Below are positions 1 through 64,000 of a stretch of 64,000 bases of DNA, in pieces. The first letter of the stretch is position 1, and each line of letters starts with the position of its first letter. The stretch lies in contig JALHNI010000001.1 of the NCBI GenBank assembly GCA_022843605.1, positions 1-64,000 on the forward strand. Reading direction: 5' to 3'. The notes beneath the pieces are model-generated. The model was given only the letters and a program-made list of their open reading frames with translations, did not search any database and was not told where the DNA came from. The translations under genes and the position numbers were made by a program. This DNA comes from Bryobacter sp. GTDB lineage: Bacteria > Acidobacteriota > Terriglobia > Bryobacterales > Bryobacteraceae.

Positions 1-1341
1 TGGCGGCACAGGCATACCGGACGGTGACGGTCGCGCCAATCGCGTTAGCGCGGCGGGCGTAGCCGTTGGAGAAGAAGCCCAACTCATCGGCCCAGGTACC
101 GGTGTAGGCGCACCAGACGTCGTTGTGTTCGACGCGGACGCTGTCGAGGCCGGCGACGAGCAACTGCTGCTTGGCGTCCGGGCCGGAGAGCGTCCAGTTG
201 GAATAGATGGCGCGCCACTCAGTGGAACTCAGCCGATCACCGTTCGCCAGCGCGGGGGCGAAGGTAAACCACATTTGGCGGATCTTTGGAATGCCGAGAG
301 CGGCGAAATCGAGGGTGACGCGCCAGACGGCGTCGGAGACGCCGCCGGAGAGGGCGAGTTCCGGGGCCGAGGTGGTGAGGCGGCTGTTCTTAGGGACGGC
401 GTAGAGGGTGAGCATGTTGCCGTCGAGGCCGGTGTTCTGAGAGGTGATGGTGAGGGTGGCTCCGGAGGCGGAGGCGGAGAGGGGCATGAGGACGCCAATA
501 CCGACCCAGTCCAGGGCGTTGATTTTGGCAGCAAGTGCCGCGGCAACGGTGCCCGCGCCAATGCCATAGAGCGCATAGGTGGTGGCGCTGGAAGATGAGG
601 CGACGGTGACCGGTGCGTTGTCGTCGAGCGCGGCGCGAAGGATGATCTGGTTGGCGGCCCCGGGGTCCTGGATGGCGGTGACTTCGGGGCAAGTGGCGAG
701 AGCGGCGATGAGCGCCAGGGCGATGCTGGTGTTGGTGTCGGTGAGGGTTTCGGTGTGGGTGTAGTCGACGCCGGCTACGGTGACGCGGTGAAGCGTGCCG
801 GCTCCGGCGCCGGTGAAGGCATAGACGCAATCGACGGGTTGCTCGACGAGGTAGTCGAAGTTGAAGTTCAGGTACCAGAGAACGAGCCGGTCGAACTGCT
901 TGAGGCCGTCGTTGACGATGGTGAAGGTGCCGGAGGCGGCGGTTTGCGTGCCGCCGATCTGGGTACAGCGAGCGGGATCGGAGAGCCGGATTTGGGCGGT
1001 GGAACTGGTAGCGTCATCGCGGCTGACGTCGAGGTAGGGCCAATCGATGGTGGGGAACTTGGGGGAATCGAGGGGCATGAGGCCTTCGTAGCGGACATCG
1101 AAGGTGAGGGTGAGGCCGTCGAAGTCCGAGTCCGGCAGGTGCTTAAGCCGGGGATGTTCGTAGAAGTTGTCCATGTCATGGAGGAGGAGGACGGCGAAGT
1201 CGGCCGGATCGCGGAAGACGCCGCTGACCTCGAAGCTGTCGGCGGTGGCGGAGTGCAGGGCGGCGGCGGCCCCTAGGCTATCGAAACCTCGGAGGTGGAG
1301 CGTTCGGTTGGGTTGCAGTTTGTTGATGCGTTCGGGCACAG
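1..1341 (-). CDS. Large uncharacterised protein, tail-sheath-like repeats (3' end outside window)
   Basis: A continuous reading frame runs on the minus strand from a GTG at 1341 to the window edge (447 codons, no stop). An AGGAAAGG stretch lies about eight bases before the GTG; the frame is open upstream only to a TAA near 1410. The N-terminus has an LRGFDS start, then FRDPADFAVLLLHDMDNFYE and later a YLNFNFDYLVEQ stretch. The middle holds two Ala/Thr-rich units of the form VTVAGVDYTHT...ALIAAL and GTVAAALAAKINAL, followed by NTGLDGN, which resemble a repeated motif of phage tail-sheath proteins. There is no signal peptide. I do not recognise a named family; a phage-tail-derived or adhesin-like structural protein is possible. 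The minus-strand frame shows ordinary codon use and explains the spurious open frames on the other strand. Confidence 0.7.
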
Positions 1342-1343
1342 GA

Positions 1344-1408
1344 ATCCCTTTCCTGACCAATACGTTAGCCGGTGGGAAGAAGAATCCTGGGCGGACCAAG
1401 ACGTTAAG
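1344..1408. repeat. Imperfect tandem repeat upstream of the first gene
   Basis: Two similar units, about 1344-1370 and 1382-1408, share GAATCC followed by GACCAA(T/G)ACGTTA. They sit directly before the GTG start at 1341, and the proximal copy contains the ribosome binding site. They could be a local duplication or a regulator site; no function is shown by sequence alone. Confidence 0.45.
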
Positions 1409-1471
1409 TGGCTGATTTTAAGGAAGAACGCTGCTGGAAAAACAACGTGAACGGGTTTGAGGGGTGGGCAA

Positions 1472-1507
1472 AAAAGAACCCCATCCGGTGGCGGATGGGG
1501 TTCTTTT
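1472..1507. terminator. Bidirectional intrinsic terminator
   Basis: A 16-base perfect stem (AAAAGAACCCCATCCG paired with CGGATGGGGTTCTTTT) around a GTGG loop carries A-runs on one side and T-runs on the other, so it can terminate on either strand. It lies just downstream of the minus-strand adaptor gene ending at 1531. Confidence 0.85.
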
Positions 1508-1530
1508 GAAGGAGTACGGCAGATGCGCGA

Positions 1531-2880
1531 CTACTGTGCGGAGGCCTTGGCGACGACCGGAACGGTGTAGTTGAGGGCGACTTCCTCGCCGGTAGAAACG
1601 CCCGACTTCACCACCTGCTGGGTGTAGTTGCGAGGGCCGAGTTCGACGGCGCGCTTTTCAAATTGGCTCCCCTTACGGACATAAACGAAGCTCTTACCAT
1701 TTTCCGCGACGATGGCGGCACGTGGAATTTGGATCGCTTCAGGTTGCGACTCCAGGAGGACATCGGCGGAGGCCGAGAGATCCGGGATCAGGCGGGGATC
1801 GGTACCAATGACTTCAATGCGCACGGGGACGTTGCGAATGAAGTTCGTTTGACGGAAGCCGGCCGCGGCAATGGCGCCGATGGAGTAAATGCGGCCCTGG
1901 AGCTTGACGCCGGGGAAGGCGTCCAAGTGGATGATAGCGGGCTGACCAACCCGGAAATTCTGGCTATCGGCTTGGCTGATGTTGCCTTCCACCTGCATGC
2001 TGTTGGGCGCAACGACTTTGAGGATGCTTTGACCGGAGTACACCTGATCGCCTTCCTGAATCTGGCGGGGCTCACCGCCCATATAAACGGACTGCATGAC
2101 GACCAAGCCGGCGATGGGCGTATCGATCTTGAAGCGAGCCGCATCGCGCTTGTGACGGTCACGATGGCGGACATGGCGCTCGAGGGTGTATTGCAGGACC
2201 GACAGCTCGGCTTTTTGAGAGGTTTCCTTGAAGACCAGGTCGGTGCGGAGCTCGTCGTAGGCGGCCTGAGCTTCGTCGACGGCGAGCTTCAATAGCTCCT
2301 GGTCAATCGAGGTGCGGACTTCGCCGGAGGTGGCTTCGAGCTTGGCTTTGTCGAGGGTGGACTTGGCGACGCGAAGAGACTGCTGGAGGTTTTCCGTTTC
2401 GATGGCCTGCTCGGCACGGCGCTTGATGACGTCGCTCTCGGCTTGCAGAACGGTGGAGTGGACGTCGTCAATGTGGTCAATCATCGGTTGTGCGTCGATG
2501 TCCGCCACGCGGGTGCCGGGTTTAACCAATACTCCAGCGGGAGCGAGGGTGGTGAGCATCAAGGGGCGGTTGGCTTCCGGGCCGGTCATGCGGGGGACGG
2601 TAACGTTGGCGTAGTTGCGGGCGGAGGTTTGGCCGGAGACGCGCATGCGCATCTCGAAGGGCGCCGAGACGACTTTGGCCGTTTTGAAGACAGGTTGGGC
2701 GGCGGCTTGCTCTTCAGCCTTGCGAGCCTCCATCCAGCGCCAGCCGAGAACGCCGGCGATCGCGACGATGACGAGGGCAATCATCCAGCCGCGGGAAGGC
2801 TTTTTGGGCTCAGGAGGTGCGATCTTCGGCAGGGGAGCGTGTGGAGTGGGTTGCGGAAGTGGATTGAGTAGTGCCGACAT
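1531..2880 (-). CDS. HlyD/RND-type periplasmic adaptor (membrane fusion protein)
   Basis: This 449-residue protein has one N-terminal membrane anchor (about residues 31-48, GWMIALVIVAIAGVLGWRW), a proline-rich cytoplasmic lead, a lipoyl-like segment (FEMRMRVSGQTSARNYANVT), a long coiled-coil hairpin around residues 140-250 and a beta-barrel region with AIIHLDAFPGVKLQGRIYSIG. Such proteins bridge an inner-membrane transporter to an outer-membrane channel. The start at 2880 is preferred over one at 2985 because the adaptor begins here and GAGGCGG lies upstream. No permease or outer-membrane factor is adjacent, so the partner is unknown. A strong terminator follows the stop. Confidence 0.85.
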   Translation of the reverse strand: MSALLNPLPQPTPHAPLPKIAPPEPKKPSRGWMIALVIVAIAGVLGWRWMEARKAEEQAAAQPVFKTAKVVSAPFEMRMRVSGQTSARNYANVTVPRMTGPEANRPLMLTTLAPAGVLVKPGTRVADIDAQPMIDHIDDVHSTVLQAESDVIKRRAEQAIETENLQQSLRVAKSTLDKAKLEATSGEVRTSIDQELLKLAVDEAQAAYDELRTDLVFKETSQKAELSVLQYTLERHVRHRDRHKRDAARFKIDTPIAGLVVMQSVYMGGEPRQIQEGDQVYSGQSILKVVAPNSMQVEGNISQADSQNFRVGQPAIIHLDAFPGVKLQGRIYSIGAIAAAGFRQTNFIRNVPVRIEVIGTDPRLIPDLSASADVLLESQPEAIQIPRAAIVAENGKSFVYVRKGSQFEKRAVELGPRNYTQQVVKSGVSTGEEVALNYTVPVVAKASAQ

Positions 2881-2994
2881 TAGGAAAACCGCCTCAGGCT
2901 CAAGAATCTGATCTATATAGCTTAATATGATTTGCCCCGCCGGTGAACGGAGAAATCCACAGGATGAGGCGTTCAAAAGACTCAAGACGTTACA

Positions 2995-4275
2995 GTGACC
3001 TTGGTATTTACAGCGGCCATGGTATTCTGGCCCACAACTTTGTCAATCTACTGGAAAGAACCCCGCTGGCGGGCCCTTTGGGCCGCGATGATCGGTTACA
3101 TGCTGGATGCGATGGACGTTCTTCTCTACGTCTTCGCCATGCGGGCCATTCAAACGGAGTTCTCCCTTTCGAATCGGGAGGCGGGACTGGTGAGTTCCGC
3201 AACACTGATTGCTTCGTCTTTTGGCGGGATTGTGGCCGGGATGTTGTGTGACCGCATCGGACGGCGGCAGACTTTGATTCTGACAATTCTGGCGTACTCG
3301 CTGGCGTCGGGCGGGACGGCGTTTTCGACCGGGTTGGCGAGCCTGATTTTCTGGCGTGCGCTGGTGGGCCTGGGACTGGGCGGCGAGTGGAGCGCAGGGG
3401 CGACGCTGGTGGCGGAGAGCTGGCCAGCGCAGCATCGGGGAAAGGCCATTGCGCTGATGCAATCGGGCTGGGCAATTGGCTATATGATTGCGGCGTTGCT
3501 GTCTTCGCTGGTGCTACCGGAGTACGGATGGCGCCCGCTGTTTCTGATTGGCACGCTGCCAGCGTTGCTAACGATTTTCGTACGGATGGGAGTAACGGAG
3601 CCGAAGATCTACCTGGACCAGAAGGCCGGGAAGCAGGGCTCGCTGCTGGATCTGTTTCGCGAGCCGGAGATGGCGCGGCGGACGATTGTGGCGACGGTGC
3701 TGGCGACGTCGGTGCTTTTCGGGTATTGGGGTTTGAATACCTGGCTACCGAATTTTCTGGCCTCGCCGGTGGCGCAGGGCGGAGCGGGGTTGGGGCTGGT
3801 GAAGTCCAGTACGTGGGTGATTGCGATGCAGGCGGGCGCGTTTGCCGGGTACCTGACGTTCGGGTGGATGAGCGATCGGTTTGGGCGGCGTCCGTCGTTC
3901 GCGGGTTATGTGCTGATGGCGGGGTTACTGTCGTTTTTGTACGGGACAGCACCACAATGGGCGGGTGAATCGGCACCCACGGTGCTGCTGTTACTGGGGC
4001 CCTTTATTGGCTTTTTCGGGACGGGTTTCTTCTCGCTGTTCGGCAGTATGTTGGCCGAACTCTATCCGACGCGGATCCGGGGGACGGGGCAAGGTTTTGC
4101 GTATAACTTCGGGCGCGGGGTGAGTTCGCTGGCGCCGTTTCTGGTGGGAGCGGTGGCCGACGCGCAAGGCCTGGGCATTGCCCTGGCGATGAACGCCGGC
4201 TTCTTCATGCTGGGGGCGGTGATTGTCTTCCGTTTGCCGGAGACGCGTAACACGGAGCTGGACCGCGTGACTTAG
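2995..4275 (+). CDS. MFS transporter (sugar acid/aromatic acid or sialate type)
   Basis: This 426-residue, roughly 12-helix protein carries the duplicated major-facilitator loop motif between helices 2-3 (GMLCDRIGRRQT) and 8-9 (GWMSDRFGRRPSF). It also has the helix-4 RALVGLGLGGEW segment typical of the aromatic acid:H+ symporter and sialate porter branches. It should import a carboxylated substrate by proton symport. The GTG at 2995 is used here; an ATG at 3019 is an equally possible start and neither has a clear ribosome site. The neighbouring convergent enolase-superfamily enzyme could act on the same sugar acid, but that link is inferred only from position. Confidence 0.85.
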   Translation: MTLVFTAAMVFWPTTLSIYWKEPRWRALWAAMIGYMLDAMDVLLYVFAMRAIQTEFSLSNREAGLVSSATLIASSFGGIVAGMLCDRIGRRQTLILTILAYSLASGGTAFSTGLASLIFWRALVGLGLGGEWSAGATLVAESWPAQHRGKAIALMQSGWAIGYMIAALLSSLVLPEYGWRPLFLIGTLPALLTIFVRMGVTEPKIYLDQKAGKQGSLLDLFREPEMARRTIVATVLATSVLFGYWGLNTWLPNFLASPVAQGGAGLGLVKSSTWVIAMQAGAFAGYLTFGWMSDRFGRRPSFAGYVLMAGLLSFLYGTAPQWAGESAPTVLLLLGPFIGFFGTGFFSLFGSMLAELYPTRIRGTGQGFAYNFGRGVSSLAPFLVGAVADAQGLGIALAMNAGFFMLGAVIVFRLPETRNTELDRVT

Positions 4276-4293
4276 GCATTCAGCCCCAGGCGT

Positions 4294-5559
4294 TTAACCC
4301 CACCAGGTTTCGCCCTGGGCGAGGTGCGCTTTCACGGTGTCCTGGTTGAGGGTGAGGCCGAGGCCTGGGCGATCACTAACGCGGATAAAGCCGTCCTGAA
4401 TGTAAGGGCCATCGAGGACGAGCAACTGGTCCATCCAGCCGCCTTTGCCGGTGACGGTTTCTGTGACTAAGTAGTCGCGGATGGAGGAAGCCCACTGGGC
4501 GTTCGAGTAGGTGTGAATCTGGCTGGCGGTGTTGTGGGTGCACATGGGCAGGCCGAAGACGTCGGCCATGTCGGCGATGCGTTTGGTTTCGAGGAAGCCG
4601 CCGGAGTTCCGGAGATCGGGGTTCAGGATGTCGCAGCCCTGGTTGAGGATGAAGTCCTTAAATCCCTGGCGGCGGGAGAGGTTTTCGCCCATGCAGATGG
4701 GGACGGTGGAACTGGCGCAGAGGCGTTTCCAGGAGTCGGTGTAGTCCACAAGGAGGGCATCTTCGAGCCACATGGGTTTGATGGGCGCGACGGCTTCGGC
4801 GATCTGGATGGCGGTGCGGAGGTCGTATTCCCAATGGCAGTGGACCATGATGTCGTGATCCCAACCGATGGCTTCGCGGACGTTCTCAAAGCCTTGCCGG
4901 ACCTGGATGAGTTCTTTGGTGGTGAGGACGCGGTTGGAGGCGTCGCGGGCTTTGTCGTTGGCGGCGTTGGTGTGGGGGAAGCCGAACTTATGGGCGGTGA
5001 AGCCGGAGGGGTCGGCTTTGACCAGTTGCGCCCACTCGCGGCAGGAGGCTTTGTCGAGCATGTTTTTGGGCGCGGAGTGATCGTAGACGCGGACTTTGTT
5101 CCGGAAGCGGCCACCGAGTAGCTTCGAGGAGGGAACGCCGAGGATCTTGCCGGCGAGGTCCCAGAGAGCCATTTCAATGCCGGAGGCGGCGCGCGGGAAA
5201 TTGTGGGCGGAGCCGTCGGTGCGGGTGCCGCTGAGGCTGCTGGCTCCTTTGCCGAGCATGGTGTAGATGGTGTCGATCTCGAGCGGGTCCTTGCCGATGA
5301 GCCAGGGCTTGAGGGACATGATCTGTTCGCGAACGCCGAAGCCGGGTGTGCCGTAGGCTTCGCCGATGCCGAAGGTGCCGTCGTCGGCGATGATTTTGAC
5401 GAGGAGGTAAGTACGTCCGCCCTGGACGACCATGGTCTGGACGTCGCGAATGCGAGCCTGTCCTTTTTCGGCGGCGGCGAGTTGGTGGTAGGCGACAAGC
5501 CAGGGGGCGGTGGCAGCGGTGGCAAGGAACCGGCGACGGGAGATAGACATGGGCTGCAT
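4294..5559 (-). CDS. TAT-exported enolase-superfamily enzyme (mandelate racemase/muconate lactonizing type)
   Basis: A twin-arginine signal (SISRRRFLATAATAPWL) precedes an enolase-superfamily enzyme of about 390 residues. The capping domain is followed by the barrel with HCHWEYD, the metal-ligand strands MWLEDA and CMGENL, NPDLRNSGG and a catalytic-type CTHNT histidine. Members abstract a proton alpha to a carboxylate, commonly dehydrating sugar acids such as galactonate. Export of this family to the periplasm is unusual outside Acidobacteria and Planctomycetes. An ATG three codons downstream (5550) is an alternative start. An inverted repeat lies just upstream at 5618-5643. Confidence 0.8.
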   Translation of the reverse strand: MQPMSISRRRFLATAATAPWLVAYHQLAAAEKGQARIRDVQTMVVQGGRTYLLVKIIADDGTFGIGEAYGTPGFGVREQIMSLKPWLIGKDPLEIDTIYTMLGKGASSLSGTRTDGSAHNFPRAASGIEMALWDLAGKILGVPSSKLLGGRFRNKVRVYDHSAPKNMLDKASCREWAQLVKADPSGFTAHKFGFPHTNAANDKARDASNRVLTTKELIQVRQGFENVREAIGWDHDIMVHCHWEYDLRTAIQIAEAVAPIKPMWLEDALLVDYTDSWKRLCASSTVPICMGENLSRRQGFKDFILNQGCDILNPDLRNSGGFLETKRIADMADVFGLPMCTHNTASQIHTYSNAQWASSIRDYLVTETVTGKGGWMDQLLVLDGPYIQDGFIRVSDRPGLGLTLNQDTVKAHLAQGETWWG

Positions 5560-5617
5560 TATTTCACGGTTGGGGAGCCGGGCGGGAGGGGGGTGGGTGG
5601 TGAGTGAGGGGTGATTC

Positions 5618-5643
5618 TCAATATCTCTGTAAGTGGATATTGA
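5618..5643. promoter_or_regulatory. Inverted repeat, candidate operator
   Basis: TCAATATC and GATATTGA form a perfect 8-base inverted repeat with a 10-base spacer. This AT-rich element sits in otherwise GC-rich DNA about 60 bases upstream of the enolase-superfamily gene and just after the methyltransferase stop. It fits a dimeric repressor site or a small hairpin; without a T-run it is not an intrinsic terminator. Confidence 0.45.
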
Positions 5644-5658
5644 TCTAGGGGTTACAGC

Positions 5659-6387
5659 TTACTCCGAGTTAGTTGAGGGCTGTAAAAGAGCGTAGTAGGC
5701 GGGGAAGTCGACTTGAGCCTGGGAGTCCGGCCACAGGGTCTGGTGGCACCAGGAGCGAATGTCATCGGGATGAGCACCCTGGCGGATGGCATAGGCGACG
5801 TTGGTTTCGGTCATCATGTAGGCCAAGTAGAAGTCGCGGGTGAGGGTGAGGCGAACGGCGAATTGCTCGGAGTGGGCAAGCGAGAAGCCTTGTGCGGCAG
5901 TGGCCAGGATCTGGGGATCGAGATGGCGTGCTTCGTGCGGAGCCCAGGGGTGACGTTCGATGAATTTGGCGAGCCAGTTGTGGTCAGTTCGGTGGCCGGT
6001 GCTGAAGTCGTAGACGAGGAGTTTGCCAGACGGTTTGAGCAGGCGCAGGGCTTCGGGGAAGAAGCGGTCGAGGTCGACGTAGTTGAGGGAGCCGGCGGCG
6101 GTGATGAGGTCGAGAGAGGCGTCGGGAAGAGGAATCGATTCGGCGGGGCCGACCAGGAAGCGGGCATCGGGATCGACGGCGCGGGCGGCATCGACCATGG
6201 CGGCGGCTGGATCGATACCGATGCGTTCCCGGGCGAACTCCTTCAGCGCCAGGGTGGAGATCCCGGAGCCGCAACCAACATCGAGCGCGTAGCCGACCCG
6301 CGGGACAATGGCACGGCGCAGAATCTCCGCGTGGACCGGTGGGCGATGTTTGGCGTAGCCGTCAGCGATATCGTCGAACGGGTTCAA
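5659..6387 (-). CDS. Class I SAM-dependent methyltransferase
   Basis: This 242-residue protein has the class I methyltransferase signature: motif I YALDVGCGSGIST, an acidic residue after strand 2 (RIGIDPAAAMVDAARAV), and the post-II/III region PAESIPLPDASLDLITAAGSLNYVD split over two strands. It resembles the UbiE/Methyltransf_11 group, which methylates small molecules or lipids. The substrate cannot be read from the sequence. It starts four bases after the stop of modA on the same strand, so the two are probably co-transcribed. Confidence 0.85.
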   Translation of the reverse strand: MNPFDDIADGYAKHRPPVHAEILRRAIVPRVGYALDVGCGSGISTLALKEFARERIGIDPAAAMVDAARAVDPDARFLVGPAESIPLPDASLDLITAAGSLNYVDLDRFFPEALRLLKPSGKLLVYDFSTGHRTDHNWLAKFIERHPWAPHEARHLDPQILATAAQGFSLAHSEQFAVRLTLTRDFYLAYMMTETNVAYAIRQGAHPDDIRSWCHQTLWPDSQAQVDFPAYYALLQPSTNSE

Positions 6388-6391
6388 GGTT

Positions 6392-7135
6392 CTAGGGCCT
6401 CCGAAGGCTGGGGGCCGCGGGCATGAGGTTGAAGCCGTGGGTGGCGAAGATGGCGCGGCCGGCTGGGCTGAGGAGGAAGTCGAGGAACGCGGCGGCCTCC
6501 TTGCGACGCTTCGACTTGTTCACGACGACGCCGATTTGACGCAGGGGGCGGTGGAACTCGTCGCTGATGAGGATGCCGCCCTGATCGTAGACGAGCGAGA
6601 AAGCGGTGAGGCAGACGTCGGCGTTGCCGGACTCGGCGAATTGGAGAGCTTGGCGGACGTTCTCGCCCATGACGATTTTGTCCTGGAGTTTGCTCCAAAG
6701 ACCGGTGCGTTCCAGGATTTCCTTGGCCACGCGTCCGTAGGGGGCGTGCAGTGGGTTGGCGATGGCGATGTGCTGGGCGTTGACTAAGTCGTTCAGGTTC
6801 TGAAATTTGCCGGACTTTGACCAGAGGGCGAGGCGGCCGATGGCGTAGATCTGGCGGGAGTCGGAATTGACTTTGTTTTTCTTGAGGAGGGGGTCTATTT
6901 GAGCTTCGTCGGCGGAGAGGAAAAGGTCAAAGGGGGCGCCGTTTTCGATCTGACGGGCGAGCATTCCGGAAGATCCGAAGGTGAAGGTCACATTGCCGGG
7001 GAACTGTTGTTGCCAAAGGGGTTGGAGGCGGGAGAGGTCAGAGGCGGCGGCGACGAGGAGAGGTTCTTGCGCGAAGCAACTTGACAGTGAAGGACTAAAG
7101 TTTGATACTACAGCTAGGCTAAATGCAAATACCAT
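6392..7135 (-). CDS. modA: Molybdate ABC transporter substrate-binding protein
   Basis: The mature part begins after a Sec signal ending around FAQ and shows ModA features: LLVAAASDL, FTFGSSGMLARQIENGAPFDLFLSAD, IANPLHAPYG and a C-terminal HGFNLMP segment. It binds molybdate or tungstate in the periplasm for an ABC permease, which is not in this window. The start is uncertain: ATG 7135 gives a short signal without positive charge, while ATG 7201 gives a better signal (K2, R5, R14) but overlaps the dnaK start codon on the other strand. Either way the dnaK promoter and HspR site fall inside this gene. Confidence 0.82.
   Translation of the reverse strand: MVFAFSLAVVSNFSPSLSSCFAQEPLLVAAASDLSRLQPLWQQQFPGNVTFTFGSSGMLARQIENGAPFDLFLSADEAQIDPLLKKNKVNSDSRQIYAIGRLALWSKSGKFQNLNDLVNAQHIAIANPLHAPYGRVAKEILERTGLWSKLQDKIVMGENVRQALQFAESGNADVCLTAFSLVYDQGGILISDEFHRPLRQIGVVVNKSKRRKEAAAFLDFLLSPAGRAIFATHGFNLMPAAPSLRRP
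7080..7109 (+). promoter_or_regulatory. dnaK promoter overlapped by a HAIR-like HspR operator
   Basis: TTGACA (7081-7086), a 17-base spacer and GATACT (7104-7109) form a good sigma70-type promoter pointing at dnaK. CTTGACA-N7-ACTAAAG at 7080-7100 matches the known HAIR consensus CTTGAGT-N7-ACTCAAG at 5 of 7 and 6 of 7 positions, with the exact spacer. The operator covers the -35 and spacer, as expected for a repressor. The operon's third gene encodes HspR. The element lies inside the start of the opposite-strand modA gene. Confidence 0.65.
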
Positions 7136-7199
7136 CCAGCTTGATAACTGGGTGACGAGCCGCGAGATCAGGTAGTTTGAGGAAAAACGAGGAGTCTTC

Positions 7200-9125
<1,926 letters not shown>

Positions 9126-9136
9126 GCAAACGCCTT

Positions 9137-9163
9137 GGGGCGCGGGCACTGAGCTCGCGCCCC
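9137..9163 (+). other. dnaK-dnaJ intergenic stem-loop
   Basis: GGGGCGCG and CGCGCCCC form an 8-base GC stem in the short dnaK-dnaJ spacer. There is no following T-run, so it is more likely a processing or mRNA-stability element, or an attenuator, that sets the high DnaK:DnaJ ratio, than a true terminator. The role is inferred. Confidence 0.5.
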
Positions 9164-9179
9164 GAACCGGAAGGGCAAC

Positions 9180-10382
9180 ATGGCGTCCAAGAAGAAGGAC
9201 TACTACGAGCTATTGGGTGTCAAGCGTGGCGCCACCGATGATGAGATCCGCAAGGCTTACCGGAAGCTGGCGCGGAAGAACCATCCCGATCTGAACCCAG
9301 GGGACAAGGATGCGGAAGAGCGCTTCAAGAGCGTTCAGGAAGCTTACGATGTTCTGAACGACGCCAAGAAGCGCCAGGTTTACGATACGCACGGCTTTTA
9401 CGCGGACAACATGGGTCCCGGGGGGCCAGGCGGACCGGGAGGCAGTGGTTTTCAACCGCCACCCGGGTTCGACTTTCGTGGCTTTGATTTCGACGACTTG
9501 TTCGCCGAGCAGCAGCGCCAACAGGGTGCGGGTGGACGCCCGCCGGGCGGCAGCGCTCCAGGTGGGGAGCAGGATAGCGGGACTTTCAAGGACTTTTTCT
9601 CTTCGTTTTTCGGCGGACGCCAGCAGGAGTCGCGTGCGGAACGCGGCAGTGATCTCGAATACGCGCTGAATATCGACTTCTGGCAATCGATTAAGGGGAC
9701 GCAGGTCCGCTTGACAATTAACCGCCATGAGATTTGCGATACCTGTGCGGGTTCAGGCTCGGGTTCCGGCAGTAGCGTTTGCCCGAATTGCACGGGTAGC
9801 GGCAAAGTGACGCAAATGGCTGGGGCCATGCGGTTCAACGTGCCGTGTACGCGATGCCAGGGGAAAGGCCGCTTGACGAATGCGTGTGCACGTTGCCACG
9901 GTGAAGGCCGTACGGTGCGTCCGGAGCAGGTGGAAGTTCGGATCCCGGCCGGTGCGGCGGACGGCAGCCGTCTGCGAGTGGCGGGCAAAGGCAATGCGGG
10001 GCAGGGCGGTAGCCCGGCGGGTGACCTCTACATTACGATTCGCGTGGAGAAGCACGCTTTGTTCGCTCGCGAAGGCGACAACATTGACGTGAAGGTACCG
10101 GTGACGGTGTGGGAAGCGGTGTTGGGCGCGAAGATCGAGGTTCCGACAATTGATGGGCGCGCGATTCTGAAGGTGCCGCAAGGGACCCAGAGCGGGCAAA
10201 AGTTTCGCCTCCGGGAAAAGGGCATTTTCAACTCTCGCAAGAACACGCGCGGCGATCAGATTGTCGAGGTGGAGATCCAGTCTCCGCCGGCCAACGACGA
10301 GAGAACTCGGGAGTTATTCCGGGAACTCGCCAAGCTCCACGCCGAGGACGACCCTCGCCGTGACCTCTGGACAAAGGTGTAG
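9180..10382 (+). CDS. dnaJ: Co-chaperone DnaJ (Hsp40)
   Basis: The 400-residue protein has all DnaJ parts in order. The J domain occupies residues 1-70 with HPD at 35-37. A long Gly/Phe/Pro-rich linker covers about residues 78-130. Four zinc-finger repeats follow ([32 protein letters not shown]), then the C-terminal substrate-binding domain. It stimulates DnaK ATPase and delivers clients. AGGGCAAC sits just before the ATG. It lies 54 bases after dnaK and four bases before hspR. Confidence 0.96.
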
Positions 10383-10385
10383 TTT

Positions 10386-10757
10386 ATGGCCAAGACCCGG
10401 CAAAAAGCGGCCTACATGATTTCGTCGGTCGCGGAGCAATACGAGATCCATCCGCAGACGTTGCGCATGTACGAGCGGGAGGGCTTGCTGAAGCCTTCGC
10501 GCAGCGACGGCAACACGCGCATGTACACCGATGACGATCTGGAACGCCTTGAGGTAATCCTGAAGCTGACGCGCGACTTCGGCGTGAACCTGGCCGGGGT
10601 CGCCATCATCCTCGATATGCGGGAGAAGATGTCGGCGATGCAGCAGCATTTTGAGCAGTTCGTGACGCAGTTGAACGTCGAATTGCGCGACCGGGTGCAG
10701 ACAGCGGATGCGGCTTCGAAGAACTCGCTGGTCCCGGTGTCGCGGTTGAAGCGCTAA
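10386..10757 (+). CDS. hspR: Heat-shock repressor HspR (MerR family)
   Basis: This 123-residue protein has a MerR-type winged helix (YMISSVAEQYEIHPQTLRMY, then EREGLLKPSRSDGNTRMY) followed by a coiled dimerisation helix. HspR binds HAIR inverted repeats and uses DnaK as co-repressor, giving feedback control. Its position as the last gene of dnaK-dnaJ-hspR is the classic arrangement known from actinobacteria and some other phyla. A matching HAIR-like repeat overlaps the dnaK promoter, so autoregulation is very likely. No CIRCE element for HrcA is visible upstream of dnaK. Confidence 0.92.
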   Translation: MAKTRQKAAYMISSVAEQYEIHPQTLRMYEREGLLKPSRSDGNTRMYTDDDLERLEVILKLTRDFGVNLAGVAIILDMREKMSAMQQHFEQFVTQLNVELRDRVQTADAASKNSLVPVSRLKR

Positions 10758-10785
10758 ATTAGGGGACTTAGTCATATAGTTAGTC

Positions 10786-11017
10786 ATGACGGAAGTGAAT
10801 GTTCACGAGGCCAAAAATCACTTGTCGCGGCTGTTAGAGCAGGCACTGGCAGGTAGAGGTCATCATCATGCGTTCCGGACGCCGTCTGGTTCGGCTCACG
10901 CCGGTGGAAGCCGCGCCGATGCGCCGGAAGTTGGGTAGGGCGCAAGGTGATTTCGTCGTGCCGGACGATTTTGATGCGCCCTTGCCGGTAGAAGTGTTGA
11001 ACGAGTTCGAGCGTTGA
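10786..11017 (+). pseudogene. Phd/YefM-type antitoxin, frameshifted
   Basis: An ATG at 10786 opens a Phd-like N-terminus, MTEVNVHEAKNHLSRLLEQA. After LAG the frame breaks near 10849-10858. The expected continuation, (E)VIIMRSGRRLVRLTPVE and onwards to NEFER, is in the next frame and ends at TGA 11015-11017. One extra base near GGTAGAGGTC accounts for this. In the original frame translation would stop at a TAG about 20 codons before the family's usual end. Phd antitoxins bind operator DNA and neutralise a partner toxin; the N-terminal DNA-binding and C-terminal toxin-binding parts are now uncoupled. An ATG at 10868 could still express a 49-residue C-terminal fragment. Sequencing error is the alternative explanation. 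Confidence 0.75.
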
Positions 11018-11396
11018 ACATTCTCCTGGACACCCACGTTTTCTTGTGGGCGATCACGGGCGATGCTCGCCTCTCCGCACGTCATGCAGAGCGGTTCCTA
11101 GATGACGGAAGCGATCTTTTTCTGAGCGTCGCGAGCATCTGGGAGATGTTGATCAAGTTGGGTGTAGGACGGTTGCCAACGCCTGCGCCGGCTGCTGAGT
11201 ACATTGTTCGCCAGATGGAAAAGAACCGGATTAGCCTGCTACCGATTCGCACGGCGCACCTAGCAGAACTCGAGAAACTCCCCCGTGGCATCGCGATCCC
11301 TTTGGTCGCTTGTTGATTGCGCAGTCCCGTGCAGAGGGGATGCCGCTGTTAACGGTTGACCATGGCGTGCGACAGTATCCGGCGGACTTTCTCTAG
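11014..11396 (+). pseudogene. PIN-domain (VapC-like) toxin, frameshifted
   Basis: A TTG start overlaps the antitoxin stop (TTGA). The N-terminal part is a clear PIN ribonuclease: NILLDTHVFLWAITGD, then VASIWEMLIKLGVG. The uninterrupted frame ends after LPRGIAIPLVAC at 11316. The true family C-terminus, HRDPFDRLLIAQ followed by MPLLTVDHGVRQYPADFL, is in another frame ending at TAG 11394-11396. A loss of one base after the C-run near 11280-11289 explains the break. The residues that complete the acidic Mg2+ site lie beyond it, so the toxin is probably inactive. Its partner antitoxin is also broken. Confidence 0.75.
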
Positions 11397-11603
11397 CTCG
11401 CCGTTGCCTTCTATACAAATCATGGCCGAGGCGCGGTTCCTCCAGCGTTCGAAGCGAGCGGCTGCGAAGTTGTGGAGCCAACGCGCGAGCGACTTGAGAT
11501 CGAAACTAGACGTAGCTTGCTTTTAGGCTGAGTGAGGATGCGTGCGCTCGTGTCTAGTCAAGGTAAGGCTCATGGCAGTGGCTTGCCTTAGATGCTCGCA
11601 CGG
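11397..11603. other. Intergenic region, no gene seen
   Basis: About 200 bases between the decayed toxin and the glycosyltransferase stop. The only structure seen is a 7-base inverted repeat ACTAGAC (11505-11511) and GTCTAGT (11552-11558), too widely spaced to interpret. No convincing reading frame, terminator or RNA gene is visible. Confidence 0.5.
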
Positions 11604-12299
11604 TTAAGAAAACCGTTTGCGCACGAGGAACCACAGATTGTGGAAGCCATCGCGCCAGGGGTTGAGCTTGATCTCGCCGAGGCGTGAGCTGTAGAGAATG
11701 GAGATCTCTTCGAAGCGGATGCCGGAATGCTTGAGGGCTTCGATCTTGATCTCTTCGCTGAAGGCCATGCCATCGCTTTCGAGGGTCATCTTTTCGAGGA
11801 TCTTGCGCTTGAAGACCCACATGCCGCTTTGCGAGTCGCGGACCCAGCGGAAGTAGAGGATCGACATGGCCAAGGACAGGATCAGATTGCCGATCTTGTG
11901 CTTGAAACTCATGGCGTGGCGATCGCGAACGGGGAAGCGCGAGCCGTTTAAGAAATCGACTTCGAGGTGCCGGAAGGCCTCAAGGAGGTAGGAGATGGCG
12001 TCGGGCGGGTAGCTGTGGTCGCCATCCAGGGTGACGATGATGTCACCGGTGGCGTGAGAGAAGCCCCGTTTGTAGGCGCGGCCGTAGCCCCGGACGTTCT
12101 CGCGAATAACGAACGCGCCGTAGCGTTCGGCGACGGCGGCGGTGCGGTCGGTGGAGCCGTTATCAACGACAATGACCTGATCGACGAATTGGGGTATGCG
12201 CTGGAGAACTTGCTCCACGCCCTCTTCTTCGTTCAAACAGGGGATGATGACGGTGATCGCTTGGCCGTTGTACAAGGGACGAAACCAGTAAGGTAGCAC
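11604..12299 (-). CDS. Family 2 glycosyltransferase (dolichyl-phosphate mannosyltransferase-like)
   Basis: The 231-residue protein has a GT-A fold: ITVIIPCLNEEEGVEQVL, VIVVDNGSTDRTAAVAERYG and the DXD-type TLDGDHSYPPDAI. A hydrophobic stretch LILSLAMSILYF precedes DSQSGMWVFKR, which is typical of polyprenyl-phosphate sugar transferases. It probably transfers a sugar from a nucleotide donor to a lipid carrier or envelope glycan. The GTG at 12299 is chosen because the frame further upstream runs over the divergent gene at 12357; TTG 12275 is another option. The acceptor is unknown and no other glycan gene is adjacent. Confidence 0.82.
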   Translation of the reverse strand: MLPYWFRPLYNGQAITVIIPCLNEEEGVEQVLQRIPQFVDQVIVVDNGSTDRTAAVAERYGAFVIRENVRGYGRAYKRGFSHATGDIIVTLDGDHSYPPDAISYLLEAFRHLEVDFLNGSRFPVRDRHAMSFKHKIGNLILSLAMSILYFRWVRDSQSGMWVFKRKILEKMTLESDGMAFSEEIKIEALKHSGIRFEEISILYSSRLGEIKLNPWRDGFHNLWFLVRKRFS

Positions 12300-12356
12300 G
12301 AATCGACTTTTCGCCGCCTCAATCGCGTCATACTGACAGAAAGATACGCCTTTTTT

Positions 12357-12860
12357 ATGTTCAGAATTGCTGCATTTGGCCTTTGCGCCATCACCCTCGC
12401 GTTCGCACAACCGAACGCGAACTTGAATCAGGTTCAGTCGGTCTACATTATGCCGATGAGCGGCGGTTATCACCAGCATTTGGCTAACCGTTTGATCCGG
12501 TTGGGGTTGTTTCAGGTGGTGGCCGATCCGAATCGTGCCGATGCCATCCTGACGGATCGTTTGGGCGAGGGCCTGGAGGCGCGTCTGGATGTCTATGACG
12601 TGGCGAGCCAGAAGCGGGAAGCCGCCGAAAACAAGGACGAGCCTGCGAAGGGGTCGAGCACGGTGGTGACGGCCGATCGTCCGGTGACGACGAGTCTGTC
12701 GGGCGGCAAGGGTACGCTGTTTTTGGTTGACCGGAAGTCGAGGCGATTATTGTGGTCGACGTTCGAGCGGCCGAAGGACTCGACGCCAAAGCAATTGGAC
12801 CGGTCGGCTGGACGGGTGGCGGCCCGGGTTAAAGAAGAGTGGGGCGGGAAGAAGTCTTGA
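12357..12860 (+). CDS. Small exported protein, function unknown
   Basis: A signal peptide (MFRIAAFGLCAITLAFAQ) precedes a mature domain of about 150 residues with SVYIMPMSGGYHQHLANRLIRLGLFQVV, then DPNRADAILTDRLGEG and GTLFLVDRKSRRLLWSTFERP. The order, a conserved lead strand, a residue series like ADAILT and a late LLWST strand, resembles periplasmic CsgG/DUF4136-type domains, but I cannot name the family. Its stop overlaps the start of the FAD oxidase, which suggests co-transcription. Confidence 0.7.
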   Translation: MFRIAAFGLCAITLAFAQPNANLNQVQSVYIMPMSGGYHQHLANRLIRLGLFQVVADPNRADAILTDRLGEGLEARLDVYDVASQKREAAENKDEPAKGSSTVVTADRPVTTSLSGGKGTLFLVDRKSRRLLWSTFERPKDSTPKQLDRSAGRVAARVKEEWGGKKS

Positions 12861-14083
12861 CGCGGCGGAAATTGCTGTCGTCCAGCGCAGTGATGGCGCA
12901 GGTGGTGCCGCCCGTGGTGTTCGATTTTGCCGTGGTGGGCGCGGGGGTGTTCGGCAGTTGGATTGCGCGCACTCTGCATCAGGCGGGCCAGCGCGTGATT
13001 CTACTGGACCAGTATGGTCCGGCGAACAACCGGGCCAGTTCGGGCGGCGAAAGCCGGATCATTCGGATGGGTTACGGCGATCGCGAGATCTACACGCAGT
13101 TCTCCTGGCGGTCACTGGAGTTGTACAAGGACTTCTACGCCAAGATTGATCCGACTCTTTTTCACGAGACCGGCTTTCTTTGGATGGCGCGGCCCGGCGA
13201 TACCTTTACGGAGTCCAATATTCCGGTGTTCGACCGGCTCAAGATTCCCTACGAGCGACTGGATGCGGCGGAATTGCGGCGGCGATACCCGCAGATTGAG
13301 CTGGGTCCGGTGACTTGGGGGCTCTATGAACCGCGGGCCGGCGGATTGATGGCCCGGCGCGGGGTGCAAGCGGTGGTTCGGGAGAGCGTAAAGCAGGGTT
13401 TGGCTTACCGGCAAGGCGCGGTGGTGTCGCGTGAGCGGACCAAGCTAAAGATGGAGAACGGGGAGACGATCAACGCGGGGACGGTGATCTATGCGTGTGG
13501 GCCTTGGCTGCGGAAACTGTTTCCGGAAGTGCTGGGGAAGAAGATTCAACCAACGCGGCAGGAGGTTTTCTATTTCGGCGCCCCAGCGGATGGCTCGTTC
13601 GGGCCGGCGAAGATGCCCGCCTGGATCGATGCGGGAGACACCATTTATGGACTGCCGGACCTGGAGAATCGCGGCTTCAAGCTGGCGCCGGATCGACATG
13701 GCGTGACGGTGGATCCTGACACACAGGAGCGTTTGGTGCCGGCCGCTTCGGTGCTACGGGTTCGCGCCTATCTGAAGCGGCGGTTTCCTCGCCTGGCGGC
13801 GGCGCCACTGACCCAGACGGAAGTTTGCCAATACGAAAATACGGCAAATGGCGACTATTTAATTGATCGTCATCCGGGCGAGAAGGATGTCTGGTTGGTG
13901 GGGGGAGGGTCGGGGCACGGGTACAAGCACGGACCGGCGTTAGGGGAGCACGTGGCTGGTATTTTGTTGAAAAAGAAAGAGATCGATCCCCGATTTCTAC
14001 TTGCGGCCAAGCCGGATATTGCGGCCGGTGGGCGGAGTTCGACCGTTCCTCCGCCGGTGGCTAAGAAAATGCTTGACCGGTGA
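12839..14083 (+). CDS. FAD-dependent amine oxidase (sarcosine/N-methyl-amino-acid oxidase family)
   Basis: The N-terminus holds a Rossmann FAD loop, DFAVVGAGVFGSWIARTL, and an SGGESRIIRMGYGD segment. The C-terminus has the family signature GGGSGHGYKHGPALGEHVA, close to that of monomeric sarcosine oxidase and SolA. These flavoproteins oxidise N-methyl amino acids to imines with H2O2 release. The GTG at 12839 gives 414 residues. A TTG at 12857, overlapping the upstream TGA, gives a protein starting LTRRKLLSSSAVMA, which looks like a weak twin-arginine leader. The true start is unresolved. Confidence 0.85.
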   Translation: MGREEVLTRRKLLSSSAVMAQVVPPVVFDFAVVGAGVFGSWIARTLHQAGQRVILLDQYGPANNRASSGGESRIIRMGYGDREIYTQFSWRSLELYKDFYAKIDPTLFHETGFLWMARPGDTFTESNIPVFDRLKIPYERLDAAELRRRYPQIELGPVTWGLYEPRAGGLMARRGVQAVVRESVKQGLAYRQGAVVSRERTKLKMENGETINAGTVIYACGPWLRKLFPEVLGKKIQPTRQEVFYFGAPADGSFGPAKMPAWIDAGDTIYGLPDLENRGFKLAPDRHGVTVDPDTQERLVPAASVLRVRAYLKRRFPRLAAAPLTQTEVCQYENTANGDYLIDRHPGEKDVWLVGGGSGHGYKHGPALGEHVAGILLKKKEIDPRFLLAAKPDIAAGGRSSTVPPPVAKKMLDR

Positions 14084-14096
14084 GCATAATTCCTGT

Positions 14097-14366
14097 ATGT
14101 CTAGACATATGGGACCGGCGCCGGCGAGAACGACGATTCGGCTTGACGAGGGTTTGCTCGATCATGCCAGGGGTGAGGCTCAGCGTCGGGGTATGACCTT
14201 GACGGCTTTGATCGAGGAAGGGTTGCGGCTGGTGATGGCGCGGAACCCGGTGGTTGGGAAAACGCGGATTGAGATTCCGCTCTGCCGGAATGCCGGCGGC
14301 ACGCTTCCGGGTGTGGACCTGAACGATAGTGGCGCAATGCTGGACTTGATGGAAGAGCGGGTTTGA
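14097..14366 (+). CDS. VapB-type antitoxin (ribbon-helix-helix)
   Basis: The 89-residue protein starts MSRHMGPAPARTTIRLDEGL and continues as a ribbon-helix-helix domain (TTIRLDEGLLDHARGEAQ then GMTLTALIEEGLRL). Its acidic tail (VDLNDSGAMLDLMEE) suits toxin binding. An upstream-extended reading would overlap the oxidase gene, so ATG 14097 is used. The TGA overlaps the TTG start of the PIN toxin gene. It probably represses its own promoter with the toxin. Confidence 0.85.
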   Translation: MSRHMGPAPARTTIRLDEGLLDHARGEAQRRGMTLTALIEEGLRLVMARNPVVGKTRIEIPLCRNAGGTLPGVDLNDSGAMLDLMEERV

Positions 14367-14785
14367 TCCTGGCCGACGTAAACGTGATGCTCCACGCGTT
14401 TCGCGAGGATAGCGCCGATCACCGAGTATGCCGGGACTGGCTGGAGGGTGCGGTGAACGGGGAATCCGCCTACGCGATTTCTCCGCCGGTGCTGAGTTCG
14501 GTGGTTCGACTGGCAACGCATCCCAGGGTCTTTGTGCGTCCCAGCACTGTGGTGGAAGCCTTGGAATACTGCGGGGCGGTGATGGCGCCGAACCATTGCC
14601 ATCTGGTGCAACCGGGTCCGCGGCATTGGGGGATTTTTGCGCGACTCTGCGAGGAGACGAACTCGCGGGGCAACATCGTTGCTGACGCCTGGCTGGCTGC
14701 TTTGGCGATTGAGTGGGGCTGCGAGTTTTTCACGCTCGACGGCGATTTCGCCCGATTTCGCGGTCTGCGACTGTTTCGGCCCTAG
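14363..14785 (+). CDS. PIN-domain ribonuclease toxin, VapC-like
   Basis: The 140-residue protein is an intact PIN domain: MILADVNVMLHAFRED supplies the first aspartate, DHRVCRDWLEG follows, and NIVADAWLAALAIEWGC then FFTLDGDFARF supply the remaining acidic residues. VapC toxins cleave tRNA or rRNA when released from the antitoxin. The TTG start at 14363 overlaps the antitoxin TGA (TTGA), so translation is coupled. Compared with the broken pair at 10.8-11.4 kb, this module appears functional. Confidence 0.88.
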   Translation: MILADVNVMLHAFREDSADHRVCRDWLEGAVNGESAYAISPPVLSSVVRLATHPRVFVRPSTVVEALEYCGAVMAPNHCHLVQPGPRHWGIFARLCEETNSRGNIVADAWLAALAIEWGCEFFTLDGDFARFRGLRLFRP

Positions 14786-15171
14786 GTCTTGGGCATCGGG
14801 CCGTGAACGGAGTGTTGGTCCTGTGGCGGGTCGAGCTTGATCTCGATCGTGCGCTCTTCTTCGTTTACGTCGTAGGTCTCGCCGTGCGTCTTGTAGCCTT
14901 TGGCGATCACCTGAATCAGGAGTTTGCCCTGCGGAATGGGCGGGATTTTGGCCCAGCCTTCCTGATTGGTGCGAAGTTCCCAACTCTTGATGATCTTCTT
15001 GCCGAGCTTCGCTTTGGAGCGGCCTTCAATGAAGCGCACCACAATGGAAGCGCGGTCAATGGGGTTGCCGCCTTTGGTTTTCACTTCGACACGCAGGCGC
15101 GTCGTCAGATCGTCGGCCCGCAGAACAGAGAGGAGAGGAAGACTGAGTAGCAGCGTACGACGGTTGATCAC
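14782..15171 (-). CDS. Exported carboxypeptidase-regulatory-like protein, small
   Basis: From GTG 15171 the protein is 129 residues, with a signal peptide (VINRRTLLLSLPLLSVLRA) and one beta-sandwich domain of the carboxypeptidase regulatory-like type: RLRVEVKTKGGNPIDRASIVV, then TNQEGWAKIPPIPQGKLLIQV and AKGYKTHGETYDV. Such domains stabilise or anchor surface proteins; here it stands alone. The longer upstream frame overlaps the isomerase-like gene and was rejected. The precise role is unknown. Confidence 0.75.
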   Translation of the reverse strand: MINRRTLLLSLPLLSVLRADDLTTRLRVEVKTKGGNPIDRASIVVRFIEGRSKAKLGKKIIKSWELRTNQEGWAKIPPIPQGKLLIQVIAKGYKTHGETYDVNEEERTIEIKLDPPQDQHSVHGPMPKT

Positions 15172-15175
15172 GCTT

Positions 15176-16066
15176 CTATTGTAGCCCCTGCATGAATTCG
15201 AGGAAGCGCTCGGCGTAGAGATCAAGGTTCCTTCGTGCGCCGCCACCCAGGATGGGCGAACACATCTCATAGGCAACTGAGGCGTGGGAGCCGCCTTCGG
15301 CTAGGCCGCTCAGGAAGGTGCGGTAGTCAATGAAACCTTCGCCCATGGGCACGGCTTGCACGAGCGGGGTTCCGGGTTCGTAGTTGACCAATGCCGGGTT
15401 GTAGCGATAGCGGGGACGGAGTTGATAGTCGGCGACGGTGGTGTGTATCGTGAGCGGTGCCAGGCAGCGCGCCGATTCAGCCAGATCTGCGCCATGCAAG
15501 GCAGGGGCCCAAGCGTCGAACATCGCCTGGCAGTGCGGATGGCTAACCGCGAGCAGCAGGTCTTCGAATTGCTGCCAGCCGACGGCGATGTCGTGATGGT
15601 TCTGAACGCCGAGGGTGACGCCAAGGTCGCCGGCGCGTCCGGCGGCTTCGCGCAGGGTTTCGACGATCAGTTTCCACTGGGCGCTATAAGGGGCCGCGGC
15701 GTTTTCGTAGCCGGTGAAGATGCGCAGGCGCTCGCCGCCGAGGTCGCGGGTGAGTTTGGCGAGTTCGACGATGTAGGCGATTTGAAATTCGCGGTGCGGG
15801 ATTTCGGCGTGTTCCAGGTCGGCGGTGAGATTGGTGTAGCCGGCGACGACCAGATCGCGTAGACCGCGTTTGTCGAGTTGAGCGCGCAGGGCGGCGCGTT
15901 GGGCCGTATCGAAGTCGAGCGGCGAGACGTGGGGGCGCTTGGCCATGAGCATGACGCCGCCGTAGCCGAGGTCGGCGGCATGGTCGACGAAGGCGCTAAC
16001 ATCCAGGGCGTCCTGACCCCAGAATCCGGCGTAAGAAACAGAATGCAGCAATCGCGTACCGAGCAT
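15176..16066 (-). CDS. Sugar phosphate isomerase/epimerase-family TIM-barrel protein
   Basis: The 296-residue protein has an AP-endonuclease-2-type TIM barrel: GTRLLHSVSYAGFWGQDALD, YGGVMLMAKRPHVSPLD, LRIFTGYENAAA, LGVQNHHDIAVG, MFDAWAPALHG and a C-terminal VAYEMCSPILGGG. These carry the His/Glu/Asp pattern that binds a divalent metal. Family members isomerise or epimerise sugars such as inosose or hydroxypyruvate. ATG 16066 is chosen because upstream extension would run across moaA. The substrate is unknown. Confidence 0.83.
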   Translation of the reverse strand: MLGTRLLHSVSYAGFWGQDALDVSAFVDHAADLGYGGVMLMAKRPHVSPLDFDTAQRAALRAQLDKRGLRDLVVAGYTNLTADLEHAEIPHREFQIAYIVELAKLTRDLGGERLRIFTGYENAAAPYSAQWKLIVETLREAAGRAGDLGVTLGVQNHHDIAVGWQQFEDLLLAVSHPHCQAMFDAWAPALHGADLAESARCLAPLTIHTTVADYQLRPRYRYNPALVNYEPGTPLVQAVPMGEGFIDYRTFLSGLAEGGSHASVAYEMCSPILGGGARRNLDLYAERFLEFMQGLQ

Positions 16067-16102
16067 CCCCTGATTGTAGGCCGAACAGCTAAACTGAAGG
16101 AG

Positions 16103-17107
16103 ATGTCCACCGCCGAGCCTCTTTTCGACACTTTCGGCCGGCTGCACGACAACCTGCGAATCTCGGTTACCGATCGCTGCAACATCCGGTGCTTCTATTG
16201 CATGCCGGAGACAGGCGCAGAGTACGTTGACCGCGGCGAGATCCTTACCTTCGAAGAGATTGAGCGGATGGTGCGGATTGCGGCGGACCTTGGCGTCACC
16301 AAGATTCGCCTGACAGGCGGCGAACCGCTGGTCCGGAAAGACCTGCACGTGTTGATCGCCGCGCTGAACCGGATTCCTGGCATTCGCGACATTGCCTTAA
16401 CGACGAATGGCGTGTTGCTCGCGGAGCAGGCGCAGGCGCTCCACGATGCTGGATTGCGGCGGTTGAACGTGCATCTCGATACGCTGGACCGCGAACGCTT
16501 TAAGCAGATCACGCGGCGTGACGACTTGCCCCGGGTGCTGGCGGGCATCGAGAAAGCGCAGGCGTTGGGTTTCGGGCCGATCAAGATGAATGTGGTGGCG
16601 GTGAAGAATTTGATCGAGCCTGACATCGTGCCGATGGCTCGCTTCGGCCGAGAACATGGCATTGAGATCCGCTACATCGAGTTCATGCCGCTGGACCACC
16701 AGAGCATCTGGGACCGCTCACGGGTGCTGTTGATGGACACGATGCTGGAGATGCTGCGGCGGGAGATTGGTCCGCTGGAGCCGGTGCCGGATCCGGATCC
16801 GCGGGCGCCAGCGACGGAGTTCCGGTTTACGGACGGCGTGGGTGGCGTGGGCTTTATAGCATCGGTTTCGAAGCCGTTTTGTCTGAACTGCAATCGTCTG
16901 CGGCTGACGTCGGACGGGAAGCTCCGCTACTGCCTTTTCGCGATCGATGAGACGGATGTGAAGGGTTTGTTGCGCGCGGGAACGCTGAACGACGAGGCGA
17001 TCGCTGCCACGATCCGGCAAACGGTACGGGACAAGTGGCTGGGTCACGAAATCAACACCAATCGTTTTGTCCCGCCGCCGCGGCCGATGCATTCGATCGG
17101 CGGCTAG
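16103..17107 (+). CDS. moaA: GTP 3',8-cyclase MoaA
   Basis: The 334-residue radical-SAM enzyme performs the first step of molybdenum cofactor synthesis. It has the N-terminal CxxxCxxC cluster (C26, C30, C33 in DRCNIRCFYC), the LTGGEPL motif, a second cluster near the C-terminus (CLNCNRLRLT and a later Cys in LRYC) and the required terminal Gly-Gly (HSIGG). GAAGGAG lies just before ATG 16103. Other moa genes are not nearby, but modA at 6.4 kb belongs to the same metal economy. Confidence 0.96.
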   Translation: MSTAEPLFDTFGRLHDNLRISVTDRCNIRCFYCMPETGAEYVDRGEILTFEEIERMVRIAADLGVTKIRLTGGEPLVRKDLHVLIAALNRIPGIRDIALTTNGVLLAEQAQALHDAGLRRLNVHLDTLDRERFKQITRRDDLPRVLAGIEKAQALGFGPIKMNVVAVKNLIEPDIVPMARFGREHGIEIRYIEFMPLDHQSIWDRSRVLLMDTMLEMLRREIGPLEPVPDPDPRAPATEFRFTDGVGGVGFIASVSKPFCLNCNRLRLTSDGKLRYCLFAIDETDVKGLLRAGTLNDEAIAATIRQTVRDKWLGHEINTNRFVPPPRPMHSIGG

Positions 17108-17117
17108 ACATAAAAAA

Positions 17118-17158
17118 ACCGGCTATCGCGGCCGGAGGAGCCGCAGTTGATAGCCGGT
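17118..17158. terminator. Hairpin after moaA
   Basis: A 10-base outer stem (ACCGGCTATC with GATAGCCGGT) encloses a second GCGGC/GCCGC stem. An A-run precedes it, giving a T-run when read on the minus strand; on the plus strand a weaker TTTTT comes about 15 bases later. It likely ends moaA transcription, with imperfect T-run placement. Confidence 0.6.
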
Positions 17159-17240
17159 GCCGGAGGAGGTCCTTTTTGCGCGTTTGGGGTGCGCTTCCGG
17201 TGAGAGACTTCGCTTATCTACTCACAGCGTAGCGGTTTCC

Positions 17241-17269
17241 TTGACATAGGTAAATGCGATTGAGACTAT
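17241..17269 (+). promoter_or_regulatory. Promoter of the LysR gene
   Basis: A perfect -35 TTGACA (17241-17246) is followed after 17 bases by GACTAT (17264-17269, 3 of 6 consensus). Transcription would start near 17276. That lies after an ATG at 17254 and so supports ATG 17290 as the true start of the regulator. Confidence 0.45.
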
Positions 17270-17289
17270 GGGGAGTATCGTCACTGCCT

Positions 17290-18219
17290 ATGGCTAGCAA
17301 GTATCCTCTGGTTAACCCGCACCTGCCCCCGCGCGCGATTGACTTGCGCCTCCTCGAGTACTTTTGCGCGGTGGCCCGGACGGCCAGCTTCACGCGCGCG
17401 GCGGAAGAGTTGGGCATGGCGCAACCTTCGTTGTCGGAACAGATCAAGAAGCTGGAAGGGTCCTTGGGCGCGCCGCTTTTCGAGCGGCTGAGCCGCCGGA
17501 TCGAGTTGACGCCACTGGGCGAGGCTCTGCTGCCGAAGGCACGCGCACTGCTGGAGGAGGCGGCGTCGCTGCCGCTGATTTTGGACTCGCTTCGCGAAGG
17601 GGTGCGCGGCGACTTGCGGATCGGTGCGATTCCGACGATCCTGCCTTACTTCCTCGCGCCGCGGTTGCGGCAATTCGTCAATGCCTATCCTGAGGTGAAC
17701 GTGCAGTTGCGGGAGGCGACGACTCCTGACCTGATTGAACAGATTCAGGACGGCGTGCTGGATATTGCCATTTTGAGCGTGCCGGTGGAAGGGCAAGGTC
17801 TGGTGATGAGCGAGCTGTTTCGTGAGCCGCTCTCGCTGGCGGTACCGGAGGACCATCCCCTGGCTGAATCCGTCAGCGTCGATCTGCGGCGTCTAGCGAC
17901 AGAGCGATTACTGGTGTTGAAGGAAGGGCACTGTTTGCGGGACGAGACGCTCACTGTTTGCCAGAAGGCGCGGGTAAAGTTTGCCGGACAGTTTGAGGCT
18001 GACCAGTTTGCGAGTATCTTCGAACTCATTCGATCCGGCTTCGGCGTGAGTATCTTGCCGGAAATGGCGCGGCAATCCGCGCAAGGCTGCCGGCTAATTC
18101 CGATTGATCAGAAGGCGACACGGCGCATTGGGTTTATCCGGCTGGAGCGGCACTACATATCGAAGCCACTTGAGGCCTTTGTGGCGTTTCTTCGGAATGC
18201 GGCTAAGTTATACAAGTAG
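17290..18219 (+). CDS. LysR-family transcriptional regulator
   Basis: The 309-residue protein has the LysR winged helix near its N-terminus: LRLLEYFCAVARTASFTRAA, then LGMAQPSLSEQIKKLEG and RRIELTPLGEALL. A type-2 periplasmic-binding-like sensor domain (LRIGAIPTILPYFLAP) follows and ends with an EAFVAFLRN helix. The domain layout is close to OxyR/CynR relatives. The divergent target usual for LysR genes is not obvious, since moaA upstream is on the same strand. ATG 17290 is preferred because a promoter lies across the ATG at 17254. Confidence 0.87.
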   Translation: MASKYPLVNPHLPPRAIDLRLLEYFCAVARTASFTRAAEELGMAQPSLSEQIKKLEGSLGAPLFERLSRRIELTPLGEALLPKARALLEEAASLPLILDSLREGVRGDLRIGAIPTILPYFLAPRLRQFVNAYPEVNVQLREATTPDLIEQIQDGVLDIAILSVPVEGQGLVMSELFREPLSLAVPEDHPLAESVSVDLRRLATERLLVLKEGHCLRDETLTVCQKARVKFAGQFEADQFASIFELIRSGFGVSILPEMARQSAQGCRLIPIDQKATRRIGFIRLERHYISKPLEAFVAFLRNAAKLYK

Positions 18220-18246
18220 GGCGCGAAGGAAATCTCCTTCGCGCCC
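18219..18246. terminator. Hairpin between convergent genes
   Basis: A 12-base perfect stem, GGGCGCGAAGGA with TCCTTCGCGCCC, has a 4-base loop immediately after the LysR stop and before the convergent HAD gene end. It lacks a T-run but is well placed to terminate both genes. Confidence 0.65.
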
Positions 18247-18256
18247 CGCGCCCCAG

Positions 18257-19045
18257 TTAGGCGAACGCCATTTCCGGCACTAACTCGGCAATCGACTCGA
18301 CAACACGTCCCGGGCGGAAGGGATAATCCCGCAAAGAATTTCGAGTGGTTGAGCCGGTAAGTACCAGGATGCTCTGGAAGCCTAAGTCGGTGGCCCCGCG
18401 AATGTCTGTCTCCATGGTATCGCCGATCATGATGACTTCATCAGTACTCAAGCCGATTCGCTTACGCGCCGCACGCATCATAAAGGGATTGGGTTTACCG
18501 ACGTGGTAGGCGGTGCGGCCGGTGGCGGATTCCAGCAAGGCGGCAATGGCGCCGCATCCGGGCCTTGGGCCGGAATCGGTGGGGCACCAGGTATCCGAAT
18601 TCGTGGAGATTAGGCCCGCGCCATTGGCGATGGCCCGGTGGGCGTCTTCCATCATTTCGAAGTTCATGACGCGGCCTTCGCCGACAATGACGTAATCCGG
18701 ATTCTTGCGGCTGGTGGCATAGCCGACATCGCTGAGCGCCGTGAGCAGACCGCCCTCGCCGATGACCAGCGCGGTGCCACGCGGTTTCTGACGGTGAACG
18801 AATTCCGCAGTGGCGACGGCAGAAGTGTAGATATCCTCCACGGCGACATCAATGTCGAAATTGCGTAGCTTAGCAACTACGTCAATGGGGGTATACGCGG
18901 AGTTATTGGTGAGAAAAAGAAAGGGAGTGTTTGTTTCCTGGAGGAAACGGATGAATTCGGCGGCGCCCGGAATCGGCGCTGAGCCGCGGTACACCACTCC
19001 ATCCATATCAATCAGATAGCCTTGTTTCATAGTTTTGTTACGCAT
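18257..19045 (-). CDS. HAD-IIA family phosphatase (NagD/4-nitrophenylphosphatase-like)
   Basis: The 262-residue protein has all HAD motifs: motif I GYLIDMDGVVYRG with the nucleophile Asp, motif II FLFLTNNSAYT, the motif III lysine in VGKPNPFMM, and motif IV MIGDTMETDIRGA. A C2-type cap lies between motifs II and III. Such enzymes dephosphorylate small phosphates such as nucleotides, sugar phosphates or phosphoglycolate. An ATG at 19030 (MKQGYL) is an alternative start. Confidence 0.9.
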   Translation of the reverse strand: MRNKTMKQGYLIDMDGVVYRGSAPIPGAAEFIRFLQETNTPFLFLTNNSAYTPIDVVAKLRNFDIDVAVEDIYTSAVATAEFVHRQKPRGTALVIGEGGLLTALSDVGYATSRKNPDYVIVGEGRVMNFEMMEDAHRAIANGAGLISTNSDTWCPTDSGPRPGCGAIAALLESATGRTAYHVGKPNPFMMRAARKRIGLSTDEVIMIGDTMETDIRGATDLGFQSILVLTGSTTRNSLRDYPFRPGRVVESIAELVPEMAFA

Positions 19046-19104
19046 CCTCAGTTCCGCGAACGGAATAAACTCATTTTCGGCGACGGGGATGAATTGATCG
19101 TGAA

Positions 19105-19123
19105 TAGAACCGGCTTGGTTCTA
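19105..19123. repeat. Small inverted repeat in the 19046-19177 spacer
   Basis: TAGAACC and GGTTCTA form a 7-base stem with a 5-base loop downstream of the cytochrome gene. No T-run follows on the minus strand, so a termination role is only possible. Confidence 0.35.
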
Positions 19124-19177
19124 AATTCTGGCGGGGAGAGAATAGATGTTTCTCTAATTAGTATTCTACCGCGTCCG

Positions 19178-20440
19178 TCAAGGCTTTGCTTGCTTCGGCC
19201 AGGGTAGGGCGGTTACGATTTCACGGATGTTACGCCGATCTTCGACCGAGATCCGCGCGTATTTTGCCTCAGAGCTATCCAGTACGGCCTGCAGACGCCG
19301 CTCAATGCGCCGCAACGCCTCAGTGGGAAGTGCGCGGAAGGCATCGCTTTCAATCATGTAGCTGAGCGGGTAACGGAACAGGCGGGTCTTCAAGTCGAAC
19401 TGCCGCAGTCGTCCCTGCTTGGCAAAGACCTCGGCAAACTTGCTGGAGCCTTGAATGGGGGCGGTAAGCCGTGCTTCGTCTACGAAGAGCAGGTAGTCCA
19501 CCATCTCTTCACAGGCTGACCGAATCCTCCGCTCCGTGCTTTCGCTCACGGTGGTGGCCGGCTCGTTCAAGAGACGGTTCATCAATTCCTGGGAGTGCAT
19601 GGCCATGCGGGTTTCAAAGCCGACGCGGGTGATGAGGTTGGTCATGTGCGTCTGGTGCTCCAGCACCATCAGCGCGACGATGTCGGAGTGGCCGGTGAGA
19701 AAGGCGCCGGTGTCGAAGCGCGACTTCAGGTCCATGACGTTCTGAGTCTGGTCGGTATCGAGCTTGGTGGGGTGCTCGCGATCGCGGGCGAAGGCGTTGC
19801 CCAAGTGCCGTTGGTCGCCGTGTTTCCCGGTGACGTACCACCCGCCCCAGCGTTCCTTGATCGGGCTGCGATGATCGGTGACGAAGCCACCGGCCTGAAA
19901 AAGGGGCATGCCGCTGGGTTCCGGATACACGGAGCGCACCACGAGGCCGGGGACGCCAAGTGTCGCGCCGGTGGCATGGCATTGAAGGCAATCGTCGCGC
20001 CGCTTCAGGCGGGGTTTGGTGACCTCCACCTGGTCGAGCGTGTAGAAGATCACGCCCTGTTTGGGATCCTGGGCGGCGATCTCCACCACTTCGCCGGTGG
20101 GCACCCAACCTACGGAGACGGCGTCGTTGAAGTAGATGGAACGCGGGTTGCGCGGGCTGATGCGCGGGGCTTGCAGACTGGTTTTGGTAAAGACAACCAC
20201 CTGCGATTCGAGGGGTACCTTCAGGGCGTCGAGCACGGCCGGCAGATAGCCCCAGTCGGGGTGATAACGGAGCGTCTTTTCGCCGCGATCCAACTTCTGT
20301 TGCAGGAGCCAAACCGGATCGGTGACGGGCGTCTTCTCATAGAGGATGGCTTCGTGGTCCAGGGGGAGGACGTAGGATCCGCTGAGGCCAGCGAGCAGCG
20401 CGGCGCTGAGAGCGATTCCGGCGGCGACTAGGCGTGACAT
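19178..20440 (-). CDS. Membrane-anchored c-type cytochrome-like protein
   Basis: From ATG 20440, preceded by GGAGGAAG, the 420-residue protein has an uncleaved or signal-type N-terminal helix (SRLVAAGIALSAALLAGLSG) and a periplasmic domain with a single haem-c motif, CLQCH, in RDDCLQCHATGATLGVPG. Other notable stretches are RSIYFNDAVSVGWVPTGEVVE and FLTGHSDIVALMVLEHQTHM, the latter rich in possible axial ligands (His, Met). I cannot assign a named family. Its start overlaps the end of the Rrf2 regulator gene by 13 bases, so the two form one transcript and probably share redox or NO control. Confidence 0.75.
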   Translation of the reverse strand: MSRLVAAGIALSAALLAGLSGSYVLPLDHEAILYEKTPVTDPVWLLQQKLDRGEKTLRYHPDWGYLPAVLDALKVPLESQVVVFTKTSLQAPRISPRNPRSIYFNDAVSVGWVPTGEVVEIAAQDPKQGVIFYTLDQVEVTKPRLKRRDDCLQCHATGATLGVPGLVVRSVYPEPSGMPLFQAGGFVTDHRSPIKERWGGWYVTGKHGDQRHLGNAFARDREHPTKLDTDQTQNVMDLKSRFDTGAFLTGHSDIVALMVLEHQTHMTNLITRVGFETRMAMHSQELMNRLLNEPATTVSESTERRIRSACEEMVDYLLFVDEARLTAPIQGSSKFAEVFAKQGRLRQFDLKTRLFRYPLSYMIESDAFRALPTEALRRIERRLQAVLDSSEAKYARISVEDRRNIREIVTALPWPKQAKP

Positions 20441-20862
20441 GCTTCTTCCTCCAGGCAAAGCGGGCGGTCCTTCGTGGGGCCAACGAGCAGTTCGGCGAGA
20501 TTGGTGGAGCGGAAGGCTTTTTCGGTGGACGCCAGGGCGTCGTCCATCTTGCGGTGCAGCGGGCAGAGATTCTCGCCATGCAGATCGAGCGGACACGTCT
20601 TGATGCGGCAGATCGGGTCCACGGCGTTGACGATCTCGAGGATGTTGATCTCGCGAGCTGTCCGCGTCAAGAGATGGCCACCGTTCTTACCGCGTTGCGA
20701 GGTGACCAGACCGGCCCGGGCCAGCGACTGCAGGACTTTGATCAAATAGTCGGCCGGGACGCGGGAATCGGTGGCGATGGTGTGCGTCGTGATGGGGGAA
20801 CTGGGCCGCGAAGCCAGCACCACCATGGCCCGCAATGCGTATTCGACGGTTTGCGAAAACAT
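20428..20862 (-). CDS. Rrf2-family transcriptional regulator, probable Fe-S sensor
   Basis: The 144-residue protein has the Rrf2 winged helix (SQTVEYALRAMVVLASRPS, then IATDSRVPADYLIKVLQSLARAGLV and SQRGKNGGHLLTR). Its cysteine-bearing loop CRIKTC...C suits a [2Fe-2S] or [4Fe-4S] cluster as in NsrR, IscR and RirA. Spacing is C-x4-C-x9-C, not the IscR C-x5-C-x7-C, so cluster type and signal are open. It is the first gene of a two-gene operon with a c-type cytochrome. A palindrome lies at its promoter (20886-20905). Confidence 0.88.
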   Translation of the reverse strand: MFSQTVEYALRAMVVLASRPSSPITTHTIATDSRVPADYLIKVLQSLARAGLVTSQRGKNGGHLLTRTAREINILEIVNAVDPICRIKTCPLDLHGENLCPLHRKMDDALASTEKAFRSTNLAELLVGPTKDRPLCLEEEACHA

Positions 20863-20885
20863 AGGCTCGAATCCAAAATACTATA

Positions 20886-20905
20886 TGTGGATACGATTGT
20901 CCACA
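20886..20905. promoter_or_regulatory. Palindrome in divergent promoter region, candidate Rrf2 operator
   Basis: TGTGGA-N8-TCCACA is a perfect 6+6 inverted repeat between the Rrf2 gene and the divergent DUF418 gene. A minus-strand -10-like TATAGT (20885-20880) abuts it, and on the plus strand TTGTCC overlaps its right arm. It can therefore block transcription in both directions. Binding by the adjacent Rrf2 protein is inferred from position. Confidence 0.55.
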
Positions 20906-20930
20906 ATAAAGAAGCGTTACTATATAGCGC

Positions 20931-22199
20931 ATGAATCGCATTGACGCCATCGACAGCCTGCGCGGATTCTCCCTATTGGGTATTTTGCTGCTCAACATCG
21001 TTTCGTTTGGTTTGCCTTTCGCCGCTTACATGAATCCGGCAATTGCCGGTGGTGCCGATGGCATCAATCTGGCCACCTGGCTGCTTGCGGTTACCCTCTG
21101 GGACGGCAAAATGCGCTGCATCTTCTCCATGCTGTTTGGAGCCAGCGCCTGGTTGTTGCTCTCCCACAGTGAAGAACGCGGTGACGGGATCCGCGCTGCG
21201 GACATCTACTACCGGCGGACGATGTGGCTGATTGTGATTGGCTTGATTCATGCACATCTAATTTGGGCGGGCGATATCCTCTACCCTTACGGCGTGATCG
21301 GACTGCTCCTATTCCCCCTGCGGAACCTGAGGCCGAAGACGCTGATCGTCGTCGGACTGGTTCTGGTGGGGCTCCATTCGCTGCAAGGTATCGGCGCGGG
21401 TTTCGGCATAGCCGAAATGGCGCAAAAGGCGAAAGCAGCCGAGGGCAAACCCAATCCGACCGCGGAGGAGAAGAAGGCGATCACGGAATGGACGGGGCTG
21501 CGCGAGCTCTTCGCGCCGGCGCCGGAAGAAGTGAAGAAGGAGATCGCCATCCATCGCGGGGGCTGGCTCGGAAACCTGGTTCAGCGTTCGGGAGAAGCGG
21601 CCTTGCTCCAGTTCACCCTGTTTTTCCAGTTCATGTTTCTTGATGTGCTGGCCATGCAGATTCTCGGCATGGGCCTGGCGAAGGCGGGGTGGTTCAGCGC
21701 GGAAAAGAGTTATGGCTTCTATGGTCTCCTGATTGCCGTGGGCCTGGGGCTCGGCGCTCCTTTGAACTACTGGGCCGCTCAGAAGTGGCTGGGCTCCGGG
21801 TTCGGGATTCCTGAGTACTTCACCTATCTCGGCTCGACGGCTGACCCGGGCCGATTGCTGGTGGCGTTGGCTTACGTCGGCCTGGTCATGATCGCCTGTA
21901 AGGCCGGTCTGCGTTGGCTGACCGGTCCGCTGGCGGCCGTGGGCCGGATGGCGTTGACCAATTACTTGCTGACGTCGATCCTGCTGACGCTATTTTTCAA
22001 CGGCTATGGACTTGGCTATTTCGCCAAGTTGGAGCGCCATCAACTGTATTGGGTGGTGCTGGGCATGTGGTGTATCAATCTGGTGCTGAGCCCCATTTGG
22101 CTGCGCCATTTCCGGTTTGGTCCGGCGGAGTGGCTATGGCGGTCACTGACGTATTGGGAGAAACAGCCACTGCGTTTGGAGCAGCGGCAGTCTACTTGA
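20931..22199 (+). CDS. DUF418 family membrane protein (YeiB-like)
   Basis: The 422-residue protein starts with the family signature RIDAIDSLRGFSLLGILLLN and has about ten membrane helices. The C-terminal DUF418 domain contains GPLAAVGRMALTNYL and ends near the late helix WCINLVLSPIWLRHFRFGPAEWLWR. The family is related to membrane acyltransferase-like transporters and its exact role is unknown. It is divergent from the Rrf2-cytochrome pair and shares the palindromic promoter region. No clear ribosome site precedes the ATG. Confidence 0.88.
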   Translation: MNRIDAIDSLRGFSLLGILLLNIVSFGLPFAAYMNPAIAGGADGINLATWLLAVTLWDGKMRCIFSMLFGASAWLLLSHSEERGDGIRAADIYYRRTMWLIVIGLIHAHLIWAGDILYPYGVIGLLLFPLRNLRPKTLIVVGLVLVGLHSLQGIGAGFGIAEMAQKAKAAEGKPNPTAEEKKAITEWTGLRELFAPAPEEVKKEIAIHRGGWLGNLVQRSGEAALLQFTLFFQFMFLDVLAMQILGMGLAKAGWFSAEKSYGFYGLLIAVGLGLGAPLNYWAAQKWLGSGFGIPEYFTYLGSTADPGRLLVALAYVGLVMIACKAGLRWLTGPLAAVGRMALTNYLLTSILLTLFFNGYGLGYFAKLERHQLYWVVLGMWCINLVLSPIWLRHFRFGPAEWLWRSLTYWEKQPLRLEQRQST

Positions 22200-23475
22200 A
22201 CTGATATTCGCCGGGAACCGGCAGGGGCGGCGCGGTCATTTTCTCGTCGAAGCCGAAGGCCTTGGGCTGCAGGTCCAGGGTGGAGGCCATGATCTGATCC
22301 CAGGTAACTTCGCGGCCGGAGTAAGCGGATTCGCGCGCCATGATGGCGGTCATGGTGGACTCGGCCACGGCCATAGCGTGATTGATGTAGGGTCCGCTGC
22401 CGCGAATCGATTTGGTGAGGGCGATGTGCTCGGCGACGTAGGGATTAATGGAGTCGCGGGTGCCGAGGTCGCGGCCATTCGATTGGCCCTGGGCGCAGAC
22501 GATCTGTTCGGCGATCTTCGTGTGGAGCCCGCGCGGAAACTGGCGGCAATAGCTGGAGAGACGAACGCCGTTGGCATACTCGAAGTCGGCGGAGATGTGG
22601 TCATAGATGTTCCCGTGGACTTCATCGCGAGGGCGCCAGACCGCGCCGCCGGTGGCCACGACCTTTACCGGATGCTGATTGCCCATCACCCAATTGCAGA
22701 CGTCCAGGTTATGCAGGTGTTGCTCGACGATCTGGTCGCCGCTGATCCAGACGAAGCTGTACCAGTTGCGGTGCTGCCAGGTCATGTCGCCCCACTTGGG
22801 GTCGCGGCCTTTGGGCCGCTGGATGACGGGAGTGCCGACCCAGTAGGCATAGAGCGCACGGATCTCGCCCAGCTTCCCTTGTTGTAGCTGCGCCACTGTC
22901 TCGACGTACTCTTTCTGGAAGCGACGCTGGGCGCCGGAGACGACGGTGAGCTTCTTTCGTTCGCTCTCCTTTGCGGCGTCCATGAATCTGCGCACGCCAA
23001 CCGGGTCGGTGCCGAAGGGTTTCTCGCAGAAGACATGTTTGTTGGCTTTGATGGCCGCCTCGAAATGCTGGGGACGGTAGCCGGGAGGGGTTGCGAGGAT
23101 GACGAGGTCGCAATCGGAGGCGATCACCTTCTCAAAGGCATTGAAGCCCATGAAGCGGGTTTCGGGCGTCACTTTGATCTGACTCTGAATCTTGGGATGG
23201 CGGTTGGCGTCGCGGAGCCAGGCGAGATTGGTTTCCAGCTGGTCCTCAAACAGGTCGCCGACGTAGTGGATTTCGGCTTGCGGGTCGCCGGTCAAAAGAT
23301 CGACGACGGCTTGGCGTCCTCGTCCGCCGAAGCCGACGACGCCGGCCTTCAACTTCTCAGGGCCGACAGCGCGCACTTGCTGAGGAGTAGCGATTAAGAA
23401 GCTACTCGCAGTGGCAGAAAACGCTCTTCTTGTAAACTGCCGTCCCGAAGAGGTTATAGTGTGGTGAAGGTCCAT
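22192..23475 (-). CDS. TAT-exported Gfo/Idh/MocA-family oxidoreductase
   Basis: A twin-arginine signal (FTRRAFSATASSFLIA) is followed by a Rossmann NAD(P)-binding loop (KAGVVGFGGRGRQAV) and the family's CEKPFGTDPVGVRRF dinucleotide motif. A C-terminal alpha/beta substrate domain contains HNLDVCNWVMGNQHPV. The full length is 427 residues. The family oxidises sugars and polyols; exported members in Acidobacteria and Planctomycetes may use a tightly bound cofactor. It is divergent from the DHDPS-like gene with only 24 bases between starts, so promoters overlap coding DNA. Confidence 0.88.
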   Translation of the reverse strand: MDLHHTITSSGRQFTRRAFSATASSFLIATPQQVRAVGPEKLKAGVVGFGGRGRQAVVDLLTGDPQAEIHYVGDLFEDQLETNLAWLRDANRHPKIQSQIKVTPETRFMGFNAFEKVIASDCDLVILATPPGYRPQHFEAAIKANKHVFCEKPFGTDPVGVRRFMDAAKESERKKLTVVSGAQRRFQKEYVETVAQLQQGKLGEIRALYAYWVGTPVIQRPKGRDPKWGDMTWQHRNWYSFVWISGDQIVEQHLHNLDVCNWVMGNQHPVKVVATGGAVWRPRDEVHGNIYDHISADFEYANGVRLSSYCRQFPRGLHTKIAEQIVCAQGQSNGRDLGTRDSINPYVAEHIALTKSIRGSGPYINHAMAVAESTMTAIMARESAYSGREVTWDQIMASTLDLQPKAFGFDEKMTAPPLPVPGEYQFK

Positions 23476-23499
23476 TCTGACTTTGCTCCTGTAACCTAA

Positions 23500-24429
23500 A
23501 TGCCTATCAGCGACCCCAATTCTACCGTCAATCCCCCGTTTTCAGCCGCGCCAATTTCGGGCGTCTGGGCGGCGGTCGTCACACCGCGGCGCGAAACCGG
23601 CCACGAAATCGACATCGCCGCGACACTCGACGTGATCGATTTTCTGAATGAATCGCCGATCACCGGACTCAGTATTCTGGGCTCCACCGGTGAGTTCGTG
23701 CATTTCGACTATGAGCAGCGGCTGCACTTGATGCGCTTCGCCATGAAGCGCAGCCAGAAGCCGGTGTTGCCGAACATTACGCATTCTTCATTGGACGGTA
23801 CGATCGGCATCGGCGAGCAGGCGCTTGACTATGGTGCAGCTGGCTTGCTGGCGATGCCGCCTTACTACTTCCGCTACAGCGCTGACGATATTCGCCGCTA
23901 CTATCTGGAGTTGTCCGACGCGTTGCCCGACGCCAAGCTGTTCCTCTACAACATTCCGTTCTTTTCCACTCCGCTCCCGATCGATCTTGCGTGCGAGTTA
24001 CTCGCGACCGGGCGTTTCGCGGGCATTAAGGATTCGAGCGGCGATCCGGCCTACTACCAGCGGTTGCTGAAGTTGCGAGTCACCAACACCTTTTCGCTGA
24101 TTATCGGCAACGATTGCGTGTTTGGGGAAGCGCGCCTGGCGGGTGCCGATGGAGTGGTAAGCGGCGTCGCCGGAGCCTTGCCGGAACTGATTTGCGCGAT
24201 GGAGCGAGCGGCGATGGCTGGGCAGGCGGCTGAGGTGGCGAAGCTGAACCTATTGCTGAGCGAGGCGATCTCCTGGCTCGATAAGTTTCCGGTGCCGGTA
24301 GCGCTGAAGCGCGCGGTACGGCTGCGTGGTTTCGCCGAGGGAAACTATGCGATTCCTCCGGCCAGCTTCGACGCATTCGATGCGTGGTTTGGCGAATATC
24401 TGCCCCGGATGCTGGCTGCTACGAAATAA
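23500..24429 (+). CDS. Dihydrodipicolinate synthase-family aldolase
   Basis: The 309-residue TIM-barrel protein has the DHDPS/NAL signatures: SILGSTGEFVHFDYEQR, the catalytic Tyr in LYNIPFFSTPLPI and the Schiff-base Lys in GIKDSSGDPAYYQRLL. Family members condense or cleave pyruvate with aldehydes, for example lysine synthesis, N-acetylneuraminate lyase or keto-deoxy sugar aldolase. Because the oxidoreductase next door acts on sugars, a keto-deoxy sugar aldolase is plausible, but dapA cannot be excluded. It leads a run of four genes with almost no spacing. Confidence 0.85.
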   Translation: MPISDPNSTVNPPFSAAPISGVWAAVVTPRRETGHEIDIAATLDVIDFLNESPITGLSILGSTGEFVHFDYEQRLHLMRFAMKRSQKPVLPNITHSSLDGTIGIGEQALDYGAAGLLAMPPYYFRYSADDIRRYYLELSDALPDAKLFLYNIPFFSTPLPIDLACELLATGRFAGIKDSSGDPAYYQRLLKLRVTNTFSLIIGNDCVFGEARLAGADGVVSGVAGALPELICAMERAAMAGQAAEVAKLNLLLSEAISWLDKFPVPVALKRAVRLRGFAEGNYAIPPASFDAFDAWFGEYLPRMLAATK

Positions 24430-24435
24430 TAGGGT

Positions 24436-25812
24436 ATGCAGCCCGACGAGTTCCGCCGCCACGGACACGCCATCATCGACTGGATCGCTGACTATCAAGC
24501 CAACATCCGGCAGTATCCGGTAGTGCCCGCGAGTGTGCCGGGCGCGTTGGTGGATGCCCTGCCGGCCCGTGGCCCTGAAGCGCCGGAGAGCATTGAGCAG
24601 ATCCTGCGGGACTTTGAGGCGCTGATTATGCCTGGGGTGACGCACTGGAACCATCCGCGCTTCCACTCGTTTTTTGCCATTTCCTCCTCCCCGCCTGGGG
24701 TGTTGGCGGAGGCGCTGACGGCGGCGCTCAACATGCAGCACATGCTGTGGAAGAGCGGGCCGGCGGGAACCGAACTCGAACAAGTAACCTTGGCGTGGCT
24801 GATCGACTGGATGGGGCTGAAACCCGGCTGGTTCGGCGAAATTTTCGATACGGCGTCCATTTCGACGTTGCATGGCATCGCCGCGGCGCGTGAGTTCGTG
24901 GTGCCGGCCAGCCGGGCCCAAGGGAATCCCGTGGGGCTCACCGTCTATTGCTCGCAATGGGCGCACACGTCGGTGGATAAGGCTTGCATCATGCTCGGCG
25001 TGGGACTGGACAACTTGCGCCGGATCGAAGCCGACGACCAGTATCGGCTGAAGCCCGCCGCATTGGCCCAGGCGATTCGGGAAGACCGGGCGGCGGGGCG
25101 CATTCCCATCTGTGTGGTGCCGACCGTTGGCACCACCGGTGTCACTAGCGTGGATCCGGTGGCCGAAGTGGTGAGGGTCGCGCGAGAGGAGAACCTTTGG
25201 GTGCACGTGGATGCGGCGTATGGCGGCGCGGCGGCCGTGGTTCCGGAGTTCCGCCACTATCTCGATGGCGTCGACGGCGCGGATTCGATGGTGGTGAATC
25301 CGCACAAGTGGCTGTTCACGCCCGTCGACCTGAGCTGTTTCTATACTCGGCGCCCGGATGTGGTGCGCCGGGCATTTTCACTCGTGCCGGACTACCTGAA
25401 GTATGAGGAAGATCCGCGGCTGGTGAATCTGATGGATTACGGGCTGCCTTTGGGCAGGCGCTTCCGGTCGCTGAAGCTGTGGTTCGCCATGCGCTACTAC
25501 GGGCACGAGGGTTTTGTGCGCATGATTCGGAATCATGTGGCCTGGGCCCATCGCTTGGCCGAGCTGATTGTGGCCGATGAGCGATTCGAGCTCGCCGCGC
25601 CGGTGACGATGGGGCTGGTCTGTTTCCGGTTGAAATCGTCGGACGAAGAGACGCGCGCCATTGTGCAAGGCATAAACGATTCGGGCTTTGCCTTTCTCTC
25701 GCAAACAACGGTGGACGGCAAGTTCACGATTCGGTGGGCGATCGGAACGTTCGGTTGTACGTGGGATGACATCGACGCTGTCTGGCAGCGTGTGCTCACC
25801 CTGGTTCCTTAG
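24436..25812 (+). CDS. PLP-dependent aromatic amino acid decarboxylase-like protein
   Basis: The 458-residue protein belongs to the group II decarboxylases. VTHWNHPRFHSFFA, the His stacking residue region, VHVDAAYGGAAAV with the PLP-binding Asp and NPHKWLFTPVDLSC with the Schiff-base Lys are all present. Animal and plant tyrosine/DOPA/tryptophan decarboxylases share this architecture, so it likely forms an arylalkylamine from an aromatic amino acid. It begins six bases after the aldolase gene and ends directly against lpxB, so transcription is shared. Confidence 0.88.
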   Translation: MQPDEFRRHGHAIIDWIADYQANIRQYPVVPASVPGALVDALPARGPEAPESIEQILRDFEALIMPGVTHWNHPRFHSFFAISSSPPGVLAEALTAALNMQHMLWKSGPAGTELEQVTLAWLIDWMGLKPGWFGEIFDTASISTLHGIAAAREFVVPASRAQGNPVGLTVYCSQWAHTSVDKACIMLGVGLDNLRRIEADDQYRLKPAALAQAIREDRAAGRIPICVVPTVGTTGVTSVDPVAEVVRVAREENLWVHVDAAYGGAAAVVPEFRHYLDGVDGADSMVVNPHKWLFTPVDLSCFYTRRPDVVRRAFSLVPDYLKYEEDPRLVNLMDYGLPLGRRFRSLKLWFAMRYYGHEGFVRMIRNHVAWAHRLAELIVADERFELAAPVTMGLVCFRLKSSDEETRAIVQGINDSGFAFLSQTTVDGKFTIRWAIGTFGCTWDDIDAVWQRVLTLVP

Positions 25813-26955
25813 ATGGCCAAAATTCTGATTTCCGCGGGTGAGCCCTCGGGCGACCTCTATGCCTCGGCGTTGGTGGAAGCGCTGCGACGCCGCGATCCGG
25901 GGCTGGATTTTTTCGGCTGCGCGCAACCGCGGATGCTGGCGGCGGGAGTCCGGCCGGTGATGGACGCCGGGAAGCTGCATGTGGTGGGAGTTTTCGAGGT
26001 CATCACGCACATCCCAGGTATCTGGGCGGAGTATCGAAAGCTAATCCGCGCAGCCGATGATGAGAAGCCGGCGCTCGCCATTTTGACCGATAGCCCGGAT
26101 TTCAATCTGCGGGTGGCTCGCCAACTGGCAAAGCGGAAAATCCCGGTGGTTTACCTGGTGGCGCCGCAGGCTTGGGCCTGGCGATCCGGCCGTACGCGGC
26201 AGATGGCGAGGGATCTTCGCCGCCTGCTTTGTATCTTCCCTTTCGAGGAGGCCTGGTTTCGTGAGCGGGGAGTTCCGACGGACTATATCGGGCATCCGTT
26301 AGCGAGCCAGGTAAAGCGGACCATGAGTACTGCTGAATTTCGCGGCGAATTGGGCATCCCGGACAACCGTCATTTGGTGGCGCTACTGCCGGGGTCGAGG
26401 CCCGGGGAGGTCCGGCGGCACCTGCCGATTCTGCTGGACGCCGTCAAAAAACTGTCAAATCGTCCTATCTCGTTCGTTCTGGGCGCTGTTCCTTCGCTGG
26501 GACACGGTTTTTTTGTAAACCAGTTAGCCTCGGCATCCATCCAAGGAAGCGTGAAGGTAATTGAGGGTCGAACGCGAGATCTGTTGGCTTCTGCTGACGT
26601 CGCGCTGGCTGCCAGCGGAACGGTGACCGTGGAAGCGGCGCTGCTGGGTACCCCGATGGTGACATTTTACCGAGTGAATTCAGCGAGTTGGGGGTTAGGC
26701 AAACTGCTGGTGCGCACGCCCTACTTCACGATGGCCAACCTGATTGCGGGCCAAATGCTGGTGCCCGAGTTAATGCAAAACGAAGCCACCGGTGAGCGCC
26801 TGGCCGCCGAGACGGCCCGGTTGCTCGATTCTCCGCTTGAACTTGAACAGATGCGCGCTGGCTTGGCGCGAGTAGCTACGCTCCTCAATACGGGCCATGA
26901 TCCAATAGAAAGAGCCGCCGATATCGTGAGCGGTATGTTGACTGAACATGTGTAA
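25813..26955 (+). CDS. lpxB: Lipid-A-disaccharide synthase
   Basis: The 380-residue GT19 enzyme joins UDP-2,3-diacylglucosamine and lipid X during lipid A synthesis at the inner membrane. The N-terminal ILISAGEPSGDLYASALVEAL, VYLVAPQAWAWRSGR, YIGHPLA, LLPGSRPGEVRRHLP and ASGTVTVEAALLGTPMV motifs are all present. Its presence shows an LPS-bearing outer membrane. The ATG directly follows the decarboxylase stop, and the gene end overlaps the next by eight bases, giving a tight operon. Confidence 0.95.
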   Translation: MAKILISAGEPSGDLYASALVEALRRRDPGLDFFGCAQPRMLAAGVRPVMDAGKLHVVGVFEVITHIPGIWAEYRKLIRAADDEKPALAILTDSPDFNLRVARQLAKRKIPVVYLVAPQAWAWRSGRTRQMARDLRRLLCIFPFEEAWFRERGVPTDYIGHPLASQVKRTMSTAEFRGELGIPDNRHLVALLPGSRPGEVRRHLPILLDAVKKLSNRPISFVLGAVPSLGHGFFVNQLASASIQGSVKVIEGRTRDLLASADVALAASGTVTVEAALLGTPMVTFYRVNSASWGLGKLLVRTPYFTMANLIAGQMLVPELMQNEATGERLAAETARLLDSPLELEQMRAGLARVATLLNTGHDPIERAADIVSGMLTEHV

Positions 26956-28885
26956 TTTCTTCCTCGTGCTATTTCTGGCAGCCTCAACGGTGTCGGCCCA
27001 AACGAACCGCTCGGCGGCGGTGAACGTTGAGCACTACAACATTAACGCCGAGATCAATCCGCGGACGCAGGCGCTGTCGGCCACGGTGGAAATTCGAATT
27101 ACGGCCGTGGACGACCGGGTGATCACCATTCCGCTTGACTTCAACGACGCGCTGTCGGTAAAAGAAGCCACGGATGAAACTGGCGCCAAGCTGGGTGTGA
27201 CGAAGGGCCCGAACGAATTCCAGATTTCTGTGGCGTTGCCCCGGCCAATTGCGAAGAACGCCTCGACGACAATTCGTCTGGTTTATGACGGGGTGCTGGC
27301 GGGCCAGGAAGAGTCGCCCGTGTATGGCATCCGGTTCGCGTCGATTAAGAACGACTATGCGTTCCTGCTCTACCCCGCGCGCTGGTTCCCGATTAACGGC
27401 TATACGGCGGATCGCTACACGATGAATTTGAAGGTGACCGCGCCGGACGGTTTCCGCGTGCTATCGAACGGTTTGGAGTCGAAAGCCGGCACGGCTTGGT
27501 CGTTTGAGACGAAGACGCCCGGTTTTCCGGGAAACATCGCGCTGGTGCAAGGGGAGCCGCAGCGGGTGAGCGCGCAAGGCGTTACTTCGTCATTCTATCT
27601 GCGCGAGGCGAAGGCCATGGCCCAGGCTTACGGTGACGAAGCCGGCAAGGTGATGACGCAGTTGACCGGCTTTTTCGGTCTCGCTCCTGCTGCCAATCTG
27701 ACTTTTGTGGAAACCGAGAAGGGTGCGCCTTCGGGCTATTCGACGCCGGGCTTGGTATTCCTTTCGCCTGGCGGTATGGGTACGACCGTGAACACACGGC
27801 TGCTGACGAATCAGATGGCGCGTCAGTGGTGGGGCAACACGGTTTCGGCGGCGACGCGCAACCATTTGTGGATCACCAACGGTCTCGCGCGCTATACGGA
27901 GGCGCTCTATCTCGAGAATACGGTGGGTACGGGCGCGCTGGAATCTGAGAACCGCGACCTCTATATCGAGGCCCTGACCGTGGATCAGCCGCCGCTGATT
28001 CAGACCTCGCGGTTGGAAGATTATTCACCTGAGTTCAATGCCGCGACGGCCGGCAAAGGCGCCGCAGTGTACAACATGCTGCGTTTGGTGATGGGCGATA
28101 AAGTATTCGGGGATTTCCTGAAACAATTGGCGACGAAGTACAACGGCAAGAGCGTGACTACCGAGCAGTTCAAGAATCTGGCGAGCGAACTGGCGGGCCA
28201 GGATCTGGGGTACTTTTTCATTCAATGGATTGAGTCCCAGGGCGCGCCGGAATTCAAGCTGGAGTACACGGTCTTTCGCACGGCGAAGGGCTTCCGAATC
28301 AACGGCAAGGTAGTGAACGATTTGGACACGTTCCGCATGCCGGTGGAACTGAAGATCGAGACCGAAGGCAATCCGGAGATGAAGACCGTCGAAGTGATCG
28401 GCTCATCTAGCGAATTCGCGGTGGAGACCTTCGGCAAGCCTCAGCGCGTGACGCTTGACCCGAGCGGCAAAGTGTTGCGGTGGTCCAATCCGATTCGGGT
28501 GTCGGTGGCCATCAAGAAGGGTGAGCAATTCGCCGAGGTGAACGAGTTCGGTGAGGCGCTGAAAGAGTATCAAAAGGCGCTCGACGTGAACCGGAATAGC
28601 TCGCTGGCGCACTACCGGGTGGCGGAATTGTTCTTCCTGCAGAATAACTACCAGTCGGCAGCAAACGAGTTTCGCGAAGCGCTCAACGGCGATCTGGAGC
28701 CGAAATGGGTTGAAGTGTGGGCGCACATTAATCTGGGCCAGATTTTCGACATCACCAATCAGCGCGAGCGTGCGGTGAATGAATACAATCTGGCGATCCG
28801 TACCAAGGACGACACCCAAGGTGCGCAGGCCGAAGCGGCTAAGTATCTGAAGGATCCGTACAAACGACAGGTACGGCCGGAGTAA
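26948..28885 (+). CDS. M1 aminopeptidase-like exported protein lacking zinc ligands, with C-terminal TPRs
   Basis: After a signal peptide (MCNFFLVLFLAASTVSAQ) comes an M1-family N-terminal beta domain and catalytic fold. At the place of HExxH-WWG there is NQMARQWWGN, and the second Glu motif (normally NEGFA) reads TNGLARYTEALY. Both zinc His residues, the general base Glu and the third ligand are thus changed. The fold is retained with its C-terminal beta region, then TPR-type repeats (SLAHYRVAELFFLQNNYQSAANEF; INLGQIFDITNQRERAVNEY). It is probably a non-peptidase scaffold or binding protein. It overlaps lpxB by eight bases. Confidence 0.85.
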   Translation: MCNFFLVLFLAASTVSAQTNRSAAVNVEHYNINAEINPRTQALSATVEIRITAVDDRVITIPLDFNDALSVKEATDETGAKLGVTKGPNEFQISVALPRPIAKNASTTIRLVYDGVLAGQEESPVYGIRFASIKNDYAFLLYPARWFPINGYTADRYTMNLKVTAPDGFRVLSNGLESKAGTAWSFETKTPGFPGNIALVQGEPQRVSAQGVTSSFYLREAKAMAQAYGDEAGKVMTQLTGFFGLAPAANLTFVETEKGAPSGYSTPGLVFLSPGGMGTTVNTRLLTNQMARQWWGNTVSAATRNHLWITNGLARYTEALYLENTVGTGALESENRDLYIEALTVDQPPLIQTSRLEDYSPEFNAATAGKGAAVYNMLRLVMGDKVFGDFLKQLATKYNGKSVTTEQFKNLASELAGQDLGYFFIQWIESQGAPEFKLEYTVFRTAKGFRINGKVVNDLDTFRMPVELKIETEGNPEMKTVEVIGSSSEFAVETFGKPQRVTLDPSGKVLRWSNPIRVSVAIKKGEQFAEVNEFGEALKEYQKALDVNRNSSLAHYRVAELFFLQNNYQSAANEFREALNGDLEPKWVEVWAHINLGQIFDITNQRERAVNEYNLAIRTKDDTQGAQAEAAKYLKDPYKRQVRPE

Positions 28886-29600
28886 CCGCCACCATCAACT
28901 CCATCAGTTTATCGACCGGTAACTGCTCAGCGCGGAGACCGGCTTCCGGGCGGCGCTCGATGGCAGGATAAAGCAATCGAAGGTTGTTGCGCAAGGTCTT
29001 GCGCTTGTGCTGAAAGCAAGTGCTAAAGAACCGTTTGACGGCTTCAAAGTCTGGGGGACGGCTGGCTTTGGGCCGCAAGCGAATCACGGCGGAATCCACT
29101 TTGGGGGGCGGTGAAAACGCCCCTGGCGGAACGGTGAAGAGCAACTCCACGTCGGCGACCAACTGCGTGATGGCGCTCAAGTAGCCGTAGTCGCGTTTAC
29201 CGTGCCGGGCGGTGATCCGTTCGGCGACTTCGCGTTGGATCAGGAAGACTGCAGAGGAGAGGCCTGGGACCTCCAGTACGCGTTCAATGATGGGCGAAGT
29301 GATGTAATACGGCAGGTTGCCGACCACGGCGGTGGCCCCGAAGTCGGCCAGGTTGGCGGCCAGAACGTCGGACTCCACGACTTCGATATTCGGGAAGCGG
29401 ATTTTGAGTGGCGCGATCAAGTCGTGGTCAATTTCAATCGCGACGAGACGCTGGCACAAGGGCACCAGATGAGCCGTCAGGGCACCGCGACCGGGGCCAA
29501 TCTCAAGGAGGGTGGGCACGCCTTCGGCGCAGGCCGCAGCGGCGATGCGCGCGAGGATGTTCGCGTCCCGAAGGAAGTGCTGGCCAAGCTTACGCGGCAT
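28839..29600 (-). CDS. rsmA: 16S rRNA dimethyladenosine transferase
   Basis: Also known as ksgA. The 253-residue enzyme dimethylates two adjacent adenines at the 3' end of 16S rRNA. It has the N-terminal PRKLGQHFLRD, SAM motif I LLEIGPGRGALTAHL, catalytic motif IV VVGNLPYYITSPII and the C-terminal PKVDSAVIRLRP segment. Its ATG directly follows the stop of the anti-sigma-like gene, so it is the third gene of a sigma-factor operon. Its 3' end overlaps the convergent M1-like gene by 47 bases. Confidence 0.95.
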   Translation of the reverse strand: MPRKLGQHFLRDANILARIAAAACAEGVPTLLEIGPGRGALTAHLVPLCQRLVAIEIDHDLIAPLKIRFPNIEVVESDVLAANLADFGATAVVGNLPYYITSPIIERVLEVPGLSSAVFLIQREVAERITARHGKRDYGYLSAITQLVADVELLFTVPPGAFSPPPKVDSAVIRLRPKASRPPDFEAVKRFFSTCFQHKRKTLRNNLRLLYPAIERRPEAGLRAEQLPVDKLMELMVAVTPAVPVVCTDPSDT

Positions 29601-30185
29601 TTAGCCGCGCACGTCAATGTGGCCGCGCCGGAACGAGAGCCGAACTTTGCCCGGAATCGGCTGGCCGAAGGAAGTAGCCGGGACGAACTCGGCAAACAAA
29701 AGTGCGGCGTCGATCTTGTTCTTAAGCTGCTTGTCGTTCTGAATCGGGACGCCGCCGTCGACGAAGGCGTAGTCAAGGACGCGGCCGGTCTCGTCGATCG
29801 TCAGGTCGATCACGACCTCTTCAGTGTCGAGCGGGAACAGCCCCATGTTTTTGAAGGACGCTTCCGTGTAGAGCACGGTTGGCACATCGGTGGTGCTGGC
29901 GTGGGCCAAGGTAGGGTAGTTCATCGCGGCGACGCTGAACAAGATCACCGCCGCCGTCAAGCCACCGACGGTGGGAATGGCCAGCGGACGGGCCAAATTC
30001 TCAAAGACCAGCCAAGCGCGATCACGGTAGTGGGCGGCCGCGGACTGCATGGAGGAGAAGATGTTGCGGCGGGTCCGCTCGCGCGACGCAATCACCCGCA
30101 GCCGGGTAGAAAGGTCACTGGGGGGGACGCGCTTCGGCAAGGCGTGCAACGCGGACTCAATCACTTGCGCGGTTCGATCGCTCAC
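29601..30185 (-). CDS. Single-pass membrane protein with TonB-C-like domain, candidate anti-sigma factor
   Basis: From GTG 30185, which overlaps the sigma-factor TGA, the protein is 194 residues. It has a cytoplasmic part of about 75 residues with a helical SDRTAQVIESALHALPKRVPP start, one membrane helix (PTVGGLTAAVILFSVAAMNY) and a periplasmic domain with EEVVIDLTIDETGRVLDYAFV, resembling a TonB C-terminal fold. Its position directly after an ECF sigma gene and its topology are typical of anti-sigma factors, but no zinc-type HxxxCxxC is present. The role is inferred. Confidence 0.7.
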   Translation of the reverse strand: MSDRTAQVIESALHALPKRVPPSDLSTRLRVIASRERTRRNIFSSMQSAAAHYRDRAWLVFENLARPLAIPTVGGLTAAVILFSVAAMNYPTLAHASTTDVPTVLYTEASFKNMGLFPLDTEEVVIDLTIDETGRVLDYAFVDGGVPIQNDKQLKNKIDAALLFAEFVPATSFGQPIPGKVRLSFRRGHIDVRG

Positions 30186-30868
30186 GAGTTTCCTCCTGCC
30201 GGCGCCCACACCATAGCCGGCGCCGCTTCCTCGGCCACCAACTGCCTCCGTACCGCTTCGCGGCCACGCAAGATGCGAGACTTCACCGTTCCCAGGTTCG
30301 TATCCAGAATGGCCGCAATCTCCTCGTAGCTGAGCTCTTCAATGTCGCGCAGAATAACGGCCGCGCGAAACACCGGCTTCACTTCCTGCAGAGCTGTTTC
30401 GATCCGTTCCCGCGTTTCATGGTCCAGGGTCATTTGGAACGGCGACGGACCAGGATCGGGCAACACATCCATGTAGCTGACGCTCTGCTCGTCCGCGGTT
30501 TCAAGCGCCGTCTCCTGCTGCCGGTGACGACGAAACCAGCGGCGCTGGTTATAGCTTTCGTGCACCGCAATCCGGTAAATCCAGGTCTTCAGCGAACAAT
30601 CGCCACGGAAGCCATCCACCTTGCGAAACACTTTCAAAAAGACTTCCTGCACGACATCGGCGGACTCGGTGGGGTCATTGAGCAGACGATAGACCAAGTT
30701 GTATACCGGATGTTCAAATCGCTTAATCAATTCCTCGTAGGCCAATTCCTCATTGGCTCGCAGGCGTTCAATCAGGAGGGCGTCTTGGGCGTAGGCGTCC
30801 AGGGCCGCAGCGTCTGGCTGGCCGGCACCCGAATAGCCAAGGATCGAATTGAGGGGAGCATTCGGCAT
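30182..30868 (-). CDS. ECF RNA polymerase sigma factor (RpoE-like)
   Basis: The 228-residue protein has region 2 (YEELIKRFEHPVYNLVYRLL, ADVVQEVFLKVFRKVDGFRG, SLKTWIYRIAVHESYNQRRW) and region 4 (VFRAAVILRDIEELSYEEIA, then LDTNLGTVKSRILRGREAV). The short linker and lack of regions 1 and 3 define an ECF sigma factor, which redirects RNA polymerase to envelope-stress-type promoters. The gene is followed with a four-base overlap by the putative anti-sigma gene and then rsmA. Confidence 0.93.
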   Translation of the reverse strand: MPNAPLNSILGYSGAGQPDAAALDAYAQDALLIERLRANEELAYEELIKRFEHPVYNLVYRLLNDPTESADVVQEVFLKVFRKVDGFRGDCSLKTWIYRIAVHESYNQRRWFRRHRQQETALETADEQSVSYMDVLPDPGPSPFQMTLDHETRERIETALQEVKPVFRAAVILRDIEELSYEEIAAILDTNLGTVKSRILRGREAVRRQLVAEEAAPAMVWAPAGGNS

Positions 30869-30932
30869 CGAATTTACCTCAGTCTACACCTGATTGGGTA
30901 GACACCGTCCCCGGCGAAAAGGTTCCGCCCGT

Positions 30933-31463
30933 TTAGGCGCGGCCGATCATTTTCTTGGTGGCGATCTTGGGTGTGCCGATTTGAGGAGCGCCGGGCGTGG
31001 TGGCCGTTTCGAGTGACCGGGTGCTAAACACAGAGCAAGCCTTCGCCAGTTTCTGAATATCTCCGCCATCTTCCACCACCATCTCGTGCTCGACCCAGTT
31101 CGAGAGAGGAATATTGCGGAAGAAGAGCCGTTCCTGCAGAATCATTGACTTGCGGTTCAGGAATAGCGACTTCGACTCGCGCATATAGTGGCGTTCCTCC
31201 ACTCGGAAGTCCGAGAGGAACTCGTCAAACGACTTGCGTTTGGTCTCCTCCTCCGTCGCCCTGACGCGTTCTTCCATCGTCCGGTGTTGGGACGTGATGA
31301 TCGCGCGTGCCTCGGCTAGCGTCTCGCGTTCCTTCGAGACGGCGACCTCCATGCGCGATTGCATGATGTAGATCGCCAGGATCGCGGAGCCGACCGCGAT
31401 GAAGAGCGGAAAGAATACCCAGAGGAAGCCATCCATAGCCTCATCTATCGGACTCCCGGCCAC
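30933..31463 (-). CDS. Membrane-anchored coiled-coil protein, function unknown
   Basis: The protein has an N-terminal membrane helix (MDGFLWVFFPLFIAVGSAIL), then a charged coiled coil (KERETLAEARAIITSQHRTM and EERVRATEEETKRKSFDEF). A basic-aromatic domain follows with LSDFRVEERHYMRESKSLF and QERLFFRNIPLSNWVEHEMV, and the tail is low-complexity. The family is not recognised. An ATG at 31436 would leave the helix nearly at the N-terminus. It sits 64 bases upstream of the sigma gene on the same strand and could be part of that stress locus. Confidence 0.65.
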   Translation of the reverse strand: MAGSPIDEAMDGFLWVFFPLFIAVGSAILAIYIMQSRMEVAVSKERETLAEARAIITSQHRTMEERVRATEEETKRKSFDEFLSDFRVEERHYMRESKSLFLNRKSMILQERLFFRNIPLSNWVEHEMVVEDGGDIQKLAKACSVFSTRSLETATTPGAPQIGTPKIATKKMIGRA

Positions 31464-31543
31464 CTGACTTTAGTCGCCCCAGAAGGGGGAAAAGCCCGAG
31501 TGCAAATGAGGGGGAAAGGCTCTAGGTCCGGCTTCCTGGACGG

Positions 31544-32038
31544 CTATCGCAGGTAGAAATACAGCAGATCCGTCGAAGGCGGCTGCTTGTCGAACTGCCG
31601 CAGCATGGATACCACTTGACCGCGGTGAATCGAGGCGTGATTGACGACGTGGAGGATGGCCTGCCAACGGCGAATCGACATTTCGAGACCCGCGAGATTC
31701 TTGTAGGTGAACAGGTCGTGATTGGCGGCTTCGGTGAGGCCTTCGATGTAGTCGCGGAACTCCTTGAGTAGCGCCGGCCAAGCCGCGCTAAGCTCTGTCA
31801 GGTCGGGGCCATCGCCATCGTCGGCGAAGGTGCTGGCCGGACGGCCGGCGAGCCGGGAGAGCCACACGCGATCGGCGTAATAGATGTGCTGCAGGGTGTG
31901 CAGCACGCTTTGGTGCGAGACGCCGAGATCGCGGCGCAGCTCTTCATCATTTAGCTGGTGCACCGAGTCGAGGATCTTCTCGGTGGCCCAGATGGTGTAG
32001 TCGAAATGGTTGACCAGGGTAGTAACGGGAACTGACAT
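31544..32038 (-). CDS. DinB family protein
   Basis: The 164-residue four-helix protein has the DinB metal-site histidines: NHFDYTIWATEKI near the N-terminus, SVLHTLQHIYYADRVWL in the middle and VVNHASIHRGQVVSML near the end. DinB/YfiT proteins are zinc- or nickel-binding, several being thiol transferases that use mycothiol, bacillithiol or related thiols. The substrate is unknown. The ATG lies nine bases after the acs stop, so it is co-transcribed with acs. A second DinB-type gene lies at 52.1 kb. Confidence 0.88.
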   Translation of the reverse strand: MSVPVTTLVNHFDYTIWATEKILDSVHQLNDEELRRDLGVSHQSVLHTLQHIYYADRVWLSRLAGRPASTFADDGDGPDLTELSAAWPALLKEFRDYIEGLTEAANHDLFTYKNLAGLEMSIRRWQAILHVVNHASIHRGQVVSMLRQFDKQPPSTDLLYFYLR

Positions 32039-32046
32039 TTTTGTCT

Positions 32047-33981
<1,935 letters not shown>

Positions 33982-34006
33982 CTCAGGCTATTATGATCGA
34001 AAGCAT

Positions 34007-35251
34007 ATGAAACCTGTGAAACCCCGTGACCAGCAGGCCCTTGTCGCCCGGCTGATGGATGCCTGCGGAGGCGCTTACAAGCCCAAACAGCGGCGAAAAC
34101 ACTACATTACGGGGCCCCAATGGGCGGCCTCCTATGAGGGCCACGCGCTCTTTCACGCGCCAACGCGTCACGCCGTGCCGTTCGAAACGGTGATTGCCGA
34201 ATACGAGAAGATCGGCATTGGCTATTGGTGTACGCACGACACGGACGTGCTGACCTATGACGAGGTCGGCAAGGATGCGCAGTGGGAGACGGTGGGGCGC
34301 ATCAGGAAATCGCTGAAGAAGCATGGCCTGAAATGCTCCATGGTGACGACGGAGACGTTCCACCACGCGGTGTTCGCCGGGGGGCCGGCTTCCGAGTCGC
34401 CGGAGATTCGGGAGTACGCGAAGTTCCGGATGGAGAACACGGTGGCGATCGGCCATGAGTTGGGTGCCGAGTTCGCAGTGTATTGGCCGGGTTCGCTGGG
34501 GTACTTCACGCAAGGCGCGGTGGAAGAGGTGCAGACACTTACCTGGTACGCCGAGGGCATGAACCACGCGTGCGAGGCCGATATCCGGATCGCGAAAGAA
34601 AAGGGCCGTCCGACGCTAAAGCACTGCATGGAGGCCAAGCCCTTCGAGCCGCAGGGCGAGATTTTGCTGCCGACGTCCGACGCGATGCTTACCTGGATCA
34701 ACTCAGGGCTGTTGACGCATCCAGAGATGGTGGGGCTCAATCCCGAGTACCTGCATGAGCTGATGTGGGGCGGGGCGCCGCGCGCCGCACTGGCGCGGGC
34801 GCTGATGGCCGGTAAGTTGTGGCACTTCGACATCAACGACGGTTACCGGCTGAAGCATGACGTCGACATCGCCGTCGGCCTGGTGAATCCCCTGGATTGG
34901 CTGAATGTCTTGGTTCTGCTGCGCAGCCATGGCTATAACGGCCCTTTCAATCTGGACTACAAGCCGCCGCGCACGACGTCGAATTGGGGCGTCTTCGCCG
35001 TCAGCTTTCCGACCGCGGTGGACCGTTTCATTACGCTGTGGGAAATGGCGGGCGAATTGATGGCGGACAAAGTGATGCAGGAGGCATCTGCGGCGTTGCG
35101 CGCCGGCGGAGGCCCCTGCGATCCCCGCGACGCCACCGCCATCTTCGAAGCCAATAAGGAGCTGTTGAACCTGCATGAACTGATTGCCCATCGGATCTTC
35201 CAGCTACTGGTGGGTGCCCACCGCGGCCGTACGTACTCGACCAAGAAATGA
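34007..35251 (+). CDS. Xylose-isomerase-family TIM-barrel sugar isomerase
   Basis: The 414-residue protein has several class II xylose isomerase motifs: CTHDTDV (catalytic HxxD), the metal-binding MEAKPFEPQG, GLNPEYLHELMWGG and HFDINDGYRLKHDVDIAVG. The usual KPKEPT motif is altered to AKPFEPQ, so this is a divergent branch, as with L-rhamnose or other aldose isomerases. It likely interconverts an aldose and a ketose in the cytoplasm. ATG 34007 is chosen over an upstream frame that would overlap acs. It overlaps the DUF2905 gene by four bases. Confidence 0.85.
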   Translation: MKPVKPRDQQALVARLMDACGGAYKPKQRRKHYITGPQWAASYEGHALFHAPTRHAVPFETVIAEYEKIGIGYWCTHDTDVLTYDEVGKDAQWETVGRIRKSLKKHGLKCSMVTTETFHHAVFAGGPASESPEIREYAKFRMENTVAIGHELGAEFAVYWPGSLGYFTQGAVEEVQTLTWYAEGMNHACEADIRIAKEKGRPTLKHCMEAKPFEPQGEILLPTSDAMLTWINSGLLTHPEMVGLNPEYLHELMWGGAPRAALARALMAGKLWHFDINDGYRLKHDVDIAVGLVNPLDWLNVLVLLRSHGYNGPFNLDYKPPRTTSNWGVFAVSFPTAVDRFITLWEMAGELMADKVMQEASAALRAGGGPCDPRDATAIFEANKELLNLHELIAHRIFQLLVGAHRGRTYSTKK

Positions 35252-35451
35252 CGCCGGGCCGCCTCCTGATGTTCGCTGGCGTCGCGCTCCTGCTGCTGGG
35301 CGTGCTTTGGGAGATGGGCTTTCGCGTGGGCCGCTTGCCGGGCGACATTGTCATCCGGGGCAAGAATACGGCCTTCTATTTTCCGGTGGTGACGTCGCTG
35401 CTGCTGAGCGTAGTCCTGTCACTGGTGCTGTGGCTGATCAATCGCCGCTAG
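35248..35451 (+). CDS. DUF2905 family small membrane protein
   Basis: The 67-residue protein has two membrane helices (LLMFAGVALLLLGVLWEM and FPVVTSLLLSVVLSLVLWLI) linked by the conserved loop GRLPGDIVIRGKNTAFYFP. That loop defines DUF2905, an uncharacterised family common in Gram-negative bacteria. The start overlaps the isomerase stop (ATGA). Its stop shares a CTAG palindrome with the convergent phosphodiesterase gene, so both genes end on the same four bases. Confidence 0.9.
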   Translation: MTPGRLLMFAGVALLLLGVLWEMGFRVGRLPGDIVIRGKNTAFYFPVVTSLLLSVVLSLVLWLINRR

Positions 35452-36335
35452 GGTCGCGCGAAGTCCGGGGCGCGGCCGGTCCAGCAGGGATGCGGCTTCA
35501 GTCCCAGAAGGTGGATGATGCCTGGGGCAATGTCGATGTTGCCCAGCACGCGGCGAAAGACCCTTCCAGGGGCGACCCCAGGTCCGGCGAACAGAATCGG
35601 AACTTCGATTTCGGCTTGTGACAGGCCGCCGTGTTTCTTGCCGAGTCCGCCGTGGTCGGCGGTGAGCACCACCAGCGTCGTCGCTTCGTCACCGGTCGCC
35701 GCGATCGCGGCCAGCAGGACTCCCACATAGCCGTCGGCCTCTGAAACGGCTTGTGCGTATTCGGGCGACTCCCAGCCAATGCCATGTCCGGCATGGTCGA
35801 CGTCATCGAGATGCACCAGGAGCAATTCCGGCCGTTGCTGCTTCCAATATTCCGCCGCGGCTTGCGCCGTGGCCTTCGCCCCTTTGGGATGGGCCTTCTG
35901 AGTGACCGCCTGTTGTTCGAAGAGGCGCCCAAAGCCTTCCCAGTCGTGAATCACCGCGATTTTGGCGGAGGGTCTCGCCGCCCGCAGCACGCCGACCAAG
36001 GTGGGGAAGATCTCGTCGGTGGATTTGCAGACGGGAGGGATCTGAAACTTGTTGCGCTCCCACTCGTTCGAGGTGATGCCATGACGCTCCGGCCCAGCGC
36101 CCATCAGGATGGTGGCCCAATTGGGGCTGCTGACGGTGGGGATCACCGCGCGCGCAGCAGGGCTCCAACTGCCACGGCTGACAAGCCGTTGAATATTCGG
36201 CGCTTTGCCGGCCTTGAGTGCGGCGTTCAGGCCGACCGAGCCTAAACCGTCAATACCAATGAGGACGACGCGGGCCGGGTTCGGCGCTGACCAGCCAACC
36301 GCCGCCAGGAGCCAGAAGAGCCAAAGGTTTTTCAC
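35448..36335 (-). CDS. Exported type I phosphodiesterase/nucleotide pyrophosphatase-family protein
   Basis: A signal peptide (MKNLWLFWLLAAVGWS) precedes an alkaline-phosphatase-superfamily domain: RVVLIGIDGLGSVGL supplies the first metal Asp, SSPNWATILMGAGPERHGI holds the nucleophile region, and LVHLDDVDHAGHGIG and VLTADHGGLGKKHGG provide the remaining metal ligands. The 295-residue protein would hydrolyse phosphodiesters in the periplasm. The start codon overlaps the HemG-like gene stop, so both are in one transcript. Confidence 0.88.
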   Translation of the reverse strand: MKNLWLFWLLAAVGWSAPNPARVVLIGIDGLGSVGLNAALKAGKAPNIQRLVSRGSWSPAARAVIPTVSSPNWATILMGAGPERHGITSNEWERNKFQIPPVCKSTDEIFPTLVGVLRAARPSAKIAVIHDWEGFGRLFEQQAVTQKAHPKGAKATAQAAAEYWKQQRPELLLVHLDDVDHAGHGIGWESPEYAQAVSEADGYVGVLLAAIAATGDEATTLVVLTADHGGLGKKHGGLSQAEIEVPILFAGPGVAPGRVFRRVLGNIDIAPGIIHLLGLKPHPCWTGRAPDFARP

Positions 36336-36901
36336 ATTGACGATTTTCCCACTAACTCTTCGGCAAGCCGGTCCAGGAGGGCCCAGTTGGTGTAGTCATG
36401 ATCTTTTGATGTGTCCGTGGAGCCGCCCGAGGCTTGCGCGATTCGTCGCATGATCATCTTGATGAGAAAGTTATATTTCGTGTAGAGTAGCGCTCCGGCT
36501 ATGGCCTGAATTTTCGCCGGCGCCCAACCGGTTTCTTCCAGGAAGGCGTGGATCATCGCGTCTACGTCGGCAGCGGCCTTGGCGCGCCGTTCCGGGGGAG
36601 CATCCTCGTCCTCCACGCCGGCTTCGGAGAGGCTTACCGACAGAAACACGGCTGGACGCCGCTCCAGTTCCTGCCGGTGACGTTTGACGAACTCGATGAT
36701 TTCGCTTTCGTGCTTCCCTGCATGCACGGAGGCTGCCACAATGACGCCGGAGTACAAGTCCAGGTTTAAGCGATCGGGCGGATCGGCGGCATCGACGACG
36801 TCCGCCGAGTGCCCCAGTTTATGAATGGCGGTCGAGAGCCGGTCGGCGATTCGTTGGGTGTGCCCTTCGCGGGTGGCGAACAGAATCAAAATCGTCTGCA
36901 T
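36332..36901 (-). CDS. Flavodoxin-domain protein, HemG-like protoporphyrinogen oxidase
   Basis: The 189-residue protein has a flavodoxin FMN loop (ILFATREGHTQRIADRL), the mid-domain GVIVAASVHAGKHESEI and an AGALLYTKYNFLIKMIMRRI stretch typical of HemG, the menaquinone-dependent protoporphyrinogen oxidase of haem synthesis. The long insert in the last loop (RRIAQASGGSTDTSKDHDYT) fits HemG as well. Its haem link suits the neighbouring cytochrome oxidase cluster, but it is on the opposite strand and divergent from the sensor kinase. Confidence 0.82.
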   Translation of the reverse strand: MQTILILFATREGHTQRIADRLSTAIHKLGHSADVVDAADPPDRLNLDLYSGVIVAASVHAGKHESEIIEFVKRHRQELERRPAVFLSVSLSEAGVEDEDAPPERRAKAAADVDAMIHAFLEETGWAPAKIQAIAGALLYTKYNFLIKMIMRRIAQASGGSTDTSKDHDYTNWALLDRLAEELVGKSSM

Positions 36902-36956
36902 GAAGTCACGCTAATGCACGCGAGGGGCCATCAGCTAAGATAGGGCGTTGACGCCT

Positions 36957-38438
36957 ATGGCTCAATCAACTGAATCGGCCCTCAAACTCGCTGAAGCTGC
37001 CGCCCGTGCGGAGCAGCGCTGTCATCAGTTGCTGGAGGCTGCGCCGGACGCCATTCTGGAAGTTGGCGCGGATGGGCGCATCCTGCTGATGAATCTGGCG
37101 GCGGAAAAATCTTTCGGTTATACGCGCGAAGAGTTAGTGGGCCAGCGGGTCGAGGTGCTGGTCCCGCTGAGCATCCGGCAGAACCATGCCGCCCACCGTG
37201 CGGACTATCTGGCCGCGCCGGCCGTACGGCCGATGGGGATCGGGCTGGAATTGCAGGCGCAGCGCAAGGACGGTTCGCTTTTTCCGGTCGAGATTAGCCT
37301 GAGTCCGGTGGAGTATGAGGGCGAGCGGCGCGTGACCGCAATCATTCGCGACGTCTCCGAACGCCGGAGAACCGAAGAGCGGTTGCGCGAGCTACAAGAA
37401 CAGCACGCGCGCGAATGGGCGGCGACAAACAGCCAGTTGGAAGCTCGCAATCTTGAGATCGAGCGGGCCAACCGATTGAAGAGCGAGTTTCTGGCGAGCA
37501 TGAGCCACGAGTTACGCACGCCGCTCCACACCATTATCGGATTTTCCGAGTTGCTCGCCGAGGGCCTGGACGGAGAATTGAATGCCACGCAGCGTCGATT
37601 TGTCGAGCATATCCATCGCGACTCGCTCCACTTATTGGAACTGATCAACGACATCCTCGACCTGAGTAAGATTGAGGCTGGGAGGCTGGAACTTCGCTGT
37701 GTGGACTTCGTGCTGGAAGAGGCACTGCAGGAGGTGCTGGCGACAGTTCGCCCGCAGGCCGCGGCGAAGTCGCAACGCTTGCGGGTGAATGTGACGGATG
37801 GTATCAGCCTCGATGCCGATCGGGTCCGATTCAAGGAAATCCTATACAACCTGTTGAGCAACGCGGTGAAGTTTACTGGGGAGGGCGGCACGATCGGGAT
37901 TGAGGTGAGTAAGGCGGGGGAGTTCGCGCGAATCTACGTTGAAGATTCAGGCATCGGGATTGCGCCGGAGCACCAAGTGGCGGTCTTTGATGCCTTTCAT
38001 CAGGTTGGGTCCACGACGAAGGGCGTGAAGGAAGGCACGGGGCTAGGCTTGGCGATTACCAGACGGCTGGTGGAGCAGCACGGTGGCCGCCTTTGGCTGG
38101 AAAGCGAAGCCGGGCGGGGAAGCCGTTTCACCTTTACGATTCCCTTGGAGGCCAGCCAACGAGCAAAGCGCGAACGGCCCCTGGCGGTGATTGTCCACGA
38201 TGATCGTCAGATGTTGGATGGGTTGGCTGTGCCGCTGGACCATGCGGGCTATCAAGTGGCGCTAGCTTCACTGGCGCGAGAGGGCGTCGACTTGGCCGCG
38301 CGCCTGCAACCGGACTTAGTGGTGGTGCCGCCGGAGATGAGCGACCTCAGCGATCGGTTTCCGGCTCCGGTTCTCGAACTCTCGGGCCATTCAGACCTGG
38401 AACGCATTCTCAGCGCGCTGGATGGTTTACGACGGTGA
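36957..38438 (+). CDS. PAS sensor histidine kinase with degenerate C-terminal receiver
   Basis: The 493-residue soluble kinase has a PAS domain (about residues 25-137), a coiled linker, the H-box FLASMSHELRTPLHTIIG (phospho-His at 184), an HATPase domain with NAVKFTG, DSGIGIA and GTGLGLAI, and a C-terminal segment of about 90 residues, RPLAVIVHDDRQMLDGL onward, that looks like a receiver lacking the phospho-acceptor Asp. In the PAS domain, IRQNHAAHRADY places a His at the position of the FixL haem ligand and PMGIGLEL follows. A TTG at 36948 is an alternative start. It heads a kinase-receiver-NtrC operon with overlapping genes. Confidence 0.9.
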   Translation: MAQSTESALKLAEAAARAEQRCHQLLEAAPDAILEVGADGRILLMNLAAEKSFGYTREELVGQRVEVLVPLSIRQNHAAHRADYLAAPAVRPMGIGLELQAQRKDGSLFPVEISLSPVEYEGERRVTAIIRDVSERRRTEERLRELQEQHAREWAATNSQLEARNLEIERANRLKSEFLASMSHELRTPLHTIIGFSELLAEGLDGELNATQRRFVEHIHRDSLHLLELINDILDLSKIEAGRLELRCVDFVLEEALQEVLATVRPQAAAKSQRLRVNVTDGISLDADRVRFKEILYNLLSNAVKFTGEGGTIGIEVSKAGEFARIYVEDSGIGIAPEHQVAVFDAFHQVGSTTKGVKEGTGLGLAITRRLVEQHGGRLWLESEAGRGSRFTFTIPLEASQRAKRERPLAVIVHDDRQMLDGLAVPLDHAGYQVALASLAREGVDLAARLQPDLVVVPPEMSDLSDRFPAPVLELSGHSDLERILSALDGLRR

Positions 38439-38800
38439 AGACGATCCTGATTGCCGATGACCGTGACGCCAGCCGCGAACTCCTGCGTACGGTGCTCACC
38501 GCAGAGGGCTACTACGTGGTTGAGGCGGCCGACGGTGGCGAGGCGCTCGCCAAGGCGCAGGCCATGCGGCCTGACCTGATCCTGCTCGATTTGCAGATGC
38601 CGGTGATGGATGGCTTCGCTGTGGCTGCGGCGTTGCGGCAGGATCCGGGTTTTGCCACCACGCCAATCGTTGCCCTTACCGCCAGTGCGATGCAGGGAGA
38701 TCGTGAAAAGGCCCTTGCCACTGGCTTTACGGCTTACATCACCAAACCGGTTCGCTTGGCTTCGTTGCGGACTGAGATCGCAGGATGGTTCCCGGCGTGA
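38435..38800 (+). CDS. Single-domain response regulator (CheY/DivK-like)
   Basis: The 121-residue receiver domain has the acidic pair in ILIADDRDASRELL, the phospho-acceptor in PDLILLDLQMPVMDGF, the conserved Thr/Ser in IVALTASAMQGD and the Lys in AYITKPVR. With no output domain it probably relays or buffers phosphate between the kinase and the downstream NtrC regulator. The GTG start overlaps the kinase TGA (GTGA), so translation is coupled. Confidence 0.93.
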   Translation: MKTILIADDRDASRELLRTVLTAEGYYVVEAADGGEALAKAQAMRPDLILLDLQMPVMDGFAVAAALRQDPGFATTPIVALTASAMQGDREKALATGFTAYITKPVRLASLRTEIAGWFPA

Positions 38801-40113
38801 TTTCGCTGTTGATCGTCGATGACAATGCCGCAAGCTTGGAACTGCTCTCCGCCGCATTGCGGCCGACGGGTGCGACGATCTTCACCACACAGGACCCTGA
38901 GGACGCATTGCGCCTGGTTAGCCTTCACCGGCCCAGAATCGTGCTGACGGATTTGGTGATGCCAAAGCTTTCCGGCATCGACCTGCTGGAGCGAGTCGTC
39001 GCGTTGGACCCTACGATTGACGTCATTCTGATGACGGCGCACTACACCACCGAGACGGCCGTTGAGGCGATCAAGAAAGGTGCAGCCGACTATTTGAATA
39101 AGCCGGTTTCAATCGCCACGCTCCGCGAGCGCGTGAAACTGCTGCTGGTGGAAGCGGAGCGACGCCAATCCGGCGACACCGGGTTTCAGGGCCTGATCGG
39201 TCGCAGCGCGACGATGCAGGACCTTTTTGCGCGAATGCGGCGTATCGCGCCGCACTATCGAACGGTTCTGGTTACCGGACCGACAGGAACGGGCAAGGAT
39301 TTGGTGGCCCGGGCGCTGCACGAGATGAGTCCAGCGGCTCAAGGTCACTTTGTGGTGCTGAACTGTTCAGCCGTCGTCGAGACGCTGTTCGAGAGCGAGC
39401 TCTTCGGGCATGTGCGCGGCGCATTCACCGGCGCCACCGCCGACAAGGTGGGCCTGGTGGAGCATGCCCATGGAGGTACGCTCTTTCTTGACGAAATCGG
39501 GGACATGCCGCTTTCCACGCAAGCCAAGCTGCTCCGAGTGTTGCAGAACCAGGAGGTGCAGCGGGTAGGCTCACTCACGATCCGCAAGGTCTCCGTGCGA
39601 GTGATCGCGGCGACCAACATCGATTTGCGGGAAGCAGTCGCCAAGGGACGTTTTCGCGAAGACCTCTTTTACCGACTGACGATGCTCGAGATTCGGCTGC
39701 CGTCGCTTGCCGAACGGCCTGATGACTTGCCCCTGCTGATCCCGCACTTTATCTCCCGATTTGCCCAACAGTATGGCCGGAAAATTTCAGGCGTCACCCC
39801 TCGGGCCCGGCTGGCTTTGACCAACTATGCTTGGCCCGGAAACGTGCGCGAACTTGAGAATGCCATCGGCCACGCCTGCATCATGGCGCAGTCCGATTTG
39901 ATCGATGTTGCGGACCTGCCACCCCAGCTTTGGTCCCGTGTGGAGCCTGCGGTTTCCGACGACTCCGGCGTGAATGCGCTGGACCAGCAGGAGCGGCTGC
40001 TGGTGGAGCAGGCGCTGGCGGTCGCCGATGGAAACCAATCTCAGGCTGCGAAGGCGCTCAACATCGGCCGTGATGCGCTGCGCTACAAAATGAAGAAGCA
40101 CGGCCTGCTGTAA
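38797..40113 (+). CDS. NtrC-family sigma54-dependent response regulator
   Basis: The protein has a receiver (LLIVDDN; acceptor in IVLTDLVMPKLS), an AAA+ domain with Walker A GPTGTGKD, the sigma54-contacting loop GAFTGA, Walker B GGTLFLDEIGDMP and the arginine-finger region. A Fis-type helix-turn-helix follows (QALAVADGNQSQAAKALNIG). It activates sigma54 RNA polymerase from upstream sites. GTG 38797 overlaps the previous stop (GTGA) and has AGGA upstream; ATG 38785 is an alternative. A consensus-like -24/-12 promoter lies 100 bases after its stop. Confidence 0.94.
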   Translation: MISLLIVDDNAASLELLSAALRPTGATIFTTQDPEDALRLVSLHRPRIVLTDLVMPKLSGIDLLERVVALDPTIDVILMTAHYTTETAVEAIKKGAADYLNKPVSIATLRERVKLLLVEAERRQSGDTGFQGLIGRSATMQDLFARMRRIAPHYRTVLVTGPTGTGKDLVARALHEMSPAAQGHFVVLNCSAVVETLFESELFGHVRGAFTGATADKVGLVEHAHGGTLFLDEIGDMPLSTQAKLLRVLQNQEVQRVGSLTIRKVSVRVIAATNIDLREAVAKGRFREDLFYRLTMLEIRLPSLAERPDDLPLLIPHFISRFAQQYGRKISGVTPRARLALTNYAWPGNVRELENAIGHACIMAQSDLIDVADLPPQLWSRVEPAVSDDSGVNALDQQERLLVEQALAVADGNQSQAAKALNIGRDALRYKMKKHGLL

Positions 40114-40122
40114 GCTGCGGAG

Positions 40123-40164
40123 TGCGCGAAATGGCGCAGTTGCCGGTGTGACTTGGCGCAACTG
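40123..40164 (+). promoter_or_regulatory. Tandem upstream repeats, candidate activator-binding sites
   Basis: TGGCGCA occurs at 40132-40138 and again at 40154-40160, 22 bases apart, which is two DNA turns. The left copy is part of TGCGC-N6-GCGCA (40123-40138). CAGTTGC (40137-40143) and GCAACTG (40158-40164) form a second inverted repeat. They lie about 50-90 bases upstream of the -24 element, close to where NtrC-type activators bind. The binding protein is inferred. Confidence 0.5.
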
Positions 40165-40211
40165 TCAGCTGGCTGCGGCCGCCCACCCTTGTAAATTGCG
40201 ACGTTTCTCTT

Positions 40212-40227
40212 TGGCCCGCGAATTGCA
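40212..40227 (+). promoter_or_regulatory. Sigma54 (-24/-12) promoter
   Basis: TGGCCCG-CGAA-TTGCA matches the sigma54 consensus TGGCACG-N4-TTGCW with one substitution and correct GG-to-GC spacing. With C at 40226 as -12, transcription would start near 40238, one base before the CBS gene ATG, giving an almost leaderless transcript unless a GTG at 40257 is used. It lies directly downstream of an NtrC-type activator gene. Confidence 0.75.
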
Positions 40228-40238
40228 TTTGGGTCGAT

Positions 40239-40697
40239 ATGACCGTAGAGCACCTCGTGACGCGCAACGTCGCGACTGTCGATACTTCCGCCACCATCGT
40301 TGACGCTGCTCGCGAAATGCGCAACCGCCACGTTCGCGCTCTGGTGGTTACTGAACGGGACGGGATGGCGCAGCGGCCCGTTGGCATGATTACGGATCGT
40401 GATCTGGTGGTCGGAATTCTGGCCCTCGACCTGCCACCCGCGGGGCTCACTGCCGCCGACGTGATGAGCGCCCACCCGTTTACGCTTCGGCCGGAAGAAG
40501 ACGCGGATGTCGCCATTCGCCGGATGCGGGGGCTCGGCGCGCGCCGGGCACCCGTGGTGGATTCGAGCGGCCATCTGTGCGGCCTCTTTTCGGTAGATGA
40601 TTACTTAGAGCATTTGGCCAACGGTCTGCGGGAAGTGTCGATTCTCATCGCCCAGGAGCGGCGGGAAGAAGAGAAGTCCCGTTCGGCCCTGCCTTAA
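40239..40697 (+). CDS. Tandem CBS-domain protein
   Basis: The 152-residue protein is two CBS motifs: VEHLVTRNVATVDTSATIVD to RPVGMITDRDLVVGILA, and AADVMSAHPFTLRPEEDADV to CGLFSVDDYLEHLANGL. CBS pairs bind adenine nucleotides and act as energy sensors. A charged helical tail follows. It is the first gene after the sigma54 promoter and precedes a universal stress protein and the cbb3 oxidase genes, a grouping seen in other low-oxygen regulons. GTG 40257 is an alternative start. Confidence 0.92.
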   Translation: MTVEHLVTRNVATVDTSATIVDAAREMRNRHVRALVVTERDGMAQRPVGMITDRDLVVGILALDLPPAGLTAADVMSAHPFTLRPEEDADVAIRRMRGLGARRAPVVDSSGHLCGLFSVDDYLEHLANGLREVSILIAQERREEEKSRSALP

Positions 40698-40731
40698 CGA
40701 AACGTGAACCAGAATTGGAGAATTCTTTCCG

Positions 40732-41592
40732 ATGATACCCTTCAAGCGCATCCTCTTCCCCGTGGATCATTCCGAACCCTGTAAGTTGATTGTCCCCTCG
40801 GTCATCAGCATGGCTCAACACTTCAAGAGTGAGATCACTCTTCTTCATGCCTGCCCTTGGCCGATCGCCTTTTACGGCGAGACGCTGCCGGCTGGCTACA
40901 TCGTTCCCGAAGTCATGGAGTCCGCCGAGAAGGAGCGTCTGTCCCAATTTGCAGCAGAAATGTTTCCCGGTCATAAGGTCCGGCAGGTTGTGGAGATCGA
41001 CGACCCGGTGCTCGCGATTCGAACTGAAGTTCAGCGCCAGGGCACAGACCTGATCATGATGCCCACGCGCGGCCGCGGCGTCCTACGCCGACTCTTGCTG
41101 GGTTCAGTCACCGCGAAGGTGCTGCACGACCTGAGCTGCCCCGTCTGGACGGGAGCTCACAACGCCCTGCCGAATGCCGCATCCGCCGGTCCGTATCGGT
41201 CCATCGTCTGCGCCGTCAGCCTGGAAGAAGAGGCTCCAGCGATTGTGCGCGCCGCGGCGGCGCTGGCTGCGTCCTTCGGTGCGAAGCTTTCGCTGTTGCA
41301 TGTCGTCGATTCTCAACTGCCCGGCTCGGATCTCGACTACGGCCCCTATCTTACGCAGCTCATGGACAATGCACAGGCCCGGATGGAAGACCTGAAACGC
41401 GAACTCGCGTTGACGGCTTCGATCACGGTGATGGAGGGAGTGATCACGAACTGCCTGCGCGAAGAGGTTGAGCGCCAGTCGGCGGATCTCGTCATCGTCG
41501 GGCGAGGCCATGATCAGGATCCGGTGGGGCGCCTCTGGTCCCGGCTCTATGACATGGTTCGCGAGTCGCCCTGTCCCGTCCTGAGTATCTAG
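40732..41592 (+). CDS. Universal stress protein with two UspA domains
   Basis: The 286-residue protein has tandem Usp folds. The first starts FKRILFPVDHSEPCKLIVPS and has the ATP-binding G-x2-G-x9-GS motif in MPTRGRGVLRRLLLGSVTAK. The second starts YRSIVCAVSLEEEAPAIV and ends PCPVLSI with a degenerate nucleotide motif (VIVGRGHDQDPVGRLW). Universal stress proteins often accompany anaerobic or low-oxygen respiration genes. It lies 34 bases after the CBS gene and before a large hairpin. Confidence 0.92.
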   Translation: MIPFKRILFPVDHSEPCKLIVPSVISMAQHFKSEITLLHACPWPIAFYGETLPAGYIVPEVMESAEKERLSQFAAEMFPGHKVRQVVEIDDPVLAIRTEVQRQGTDLIMMPTRGRGVLRRLLLGSVTAKVLHDLSCPVWTGAHNALPNAASAGPYRSIVCAVSLEEEAPAIVRAAAALAASFGAKLSLLHVVDSQLPGSDLDYGPYLTQLMDNAQARMEDLKRELALTASITVMEGVITNCLREEVERQSADLVIVGRGHDQDPVGRLWSRLYDMVRESPCPVLSI

Positions 41593-41599
41593 CGTTCGC

Positions 41600-41645
41600 C
41601 ACCCTGAGTGGGACCGGCCCCAAAATGGCCGGTCCCTGAAGGGTG
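41600..41645 (+). other. Large hairpin between usp and ccoS
   Basis: A 10-base GGGACCGGCC/GGCCGGTCCC stem with a 7-base loop is enclosed by a CACCCT/AGGGTG outer stem. No T-run follows, so it is not a standard terminator. It could reduce read-through, mark an mRNA processing point or stabilise the downstream oxidase message. Confidence 0.55.
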
Positions 41646-41677
41646 AAGTGGTTGGCATCGAAAAGGAGAACTGTTTC

Positions 41678-41863
41678 GTGTTTGGAGTCTTCATGTTTAT
41701 CTGGTCGTTCGCGCTGATCAGCGGGATCACCATGGTCTGGCTGTTGGCATGGGCCATCAAGCGAGGCGAGTTTCGTGATCTTCGGCAGGGCGCCCGGATG
41801 ATCTTCGACGAAGATGAGCCCATCGGTGTGGTCACCGATCGCTTTCCAGGAGCCCCGCGATGA
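41678..41863 (+). CDS. ccoS: CcoS, cbb3 oxidase assembly protein
   Basis: From GTG 41678, preceded by AAGGAG at good spacing, the protein is 61 residues. It has a single membrane helix and the CcoS-like segment WLLAWAIKRGEFRDLRQGAR, then MIFDEDEP. CcoS is needed to mature the haem and copper centres of cbb3 oxidase. A GTG at 41648 would add ten residues. Its end overlaps ccoN by four bases. Confidence 0.8.
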   Translation: MFGVFMFIWSFALISGITMVWLLAWAIKRGEFRDLRQGARMIFDEDEPIGVVTDRFPGAPR

Positions 41864-43347
41864 TTGCCCAACCAATTCCCCCCGTTGTCATCCCCGAAGT
41901 GGAAGCCCGCATTGAAGTGGACGGCTCCAGCCGGCCAGTGATCGTTCTTTATTGGGGCACCAGTTTGATCTGGTTGACCATCGCGTCGATTGCCGGACTG
42001 ATCAGTTCAATCAAATTACACTCGCCCGAGTTCTTGGGCGGCATGGAATGGCTCACGTTCGGGCGTATTCGCGCGGTTCACTGGGACACTGCGATCTATG
42101 GTTTCGGCGGATTGGCCGCATCGGGCACTTTACTCTGGTTGCAGGCGCGTCTCTGCCAAGTCCGGTTGCCCTATCGCAACTTACTTCTGGTTGGCGGTGT
42201 CGTCTTCAATATCGGCTTGGTTCTCGGCACAGCCGGGGTATTGATGGGGCAATCCACCGGCGTCGAGACTCTTGAGTTTCCTTTGTGGGCCATGCCTCTC
42301 CTGGTGGTGCCATATGTTTTCATCGTGATCGCCAACTTCACGATGTACTTCAAAAAAGTGACGAAGCACACTTATGTCTCGCAGTGGTATCTGATGGCCG
42401 TGACCGTATGGTTCCCCATCCTAGTGCTGTCTGCGGAGGCTTGTACGAATTTGGGTGCTGTGGACGGTGTCGCGCAGGCGATTGCGAATTGGTGGTACGG
42501 GCACAACGTGGTCGGCCTGTTCGCTACTCCTACCGGCATTGCCGCTGCGTACTATCTTATTCCGAAGGTAATCGGAAAACCGATTCATAGCTACCATCTG
42601 TCGTTGCTGGGTTTCTGGTCGAATGCGATTTTCTATAACTGGGCCGGCACCCATCATCTCACCGGCGGTCCCCTGCCTGCCTGGACAATTACGCTCGGCG
42701 TAGTCGGCAGCTTGATGATGTTTATTCCGGTGATCACCATCGGCATTAATCACCATATGACCATGCTCGGAAGTTTTCACCTGTTGAAGACGAGTCCCAC
42801 GCTGCGCTTTGCAGTAATGGGCTCCATGATCTACACGTTGTCCAGCTTCCAAGGATCGCTGGAGGCCTTGCGCAGCCACCAGGAGGTAACGCACTTCACG
42901 CACTATACGATCGGCCATGTGCACTTTGGGATGTACGGCTTCTTCGCGCCCCTGATGTTCGCCATGATGTACTACGGCATGCCACGCCTCATGGATCAAG
43001 AATGGAGTAGCGCTCGGCTGATCCGGATTCACTTCTGGTGCACCGTGGTCGGCATGTTGATCTACGTGACCGCGATGTGCTACGCGGGCATCCGGCAAGG
43101 ATTGATGATGAACGATCCGTCGATCCCGTTTTTGAACATCGTTCGGTTCACCATTCCCTACTTGGCCTTGCGCACCCTGGGCGGCTTGATCCTTCTGACG
43201 GGCACAATCGCCTTTCTCATTAACTTTGTCCGGATTATCACTCCGCATAAGTACACCTGGAAGACCCCGACGATGCTGGACACGGAGCGTGATTGGAAAA
43301 AACTCGTGGAGTTGGAGAAGCAAAGCGAGAACGGGGGGACTAAGTAA
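41860..43347 (+). CDS. ccoN: cbb3-type cytochrome c oxidase subunit I
   Basis: The 495-residue, roughly 12-helix subunit holds haem b, haem b3 and CuB. Ligand histidines are visible in RIRAVHWDTAIYGFGG, WWYGHNVVGLFATPTGIAAA, NWAGTHHLTGGPLP and the paired GHVHFGMYGFFAP. It reduces O2 with high affinity and pumps protons. ATG 41860 overlaps ccoS, and the stop overlaps ccoO by one base. Confidence 0.96.
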   Translation: MIAQPIPPVVIPEVEARIEVDGSSRPVIVLYWGTSLIWLTIASIAGLISSIKLHSPEFLGGMEWLTFGRIRAVHWDTAIYGFGGLAASGTLLWLQARLCQVRLPYRNLLLVGGVVFNIGLVLGTAGVLMGQSTGVETLEFPLWAMPLLVVPYVFIVIANFTMYFKKVTKHTYVSQWYLMAVTVWFPILVLSAEACTNLGAVDGVAQAIANWWYGHNVVGLFATPTGIAAAYYLIPKVIGKPIHSYHLSLLGFWSNAIFYNWAGTHHLTGGPLPAWTITLGVVGSLMMFIPVITIGINHHMTMLGSFHLLKTSPTLRFAVMGSMIYTLSSFQGSLEALRSHQEVTHFTHYTIGHVHFGMYGFFAPLMFAMMYYGMPRLMDQEWSSARLIRIHFWCTVVGMLIYVTAMCYAGIRQGLMMNDPSIPFLNIVRFTIPYLALRTLGGLILLTGTIAFLINFVRIITPHKYTWKTPTMLDTERDWKKLVELEKQSENGGTK

Positions 43348-43952
43348 TGAGCCGCACATTTATTCTCGCATTCGGAATCTTTCTCACGATCGCTTCGTCG
43401 ATTACCGGCTTGGTCATTATTCCGAACTGGCAGTTTCAGGCATTAAAGCCGGTGGTGAAGTTAGATGGAACTCGTTATCCGGAAGTATATTTTGGTGATC
43501 AGGCCCGGGGTAGGGAGATCTACATCGACCAGGGTTGCATCTATTGCCACACCCAGCAGGTACGCATGAAAGGGTACGGCGCCGACATTCGCCGTGGTTG
43601 GGGAACTCGACGCAGTGTCCCGCGTGACTATTTGATGGATCGTCCGCATCAGTTGGGTACACAGCGGATGGGGCCGGACCTTGCCAGCATCGGTGCCCGT
43701 CAGCCCTCAGTCGATTGGCACGCCATCCATCTCTACAACCCCCAACTGACCTCGCCGGGATCGATCATGCCGCGCTTTGAGTACTTCTTTAGGGAGGTTC
43801 GTTCTGGCGAGGCGGCGCCCGCCGACGCGATCAAGGTGCCTCAGCAATCGAATGGCGTGACGCATATCGTCCCGACGGATCGGGGCCGGGCGTTAATCGC
43901 CTACCTAAAGCGCCTGAATCAATCCTTTCCCCTGCCGGAGGCCAACCAATGA
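43347..43952 (+). CDS. ccoO: cbb3-type cytochrome c oxidase subunit II
   Basis: The 201-residue protein has an N-terminal membrane helix (ILAFGIFLTIASSITGLVII) and a periplasmic monohaem domain with the CIYCHTQQVR motif characteristic of CcoO; RMGPDLASIGAR and SPGSIMPRFEYF, including the distal Met, follow. It passes electrons from CcoP to CcoN. It lies between ccoN and ccoP with overlaps at both ends. Confidence 0.95.
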   Translation: MSRTFILAFGIFLTIASSITGLVIIPNWQFQALKPVVKLDGTRYPEVYFGDQARGREIYIDQGCIYCHTQQVRMKGYGADIRRGWGTRRSVPRDYLMDRPHQLGTQRMGPDLASIGARQPSVDWHAIHLYNPQLTSPGSIMPRFEYFFREVRSGEAAPADAIKVPQQSNGVTHIVPTDRGRALIAYLKRLNQSFPLPEANQ

Positions 43953-44653
43953 GCGACACAACTCAACAGAATCCTGAGGAACAGCAGCCGCAAGCCGATC
44001 CGGTGTTCACGCTGCACATGGCCGCGATGCGTGAGATGCAGGAACCGCGTGACGGCATCGCGCCGACTCCTGTTTCATATATCATTTGTTGCTTCCTTGC
44101 ACTTCTGGCCGGTGGTTGGTACATGGGCTACTATGGCGGCGAATGGACAGCGAATGGACTTTCAGAGCGACCGATTGCCGGCATTCCCCCAACTGCGCCG
44201 CCGCAGGACCCGATGGTGCTCGGGAAGGAAGTATTCGGCGCCTGTATCCAATGCCACCAGGAGTCCGGACTGGGTGTCGCTGGCACGTATCCTCCGCTCG
44301 CCAGGTCAGAGTATGTCCTGGGCGACAAGCGCCGCCTCGTCGCCATTCTTCTCAAGGGAATTAATGGGGAGTTAGTGGTCGACGGCAAGGTCTATAACTC
44401 GCAGATGCCAGCCTGGGAGATTCGCGAGGACGAGGAGATTGCGGCAGTACTCACTTACATCCGTGCATCGTGGGGAAACAAGGCCGACCCCGTTCCGATC
44501 AGTCTGGTGACGGCGGTTCGCAAAGAGACGGCCGGCAAAGGCGAGTGGCGGTCGGCGGCATTGGACGAGTTTGCCGCGACGGCTCCCGCTGCGCCTGCCG
44601 CACCTGCAACGCCAGCAGCGACGGAGACTCCTGCCGCCGCGCCGGTGAAATAG
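43949..44653 (+). CDS. ccoP: cbb3-type oxidase subunit III, monohaem CcoP-like
   Basis: The 234-residue protein has a cytoplasmic lead, one membrane helix (VSYIICCFLALLAGGWYMGYY) and one haem-c site (CIQCHQESGLGVAGTYPPLA, later NSQMPAW with a distal Met). Its Ala/Pro/Thr-rich C-terminal tail spans about 30 residues. Classical CcoP has two haem-c sites; only one CxxCH is present here. The tail may span the periplasm or cell-wall side. Order and overlaps fit the ccoNO(P) operon; subunit Q is not seen. Confidence 0.88.
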   Translation: MSDTTQQNPEEQQPQADPVFTLHMAAMREMQEPRDGIAPTPVSYIICCFLALLAGGWYMGYYGGEWTANGLSERPIAGIPPTAPPQDPMVLGKEVFGACIQCHQESGLGVAGTYPPLARSEYVLGDKRRLVAILLKGINGELVVDGKVYNSQMPAWEIREDEEIAAVLTYIRASWGNKADPVPISLVTAVRKETAGKGEWRSAALDEFAATAPAAPAAPATPAATETPAAAPVK

Positions 44654-44656
44654 CTG

Positions 44657-46564
44657 ATGCTAGTTGACGTGACTCCCGACGCGCCGCGGCCCATCTCGGC
44701 CTGTTCCTGCATTGACGAAGCTCCAGAGTCGTTGTGGTGGCGCATTGGCGGCGGGGCCTTCCTGGCGATGAACGGCATGGTTTTCAGCATGGCGCTGAAT
44801 GGCTCTGACGTGACTCGCGAGGAACGCTATGCGCTGGAACTTACTTCGTGCTTCATCGCCTTGCCGGTGTTCCTGCTGCTAAGTCAGGAGTTCATTGTGG
44901 CCTCCTGGCGGTCCATCCGCCGGGGGCAGATGTCGATCGAGTTGCTATTTCTCATCGGCATTGTGGCTAGCCTGGCGGCGTCAGCCTTGTACTTCGTCCG
45001 CGGCACCGGGAACGGGTACGCGGATGTGGCCGCGATGCTGTTGGTGATTTATGCGCTGGGCCGGCAGATTGGCGCTTACGGCAAGCAGCGCGTCTTGGCG
45101 TCTTTGCGTGACTGGGCCCCGGAAAAACGGAGTGCTCGCCGCGTCACCGGCGAGATGGTGACGGCGGCCGACATTCAGCCCGGCGACCTGATCCGCATCC
45201 TTCCCGGGGAAAGTGTACCGGTGGATTGCCGCGTCGTGAGCGGTGCTGCTTTCGTTCATGAGGCGTCTCTTACTGGCGAGAGCCTAGCGGTGAGTAAGTT
45301 GGCTGGTGATTCACTGGTCGGTGGATCGTTTCCGCTGGACGGTTCTCTGGATGGCGTCGCGGTCGCTTCGGCGGGCGCCAACCAGATTGACCAGATCCGG
45401 ACACTAATCGAAGTTGGGCTCGCGCGGCCTGGACATGAGCAACGCCTCGCGATGCAGGCGCTGCGCTGGTTTGTTCCTTTTGTGTTCGCCGCTACGGTGG
45501 CAACATTCTTCTGGCATGCTTCCGCCATGCCTTGGGATCAAGCTCTCTATCTTGCCCTGGCCGTGGCGGTGATCGCCTGTCCTTGCGCTTTGGGTTTCGC
45601 CACTCCGCTGGCGGTGTGGACGGCGATTGCGCGATTGCGTGAACTTGGCATTCTGGCTCGTTCCGGCCAGGCCGTAGAACGTCTGGCCGAGGTCGACACC
45701 GTCGTTTTCGATAAGACCGGGACGCTCACGCTGCCCGAAGAGTATGCGGTGAGTTGGACGATTGAGCCGGAGTGGGCGGCGCGCGCCGCGATGCTGCGCT
45801 ACTATCTGCGCGAAGCTGAACTTGCGAGCCGGCACCCATTGGCCCGCACTCTGGCACCGCTTTGGACCGGCGTTCCGGTCACCGCCGCCGCGCCCCTTCG
45901 TGGCGTGCGCATTCTGCCCGGTCGAGGTATTGAGGCAAACTTCATGGACGGTCGGCGGTTGTTTGCTGGTACCGGGGAGGGGCGGAACCTAACGGTTCAA
46001 GTGGACGGCCAACTCGCGGCGACAATTGCGCTGCACGAGCGATCGGCTTCCGGGGTGAGCCCCGCGATTGAGTCGCTGGAGGGCCTGGGCCTGCACGTGC
46101 TGCTTTCCACCGGCGACTCCCGGGAACGAGCGGCCTCCATCCCCATTCGCGATCAGTTGACCCGCCAAAGTCCCGCCAGCAAGCATGCCCTGATTGAAGA
46201 GCTGCAGGCGCGTGGACAGCATGTGCTTTTCGCCGGCGATGGATTGAATGATACAGCGGCCATGGCCTGGAGCCATGTTTCCTGCGCGGCTCCGGAAAGC
46301 GCCGAGTTAGTTCAGGACGTGAGCGGACTGATCTTTCTGCATCGTGACTGGAGCCAGCTTGCCGCCGCGATCGTTATTGCTCGCAAGACGCGCCAGGTAG
46401 TCCGCTGGAACATCGCCTTTTCGATCGCCTACAACCTAGTCGGTATCGGCTTCGCTGCCGCGGGTTGGCTGCCCCCGGTCGCCTCAGCCTTGCTCATGAT
46501 GGCCTCAAGTCTTACCGTGATTCTCTATTCCATGCATCTGATGGACTGGGAGCCGACCGCATGA
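44657..46564 (+). CDS. CcoI/FixI-type copper-transporting P1B ATPase
   Basis: The 635-residue ATPase has membrane helices, the TGE actuator motif in LTGESLAVSK, the CPC ion motif in IACPCALGFATPLA, the phosphorylation motif FDKTGTLTLP and the hinge GDGLNDTAAM. No N-terminal CxxC heavy-metal domain is present, only an Ala-Cys-Ser-Cys stretch. Next to ccoNOP it likely exports copper to the periplasm for CuB assembly. The downstream membrane gene overlaps its stop by four bases. Confidence 0.9.
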   Translation: MLVDVTPDAPRPISACSCIDEAPESLWWRIGGGAFLAMNGMVFSMALNGSDVTREERYALELTSCFIALPVFLLLSQEFIVASWRSIRRGQMSIELLFLIGIVASLAASALYFVRGTGNGYADVAAMLLVIYALGRQIGAYGKQRVLASLRDWAPEKRSARRVTGEMVTAADIQPGDLIRILPGESVPVDCRVVSGAAFVHEASLTGESLAVSKLAGDSLVGGSFPLDGSLDGVAVASAGANQIDQIRTLIEVGLARPGHEQRLAMQALRWFVPFVFAATVATFFWHASAMPWDQALYLALAVAVIACPCALGFATPLAVWTAIARLRELGILARSGQAVERLAEVDTVVFDKTGTLTLPEEYAVSWTIEPEWAARAAMLRYYLREAELASRHPLARTLAPLWTGVPVTAAAPLRGVRILPGRGIEANFMDGRRLFAGTGEGRNLTVQVDGQLAATIALHERSASGVSPAIESLEGLGLHVLLSTGDSRERAASIPIRDQLTRQSPASKHALIEELQARGQHVLFAGDGLNDTAAMAWSHVSCAAPESAELVQDVSGLIFLHRDWSQLAAAIVIARKTRQVVRWNIAFSIAYNLVGIGFAAAGWLPPVASALLMMASSLTVILYSMHLMDWEPTA

Positions 46565-47139
46565 ACCCGATATTTCTCACGCTTTGTGCCAGCTTGCAGG
46601 TGGCGATTCTCTATGTCACCGCTGAGTGGATGACGGGCGTGGCATTTTCTACCGCTCTCGTGGCGGTGCTGGCGATGTTCGCCTTCACCCGCGAGCATTG
46701 GGATGCCCACCTGGATATGGTTCTGCTGATGGTGGCGCCGGGCGGACTGGGGATGATGCTCGCCATGCTGCTGCCCCATCTCGGGATGGGACCGGCCTGC
46801 CATGTGCAGCGCACCTGGACGTCATACTGGGTGATGACCGCGGGCATGTTGTTCGTCTCCGTGCCACTATGCTGGAAGTATGCGCGCTGCATTCAGCAGG
46901 CGAGGCGGGACGGATACGGCGGCCGGGCGCTGCTGCTGGATCTTCTCGGGATGCAGGCCGGCATGAGCCTGGCGCATCTGCCGGTGACGCTGTTGCCGAT
47001 GACGGATCCACGCAGCGTCTGGCTGCACCACGGTGTCATGCTCAGCGGGATGCTGTTGGGCATGCTGCCGAGCATGTTGGTGTTGCGCTTCTGGGTCGGA
47101 CGACCGACCCGGCAGCGTGCAGATCTGGTCTCCGGGTGA
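46561..47139 (+). CDS. Membrane protein at the end of the cbb3 operon, function unknown
   Basis: From ATG 46561, which overlaps the ATPase stop, the protein is 192 residues with five or more membrane helices. It is rich in Met and His (LLMVAPGGLGMMLAMLLPHL, GMLLGMLPSMLVLRFW, SVWLHHGVMLSGM). Methionine-rich helices suit copper handling, but the family is not recognised. Its place in the operon suggests a role in oxidase assembly or copper supply. Confidence 0.75.
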   Translation: MNPIFLTLCASLQVAILYVTAEWMTGVAFSTALVAVLAMFAFTREHWDAHLDMVLLMVAPGGLGMMLAMLLPHLGMGPACHVQRTWTSYWVMTAGMLFVSVPLCWKYARCIQQARRDGYGGRALLLDLLGMQAGMSLAHLPVTLLPMTDPRSVWLHHGVMLSGMLLGMLPSMLVLRFWVGRPTRQRADLVSG

Positions 47140-47152
47140 TGCGGCGAACGGT

Positions 47153-47773
47153 TCAGACTTCCGGCGAGATGGTTCGAGCGCCAGCGGTTGCGGATGCGAA
47201 ATCTGTCACGTGAAGGGCTAACGCGGTGTGGGAAAGCTGAAGTTGCTCTAGATCGACCCAGTCATTGCAACTGGTGTTCTGAACAAAGACCAGTTCATCT
47301 ACCGGGAAGCTGCGTGGGCCAGGGTATTCGCGCCAGCGCTGTCGGGCGGTTTCGGCGGCCGACTCTACCTGCTCCGGATCCAGGCCCTGCGCCAACGTGA
47401 CATGCGGATGGTAGGGGAAAGCCTCAATATTGTCGAGGACGCCTTGGCAGAAGCTGGTGTGGGCATGAAGCAGCCCCGAACGCCCTTCTCCAATGGCCAA
47501 GTAGATTACATTAGTGCCAGGAAAAACTTCGATGTCGTCCAAAGTAACGGTAAAGGGAGGGAGGAACTCACTCACTTTACGAATTGCGTTCCAGGCCTCG
47601 GGGATAGTGGCTTCGATTGCCCTGGGCGGAAGCAGCGTCACATGGGACTGAGCATGGCAACCAGCGACCAAGTCCACCCGCAATTTGTTCAGGAATGTCC
47701 CCAGCTCACCAGGAATGTAGTTCACCAATGCGAAACAGTTCACCGGAGTACCGCTCGTGCCCTTACAACCCAT
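47153..47773 (-). CDS. 2'-5' RNA ligase/cyclic phosphodiesterase-family protein
   Basis: The 206-residue protein has the two HxT motifs of the 2H phosphoesterase superfamily: QSHVTLLPPR in the first half and HPHVTLAQGLDPEQ in the second, on the two lobes. Such enzymes hydrolyse or ligate 2',5'- or cyclic-phosphate ends of RNA or nucleotides. ATG 47773 (MGCKGTSGTP) is preferred over a longer upstream frame. Confidence 0.85.
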   Translation of the reverse strand: MGCKGTSGTPVNCFALVNYIPGELGTFLNKLRVDLVAGCHAQSHVTLLPPRAIEATIPEAWNAIRKVSEFLPPFTVTLDDIEVFPGTNVIYLAIGEGRSGLLHAHTSFCQGVLDNIEAFPYHPHVTLAQGLDPEQVESAAETARQRWREYPGPRSFPVDELVFVQNTSCNDWVDLEQLQLSHTALALHVTDFASATAGARTISPEV

Positions 47774-47783
47774 AGATTTTAGT

Positions 47784-48125
47784 TTACGCTGTTGCGGGCG
47801 CCATTGCGACCGGCCCACCGGCCGCCGGGTCGCCGAACTCAATGCCGGTTTTTACCTCAGGCAGAATCCACTTGGCGTCCTCGAAGCCCACGTACTTGCA
47901 AATCCGAAGTTCCTGATTGGGTAGTTCGAGAACGTCACCGACATCAAGGGCTTGGTCCGTCTCGCGGAGCGAAGCCCAAAGGCTGTAGGGAGTCGGGGCT
48001 TCATGCACCGTCTCGATCACTTCGTAATCTTTTGGTTTGATGGGTGTTACGCCGCTGGTGTGCGGCGCCCAGCGGAATTGTTGGCGCTTCTCATCGCGCA
48101 TCCGGAAGATCCGGTAGCAAGGCAT
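47784..48125 (-). CDS. Hypothetical protein, 113 residues
   Basis: The protein starts MPCYRIFRMRDEKRQQFRWA and contains KPKDYEVIETVHEAPTPYSL and DQALDVGDVLELPNQELRIC, followed by an Ala/Pro-rich tail. There is no signal, membrane segment or recognisable motif. It lies ten bases upstream of the RNA ligase gene and just after the patatin gene, in the same direction, so the three are probably co-transcribed. Confidence 0.7.
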   Translation of the reverse strand: MPCYRIFRMRDEKRQQFRWAPHTSGVTPIKPKDYEVIETVHEAPTPYSLWASLRETDQALDVGDVLELPNQELRICKYVGFEDAKWILPEVKTGIEFGDPAAGGPVAMAPATA

Positions 48126-48127
48126 CT

Positions 48128-48901
48128 TCAGAACATATCACAGATGAATTGTTTCTTTAAGCGCGCGTCCTGACGTCCGCGCTCCCGCCATTCGTCGATT
48201 CGGCTACGATCCCAGTACATGCTGTCCCGCATCCGCCCCATGGGTTGGCTCGGTTCGACGATAACCACCTTTTTTTCAATCTGTTCTGATTGTGGAGCGG
48301 GAACGGCTTCGCGCCGCCTTCGGGCAGCGAGCCATCCCACCGACTTGTCCAAAAGCCAGGGCTGCTGAGGTTTCCAGCAGTTCAACACGACGACGTGTGT
48401 CGCGCCCATCTCAAAAGCGGCCCAAACATTCAGCGAATCAAAGAGGCCGCCGTCGGCATAGGTCCTCCCCTCGAGGCGCGGCTGACGGAGGAAAAAGGGC
48501 ACGGCACAGGATGCCGCCAAATGCTCCCACGTAATTTCCTGATTTCGGAAAAGTTTCGGACGCAGTCGCGGGTAAGCATTCGCCACGATCCCGACCGGGC
48601 GGTTGGGCTTGAAGGCCTGATGCAGTTCCCGGATGCGGTCTTCGAGTGCATGCGTGTGCAGGAATCCGTAGCGAATCCCTCGGGGAACCTGCCATCGAAT
48701 GGCCTCCGCGAGCGATTCGTCATACCAAAGCGGTTCCAATTCGGCGGCTGCCGCTCCCCCGGCGATGGCCCAGGCGTGCAAGCTTCCGATGGAGGTGCCA
48801 ATGACGAGATCCGGTTGCAGAATCTCCTCCAATACCTCCCAGGCGCCCAACTGATACGCCCCGAATAAACCGCCGGCCGAGAGAACTAACGCAACACGCA
48901 T
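48128..48901 (-). CDS. Patatin-like phospholipase
   Basis: From ATG 48901 the protein is 257 residues. It opens with VALVLSAGGLFGAYQLGAWE (the oxyanion-hole GGG-like region), then the nucleophile elbow VIGTSIGSLHAWAIAG and the catalytic Asp in YADGGLFDSLNVW. The Ser-Asp dyad hydrolyses phospholipids or acyl lipids. The longer frame upstream runs over the divergent gene start and was not used. Confidence 0.9.
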   Translation of the reverse strand: MRVALVLSAGGLFGAYQLGAWEVLEEILQPDLVIGTSIGSLHAWAIAGGAAAAELEPLWYDESLAEAIRWQVPRGIRYGFLHTHALEDRIRELHQAFKPNRPVGIVANAYPRLRPKLFRNQEITWEHLAASCAVPFFLRQPRLEGRTYADGGLFDSLNVWAAFEMGATHVVVLNCWKPQQPWLLDKSVGWLAARRRREAVPAPQSEQIEKKVVIVEPSQPMGRMRDSMYWDRSRIDEWRERGRQDARLKKQFICDMF

Positions 48902-48922
48902 GTCTTCTTCGATAATAGAGGG

Positions 48923-49144
48923 GTGGACGCGAACCAAGGCATTTTGACCCATTGCGAGGACTGCCGTGTAGGCCTCGAGCGGCGGACCATTCTGCATCAG
49001 CAAATGGTGGATGACGAGATGTTTGAGATTGAGGGAGTGCCGGCGCTGGTGTGTCCTCGCTGCGAGGCGACGTGGATTGAGGCCGAGGCGCGCGAAGTGA
49101 TTGAGCAGATTCTGTCAGCGAATCGGGCCGGGAGGACACAATGA
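48923..49144 (+). CDS. YgiT-type zinc-finger protein
   Basis: The 73-residue protein starts at GTG 48923 and has two CxxC pairs (HCEDCRVG and LVCPRCEATW) separated by a strand-rich segment with EIEGVPALVC, as in the zinc domain of YgiT/MqsA antitoxins. No MqsR-type toxin is adjacent; the next gene is a different conserved hypothetical. Its stop overlaps the next start, so they are coupled. Confidence 0.8.
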   Translation: MDANQGILTHCEDCRVGLERRTILHQQMVDDEMFEIEGVPALVCPRCEATWIEAEAREVIEQILSANRAGRTQ

Positions 49145-49614
49145 CTTTGGCGGCGGCCCTTCTGGAAGCGGCGCCAGGCCGTGTGCCCCCGCTGGTGAAG
49201 CACGGTCACGGCGATGCGCAGGTGATCAAACTTCTGGAGGGCCACACCGCCGAAGATCTGTTTCCTGGCGCTCGATCGCCGAAAGGGGCACTGGCTGGCC
49301 TCTACTTTTACTTCGGCTGCTGGCAGCAGGCGCACGAAGTGGCGCAGGATGACTCCAGCACCGAGGGTAGCTACTGGCATGGGATCTTGCATCGGCAAGA
49401 ACCCGACGAGTTCAACGCCAACTACTGGTTTCGCCGCACCGGTTCGCATCCCGTTCAAATCGCGTTGGAGAGCCGGTTCGGGCACTGGGATGCAGCCGAG
49501 TTCGTGGAATCCTGCAGCCATGCGCGCCCCGGCAGCGAGCAGGAGCGCCTGGCGCTTGAGAAGCAGTTGGCCGAGTGGCGGGTGCTTTACGACTACTGCA
49601 AGGAGCCAGCTTGA
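49141..49614 (+). CDS. Conserved hypothetical protein, 157 residues
   Basis: The protein lacks a signal or membrane helix. Notable features are the aromatic stretches GLYFYFGCWQQAHEV, SYWHGILHRQEPDEFNANYW and FRRTGSHPVQIAL. The His/Glu/Asp density suggests a metal site, but I do not recognise the family. A GGGAGGACACA ribosome site precedes the ATG inside the zinc-finger gene, and its end overlaps the TTG start of the adaptor protein. Confidence 0.75.
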   Translation: MTLAAALLEAAPGRVPPLVKHGHGDAQVIKLLEGHTAEDLFPGARSPKGALAGLYFYFGCWQQAHEVAQDDSSTEGSYWHGILHRQEPDEFNANYWFRRTGSHPVQIALESRFGHWDAAEFVESCSHARPGSEQERLALEKQLAEWRVLYDYCKEPA

Positions 49615-50819
49615 AGAAATTCATCCTGTTGTTCGCGATGCTCTTGGTGGCTGGGGCCGGCTGGTGGTGGTACGCCGAAGCCAACGCCCTGCCCGAAGTG
49701 AGCGTGGCACTTGTGGAGCGGCAACGGCTTGAGAGCGTGCTGGCGACCAATGGCAAGGCTGAGCCCGTCGAGTGGGCGTTGGCTCGCGCCGAACGCGAGG
49801 GTTTGGTGACAGAGTTGGCCGTGAAGCCCGGGCAGCTTGTGCAGAAGGGGGCTGTACTGGTGGCGCTGGACGCCCGCGAGGCACGCACCGAACTCGCTTC
49901 CGCCGAAGCCCGCATCGCGCAGGTGCGTGCCGACCTGGCAGGATTGGAGCAAGGGGGCCGCGGCGTCGACTTCGCTGAAATTGAGAGCGGTGTGCGCCGC
50001 GCGCGAGAAGATGCCGCCGAGGCCAAACGCGAACTGGAGACGCTTGAGCGTCTGGTGAAGGCCAATGCCGCTCCGCGGCAGGAACTGATTCCGCAGCAGC
50101 AGAAACTCACCCAGGCCGAACTGCAGATTCGTTCGCTGGAAGAACGAAGAAGCCGCCTCGTGGATCCTTCAACGATTGCCGCCACCCAGGCGCGTCTTCG
50201 AGAGGCACAGGCGGTGGCCGACCAGGCGCGCCGTAAAATCGAACTGGCGGTGGTGCGTGCCCCCTTGACCGGTGTAGCGTACCAGGTGGATGCTCGCCGG
50301 GGGGCTTGGCTGAGCCCGGGCGCCGAAGTCGCGGCCATCGGCCAGATCGGCCGGCTGAAGGTGGTGGTGTACGTCGATGAGCCTGAACTCGGCCGGGTGA
50401 GGGCCGGGATGCCGGTGCGCATCACTTGGGACGCGCATCCCGATCAGGAGTGGAAGGGAGTCGTCGATCAGCTCCCCGCTCGCGTCATCGCGCTCAACAC
50501 CCGGCAGGTGGGCGAAGTGACCTGCATCATTGACAATCCCCAACTGGTGCTGTTGCCGGGTACCAATGTGAACGCCTTTATTCAGACCAGCGTCGTGCAA
50601 TCCGCACTCACCATCCCCAAGGAAGCCGTGCGCCGTGAGAACAACCAAGTGGGTGTTTTTGTGCTGGATGGCGAAGTGCTACGCTGGCGGCCCGTGAAGG
50701 TTGGGGTCTCGAGCGTGACGCGGATCGAAGTGCTGGAGGGCTTGGCCGATGGCGCTCGGGTCGTGCTGCCGTCTGAGCAGGTGTTGAGCGACGGTCTGCG
50801 AGTCCGTCCGGCTTCCTAA
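49611..50819 (+). CDS. RND/HlyD-type periplasmic adaptor protein
   Basis: From TTG 49611 (TTGA overlap) the protein has 402 residues, with a signal/anchor (KKFILLFAMLLVAGAGWWWY), a lipoyl domain (VTELAVKPGQLVQKGAVLVA), a coiled-coil hairpin, and the barrel and C-terminal region (VVVYVDEPELGRVRAGMPVR; TIPKEAVRRENNQVGVFVL). It should link an inner-membrane pump to an outer-membrane duct. No permease gene follows, so the partner is elsewhere. Confidence 0.88.
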   Translation: MKKFILLFAMLLVAGAGWWWYAEANALPEVSVALVERQRLESVLATNGKAEPVEWALARAEREGLVTELAVKPGQLVQKGAVLVALDAREARTELASAEARIAQVRADLAGLEQGGRGVDFAEIESGVRRAREDAAEAKRELETLERLVKANAAPRQELIPQQQKLTQAELQIRSLEERRSRLVDPSTIAATQARLREAQAVADQARRKIELAVVRAPLTGVAYQVDARRGAWLSPGAEVAAIGQIGRLKVVVYVDEPELGRVRAGMPVRITWDAHPDQEWKGVVDQLPARVIALNTRQVGEVTCIIDNPQLVLLPGTNVNAFIQTSVVQSALTIPKEAVRRENNQVGVFVLDGEVLRWRPVKVGVSSVTRIEVLEGLADGARVVLPSEQVLSDGLRVRPAS

Positions 50820-50861
50820 GGTTTTCCACAAAGCAGCCGATACGATCCTTGACGGATCGGT

Positions 50862-51164
50862 ATGTCAAATCAGCGCGCGCATCAACGGATACAGATCTCG
50901 GGCGTCGTCCGGCTGTATTGGGAGGACGAGCGCGGGGCGCAGCATTTCTGCCGTGCTGAAGCTCGTGATGTCTCGGATTCCGGCCTGAGCGTGACCATTC
51001 GAGAACGGGTTCCCTTGCGGGCCCTGGTGCAGGTGGAGTGTGTGGCAAACAAGGTGAAGGGCACGGCCAACGTCCGGCGTTGCGAACAGCGTGGACTCGA
51101 CTATGTTGTTGGACTCGAATTCATGGGTGGCGCGCGGCAGCAATCCAAGATGACCTATACCTAG
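50862..51164 (+). CDS. PilZ-domain protein
   Basis: The 100-residue protein is one PilZ domain with the c-di-GMP-binding features: an N-terminal Arg-rich segment (QRAHQRIQISG) and DVSDSGLSV in place of D/NxSxxG. The c-di-GMP effector protein could alter motility or exopolysaccharide. Its stop shares a CTAG with the convergent cyclodeaminase gene. Confidence 0.88.
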   Translation: MSNQRAHQRIQISGVVRLYWEDERGAQHFCRAEARDVSDSGLSVTIRERVPLRALVQVECVANKVKGTANVRRCEQRGLDYVVGLEFMGGARQQSKMTYT

Positions 51165-52039
51165 GTCCGGAGCCGCTCATAAACCAGTGCCGCTACCGCT
51201 ACATCCTCCAGCCCCAAGCCGTTCGACTTGAAGATCGAGATTCCTTCCGGCCGTTCCGTCACATCCTTCAGTTCGATCAGCCGATCATCGTTCCAGTCGA
51301 TGTGGGCCAGCAGCAAGTCTCCCGACTCGAGCTTCGCCTGCTCCAGGGAATCTACCGCGATCAGCGAGGCGCGGGTGATCAGTTCGGGTGGCAGTTCGCG
51401 TTTGCGCCGTTGATTCGAGCCCACGGCATTTATGTGTGCCCCGGGCTTCACCCAATCGGCCTCCAGCACCGGTTCCCTTGAAGACGTTGCGGTGACGACA
51501 ATCTCGGCATCCCGCACCGCATCCTCAGCGGATACCGCCACTTCGACGCCGTGCTCCTGGGCGAATTTCTCGGCGTTGGCGGTATTGCGGCTCCAAACCT
51601 TCACTGCGCGCAGCTTTCGCACACAACGTATGGCGGCTAATTGCCCCGCGGCTTGAAAGCCACTGCCGATCAGCCCCAGGGTCGATGCCTCTTTCGGGGC
51701 GAGCAGGTCAGTCGCGAGCCCAGTAGCTGCACCGGTGCGGATCTGGCCGAGCCAGTCGGCCTCGATCAGGGCCAGAGGGCGAGCGGTGGCGGCATCGTAG
51801 AGCAAGACGTGGAACCAAGCTCCGTGGTCGGGATGGGTGGAATACACCTTGGTGCCGAAGTAGCCGCGCCAAGCCCCCGCCAACTGATGCAGGCACGCGC
51901 CCGTCGGCAGCACCATGCGCCGGCGGGCTTGATTCTGTGCCGCCTCCGCGCGCCACCCTGCGAACGCTTCGCGCAGCGCGGCAATCGCATCGGCCATCGG
52001 TAGATGCTGCCGAACATCAGCTTCGGTAATGGTGAACAT
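51161..52039 (-). CDS. Ornithine cyclodeaminase/mu-crystallin-family protein
   Basis: The protein starts MFTITEADVRQHLPMADAIAAL and has the family's substrate Lys/Arg region, WRGYFGTKVYSTHP, a Rossmann loop TLGLIGSGFQAAGQLAAI and VTATSSREPVLEADWVKPGA with INAVGSN. Members deaminate ornithine, lysine or other amino acids with NAD. An ATG at 52063 is an alternative start. No pathway partner lies nearby. Confidence 0.88.
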   Translation of the reverse strand: MFTITEADVRQHLPMADAIAALREAFAGWRAEAAQNQARRRMVLPTGACLHQLAGAWRGYFGTKVYSTHPDHGAWFHVLLYDAATARPLALIEADWLGQIRTGAATGLATDLLAPKEASTLGLIGSGFQAAGQLAAIRCVRKLRAVKVWSRNTANAEKFAQEHGVEVAVSAEDAVRDAEIVVTATSSREPVLEADWVKPGAHINAVGSNQRRKRELPPELITRASLIAVDSLEQAKLESGDLLLAHIDWNDDRLIELKDVTERPEGISIFKSNGLGLEDVAVAALVYERLRT

Positions 52040-52092
52040 GGGTTGAGCGTACACGAACTGCATCGTGGGTGGAACGCTAAACTGGGATCAAC

Positions 52093-52605
52093 ATGACCCG
52101 CCCTGACCGATCCGAGCACGCCCCCTATTTCAGCCTCTACATCGATCTGGTTGCCGGTGACGACCTCATGATCACGCTGCCAGCGCAAAGCGACAGCGCG
52201 CTCAGCTTCTGGAGTGGCATCTCGGAGGACGAGTCGAGCTTCCGTCCCGCCCCTGACCGCTGGTCCTGGAAACAGGTGCTCAACCATTTGAACGATACAG
52301 AGCGCATCTTTACGTATCGTGCGCTTCGGATCGCCCGCGGCGATACTCAACCGCTACCGGGCTTTGAGCAGGCCGACTATGCTCTCATGGCCGACGCCGA
52401 TCGCCTCCCCTGGGCAGATCTCGTGGAGGAGTATGAGTTCGTCCGCCAAGCCTCGCTGGCCCTGTTTCGGACTCTGCGCCCGGAAGACTATCAGCGCGTC
52501 GGCATGGCCAGCGGACACCCCCTCAGCGCCCGCGCCGCAGCCTACATGGTCGCTGGCCACGAGTTGCACCACCTCAATATCCTTGGGCGTGAGTACCTGT
52601 TGTGA
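52093..52605 (+). CDS. DinB family protein
   Basis: The 170-residue protein has DinB helices with SWKQVLNHLNDTERIFTYRA and GHELHHLNILGREYLL as histidine-bearing metal motifs. It is a second DinB copy, distinct in sequence from that at 31.5 kb. Thiol-dependent S-transferase or other metal-assisted activity is possible. The gene is divergent from the cyclodeaminase gene. Confidence 0.86.
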   Translation: MTRPDRSEHAPYFSLYIDLVAGDDLMITLPAQSDSALSFWSGISEDESSFRPAPDRWSWKQVLNHLNDTERIFTYRALRIARGDTQPLPGFEQADYALMADADRLPWADLVEEYEFVRQASLALFRTLRPEDYQRVGMASGHPLSARAAAYMVAGHELHHLNILGREYLL

Positions 52606-52629
52606 GCCGGTAGCGAGCAATGGTATTCT
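52600..52629 (+). promoter_or_regulatory. Candidate tRNA-Asp promoter
   Basis: TTGTGA (4 of 6 to -35) and TATTCT (4 of 6 to -10) are 18 bases apart and would start transcription near 52637, about ten bases before the tRNA. The -35 overlaps the end of the DinB gene. Confidence 0.4.
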
Positions 52630-52646
52630 AAAGAGGTTAGTGGTGC

Positions 52647-52723
<77 letters not shown>

Positions 52724-52743
52724 TTAGCTTACGTGCGGTTTTG

Positions 52744-52768
52744 AAGCCTCCTTTTGGGAGGCTTTTTC
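52744..52768 (+). terminator. Intrinsic terminator after tRNA-Asp
   Basis: AAGCCTCC and GGAGGCTT form an 8-base stem with a 5-base loop followed by TTT, then a CG and TTTT. It lies 21 bases after the tRNA and can also serve the convergent DUF1501 gene weakly. Confidence 0.85.
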
Positions 52769-52786
52769 GTTTTGCTGACGGGGCGG

Positions 52787-54130
52787 CTAGGCCAGAATAT
52801 CTCGGAGCACCGTTCCGCCCACATCCGTTAGCCGGAAGTCCCGACCGCTGTAGCGATAGGTAAGGCGTTTGTGGTCGAGGCCCAACTGATTCAGGATTGT
52901 GGCGTGGAGATCATGCGGGTGTACGCGCTTTTCCACGGCGCGGTACCCAAAATCGTCCGTGGCGCCGTAGGCCAAGCCGCCTTTGATGCCGCCCCCGGCC
53001 AGCAGCGTCGTGAAAGCATGAACGTTGTGGTCACGCCCCTGGTTGATGCGCAACTGCCCGGCACTTTGAATCATCGGCGTCCGCCCGAACTCCGTGCCCA
53101 CGACGAGTAAGGTCGATTCGAACAAGCCGCGCGCCTTCAGATCCTCCACCAGCGAGGCGATTGCCGCGTCGGCAATCCTTCCCAACCCGCGGTGCGAGTT
53201 GATGTCCTCATGGCTGTCCCACGGCTGAGAATTACCGAAATAGACCTGCACCATGCGCACGCCACGCTCCACCAGGCGTCGGGCTAGCATGCACCCGCGG
53301 CCGAAGTCGTCGTCCCCATAACGCTCGTGAGTTTGCGGCGTCTCCTTTGTCAGGTCGAAGGCCTCGGGCGCCTCCATCTGCATGCGGAAGGCGACCTCCA
53401 TGGCTTCGACGCCGGCTGCCAACTTCGGTTGCCCGTCGGAACGGCCCAAATACAAGCGATTCAGCCGGTCCAGTAACTGTAATTGTCTTTGCTGTTCGTC
53501 GATCGAGAGCGACGCATTGCGGATGTTTTGCACCAGCTTCTCGGCGGTGCGTTCGTTGTTGGGGACGTAAGTCCCCTGGTGCAGATTCGGCAGAAAACCT
53601 GAACTCCACAATCGCGGCCCCATCACCGGATAGCCCGGACACAGCGCAATAAAGCCCGGCAGATTCTGATTCACCGTGCCCAACCCGTAACTGATCCAGG
53701 AGCCCATTGACGGACGTCCCGCCAACTGGTGCCCGGTATTCATCAGCATCAGCGAAGGACCATGGTTGCCGTTATCGGCATAACAGGACCGGATCACGGC
53801 GAAGTCGTCGATCAGCGCACCCACGCGCGGAAATACCTCGCTGACTTCGATGCCGCTTTCTCCATAACGGCGAAAGCTGAAGGGCGAGGCCATCAGATTG
53901 CCCGTGGCCGAATCGGTGGGCAGCTTCTTACCCGGCAGCGGCTGGCCGTGGAGGCGAGTGAGTTCCGGCTTCGGATCGAACGTATCCACCTGCGAAGCGC
54001 CGCCATTCAGAAAAAGGAAGATGACGTGCTTGGCCTTCGGCGCGAAGTGGGGTTTCTGCTCCACTGTGCCGGCCAAGCCGACGCTACCGAAGCCGCATCC
54101 CATCATCCCGATTGCCGTGCGTCTGTCCAT
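52787..54130 (-). CDS. DUF1501 protein, TAT-type leader
   Basis: From ATG 54130, with AAAGGA upstream, the protein has 447 residues. It begins MDRRTAIGMMGCGFGSVGLA, a twin-arginine-like leader, then KHVIFLFLNGGASQVDTFDP. It also has NGNHGPSLMLMNTGH, NSQPWDSHEDINSHRGLG, GTEFGRTP and GRDHNVHAFTTLLAGGG, all typical of DUF1501 (alkaline-phosphatase/sulfatase-like fold). Members always co-occur with DUF1553 proteins and are thought to act on polysaccharides. ATG 54145 overlapping the previous stop is an alternative start. Confidence 0.88.
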   Translation of the reverse strand: MDRRTAIGMMGCGFGSVGLAGTVEQKPHFAPKAKHVIFLFLNGGASQVDTFDPKPELTRLHGQPLPGKKLPTDSATGNLMASPFSFRRYGESGIEVSEVFPRVGALIDDFAVIRSCYADNGNHGPSLMLMNTGHQLAGRPSMGSWISYGLGTVNQNLPGFIALCPGYPVMGPRLWSSGFLPNLHQGTYVPNNERTAEKLVQNIRNASLSIDEQQRQLQLLDRLNRLYLGRSDGQPKLAAGVEAMEVAFRMQMEAPEAFDLTKETPQTHERYGDDDFGRGCMLARRLVERGVRMVQVYFGNSQPWDSHEDINSHRGLGRIADAAIASLVEDLKARGLFESTLLVVGTEFGRTPMIQSAGQLRINQGRDHNVHAFTTLLAGGGIKGGLAYGATDDFGYRAVEKRVHPHDLHATILNQLGLDHKRLTYRYSGRDFRLTDVGGTVLRDILA

Positions 54131-54141
54131 GGATCGTCCTT

Positions 54142-56745
54142 TCATTGAATCGCACTCATTTCGGCCGCCGATAAGAGTACTTGCGCGTACTGCGGCCAGC
54201 GGTCCGGTTTGTTCTGCAGAAAGTCGAGGCCTAACTTGATTTCGGCCTTGGTGGCGGGCCGGCTATAGAGCAGGTCGTAAGCCTGGGCGATGCGGCTGGA
54301 GTCATCCTTGGCGAGGGTGACCAACCGCTTCGCCAACTCCTTCGATTGGTCGGCGATGAACTCAGAGTTCATGAAGAACAGCCGTTGCATGGGCCCTACG
54401 GTCACCAATCGGGAGTCGGAAAGCGCGTTGGGGTCCGGGAAGTCGAAAGTGGCCAGCGTCCGGTCCGGCTTTGATCGGCTGACTGTGACGTAGAGGGTGC
54501 GCCGTCGATGGCTGTTGCCGAGCGGCGCGGACGGGCCGCCCAACTTGGTGTCGAGCGTCCCGGCAACAAACAGCACCGCATCGCGGAGCGCTTCGGCATC
54601 GAGCCGCTCGCGGACATTTGCGCGCGAAAGCAGGAAATTGTCGGGGTCCTTTTCCCTCGCCGCCGGGCTTTCCGCCGACACGCTCTGGTAGGCCGCGGAG
54701 AGCAGCATTTCGCGATGCAACGCTTTCATTGACCATCCGGAGTCAATGAACCGCTGGGCCAGATGGTCCAGTAATTCGGGATGCGTGGGCCGCTCGCCTA
54801 ACTGCCCGAAGTTGCCCGGCGTTCGCACCAGACCGGAGCCGAAGTGCTGCTGCCAAATCCGATTGACGAGCACCCGCGCCGTTAAAGGATTCTTCGCGTC
54901 GGCGATCGCATTCGCCAGTTCCAGGCGGCCGCTGCCTTGTCTGAAGGGCGCCGGTTCGCCGGCGCACAAGACCGATAGGAAACGCCGCGGCGCCTCCTCG
55001 CCTGGATTGTTCGCGTCGCCGCGAATGGCGATCGGAACGTTCTTTGGTTTGTCACTATCCTTGAGCACATGCCAGAAGGGGTATTGTGCGGGAATCGCTT
55101 TCTTGAGCGTGTCCGCATCGGCCCGCATTTGCGCGGCATAGCGTTGGACGCGCGGTTCGAGGAAACGGTCCAGCGCCGCACCGGTGAAGTGATACACGCC
55201 GCCGCCGAAACGGATATCTTCCACCTTCATCGGGGGCGAGGCCAAGTCGCGCCAAAAGTAAAACTTCTCGATCGGCAGGGCTTCCACCAGCGTGTTCACC
55301 GTACGGTTGACATCCTTCATGCCCTCGATGCCGCCCAGCTTGACGTAATTGCGATCATCAATCGCTTTCTTCTCGGTCACCACGGCGGCAAAGGACTTCT
55401 GCAGCCTCTCCGCCACCCGCCGCACTTCCGCTTCGCCGGCCGTCGGCTTCAGGGCAAACCAATCGTTGAAGAAGGGATGCTCCTTCTTTGAACTCTTGAG
55501 ATATTCTGTCCATCGCTTCAAAACCTCGGCGTCGAGCGATGCCGGCGTCTCCTTCTTCCAGACCGCCAGCAGATAGTCCACCGTCTGCGTCGCCAGAACG
55601 TCGATGAGTTGCGTGGTCTGGCGTTCGTTGAAGCGTTTGAGCTCGGCTTGCTTTTCTTCCGATGCCGTCTTGGCAGCCTTGTAGGCCTTCACGACGTCGT
55701 CGCCGGCTAAAGGATGCTCACTCACCTCGCTGCTCTTGAAGACGCCCAGCAGGGAGTAATAGTCGCGCGTGGGAATGGGATCGAACTTGTGGTCATGGCA
55801 CTGCGCGCAACCGACGGTGAGCCCCAGCATGGCGCGCGTCGTCACGTCGAGACGGTCGTTGTCGCTTTCGCCGATCGTCTGGAAGCCGAGCGCCGGCAGC
55901 AGCGACTTGTCTGGCAGCGCGTCCGCGGCAATCTGCGCCTTCAGAAAAAGATCATAGGGAAGATCGCGGTTCAACGCCTCCACCACCCAATCGCGATAAC
56001 GAAAGGCATTGGGATACGGATCATCGTCGCGCGCGCCTTGCTGACCGTCAGAGTAGCGAGCCAAGTCAAGCCAATGGCGCGCCCAGCGCTCGCCGTAGTG
56101 CGGCGATGCGAGCAGGCGGTCCACCACCTTGGCAAAGGCATCGTTCGACTGGTCCGTCAGAAACGCGGTTGTCTCGGCCGGCGTCGGCGGCAAGCCGATC
56201 AGATCGAAGGTCACCCGGCGAAGCAGGGTGCGGCGATCGGCCTTGGGTGAGGGGTTCAATCCGCCGGCCTCCATGCGGGCCAGCAGGAAACGGTCAAGGT
56301 CGTTGTGCGGCCAAGCCGCATGCTTCACCGCGGGTGGCGGTGTCTTCCGCAGCGGTTGAAATGACCAGAAGGAGCGCGGATCGAGGCTGGCCGCCGCGGG
56401 CGTTTTGGGAAACACGGCCCCGGCGGCAATCCATTGGCGCAAGTCGGCAATCTCTTCGACCTTCAATTTGGCGCTCGGCGGCATCTTCAACTGTGGTTGC
56501 CGGTGCTCCACGGCTTTCAGTAACAAACTTTCGTTCGGTATCCCTGCGATGATTGCCGGACCAGACTTCCCACCCTTCAACAAGTTCTCGCGCGAGTCCA
56601 GACGCAAGCCGCCCATCTCGCTCTTCGTGTGGCAGGCATAGCAGTTCTTCGCCAGCACTGGGCGGACCTTGGTCTCAAAAAACACAGCGGGGTCCTGGGC
56701 ATATGCCAGGACCCCGCTGATCGCTAGAACTGCTCTTCGCATCAC
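54142..56745 (-). CDS. Cytochrome c-DUF1549-DUF1553 fusion (PSD1-type)
   Basis: The 867-residue protein has a signal peptide, an N-terminal planctomycete-type cytochrome c domain with CYACH at 35-39 and MPPSAKLKVEEIADLRQWIA. DUF1549 follows (FDLIGLPPTPAETTAFL; ARYSDGQQGA; CAQCHDHKFDPIPTRDYYSL with a second CxxCH) and then DUF1553 (NPLTARVLVNRIWQQHFG; FGQLGERPTHPELLDHLA). It is thought to work with DUF1501 partners in periplasmic redox or polysaccharide catabolism. The DUF1501 gene overlaps its stop. Confidence 0.9.
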   Translation of the reverse strand: MMRRAVLAISGVLAYAQDPAVFFETKVRPVLAKNCYACHTKSEMGGLRLDSRENLLKGGKSGPAIIAGIPNESLLLKAVEHRQPQLKMPPSAKLKVEEIADLRQWIAAGAVFPKTPAAASLDPRSFWSFQPLRKTPPPAVKHAAWPHNDLDRFLLARMEAGGLNPSPKADRRTLLRRVTFDLIGLPPTPAETTAFLTDQSNDAFAKVVDRLLASPHYGERWARHWLDLARYSDGQQGARDDDPYPNAFRYRDWVVEALNRDLPYDLFLKAQIAADALPDKSLLPALGFQTIGESDNDRLDVTTRAMLGLTVGCAQCHDHKFDPIPTRDYYSLLGVFKSSEVSEHPLAGDDVVKAYKAAKTASEEKQAELKRFNERQTTQLIDVLATQTVDYLLAVWKKETPASLDAEVLKRWTEYLKSSKKEHPFFNDWFALKPTAGEAEVRRVAERLQKSFAAVVTEKKAIDDRNYVKLGGIEGMKDVNRTVNTLVEALPIEKFYFWRDLASPPMKVEDIRFGGGVYHFTGAALDRFLEPRVQRYAAQMRADADTLKKAIPAQYPFWHVLKDSDKPKNVPIAIRGDANNPGEEAPRRFLSVLCAGEPAPFRQGSGRLELANAIADAKNPLTARVLVNRIWQQHFGSGLVRTPGNFGQLGERPTHPELLDHLAQRFIDSGWSMKALHREMLLSAAYQSVSAESPAAREKDPDNFLLSRANVRERLDAEALRDAVLFVAGTLDTKLGGPSAPLGNSHRRRTLYVTVSRSKPDRTLATFDFPDPNALSDSRLVTVGPMQRLFFMNSEFIADQSKELAKRLVTLAKDDSSRIAQAYDLLYSRPATKAEIKLGLDFLQNKPDRWPQYAQVLLSAAEMSAIQ

Positions 56746-56751
56746 TGTCCA

Positions 56752-59700
56752 TTAAAACAGCAATTTCAATCCGAACTGAACGACGCGCGCTTCCACTGAC
56801 GTTCCCCGGATCTTGCCGAAGTTCGCCGACGCCGTGAGGTTCGAGGCCGGGTTGCTGAAGCTCGGTGTGTTGGGGAAGTTGAAGGCTTCCGCCCGGAACT
56901 CCGCCCGTACTCGCTCGGTGATGGTTGTCGTCTTCAACAAGCTGATATCGACAATCCGCTGTCCGGGTCCGAACAGCATGTTGCGCGCGCTATTGCCGAA
57001 GGTGAACGGCGCCGGAATCGCGAACGCAGCCGGGTTTAGATAACCTTCAATGCCCTGGTCGCCGTAGAAGTTCGAACTGACCACATTGGCGCGGCTCGCA
57101 TACCAACCGGCTTGATTCGGGCTGAATGATACGGAGAAAGGCGTTCCGCTGCGGAACTGCAGGATGGAGGCCAGTGTCCAGCCACCCACCACTTTGCCCG
57201 CGAAGCCCTTCACATTGCCAAAGCGCTTGCCGGGGCCGAAGGGAAGGTCCCATGTCGCCGACGTGTAGGCCACATGGCGGCGAATGGAGTCGCCTTCTGC
57301 CCGATCCAGCGCAGCGTTGTAGGGATTCTGCGGACCGCCCACGATCGGCACGTTGTCGATCGTCTTCGTCCAGGTGTAGTTGGTCTGGATGTAGAGGCCG
57401 CCCTTAAACCGGCGGATCAATTCCATCTGACCCTGGTGGGTGATCGAGTTGCCATTGGTGTCGAGCGCGGCAATGCTAGCCCACGGCTGGAAGGGACGCC
57501 GCGATTGGATGGTGCCCGCCGCCTGCGTCAGGGGCAAATTGCGTTCGTAGTTGTACCACGGCACGCGCGTACCCTTGTTGCCAAGGTAGGTGATGCGCAA
57601 ACCGAAGTCGGCGCCGATTTCGCGTTCCACTGTCAGGTTCCATTGGGTGGACAGCGTATTGCGGATCTGGCGATTCACCGCCGTCAGGTTCGGGTTGGCC
57701 GAGATGGCGCCCAAACCCGGGAAGGGATTGGCCAGCGTCAGTGTCGGCGTCGTGGCGCCGCTCTCGAACGTCTCGCTTAACTGGAACGGCGCGTTGGCGT
57801 TCGAGATCTGCCGGATGCCGATGTACACCGGAATCACGTTGTAGAACATTCCGAAGCCACCGCGGACGACCGTCTTATTGTTGGAGAAAGGACGATACGC
57901 GAAGCCCAGGCGGGGGCCAAAGTTATTGTGGTCGGCCGTCATCACGTCGCTGCCCCAGCCGTTCTGTTCCGAACTCACATAGGGGTAAGCCGACAGGAGG
58001 CGTGGCAACGAGAGCCGGGCCAACTGGCCGCCTTCGCTGCGGATGACGAAGAGACCTTTTTCGAGGTCGAAGTTTCCGAACGAACCGTCGCGTTCCTGAA
58101 CCTGCGTCTGCAGCATGTAGCGCAGGCCAATGTTGATCGTCAGTTTCGAGGTCGCCTGCCAGTCGTCCTGGAAGTAGGCGCCATAGCGCGTGTAGTGCAG
58201 CAGGTTCACCAGACTTGGCGTGGCGCGCACCGCGGTGATGGGGTAGCCGAGCAGGAAGTCCGAGAAGGGATCGTTCGAATAGCGGCCGTTGAAGCCAAAC
58301 GTGCCGAGTTGTGCCGCGCCCGCCGCCGGGTTCGAGGCGATGCGGCTAAAGCCCATATCGATGCCCGTCTTGAACGTATGCTTGCCGCGAATGAACGAGA
58401 AGTTGTCGGTGATCTGCTGCGTGATCTGCGGAGCCCGCTCCGAGCCGCCCGAATCATAGATGTTGCCGTAAACGCCATTAAAGGTCATCGTCGGCAAGCC
58501 ACCGATCGGCAACGGACCATAAAGGGTGGGGAAGAGTGAAGTCGGGGAAAAGTCAGTATTTTGGCCCACGCGGATCGACCCGTGGCTGAAATACGCATAA
58601 CGGACCTCGTTCTGCTTCGTCCCGCCAAAAGACTTGTTGTAGGTCAACGTGCCGCTCTTCGTGATGTAACCGCCGTCCGAAAAGTTCCCGTACTGCCTCG
58701 GGCCGCCGTTGGACACGAAATAGGGCGAGCCCTTCGAGTAGGACAACACCGCGTTGATGGAGTTCGAGGCATTGAACGTATGGTCAATGCGCGAGGTATA
58801 TCGGTTCACGTCGATCGTGTTCGGAATGTTGTCCACGTAATTGATGCCCGTACCCACGGCGCCCGTGCCCGGCGTGTTCGGCACAGGCATGAAGCCCGCC
58901 ATCGTCGTCGCGCGGGAATCAATGCGGGTCGTGGGAATCTGGTTGTTTGGGAACGGCAGTCCGCTCAGCGGATCCTTGATCTCGCGCAGGCCGGCAAAGT
59001 TGCCTTGCCGCATCGCCGGCGTCGCATAGGCAAACAGCGCCGTCGTCGACTGCCGCTGCCGCAAGCCTTCATAGGAGCCAAAGAAGAACGTCTTGTTCTT
59101 GATCACCGGACCGCCCACCGTGAAGCCAAACTCATTGCGGTTGAACGGCGGCCGGATCTGCCGGTTCGCGTTGTTGAAGTACTGATTCGCCGAAAACTGC
59201 TTGTTCCGGTTGAACGCGAAAATCGAGCCATGCAACTGGTTCGTGCCGCCCTTGGTGACGATGGAAATCGCCGCCGAGCCTTCGTGCTCCGCCTTCGCGT
59301 TGTTGGTCTCGATTTTGAACTCCTGGATCGTGTCGATGGAGGGCGTCGTCGAGAGCTGGGTTCGGAACGAGTAAGACGCACCGCCATTGCCGGTGTCGTT
59401 GATCGCCACGCCATCGATCGAGTAGAAGCTGCCGCCCCAGTGCAGCGAGCCGGCCAGCTTGGGGTTGGACGGCGAGTCCGACGTGTTGCCGGCCGTGATC
59501 AGAATCAGCCTGTCCAGCGTGCGGCCGTTAAGGGGCAAAGTTACGACGGCGTGGGTGTCCACGTTGTTCGCGATCGAGGCGCTATCGGTTTGAATCACCG
59601 GTGCCGCTGACGAGACGGTGACGCTCTGGTCCACGGCGCCCGGCTCAAGCCGAATGTCGGTGCGGACCGTCTGGTTGAGCAGCAGGCGCACTTCCTGCAC

Positions 59701-59952
59701 GTCGACGGCGCGGAAGCCGGCGGATTCAACGCGCAACTGGTAGGTGGACGCGGCCAGGTTGGGAATCGAGTATTCGCCGGAAGCTCCGGAAGTGGTCTCG
59801 TAAACTGCTCCGGTTCCTGCGTTGGTGGCGCGCACTTTTGCGCCGGCGACCAAGCTTCCCGAAGAGTCAGTGACGGTGCCGATTAATACCCCGGTGGTGC
59901 TCTGGGCCATCGCGGACAGAGTCAACGCGACGGCCAAAATAAGACGATGCAT
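56752..59952 (-). CDS. Oar-like TonB-dependent receptor with carboxypeptidase-regulatory domain
   Basis: From ATG 59952 (preceded by GCGAGG) the protein is 1066 residues. It has a signal (MHRLILAVALTLSAMAQ), a carboxypeptidase-regulatory-like domain (GTVTDSSGSLVAGAKVRATN), a plug with VVTLPLNGRTLDRLILITAG, and a beta barrel with many Asn/Gly-rich loops ending FGLKLLF, the C-terminal Phe typical of outer-membrane barrels. No TonB box is obvious. It imports or displays large substrates and leads the minus-strand module with the DUF1553 and DUF1501 genes. Confidence 0.92.
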   Translation of the reverse strand: MHRLILAVALTLSAMAQSTTGVLIGTVTDSSGSLVAGAKVRATNAGTGAVYETTSGASGEYSIPNLAASTYQLRVESAGFRAVDVQEVRLLLNQTVRTDIRLEPGAVDQSVTVSSAAPVIQTDSASIANNVDTHAVVTLPLNGRTLDRLILITAGNTSDSPSNPKLAGSLHWGGSFYSIDGVAINDTGNGGASYSFRTQLSTTPSIDTIQEFKIETNNAKAEHEGSAAISIVTKGGTNQLHGSIFAFNRNKQFSANQYFNNANRQIRPPFNRNEFGFTVGGPVIKNKTFFFGSYEGLRQRQSTTALFAYATPAMRQGNFAGLREIKDPLSGLPFPNNQIPTTRIDSRATTMAGFMPVPNTPGTGAVGTGINYVDNIPNTIDVNRYTSRIDHTFNASNSINAVLSYSKGSPYFVSNGGPRQYGNFSDGGYITKSGTLTYNKSFGGTKQNEVRYAYFSHGSIRVGQNTDFSPTSLFPTLYGPLPIGGLPTMTFNGVYGNIYDSGGSERAPQITQQITDNFSFIRGKHTFKTGIDMGFSRIASNPAAGAAQLGTFGFNGRYSNDPFSDFLLGYPITAVRATPSLVNLLHYTRYGAYFQDDWQATSKLTINIGLRYMLQTQVQERDGSFGNFDLEKGLFVIRSEGGQLARLSLPRLLSAYPYVSSEQNGWGSDVMTADHNNFGPRLGFAYRPFSNNKTVVRGGFGMFYNVIPVYIGIRQISNANAPFQLSETFESGATTPTLTLANPFPGLGAISANPNLTAVNRQIRNTLSTQWNLTVEREIGADFGLRITYLGNKGTRVPWYNYERNLPLTQAAGTIQSRRPFQPWASIAALDTNGNSITHQGQMELIRRFKGGLYIQTNYTWTKTIDNVPIVGGPQNPYNAALDRAEGDSIRRHVAYTSATWDLPFGPGKRFGNVKGFAGKVVGGWTLASILQFRSGTPFSVSFSPNQAGWYASRANVVSSNFYGDQGIEGYLNPAAFAIPAPFTFGNSARNMLFGPGQRIVDISLLKTTTITERVRAEFRAEAFNFPNTPSFSNPASNLTASANFGKIRGTSVEARVVQFGLKLLF

Positions 59953-60294
59953 GATTACCTCGCTTTTCAAAAATCTGAATTTTAAATCACAAATGCCCGT
60001 CAGAGGACATGAACGGCCGACCAAGGGTTCATGTGACGGAGGGTTTGGCCGCGAAAGTGCTGCTGCCGAGCGACAAGGCCTACGCAATAGGCTAGCGCAT
60101 TCTGAAGCTGGTTGCGACCGGAATGTAACCGAAAATGAACCTTGCGGAGGCCTCCCGAAGCTGTGATAGCTTGAGGTTTGGACCGTCCAGCGCTGCCTGC
60201 CCGTATGCGCGCGCCTTGCCGCAGCCCCAGCCCAGGCTTCAGCGGCAGGAACCCTGTGAGTGTTTCGCCGGTGACGAGTCAGATCGAGTTGCGC
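59953..60294. other. Divergent intergenic region with inverted repeat
   Basis: About 340 bases separate the TonB-receptor and DUF1553 starts. ACATGAAC (60007-60014) and GTTCATGT (60027-60034) are a perfect 8-base inverted repeat with a 12-base spacer, a candidate operator for both divergent modules. The first 50 bases before the receptor gene are AT-rich (around 59970-59995), as a promoter would be. No gene is supported here. Confidence 0.5.
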
Positions 60295-62259
60295 ATGACA
60301 TTCAGGTTTCCTATCTCGCTGCTATCCTTTTCCGCCCTGGCTATTGCCGCCTTCGCGGCGGACAGTTCGACCGGCCAGTACACTGCCGCCGAGCGAAAGC
60401 ACTGGTCATTTCGCCCTCGCGCCGCAGTCGCCCCTCCAGCTTCGAATGACCCGTGGGCCAAACACCCCATCGACGCCTTCATTCTGCGGAAATTGAACGA
60501 TCAGGGACTCCGGCATGCTCCGCCCGCCAGTCGCCAGACCCTTATCCGCCGGGTCTACTTCGACCTGATCGGCCTGCCGCCTTCGCCTGAAGACGTCCAG
60601 CGCTTCGTCTCGGATCCCTCACCACAGGCCTACGAGCATTTGGTCGACCGTTTACTCGCCACGCCCGAGTACGCCGAACGCCAGGCCCGCCACTGGCTCG
60701 ACGTCGTCCGCTTCGCCGAAAGCGACGGCTTCGAGTACGACACTCACCGCAGCGAGGCCTGGCAGTACCGCGACTACGTCATCAAGTCGTTCGCTGAGGA
60801 CAAGCCGTTTGATCAGTTCATCGTCGAGCAACTCGCCGGTGACGAACTCGAGAAGCCCCATCAGGTTGCCGCCAGTTTCAACCGACTAGGACCCTACCGC
60901 CGCAACGCTGGCAACCAGGACAAGGCCTACATCCGCAACGAAATCCTTACCGAAATGACCAACGTGGTTGGCTCGGCTTTCCTGGGTGTCACCCTCGGCT
61001 GCGCCCGGTGCCACGACCACAAGTTCGACCCCATCCGCCACACCGACTACTACCGGATGCAAAGCTTCTTTGCCACCACTGAGCACCATGACATTCCCCT
61101 CTCGAGCGAAGCAGAGAAAGCCGCCTGGAAGGAGCGCACCGCCCTCCTGAACAAGGAACTGTCCGAGCTCAAGAAGAAGCTGAAGGCGGCCGCGCCCGCC
61201 GACAAGGCCGCCATCGAGCAGGTGATCGGCGTCAAGGAAAAGCAGCTCCCCGAGCCGTTGCCCGAATTAAAGACTGTCCGCGACGATCCCAAACTGTATC
61301 AGCCCGTGCACGTGCTCCTGCGCGGTTCCAGTGACAATCCATCCGACAAAATGGGCATGCGTCCGCTCGGCGTTCTGCTGCCCGACAACGCTCCCGAATG
61401 GGGGGACGCGATTTCGCAGCCTCGCCTGAAGCTGGCCAAATGGATTGCCGACCCGAACCATCCCCTCACCGCCCGCGTGATGGTGAATCGCTTCTGGCTT
61501 GGGCATTTCGGTGCCGGCATCGTCGCCACACCGAACGACTTCGGCCGCATGGGCGCACGTCCCACGCACCCTGAACTCCTCGATTGGCTCGCCAACGAGT
61601 TTGTCGCCGGCGGCTTCCGCGCCAAACCCCTGCACCGCATGATCGTGCTCAGCAATACGTATCAGCAGGCGTCCGTACCCGCCTCCGCCGATGTTCGCGA
61701 GAAGGATCCTCGCAACCGCTTCCTGTGGAGCTTCCCGCGCCGCCGTCTGCAGGCCGAAGAGATGCGCGACGCCATGTTGAGCGCCGCCGGCCTCCTCAAT
61801 CCGCAGCGCTTCGGGCCCAGCGTGATTGCGCCCATCGAGCCTGAACTCGTCAACCTGCTGTACAAGCCCGACCAATGGGCCGTCACTCCCGATGTCGCCC
61901 AGCACAATCGCCGCAGCATTTATCTCTTCCAGAAGCGCAACATGCGCATGCCCTTCATGGAAGTCTTCGATTCTCCCGACACGCTCTTGAGCTGTGCGCG
62001 CCGCGAAAGCAGCACCCACGCGCCGCAGGCGCTTGAACTGCTGAACGGTCCGGTCACTCGTCAAGCTTCTGTTGCCCTCGCCGAACGCCTGGAAAAAGAG
62101 CCCCCGGCTAAGCGCATTGATTTGGCCTTCGCGCTCGTCTTTAACCGGCCCCCGGTGCCCAAAGAACGGGCCGCTGCGCAGCGCTTTCTGGTGAAGAGTC
62201 CCTTGCGTGAATTCACTCTGGCCCTGTTCGCCGCCAACGACTTTCTATACGTGCAGTGA
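60295..62259 (+). CDS. DUF1549-DUF1553 protein without an N-terminal cytochrome domain
   Basis: From ATG 60295 the protein has 654 residues. A signal peptide (MTFRFPISLLSFSALAIAAF) runs straight into DUF1549 (FDLIGLPPSPEDVQRFV; VVRFAESDGFEYDTHRSEA; CARCHDHKFDPIRHTDYYRM). DUF1553 follows (HPLTARVMVNRFWLGHFG; NDFGRMGARPTHPELLDWLA; LSCARRESSTHAPQALELLN). The leading CxxCH domain seen in the 54 kb paralogue is missing; a separate cytochrome gene lies downstream. An upstream frame to 60178 lacks a signal and was not used. Confidence 0.9.
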   Translation: MTFRFPISLLSFSALAIAAFAADSSTGQYTAAERKHWSFRPRAAVAPPASNDPWAKHPIDAFILRKLNDQGLRHAPPASRQTLIRRVYFDLIGLPPSPEDVQRFVSDPSPQAYEHLVDRLLATPEYAERQARHWLDVVRFAESDGFEYDTHRSEAWQYRDYVIKSFAEDKPFDQFIVEQLAGDELEKPHQVAASFNRLGPYRRNAGNQDKAYIRNEILTEMTNVVGSAFLGVTLGCARCHDHKFDPIRHTDYYRMQSFFATTEHHDIPLSSEAEKAAWKERTALLNKELSELKKKLKAAAPADKAAIEQVIGVKEKQLPEPLPELKTVRDDPKLYQPVHVLLRGSSDNPSDKMGMRPLGVLLPDNAPEWGDAISQPRLKLAKWIADPNHPLTARVMVNRFWLGHFGAGIVATPNDFGRMGARPTHPELLDWLANEFVAGGFRAKPLHRMIVLSNTYQQASVPASADVREKDPRNRFLWSFPRRRLQAEEMRDAMLSAAGLLNPQRFGPSVIAPIEPELVNLLYKPDQWAVTPDVAQHNRRSIYLFQKRNMRMPFMEVFDSPDTLLSCARRESSTHAPQALELLNGPVTRQASVALAERLEKEPPAKRIDLAFALVFNRPPVPKERAAAQRFLVKSPLREFTLALFAANDFLYVQ

Positions 62260-63665
62260 GAATCAACTTGAGCCACTCAAAACCAACCCGCAACCGGCGT
62301 GAATTCCTCACCGATGCTTTCTGCGGCTTCGGCAGCCTCGCCTTCGGCGCCATGCTCAATGCCGAAGCCGTCAATCCCCTGGCCCCCAAGAAGCCGCACA
62401 AGCCCGCCAAGGCCAAGTCCGTCATCTTCCTCTTCATGGCTGGCGGTCCCAGCCAGATGGAGACCTTCGATCCGAAGCCGCTGCTCAACAAGCTGGACGG
62501 GCAGCCGCTGCCGCCCTCCTTCCGCCCCGCCAAGCGGCAGTTCATCAACGGCACGCCGAAGCTCCTCGGCACCAAGCGCACCTTCAAGCAGCATGGCCAA
62601 AGCGGACTTTGGGTGAGCGATCTGCTGCCCCACACCGCCACCTGCGTTGACGACCTGGCCGTTATTCGTTCCTGCACCGCCGATGCCTTCATCCATTCCT
62701 CGGCTCAGTATCAGCTCTTCACTGGCCGCATCCTGCCCGGCTTTCCCAGCATGGGCTCCTGGGCCGTCTATGGCCTCGGCACCGAAAGCCAATCCCTGCC
62801 AGGCTACGTGGTCATGCCGGACCCCTTCGGCACCATTGAAGCCGGCCAACCCGTTTACTCGAATGCCTTCCTGCCCGCCGTTTATCAGCCCAATGTCTTC
62901 CGCGGCGGCAAGAAGCCCGTGCTCAATCTCGAAATGCCCGAAGGCGTTACCCTGGCTCAGCGCAAGAACACCCTCGGCTTCATTCGTGAGCTCGACGAAG
63001 CCACCATGCGCCCGGACGATGACGAATTCTCCGCCCGCTTAAGCACCTACGACCTCGCCTTCCGCATGCAGACCGAAGCGCCCGCCATCTTCGATCTCGC
63101 CAACGAACCCGAAGCCATCCGCGCCAGCTACGGCATGGGCAACGACATCACCGACGACTTCGGGCGCCGCTGCCTGATGGCCCGCCGTCTCGTCGAGAAA
63201 GGCGTCCGCTGCGTCACTGTTGTCTCTGGCGGCCCCGCCATTTCGCAATGGGATGCCCATGACGATATCGAAGAGAATCACCTGCGCATGGCCGCTCGCG
63301 TCGATCAGCCCATCGCCGCTTTACTCAAGGACTTGAAGCAGCGCGGTTTGCTCGAAAGCACGCTCGTCGTCTGGGGCGGCGAGTTTGGCCGCACTCCCGA
63401 AGCCCAAGGCGGCAAGGGCCGTGACCATAACAACACCGGCTTCACCATGTGGATGGCCGGCGGCGGCGTGAAGGGCGGTGTCGTTGAAGGCGCCACCGAT
63501 GACGTCGGCCTCTACGCCACCGAAAATCCCCATCATCTGCGCGATATCCACACCACGATCCTCCACCAGCTTGGCCTCGACCAGGACTCGCTTAACTACC
63601 TCCATCAAGGCCGTCGCGAACGACTCACCGAAGTCCAGGGCGAGGTCATCCATGGCATCGTCTAG
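62256..63665 (+). CDS. DUF1501 protein, TAT-exported
   Basis: The 469-residue protein starts at GTG 62256, overlapping the DUF1553 stop. A twin-arginine leader (RNRREFLTDAFCGFGSLAFG) is followed by SVIFLFMAGGPSQMETFDPK, SGLWVSDLLPH, SQWDAHDDIEENHLRMAARV, GGEFGRTPEAQGGKGRDHNN and TGFTMWMAGGGVKGGVVEG, the DUF1501 core motifs. It is a paralogue of the 52.8 kb gene. Its end overlaps the following cytochrome gene. Confidence 0.9.
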   Translation: MRINLSHSKPTRNRREFLTDAFCGFGSLAFGAMLNAEAVNPLAPKKPHKPAKAKSVIFLFMAGGPSQMETFDPKPLLNKLDGQPLPPSFRPAKRQFINGTPKLLGTKRTFKQHGQSGLWVSDLLPHTATCVDDLAVIRSCTADAFIHSSAQYQLFTGRILPGFPSMGSWAVYGLGTESQSLPGYVVMPDPFGTIEAGQPVYSNAFLPAVYQPNVFRGGKKPVLNLEMPEGVTLAQRKNTLGFIRELDEATMRPDDDEFSARLSTYDLAFRMQTEAPAIFDLANEPEAIRASYGMGNDITDDFGRRCLMARRLVEKGVRCVTVVSGGPAISQWDAHDDIEENHLRMAARVDQPIAALLKDLKQRGLLESTLVVWGGEFGRTPEAQGGKGRDHNNTGFTMWMAGGGVKGGVVEGATDDVGLYATENPHHLRDIHTTILHQLGLDQDSLNYLHQGRRERLTEVQGEVIHGIV

Positions 63666-64000
63666 CCGCTGCTTATTCCTCATCGTCACCTTGGCGGCCG
63701 CCCAAACTCCCCCGGCGGTGACGCTCCTCGAAACGCGCTGTGTCGGCTGCCATAACCCGGCCAATAGGCAGTCCGGCCTCGATCTCACCAATCGCGATAC
63801 CGCCATCCGCGGCGGCGACCGTGGCCCCGGGCTCGTTCCCGGCAAAGCCAAGGAAAGCTTTCTGTATCAGGTGGCCGCCCACACCGCCAAGCCCGCCATG
63901 CCCAAGTTCGGCGCCAAGCTCAGCGAGGCCGATCTCGCCTTGCTCGCCGCCTGGATCGATGAAGGCGCTCCCTGGCAGAACGCCATCGCCACTTCCGCCG
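63652..64000 (+). CDS. Planctomycete-type cytochrome c-domain protein (3' end outside window)
   Basis: An ATG at 63652 opens a frame that reaches the window end. It has a signal peptide (SSSRCLFLIVTLAAAQ) and one haem-c site, CVGCH (C30, C33, H34), then DLTNRDTAIRGGDRGPGLVP and MPKFGAKLSEADLALLAAWI, which match the cytochrome domain fused to DUF1549 in the 54 kb paralogue. The start overlaps the DUF1501 stop by 14 bases. Downstream domains cannot be seen. Confidence 0.85.
   Translation, partial: MASSSRCLFLIVTLAAAQTPPAVTLLETRCVGCHNPANRQSGLDLTNRDTAIRGGDRGPGLVPGKAKESFLYQVAAHTAKPAMPKFGAKLSEADLALLAAWIDEGAPWQNAIATSA

Follow-up and report, generated by a model that had tools for sequence, protein, structure and literature searches.

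We found that the gene directly downstream of lpxB in a contig of Bryobacter sp. encodes an M1-peptidase homologue that has lost every zinc ligand together with its catalytic residues, and that the zinc site of this family was lost repeatedly within Acidobacteriota. Our reading, to which we give a probability of roughly 60%, is that the product is an exported (periplasmic) protein with an M1 fold and a TPR domain that is not a peptidase, a former enzyme repeatedly converted, which binds a partner in the envelope and is tied to a step involving the outer membrane or LPS. The sequence losses, the predicted fold, the conservation, the linkage and the repeated loss come directly from computation; from them we infer the missing activity, the export, the binding role and the envelope or LPS link, the binding role by elimination.

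The pseudo-M1 gene is a complete open reading frame of 645 codons with an ATG start (Table 1; positions refer to the window, the whole 64,000-nucleotide stretch of DNA that was analysed). The eight-base overlap with lpxB described in an earlier note on this DNA was observed in the sequence, and the identity of lpxB was confirmed by its Pfam profile (PF02684), for which this gene was the sole match in a search of its own genome. Also retained, as that note had stated, were the signal peptide, judged by eye, and the C-terminal TPRs, detected by Pfam. Hydrophobic N-termini were observed ahead of the conserved core in most listed relatives, and the AlphaFold model placed a helix at residues 3-15 with low pLDDT at residues 10-21. 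The recurrence of signal-peptide-like N-termini across relatives suggests that the protein is exported. On the opposite strand, a convergent ksgA-like gene (28839-29600, RrnaAD 181 bits) overlaps the end of the pseudo-M1 gene tail to tail by 47 bases (28839-28885). Beyond it, the minus strand (29601-30868) carries a sigma-factor-like ORF (30182-30868), named by eye, and after it a second ORF (29601-30209) that overlaps it.

Table 1. Positions in the window of lpxB, the pseudo-M1 gene and the parts of its product.
Feature	Position	Strand	Basis
lpxB (lipid-A-disaccharide synthase)	25813..26955	+	Pfam LpxB (PF02684), 300.5 bits
Overlap of lpxB end and pseudo-M1 start, 8 bases, ATGTGTAA	26948..26955	+	Sequence
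Pseudo-M1 gene, probably non-catalytic M1-peptidase homologue of 645 aa ending in TPRs	26948..28885	+	
Probable Sec signal peptide, residues 1-17 (MCNFFLVLFLAASTVSA; next residue Q)	26948..26998	+	By eye
N-terminal beta domain, residues 25-220	27020..27607	+	AlphaFold secondary structure; structural match to M1 enzymes
Thermolysin-like (former catalytic) domain, residues 221-430	27608..28237	+	Pfam M1 match 287-427; helices 283-298, 308-326
Former GAMEN exopeptidase motif, residues 261-268, without Glu	27728..27751	+	Alignments
Former HExxH, residues 288-292, now NQMAR	27809..27823	+	Alignments
Former distal zinc-ligand Glu, residue 311, now Asn	27878..27880	+	Alignment; residue 292 + 19
Former catalytic Tyr, residue 368, now Ala	28049..28051	+	2 residues ahead of conserved KGA
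Beta-sandwich domain, residues 431-512, strongly conserved	28238..28483	+	Strands 437-503; dN/dS 0.028
TPR domain, residues 513-640, most constrained part	28484..28867	+	Pfam TPR; helices 514-635; dN/dS 0.008

The M1-peptidase fold that had been proposed from the sequence was supported by both profile and structure comparisons. The Pfam Peptidase_M1 profile (PF01433) matched with 63.7 bits against a cut-off of 27.7, and TPR_2 also exceeded its cut-off. An AlphaFold model built from a 48-sequence alignment had a mean pLDDT of 90.2 and a pTM of 0.85, with the N-terminal saddle and thermolysin-like domain fold of M1 homologues both predicted. The best structural match was leukotriene A4 hydrolase (LTA4H; Z 37.7, rmsd 3.3, 409 residues), and Deinococcus M1dr (Z 36.9) and E. 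coli aminopeptidase N (PepN; Z 36.4) were also matched; the structures of these three enzymes overall had Z 35-38, and the match of the predicted fold to M1 enzymes runs over residues about 19-533 (Z 36-38). Foldseek matches to IRAP and ERAP chains had E-values of 1e-27 to 1e-30. The two helices that hold the zinc site of M1 enzymes are kept within this predicted fold (283-298 and 308-326). The domains follow in the order beta domain, thermolysin-like domain, beta sandwich and TPR domain, and the TPR domain stands at the position of the helical C-terminal domain of other M1 proteins. The protein is like MEROPS family M1 (LTA4H, e.g. 4gaa; M1dr, 6a8z and 6ifg; aminopeptidase N/ERAP) in its predicted fold, domain order and site spacing, but unlike the enzymes of that family it carries a C-terminal TPR domain and is without a zinc ligand, catalytic Glu, GAMEN Glu or Tyr.

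Within the former active site, the segment of HExxH reads LLTNQMARQWWGN and that of the distal Glu reads WITNGLARY. The alignment gives N288, R292 and N311 at the positions of the zinc ligands and Q289 at that of the catalytic Glu, while the HExxH-x18-E spacing is preserved, N311 lying exactly 19 residues past residue 292. The loss of every ligand was thus as the earlier note had described it, and two further losses that it had not listed were observed: the GAMEN equivalent is GYSTPG, without Glu, and the catalytic Tyr position ahead of KG(A) is A368. The GAMEN Glu is missing in zinc-intact family members too. HExxH-x18-E, a GAMEN-type Glu and a catalytic Tyr, which define an active M1 enzyme, were all absent, and the residues at these positions suggest a protein without M1 chemistry. 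The Bryobacter sp. genome has four other M1 genes with HExxH intact, so ordinary M1 activity would be supplied by those.

When 396 Acidobacteriota genomes were searched with a profile, 274 of them had relatives at E < 1e-30, and more than 100 of these relatives were full-length and TPR-bearing (roughly 400 bits and more). They fell into three groups. Clade A mostly has R[RK]xx[YRL] with a distal D or E; clade B has RExxY with a distal Q, and so keeps the catalytic Glu and has lost both His and the distal Glu; clade C comprises Terriglobia and neighbours. We observed lpxB directly upstream on the same strand for 24 of 25 members of clade A and 112 of 118 of clade C (136 of 143 together), and for 0 of 27 of clade B. 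Two of the seven exceptions (L082, L083) had a same-strand lpxB about 1.6-1.7 kb off. The coupling to this lipid A pathway gene is therefore conserved across deep acidobacterial lineages in clades A and C, and clade B is unlinked. No constant gene context was found at clade B loci (e.g. L100, L113, L118, L133), and nearly all genomes carry lpxB elsewhere. Since this clade keeps the protein without an adjoining lpxB, adjacency is unnecessary for function. The upstream order in clade A (e.g. L108, L112, L115, L134) was an ECF-sigma-like gene, an unassigned gene, mnmA, lpxB and the pseudo-M1 gene. Besides lpxB, no neighbour common to clades A and C was found in this comparison, which used crude gene calling and in which antisense ORFs gave some false clusters. 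Two sequences from records labelled Nevskia soli and Bacillota (L044, L052) also have lpxB upstream and group with the acidobacterial sequences; their records are probably mislabelled or mixed metagenome bins.

This distribution can also be read as operon inertia, in which a non-catalytic envelope protein and lpxB merely share housekeeping envelope expression and the linkage has nothing specific to lipid A or LPS. The unlinked state of clade B fits such an account, as do the position of the tRNA-modification gene mnmA next to lpxB in clade A and the location of LpxC and LpxD on other contigs in the Bryobacter sp. genome. Against it, the pair was kept across two deep clades, between which no other shared neighbour was found. 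We regard operon inertia as possible but doubtful, and favor a binding protein whose tie is to an outer-membrane or LPS step. A larger lipid A cluster around lpxB was rejected for this genome, given the separate contigs of LpxC and LpxD.

Linkage to lpxB was also observed for family members in which the zinc site is intact. Twelve of the 14 members with HExxH and a distal E or D were lpxB-linked, which indicates that the linkage predates many of the losses, and seven of the nine HExxH...E members listed (L207, L202, L191, L174, L180, L194, L204, L053, L203) have lpxB directly upstream. L053 and L203 were unlinked, with their lpxB on another contig, and only these two carried the complete catalytic set (HExxH, distal Glu and Tyr), which was observed in no lpxB-linked member examined. 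Because L053 and L203 are sisters, they count as one evolutionary observation and are suggestive only. The catalytic Tyr was retained in these two alone of the 14 HExxH...[E/D] members, and we rejected it as the norm among zinc-intact relatives. Compared with the pseudo-M1 protein, the zinc-intact members have the same domain order and TPR end and keep HExxH...E.

The genomes around L053, whose HExxH is intact, yielded additional members with an intact zinc site, as well as numerous partial losses among sister lineages. Using four-letter site codes for the residues at 288, 289, 292 and 311, the contrasts between sisters were HEHE in L191 against HEQE in L192, HEHE in L202 against YANA in L200, and HEHE in L207 against NEHV in L201, the last pair being sister to all Bryobacterales NQxxR rows. 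On a tree built with the motif columns masked, 14 irreversible losses were needed when a distal Asp was accepted as a ligand and 16 when it was not; the deepest branches were poorly resolved, so 14 is an estimate and the exact number is uncertain. Unrestricted parsimony needed 8 or 9 changes, but the site would then have to be rebuilt. Bootstrap values were 99-100 at key nodes of the careful tree. A single ancestral loss was rejected, as placing all broken sequences in one clade cost 1200 log-likelihood units (AU p 6e-5), and forcing the Bryobacterales and Acidobacteriaceae N-types together, apart from L207 and neighbours, was rejected more weakly (p 0.013), in tests run under LG+G4 with no mixture model, on groups defined by motif once the tree had been seen. 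Homologues with intact HExxH, which the earlier note would have taken as a sign of local mutation, were indeed present in some lpxB-linked Acidobacteriota, but the pattern they form is one of repeated independent loss and not of a local event.

Throughout the Bryobacterales-type clade the loss was fixed. A species-genome scan gave 59 loci, mostly from Bryobacterales, and an intact site was absent from all 51 Bryobacterales-type rows. These rows had N288 in 51 of 51, a count that is partly by construction as the rows were chosen for Asn at 288, with R292 in 50 of 51 and N311 in 50 of 51. The same loss pattern was observed in 45 Bryobacterales-type rows of an unselected alignment. The position of the catalytic Glu was occupied by Gln, Glu, Ser or Asn. 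Acidobacteriaceae-type rows instead had N288 (30 of 30), H292 (28 of 30) and N311 (26 of 30). The near-invariance of 288, 292 and 311 in the Bryobacterales-type rows indicates a site that was rebuilt and then conserved, without drift. Over the whole protein, dN/dS against the nearest relative (L001, 86% identity) was 0.056; it was lowest in the TPR part (0.008), followed by the beta sandwich (0.028) and the former catalytic domain (0.048). These values are rough, coming from one pair only with synonymous sites near saturation (dS 1.6). Loss of catalytic residues, purifying selection and broad conservation were thus found together, as in a pseudoenzyme.

A conserved polar cluster raises the alternative that the protein is still an enzyme, with a metal-independent or differently coordinated activity through N288, Q289, R292 and N311. 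The near-invariance within Bryobacterales speaks for it. In roughly half of the lineages that lost the site, moreover, a basic 288 or 292 goes with an acidic 311, which would mean a rebuilding that is not random, as if side-chain charge had replaced the zinc ion. The rebuilt residues nevertheless vary by lineage (NQxxR..N, NTxxH..N, RRxxY..D, RExxY..Q, EQxxR..D), unlike one conserved chemistry, and the catalytic Tyr is lost as well, and we consider a new enzymatic activity improbable. The unusual motif alone would suggest that the Bryobacter sp. gene was recently inactivated, is a pseudogene or reflects an assembly error; this was dismissed because the same loss occurs in L001 and 49 further Bryobacterales-type rows and the frame is open with a low dN/dS.

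The reading we prefer, an exported M1-fold and TPR protein that binds an envelope partner, would begin with a zinc peptidase homologue already beside lpxB in an acidobacterial ancestor. We propose that the selected function had no need of zinc, so that the active site could decay time and again, and that every large lineage then turned it into a conserved polar site. A protein or peptide of the envelope would be the binding partner of the former substrate groove and the TPR domain, and the pseudo-M1 protein could act there as a scaffold, chaperone or holdase. The strongest constraint, in the TPR part and the beta sandwich, argues for partner binding, with the former groove perhaps retained as a second conserved surface. 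Co-expression with lpxB would suggest a step of outer-membrane or LPS assembly, and gene order is the sole basis on which we suggest a lipid A or LPS role. LpxB works on the cytoplasmic side, so direct action of an exported protein on LpxB is unlikely, and the link is more plausibly one of co-expression with outer-membrane biogenesis.

Non-catalytic use of an M1-type fold, as proposed here, has a counterpart in TAF2 of eukaryotic TFIID, an M1-like scaffold without peptidase function. The two are not known to be close relatives, and unlike the pseudo-M1 protein TAF2 belongs to a nuclear transcription factor and has no lpxB link. LapB/YciM, the LPS-assembly TPR protein of E. coli, shares TPRs and a link to LPS, which here is one of gene order; LapB itself is oriented towards the cytoplasm and lacks an M1 domain. 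The LapB profile (NCBIfam NF008756) gave a generic TPR match of 14 bits to the pseudo-M1 protein against a cut-off of 474. Metallopeptidase homologues that lack activity and work through binding are a known kind (PMC11266112), and that pseudopeptidase review makes no mention of the M1 family, TAF2, aminopeptidase N or Acidobacteria. A paper on lipid A evolution describes lpxD-lpxC-fabZ-lpxA-lpxB clusters, and an M1-type partner of lpxB is unmentioned in the portions consulted (PMC3087551). In the literature searched, mostly outside subscription journals, we found no published report of the pseudo-M1 family and none linking Acidobacteria, lpxB and M1 peptidases.

For pseudoenzymes, only a handful of loss events is usually on record. 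In the present family a single orthologous gene, with its genomic address and its adjacent gene fixed, has zinc sites that range among sister lineages from intact through partly lost to fully lost. This is a natural experiment on the use to which an enzyme fold is put when selection for catalysis has ceased. A bolder possibility, which we hold only tentatively, is a phylum-wide, dedicated LPS or outer-membrane assembly factor on an M1/TPR frame, coupled to lpxB in most lineages, its approximately 14 decays reflecting that binding and the lpxB link, and not catalysis, were selected. Annotation as an M1 peptidase from the profile only will be wrong for these pseudo-M1 genes, whose product is a so far unstudied candidate for a factor of the envelope or of LPS assembly in one of the major phyla of soil bacteria.
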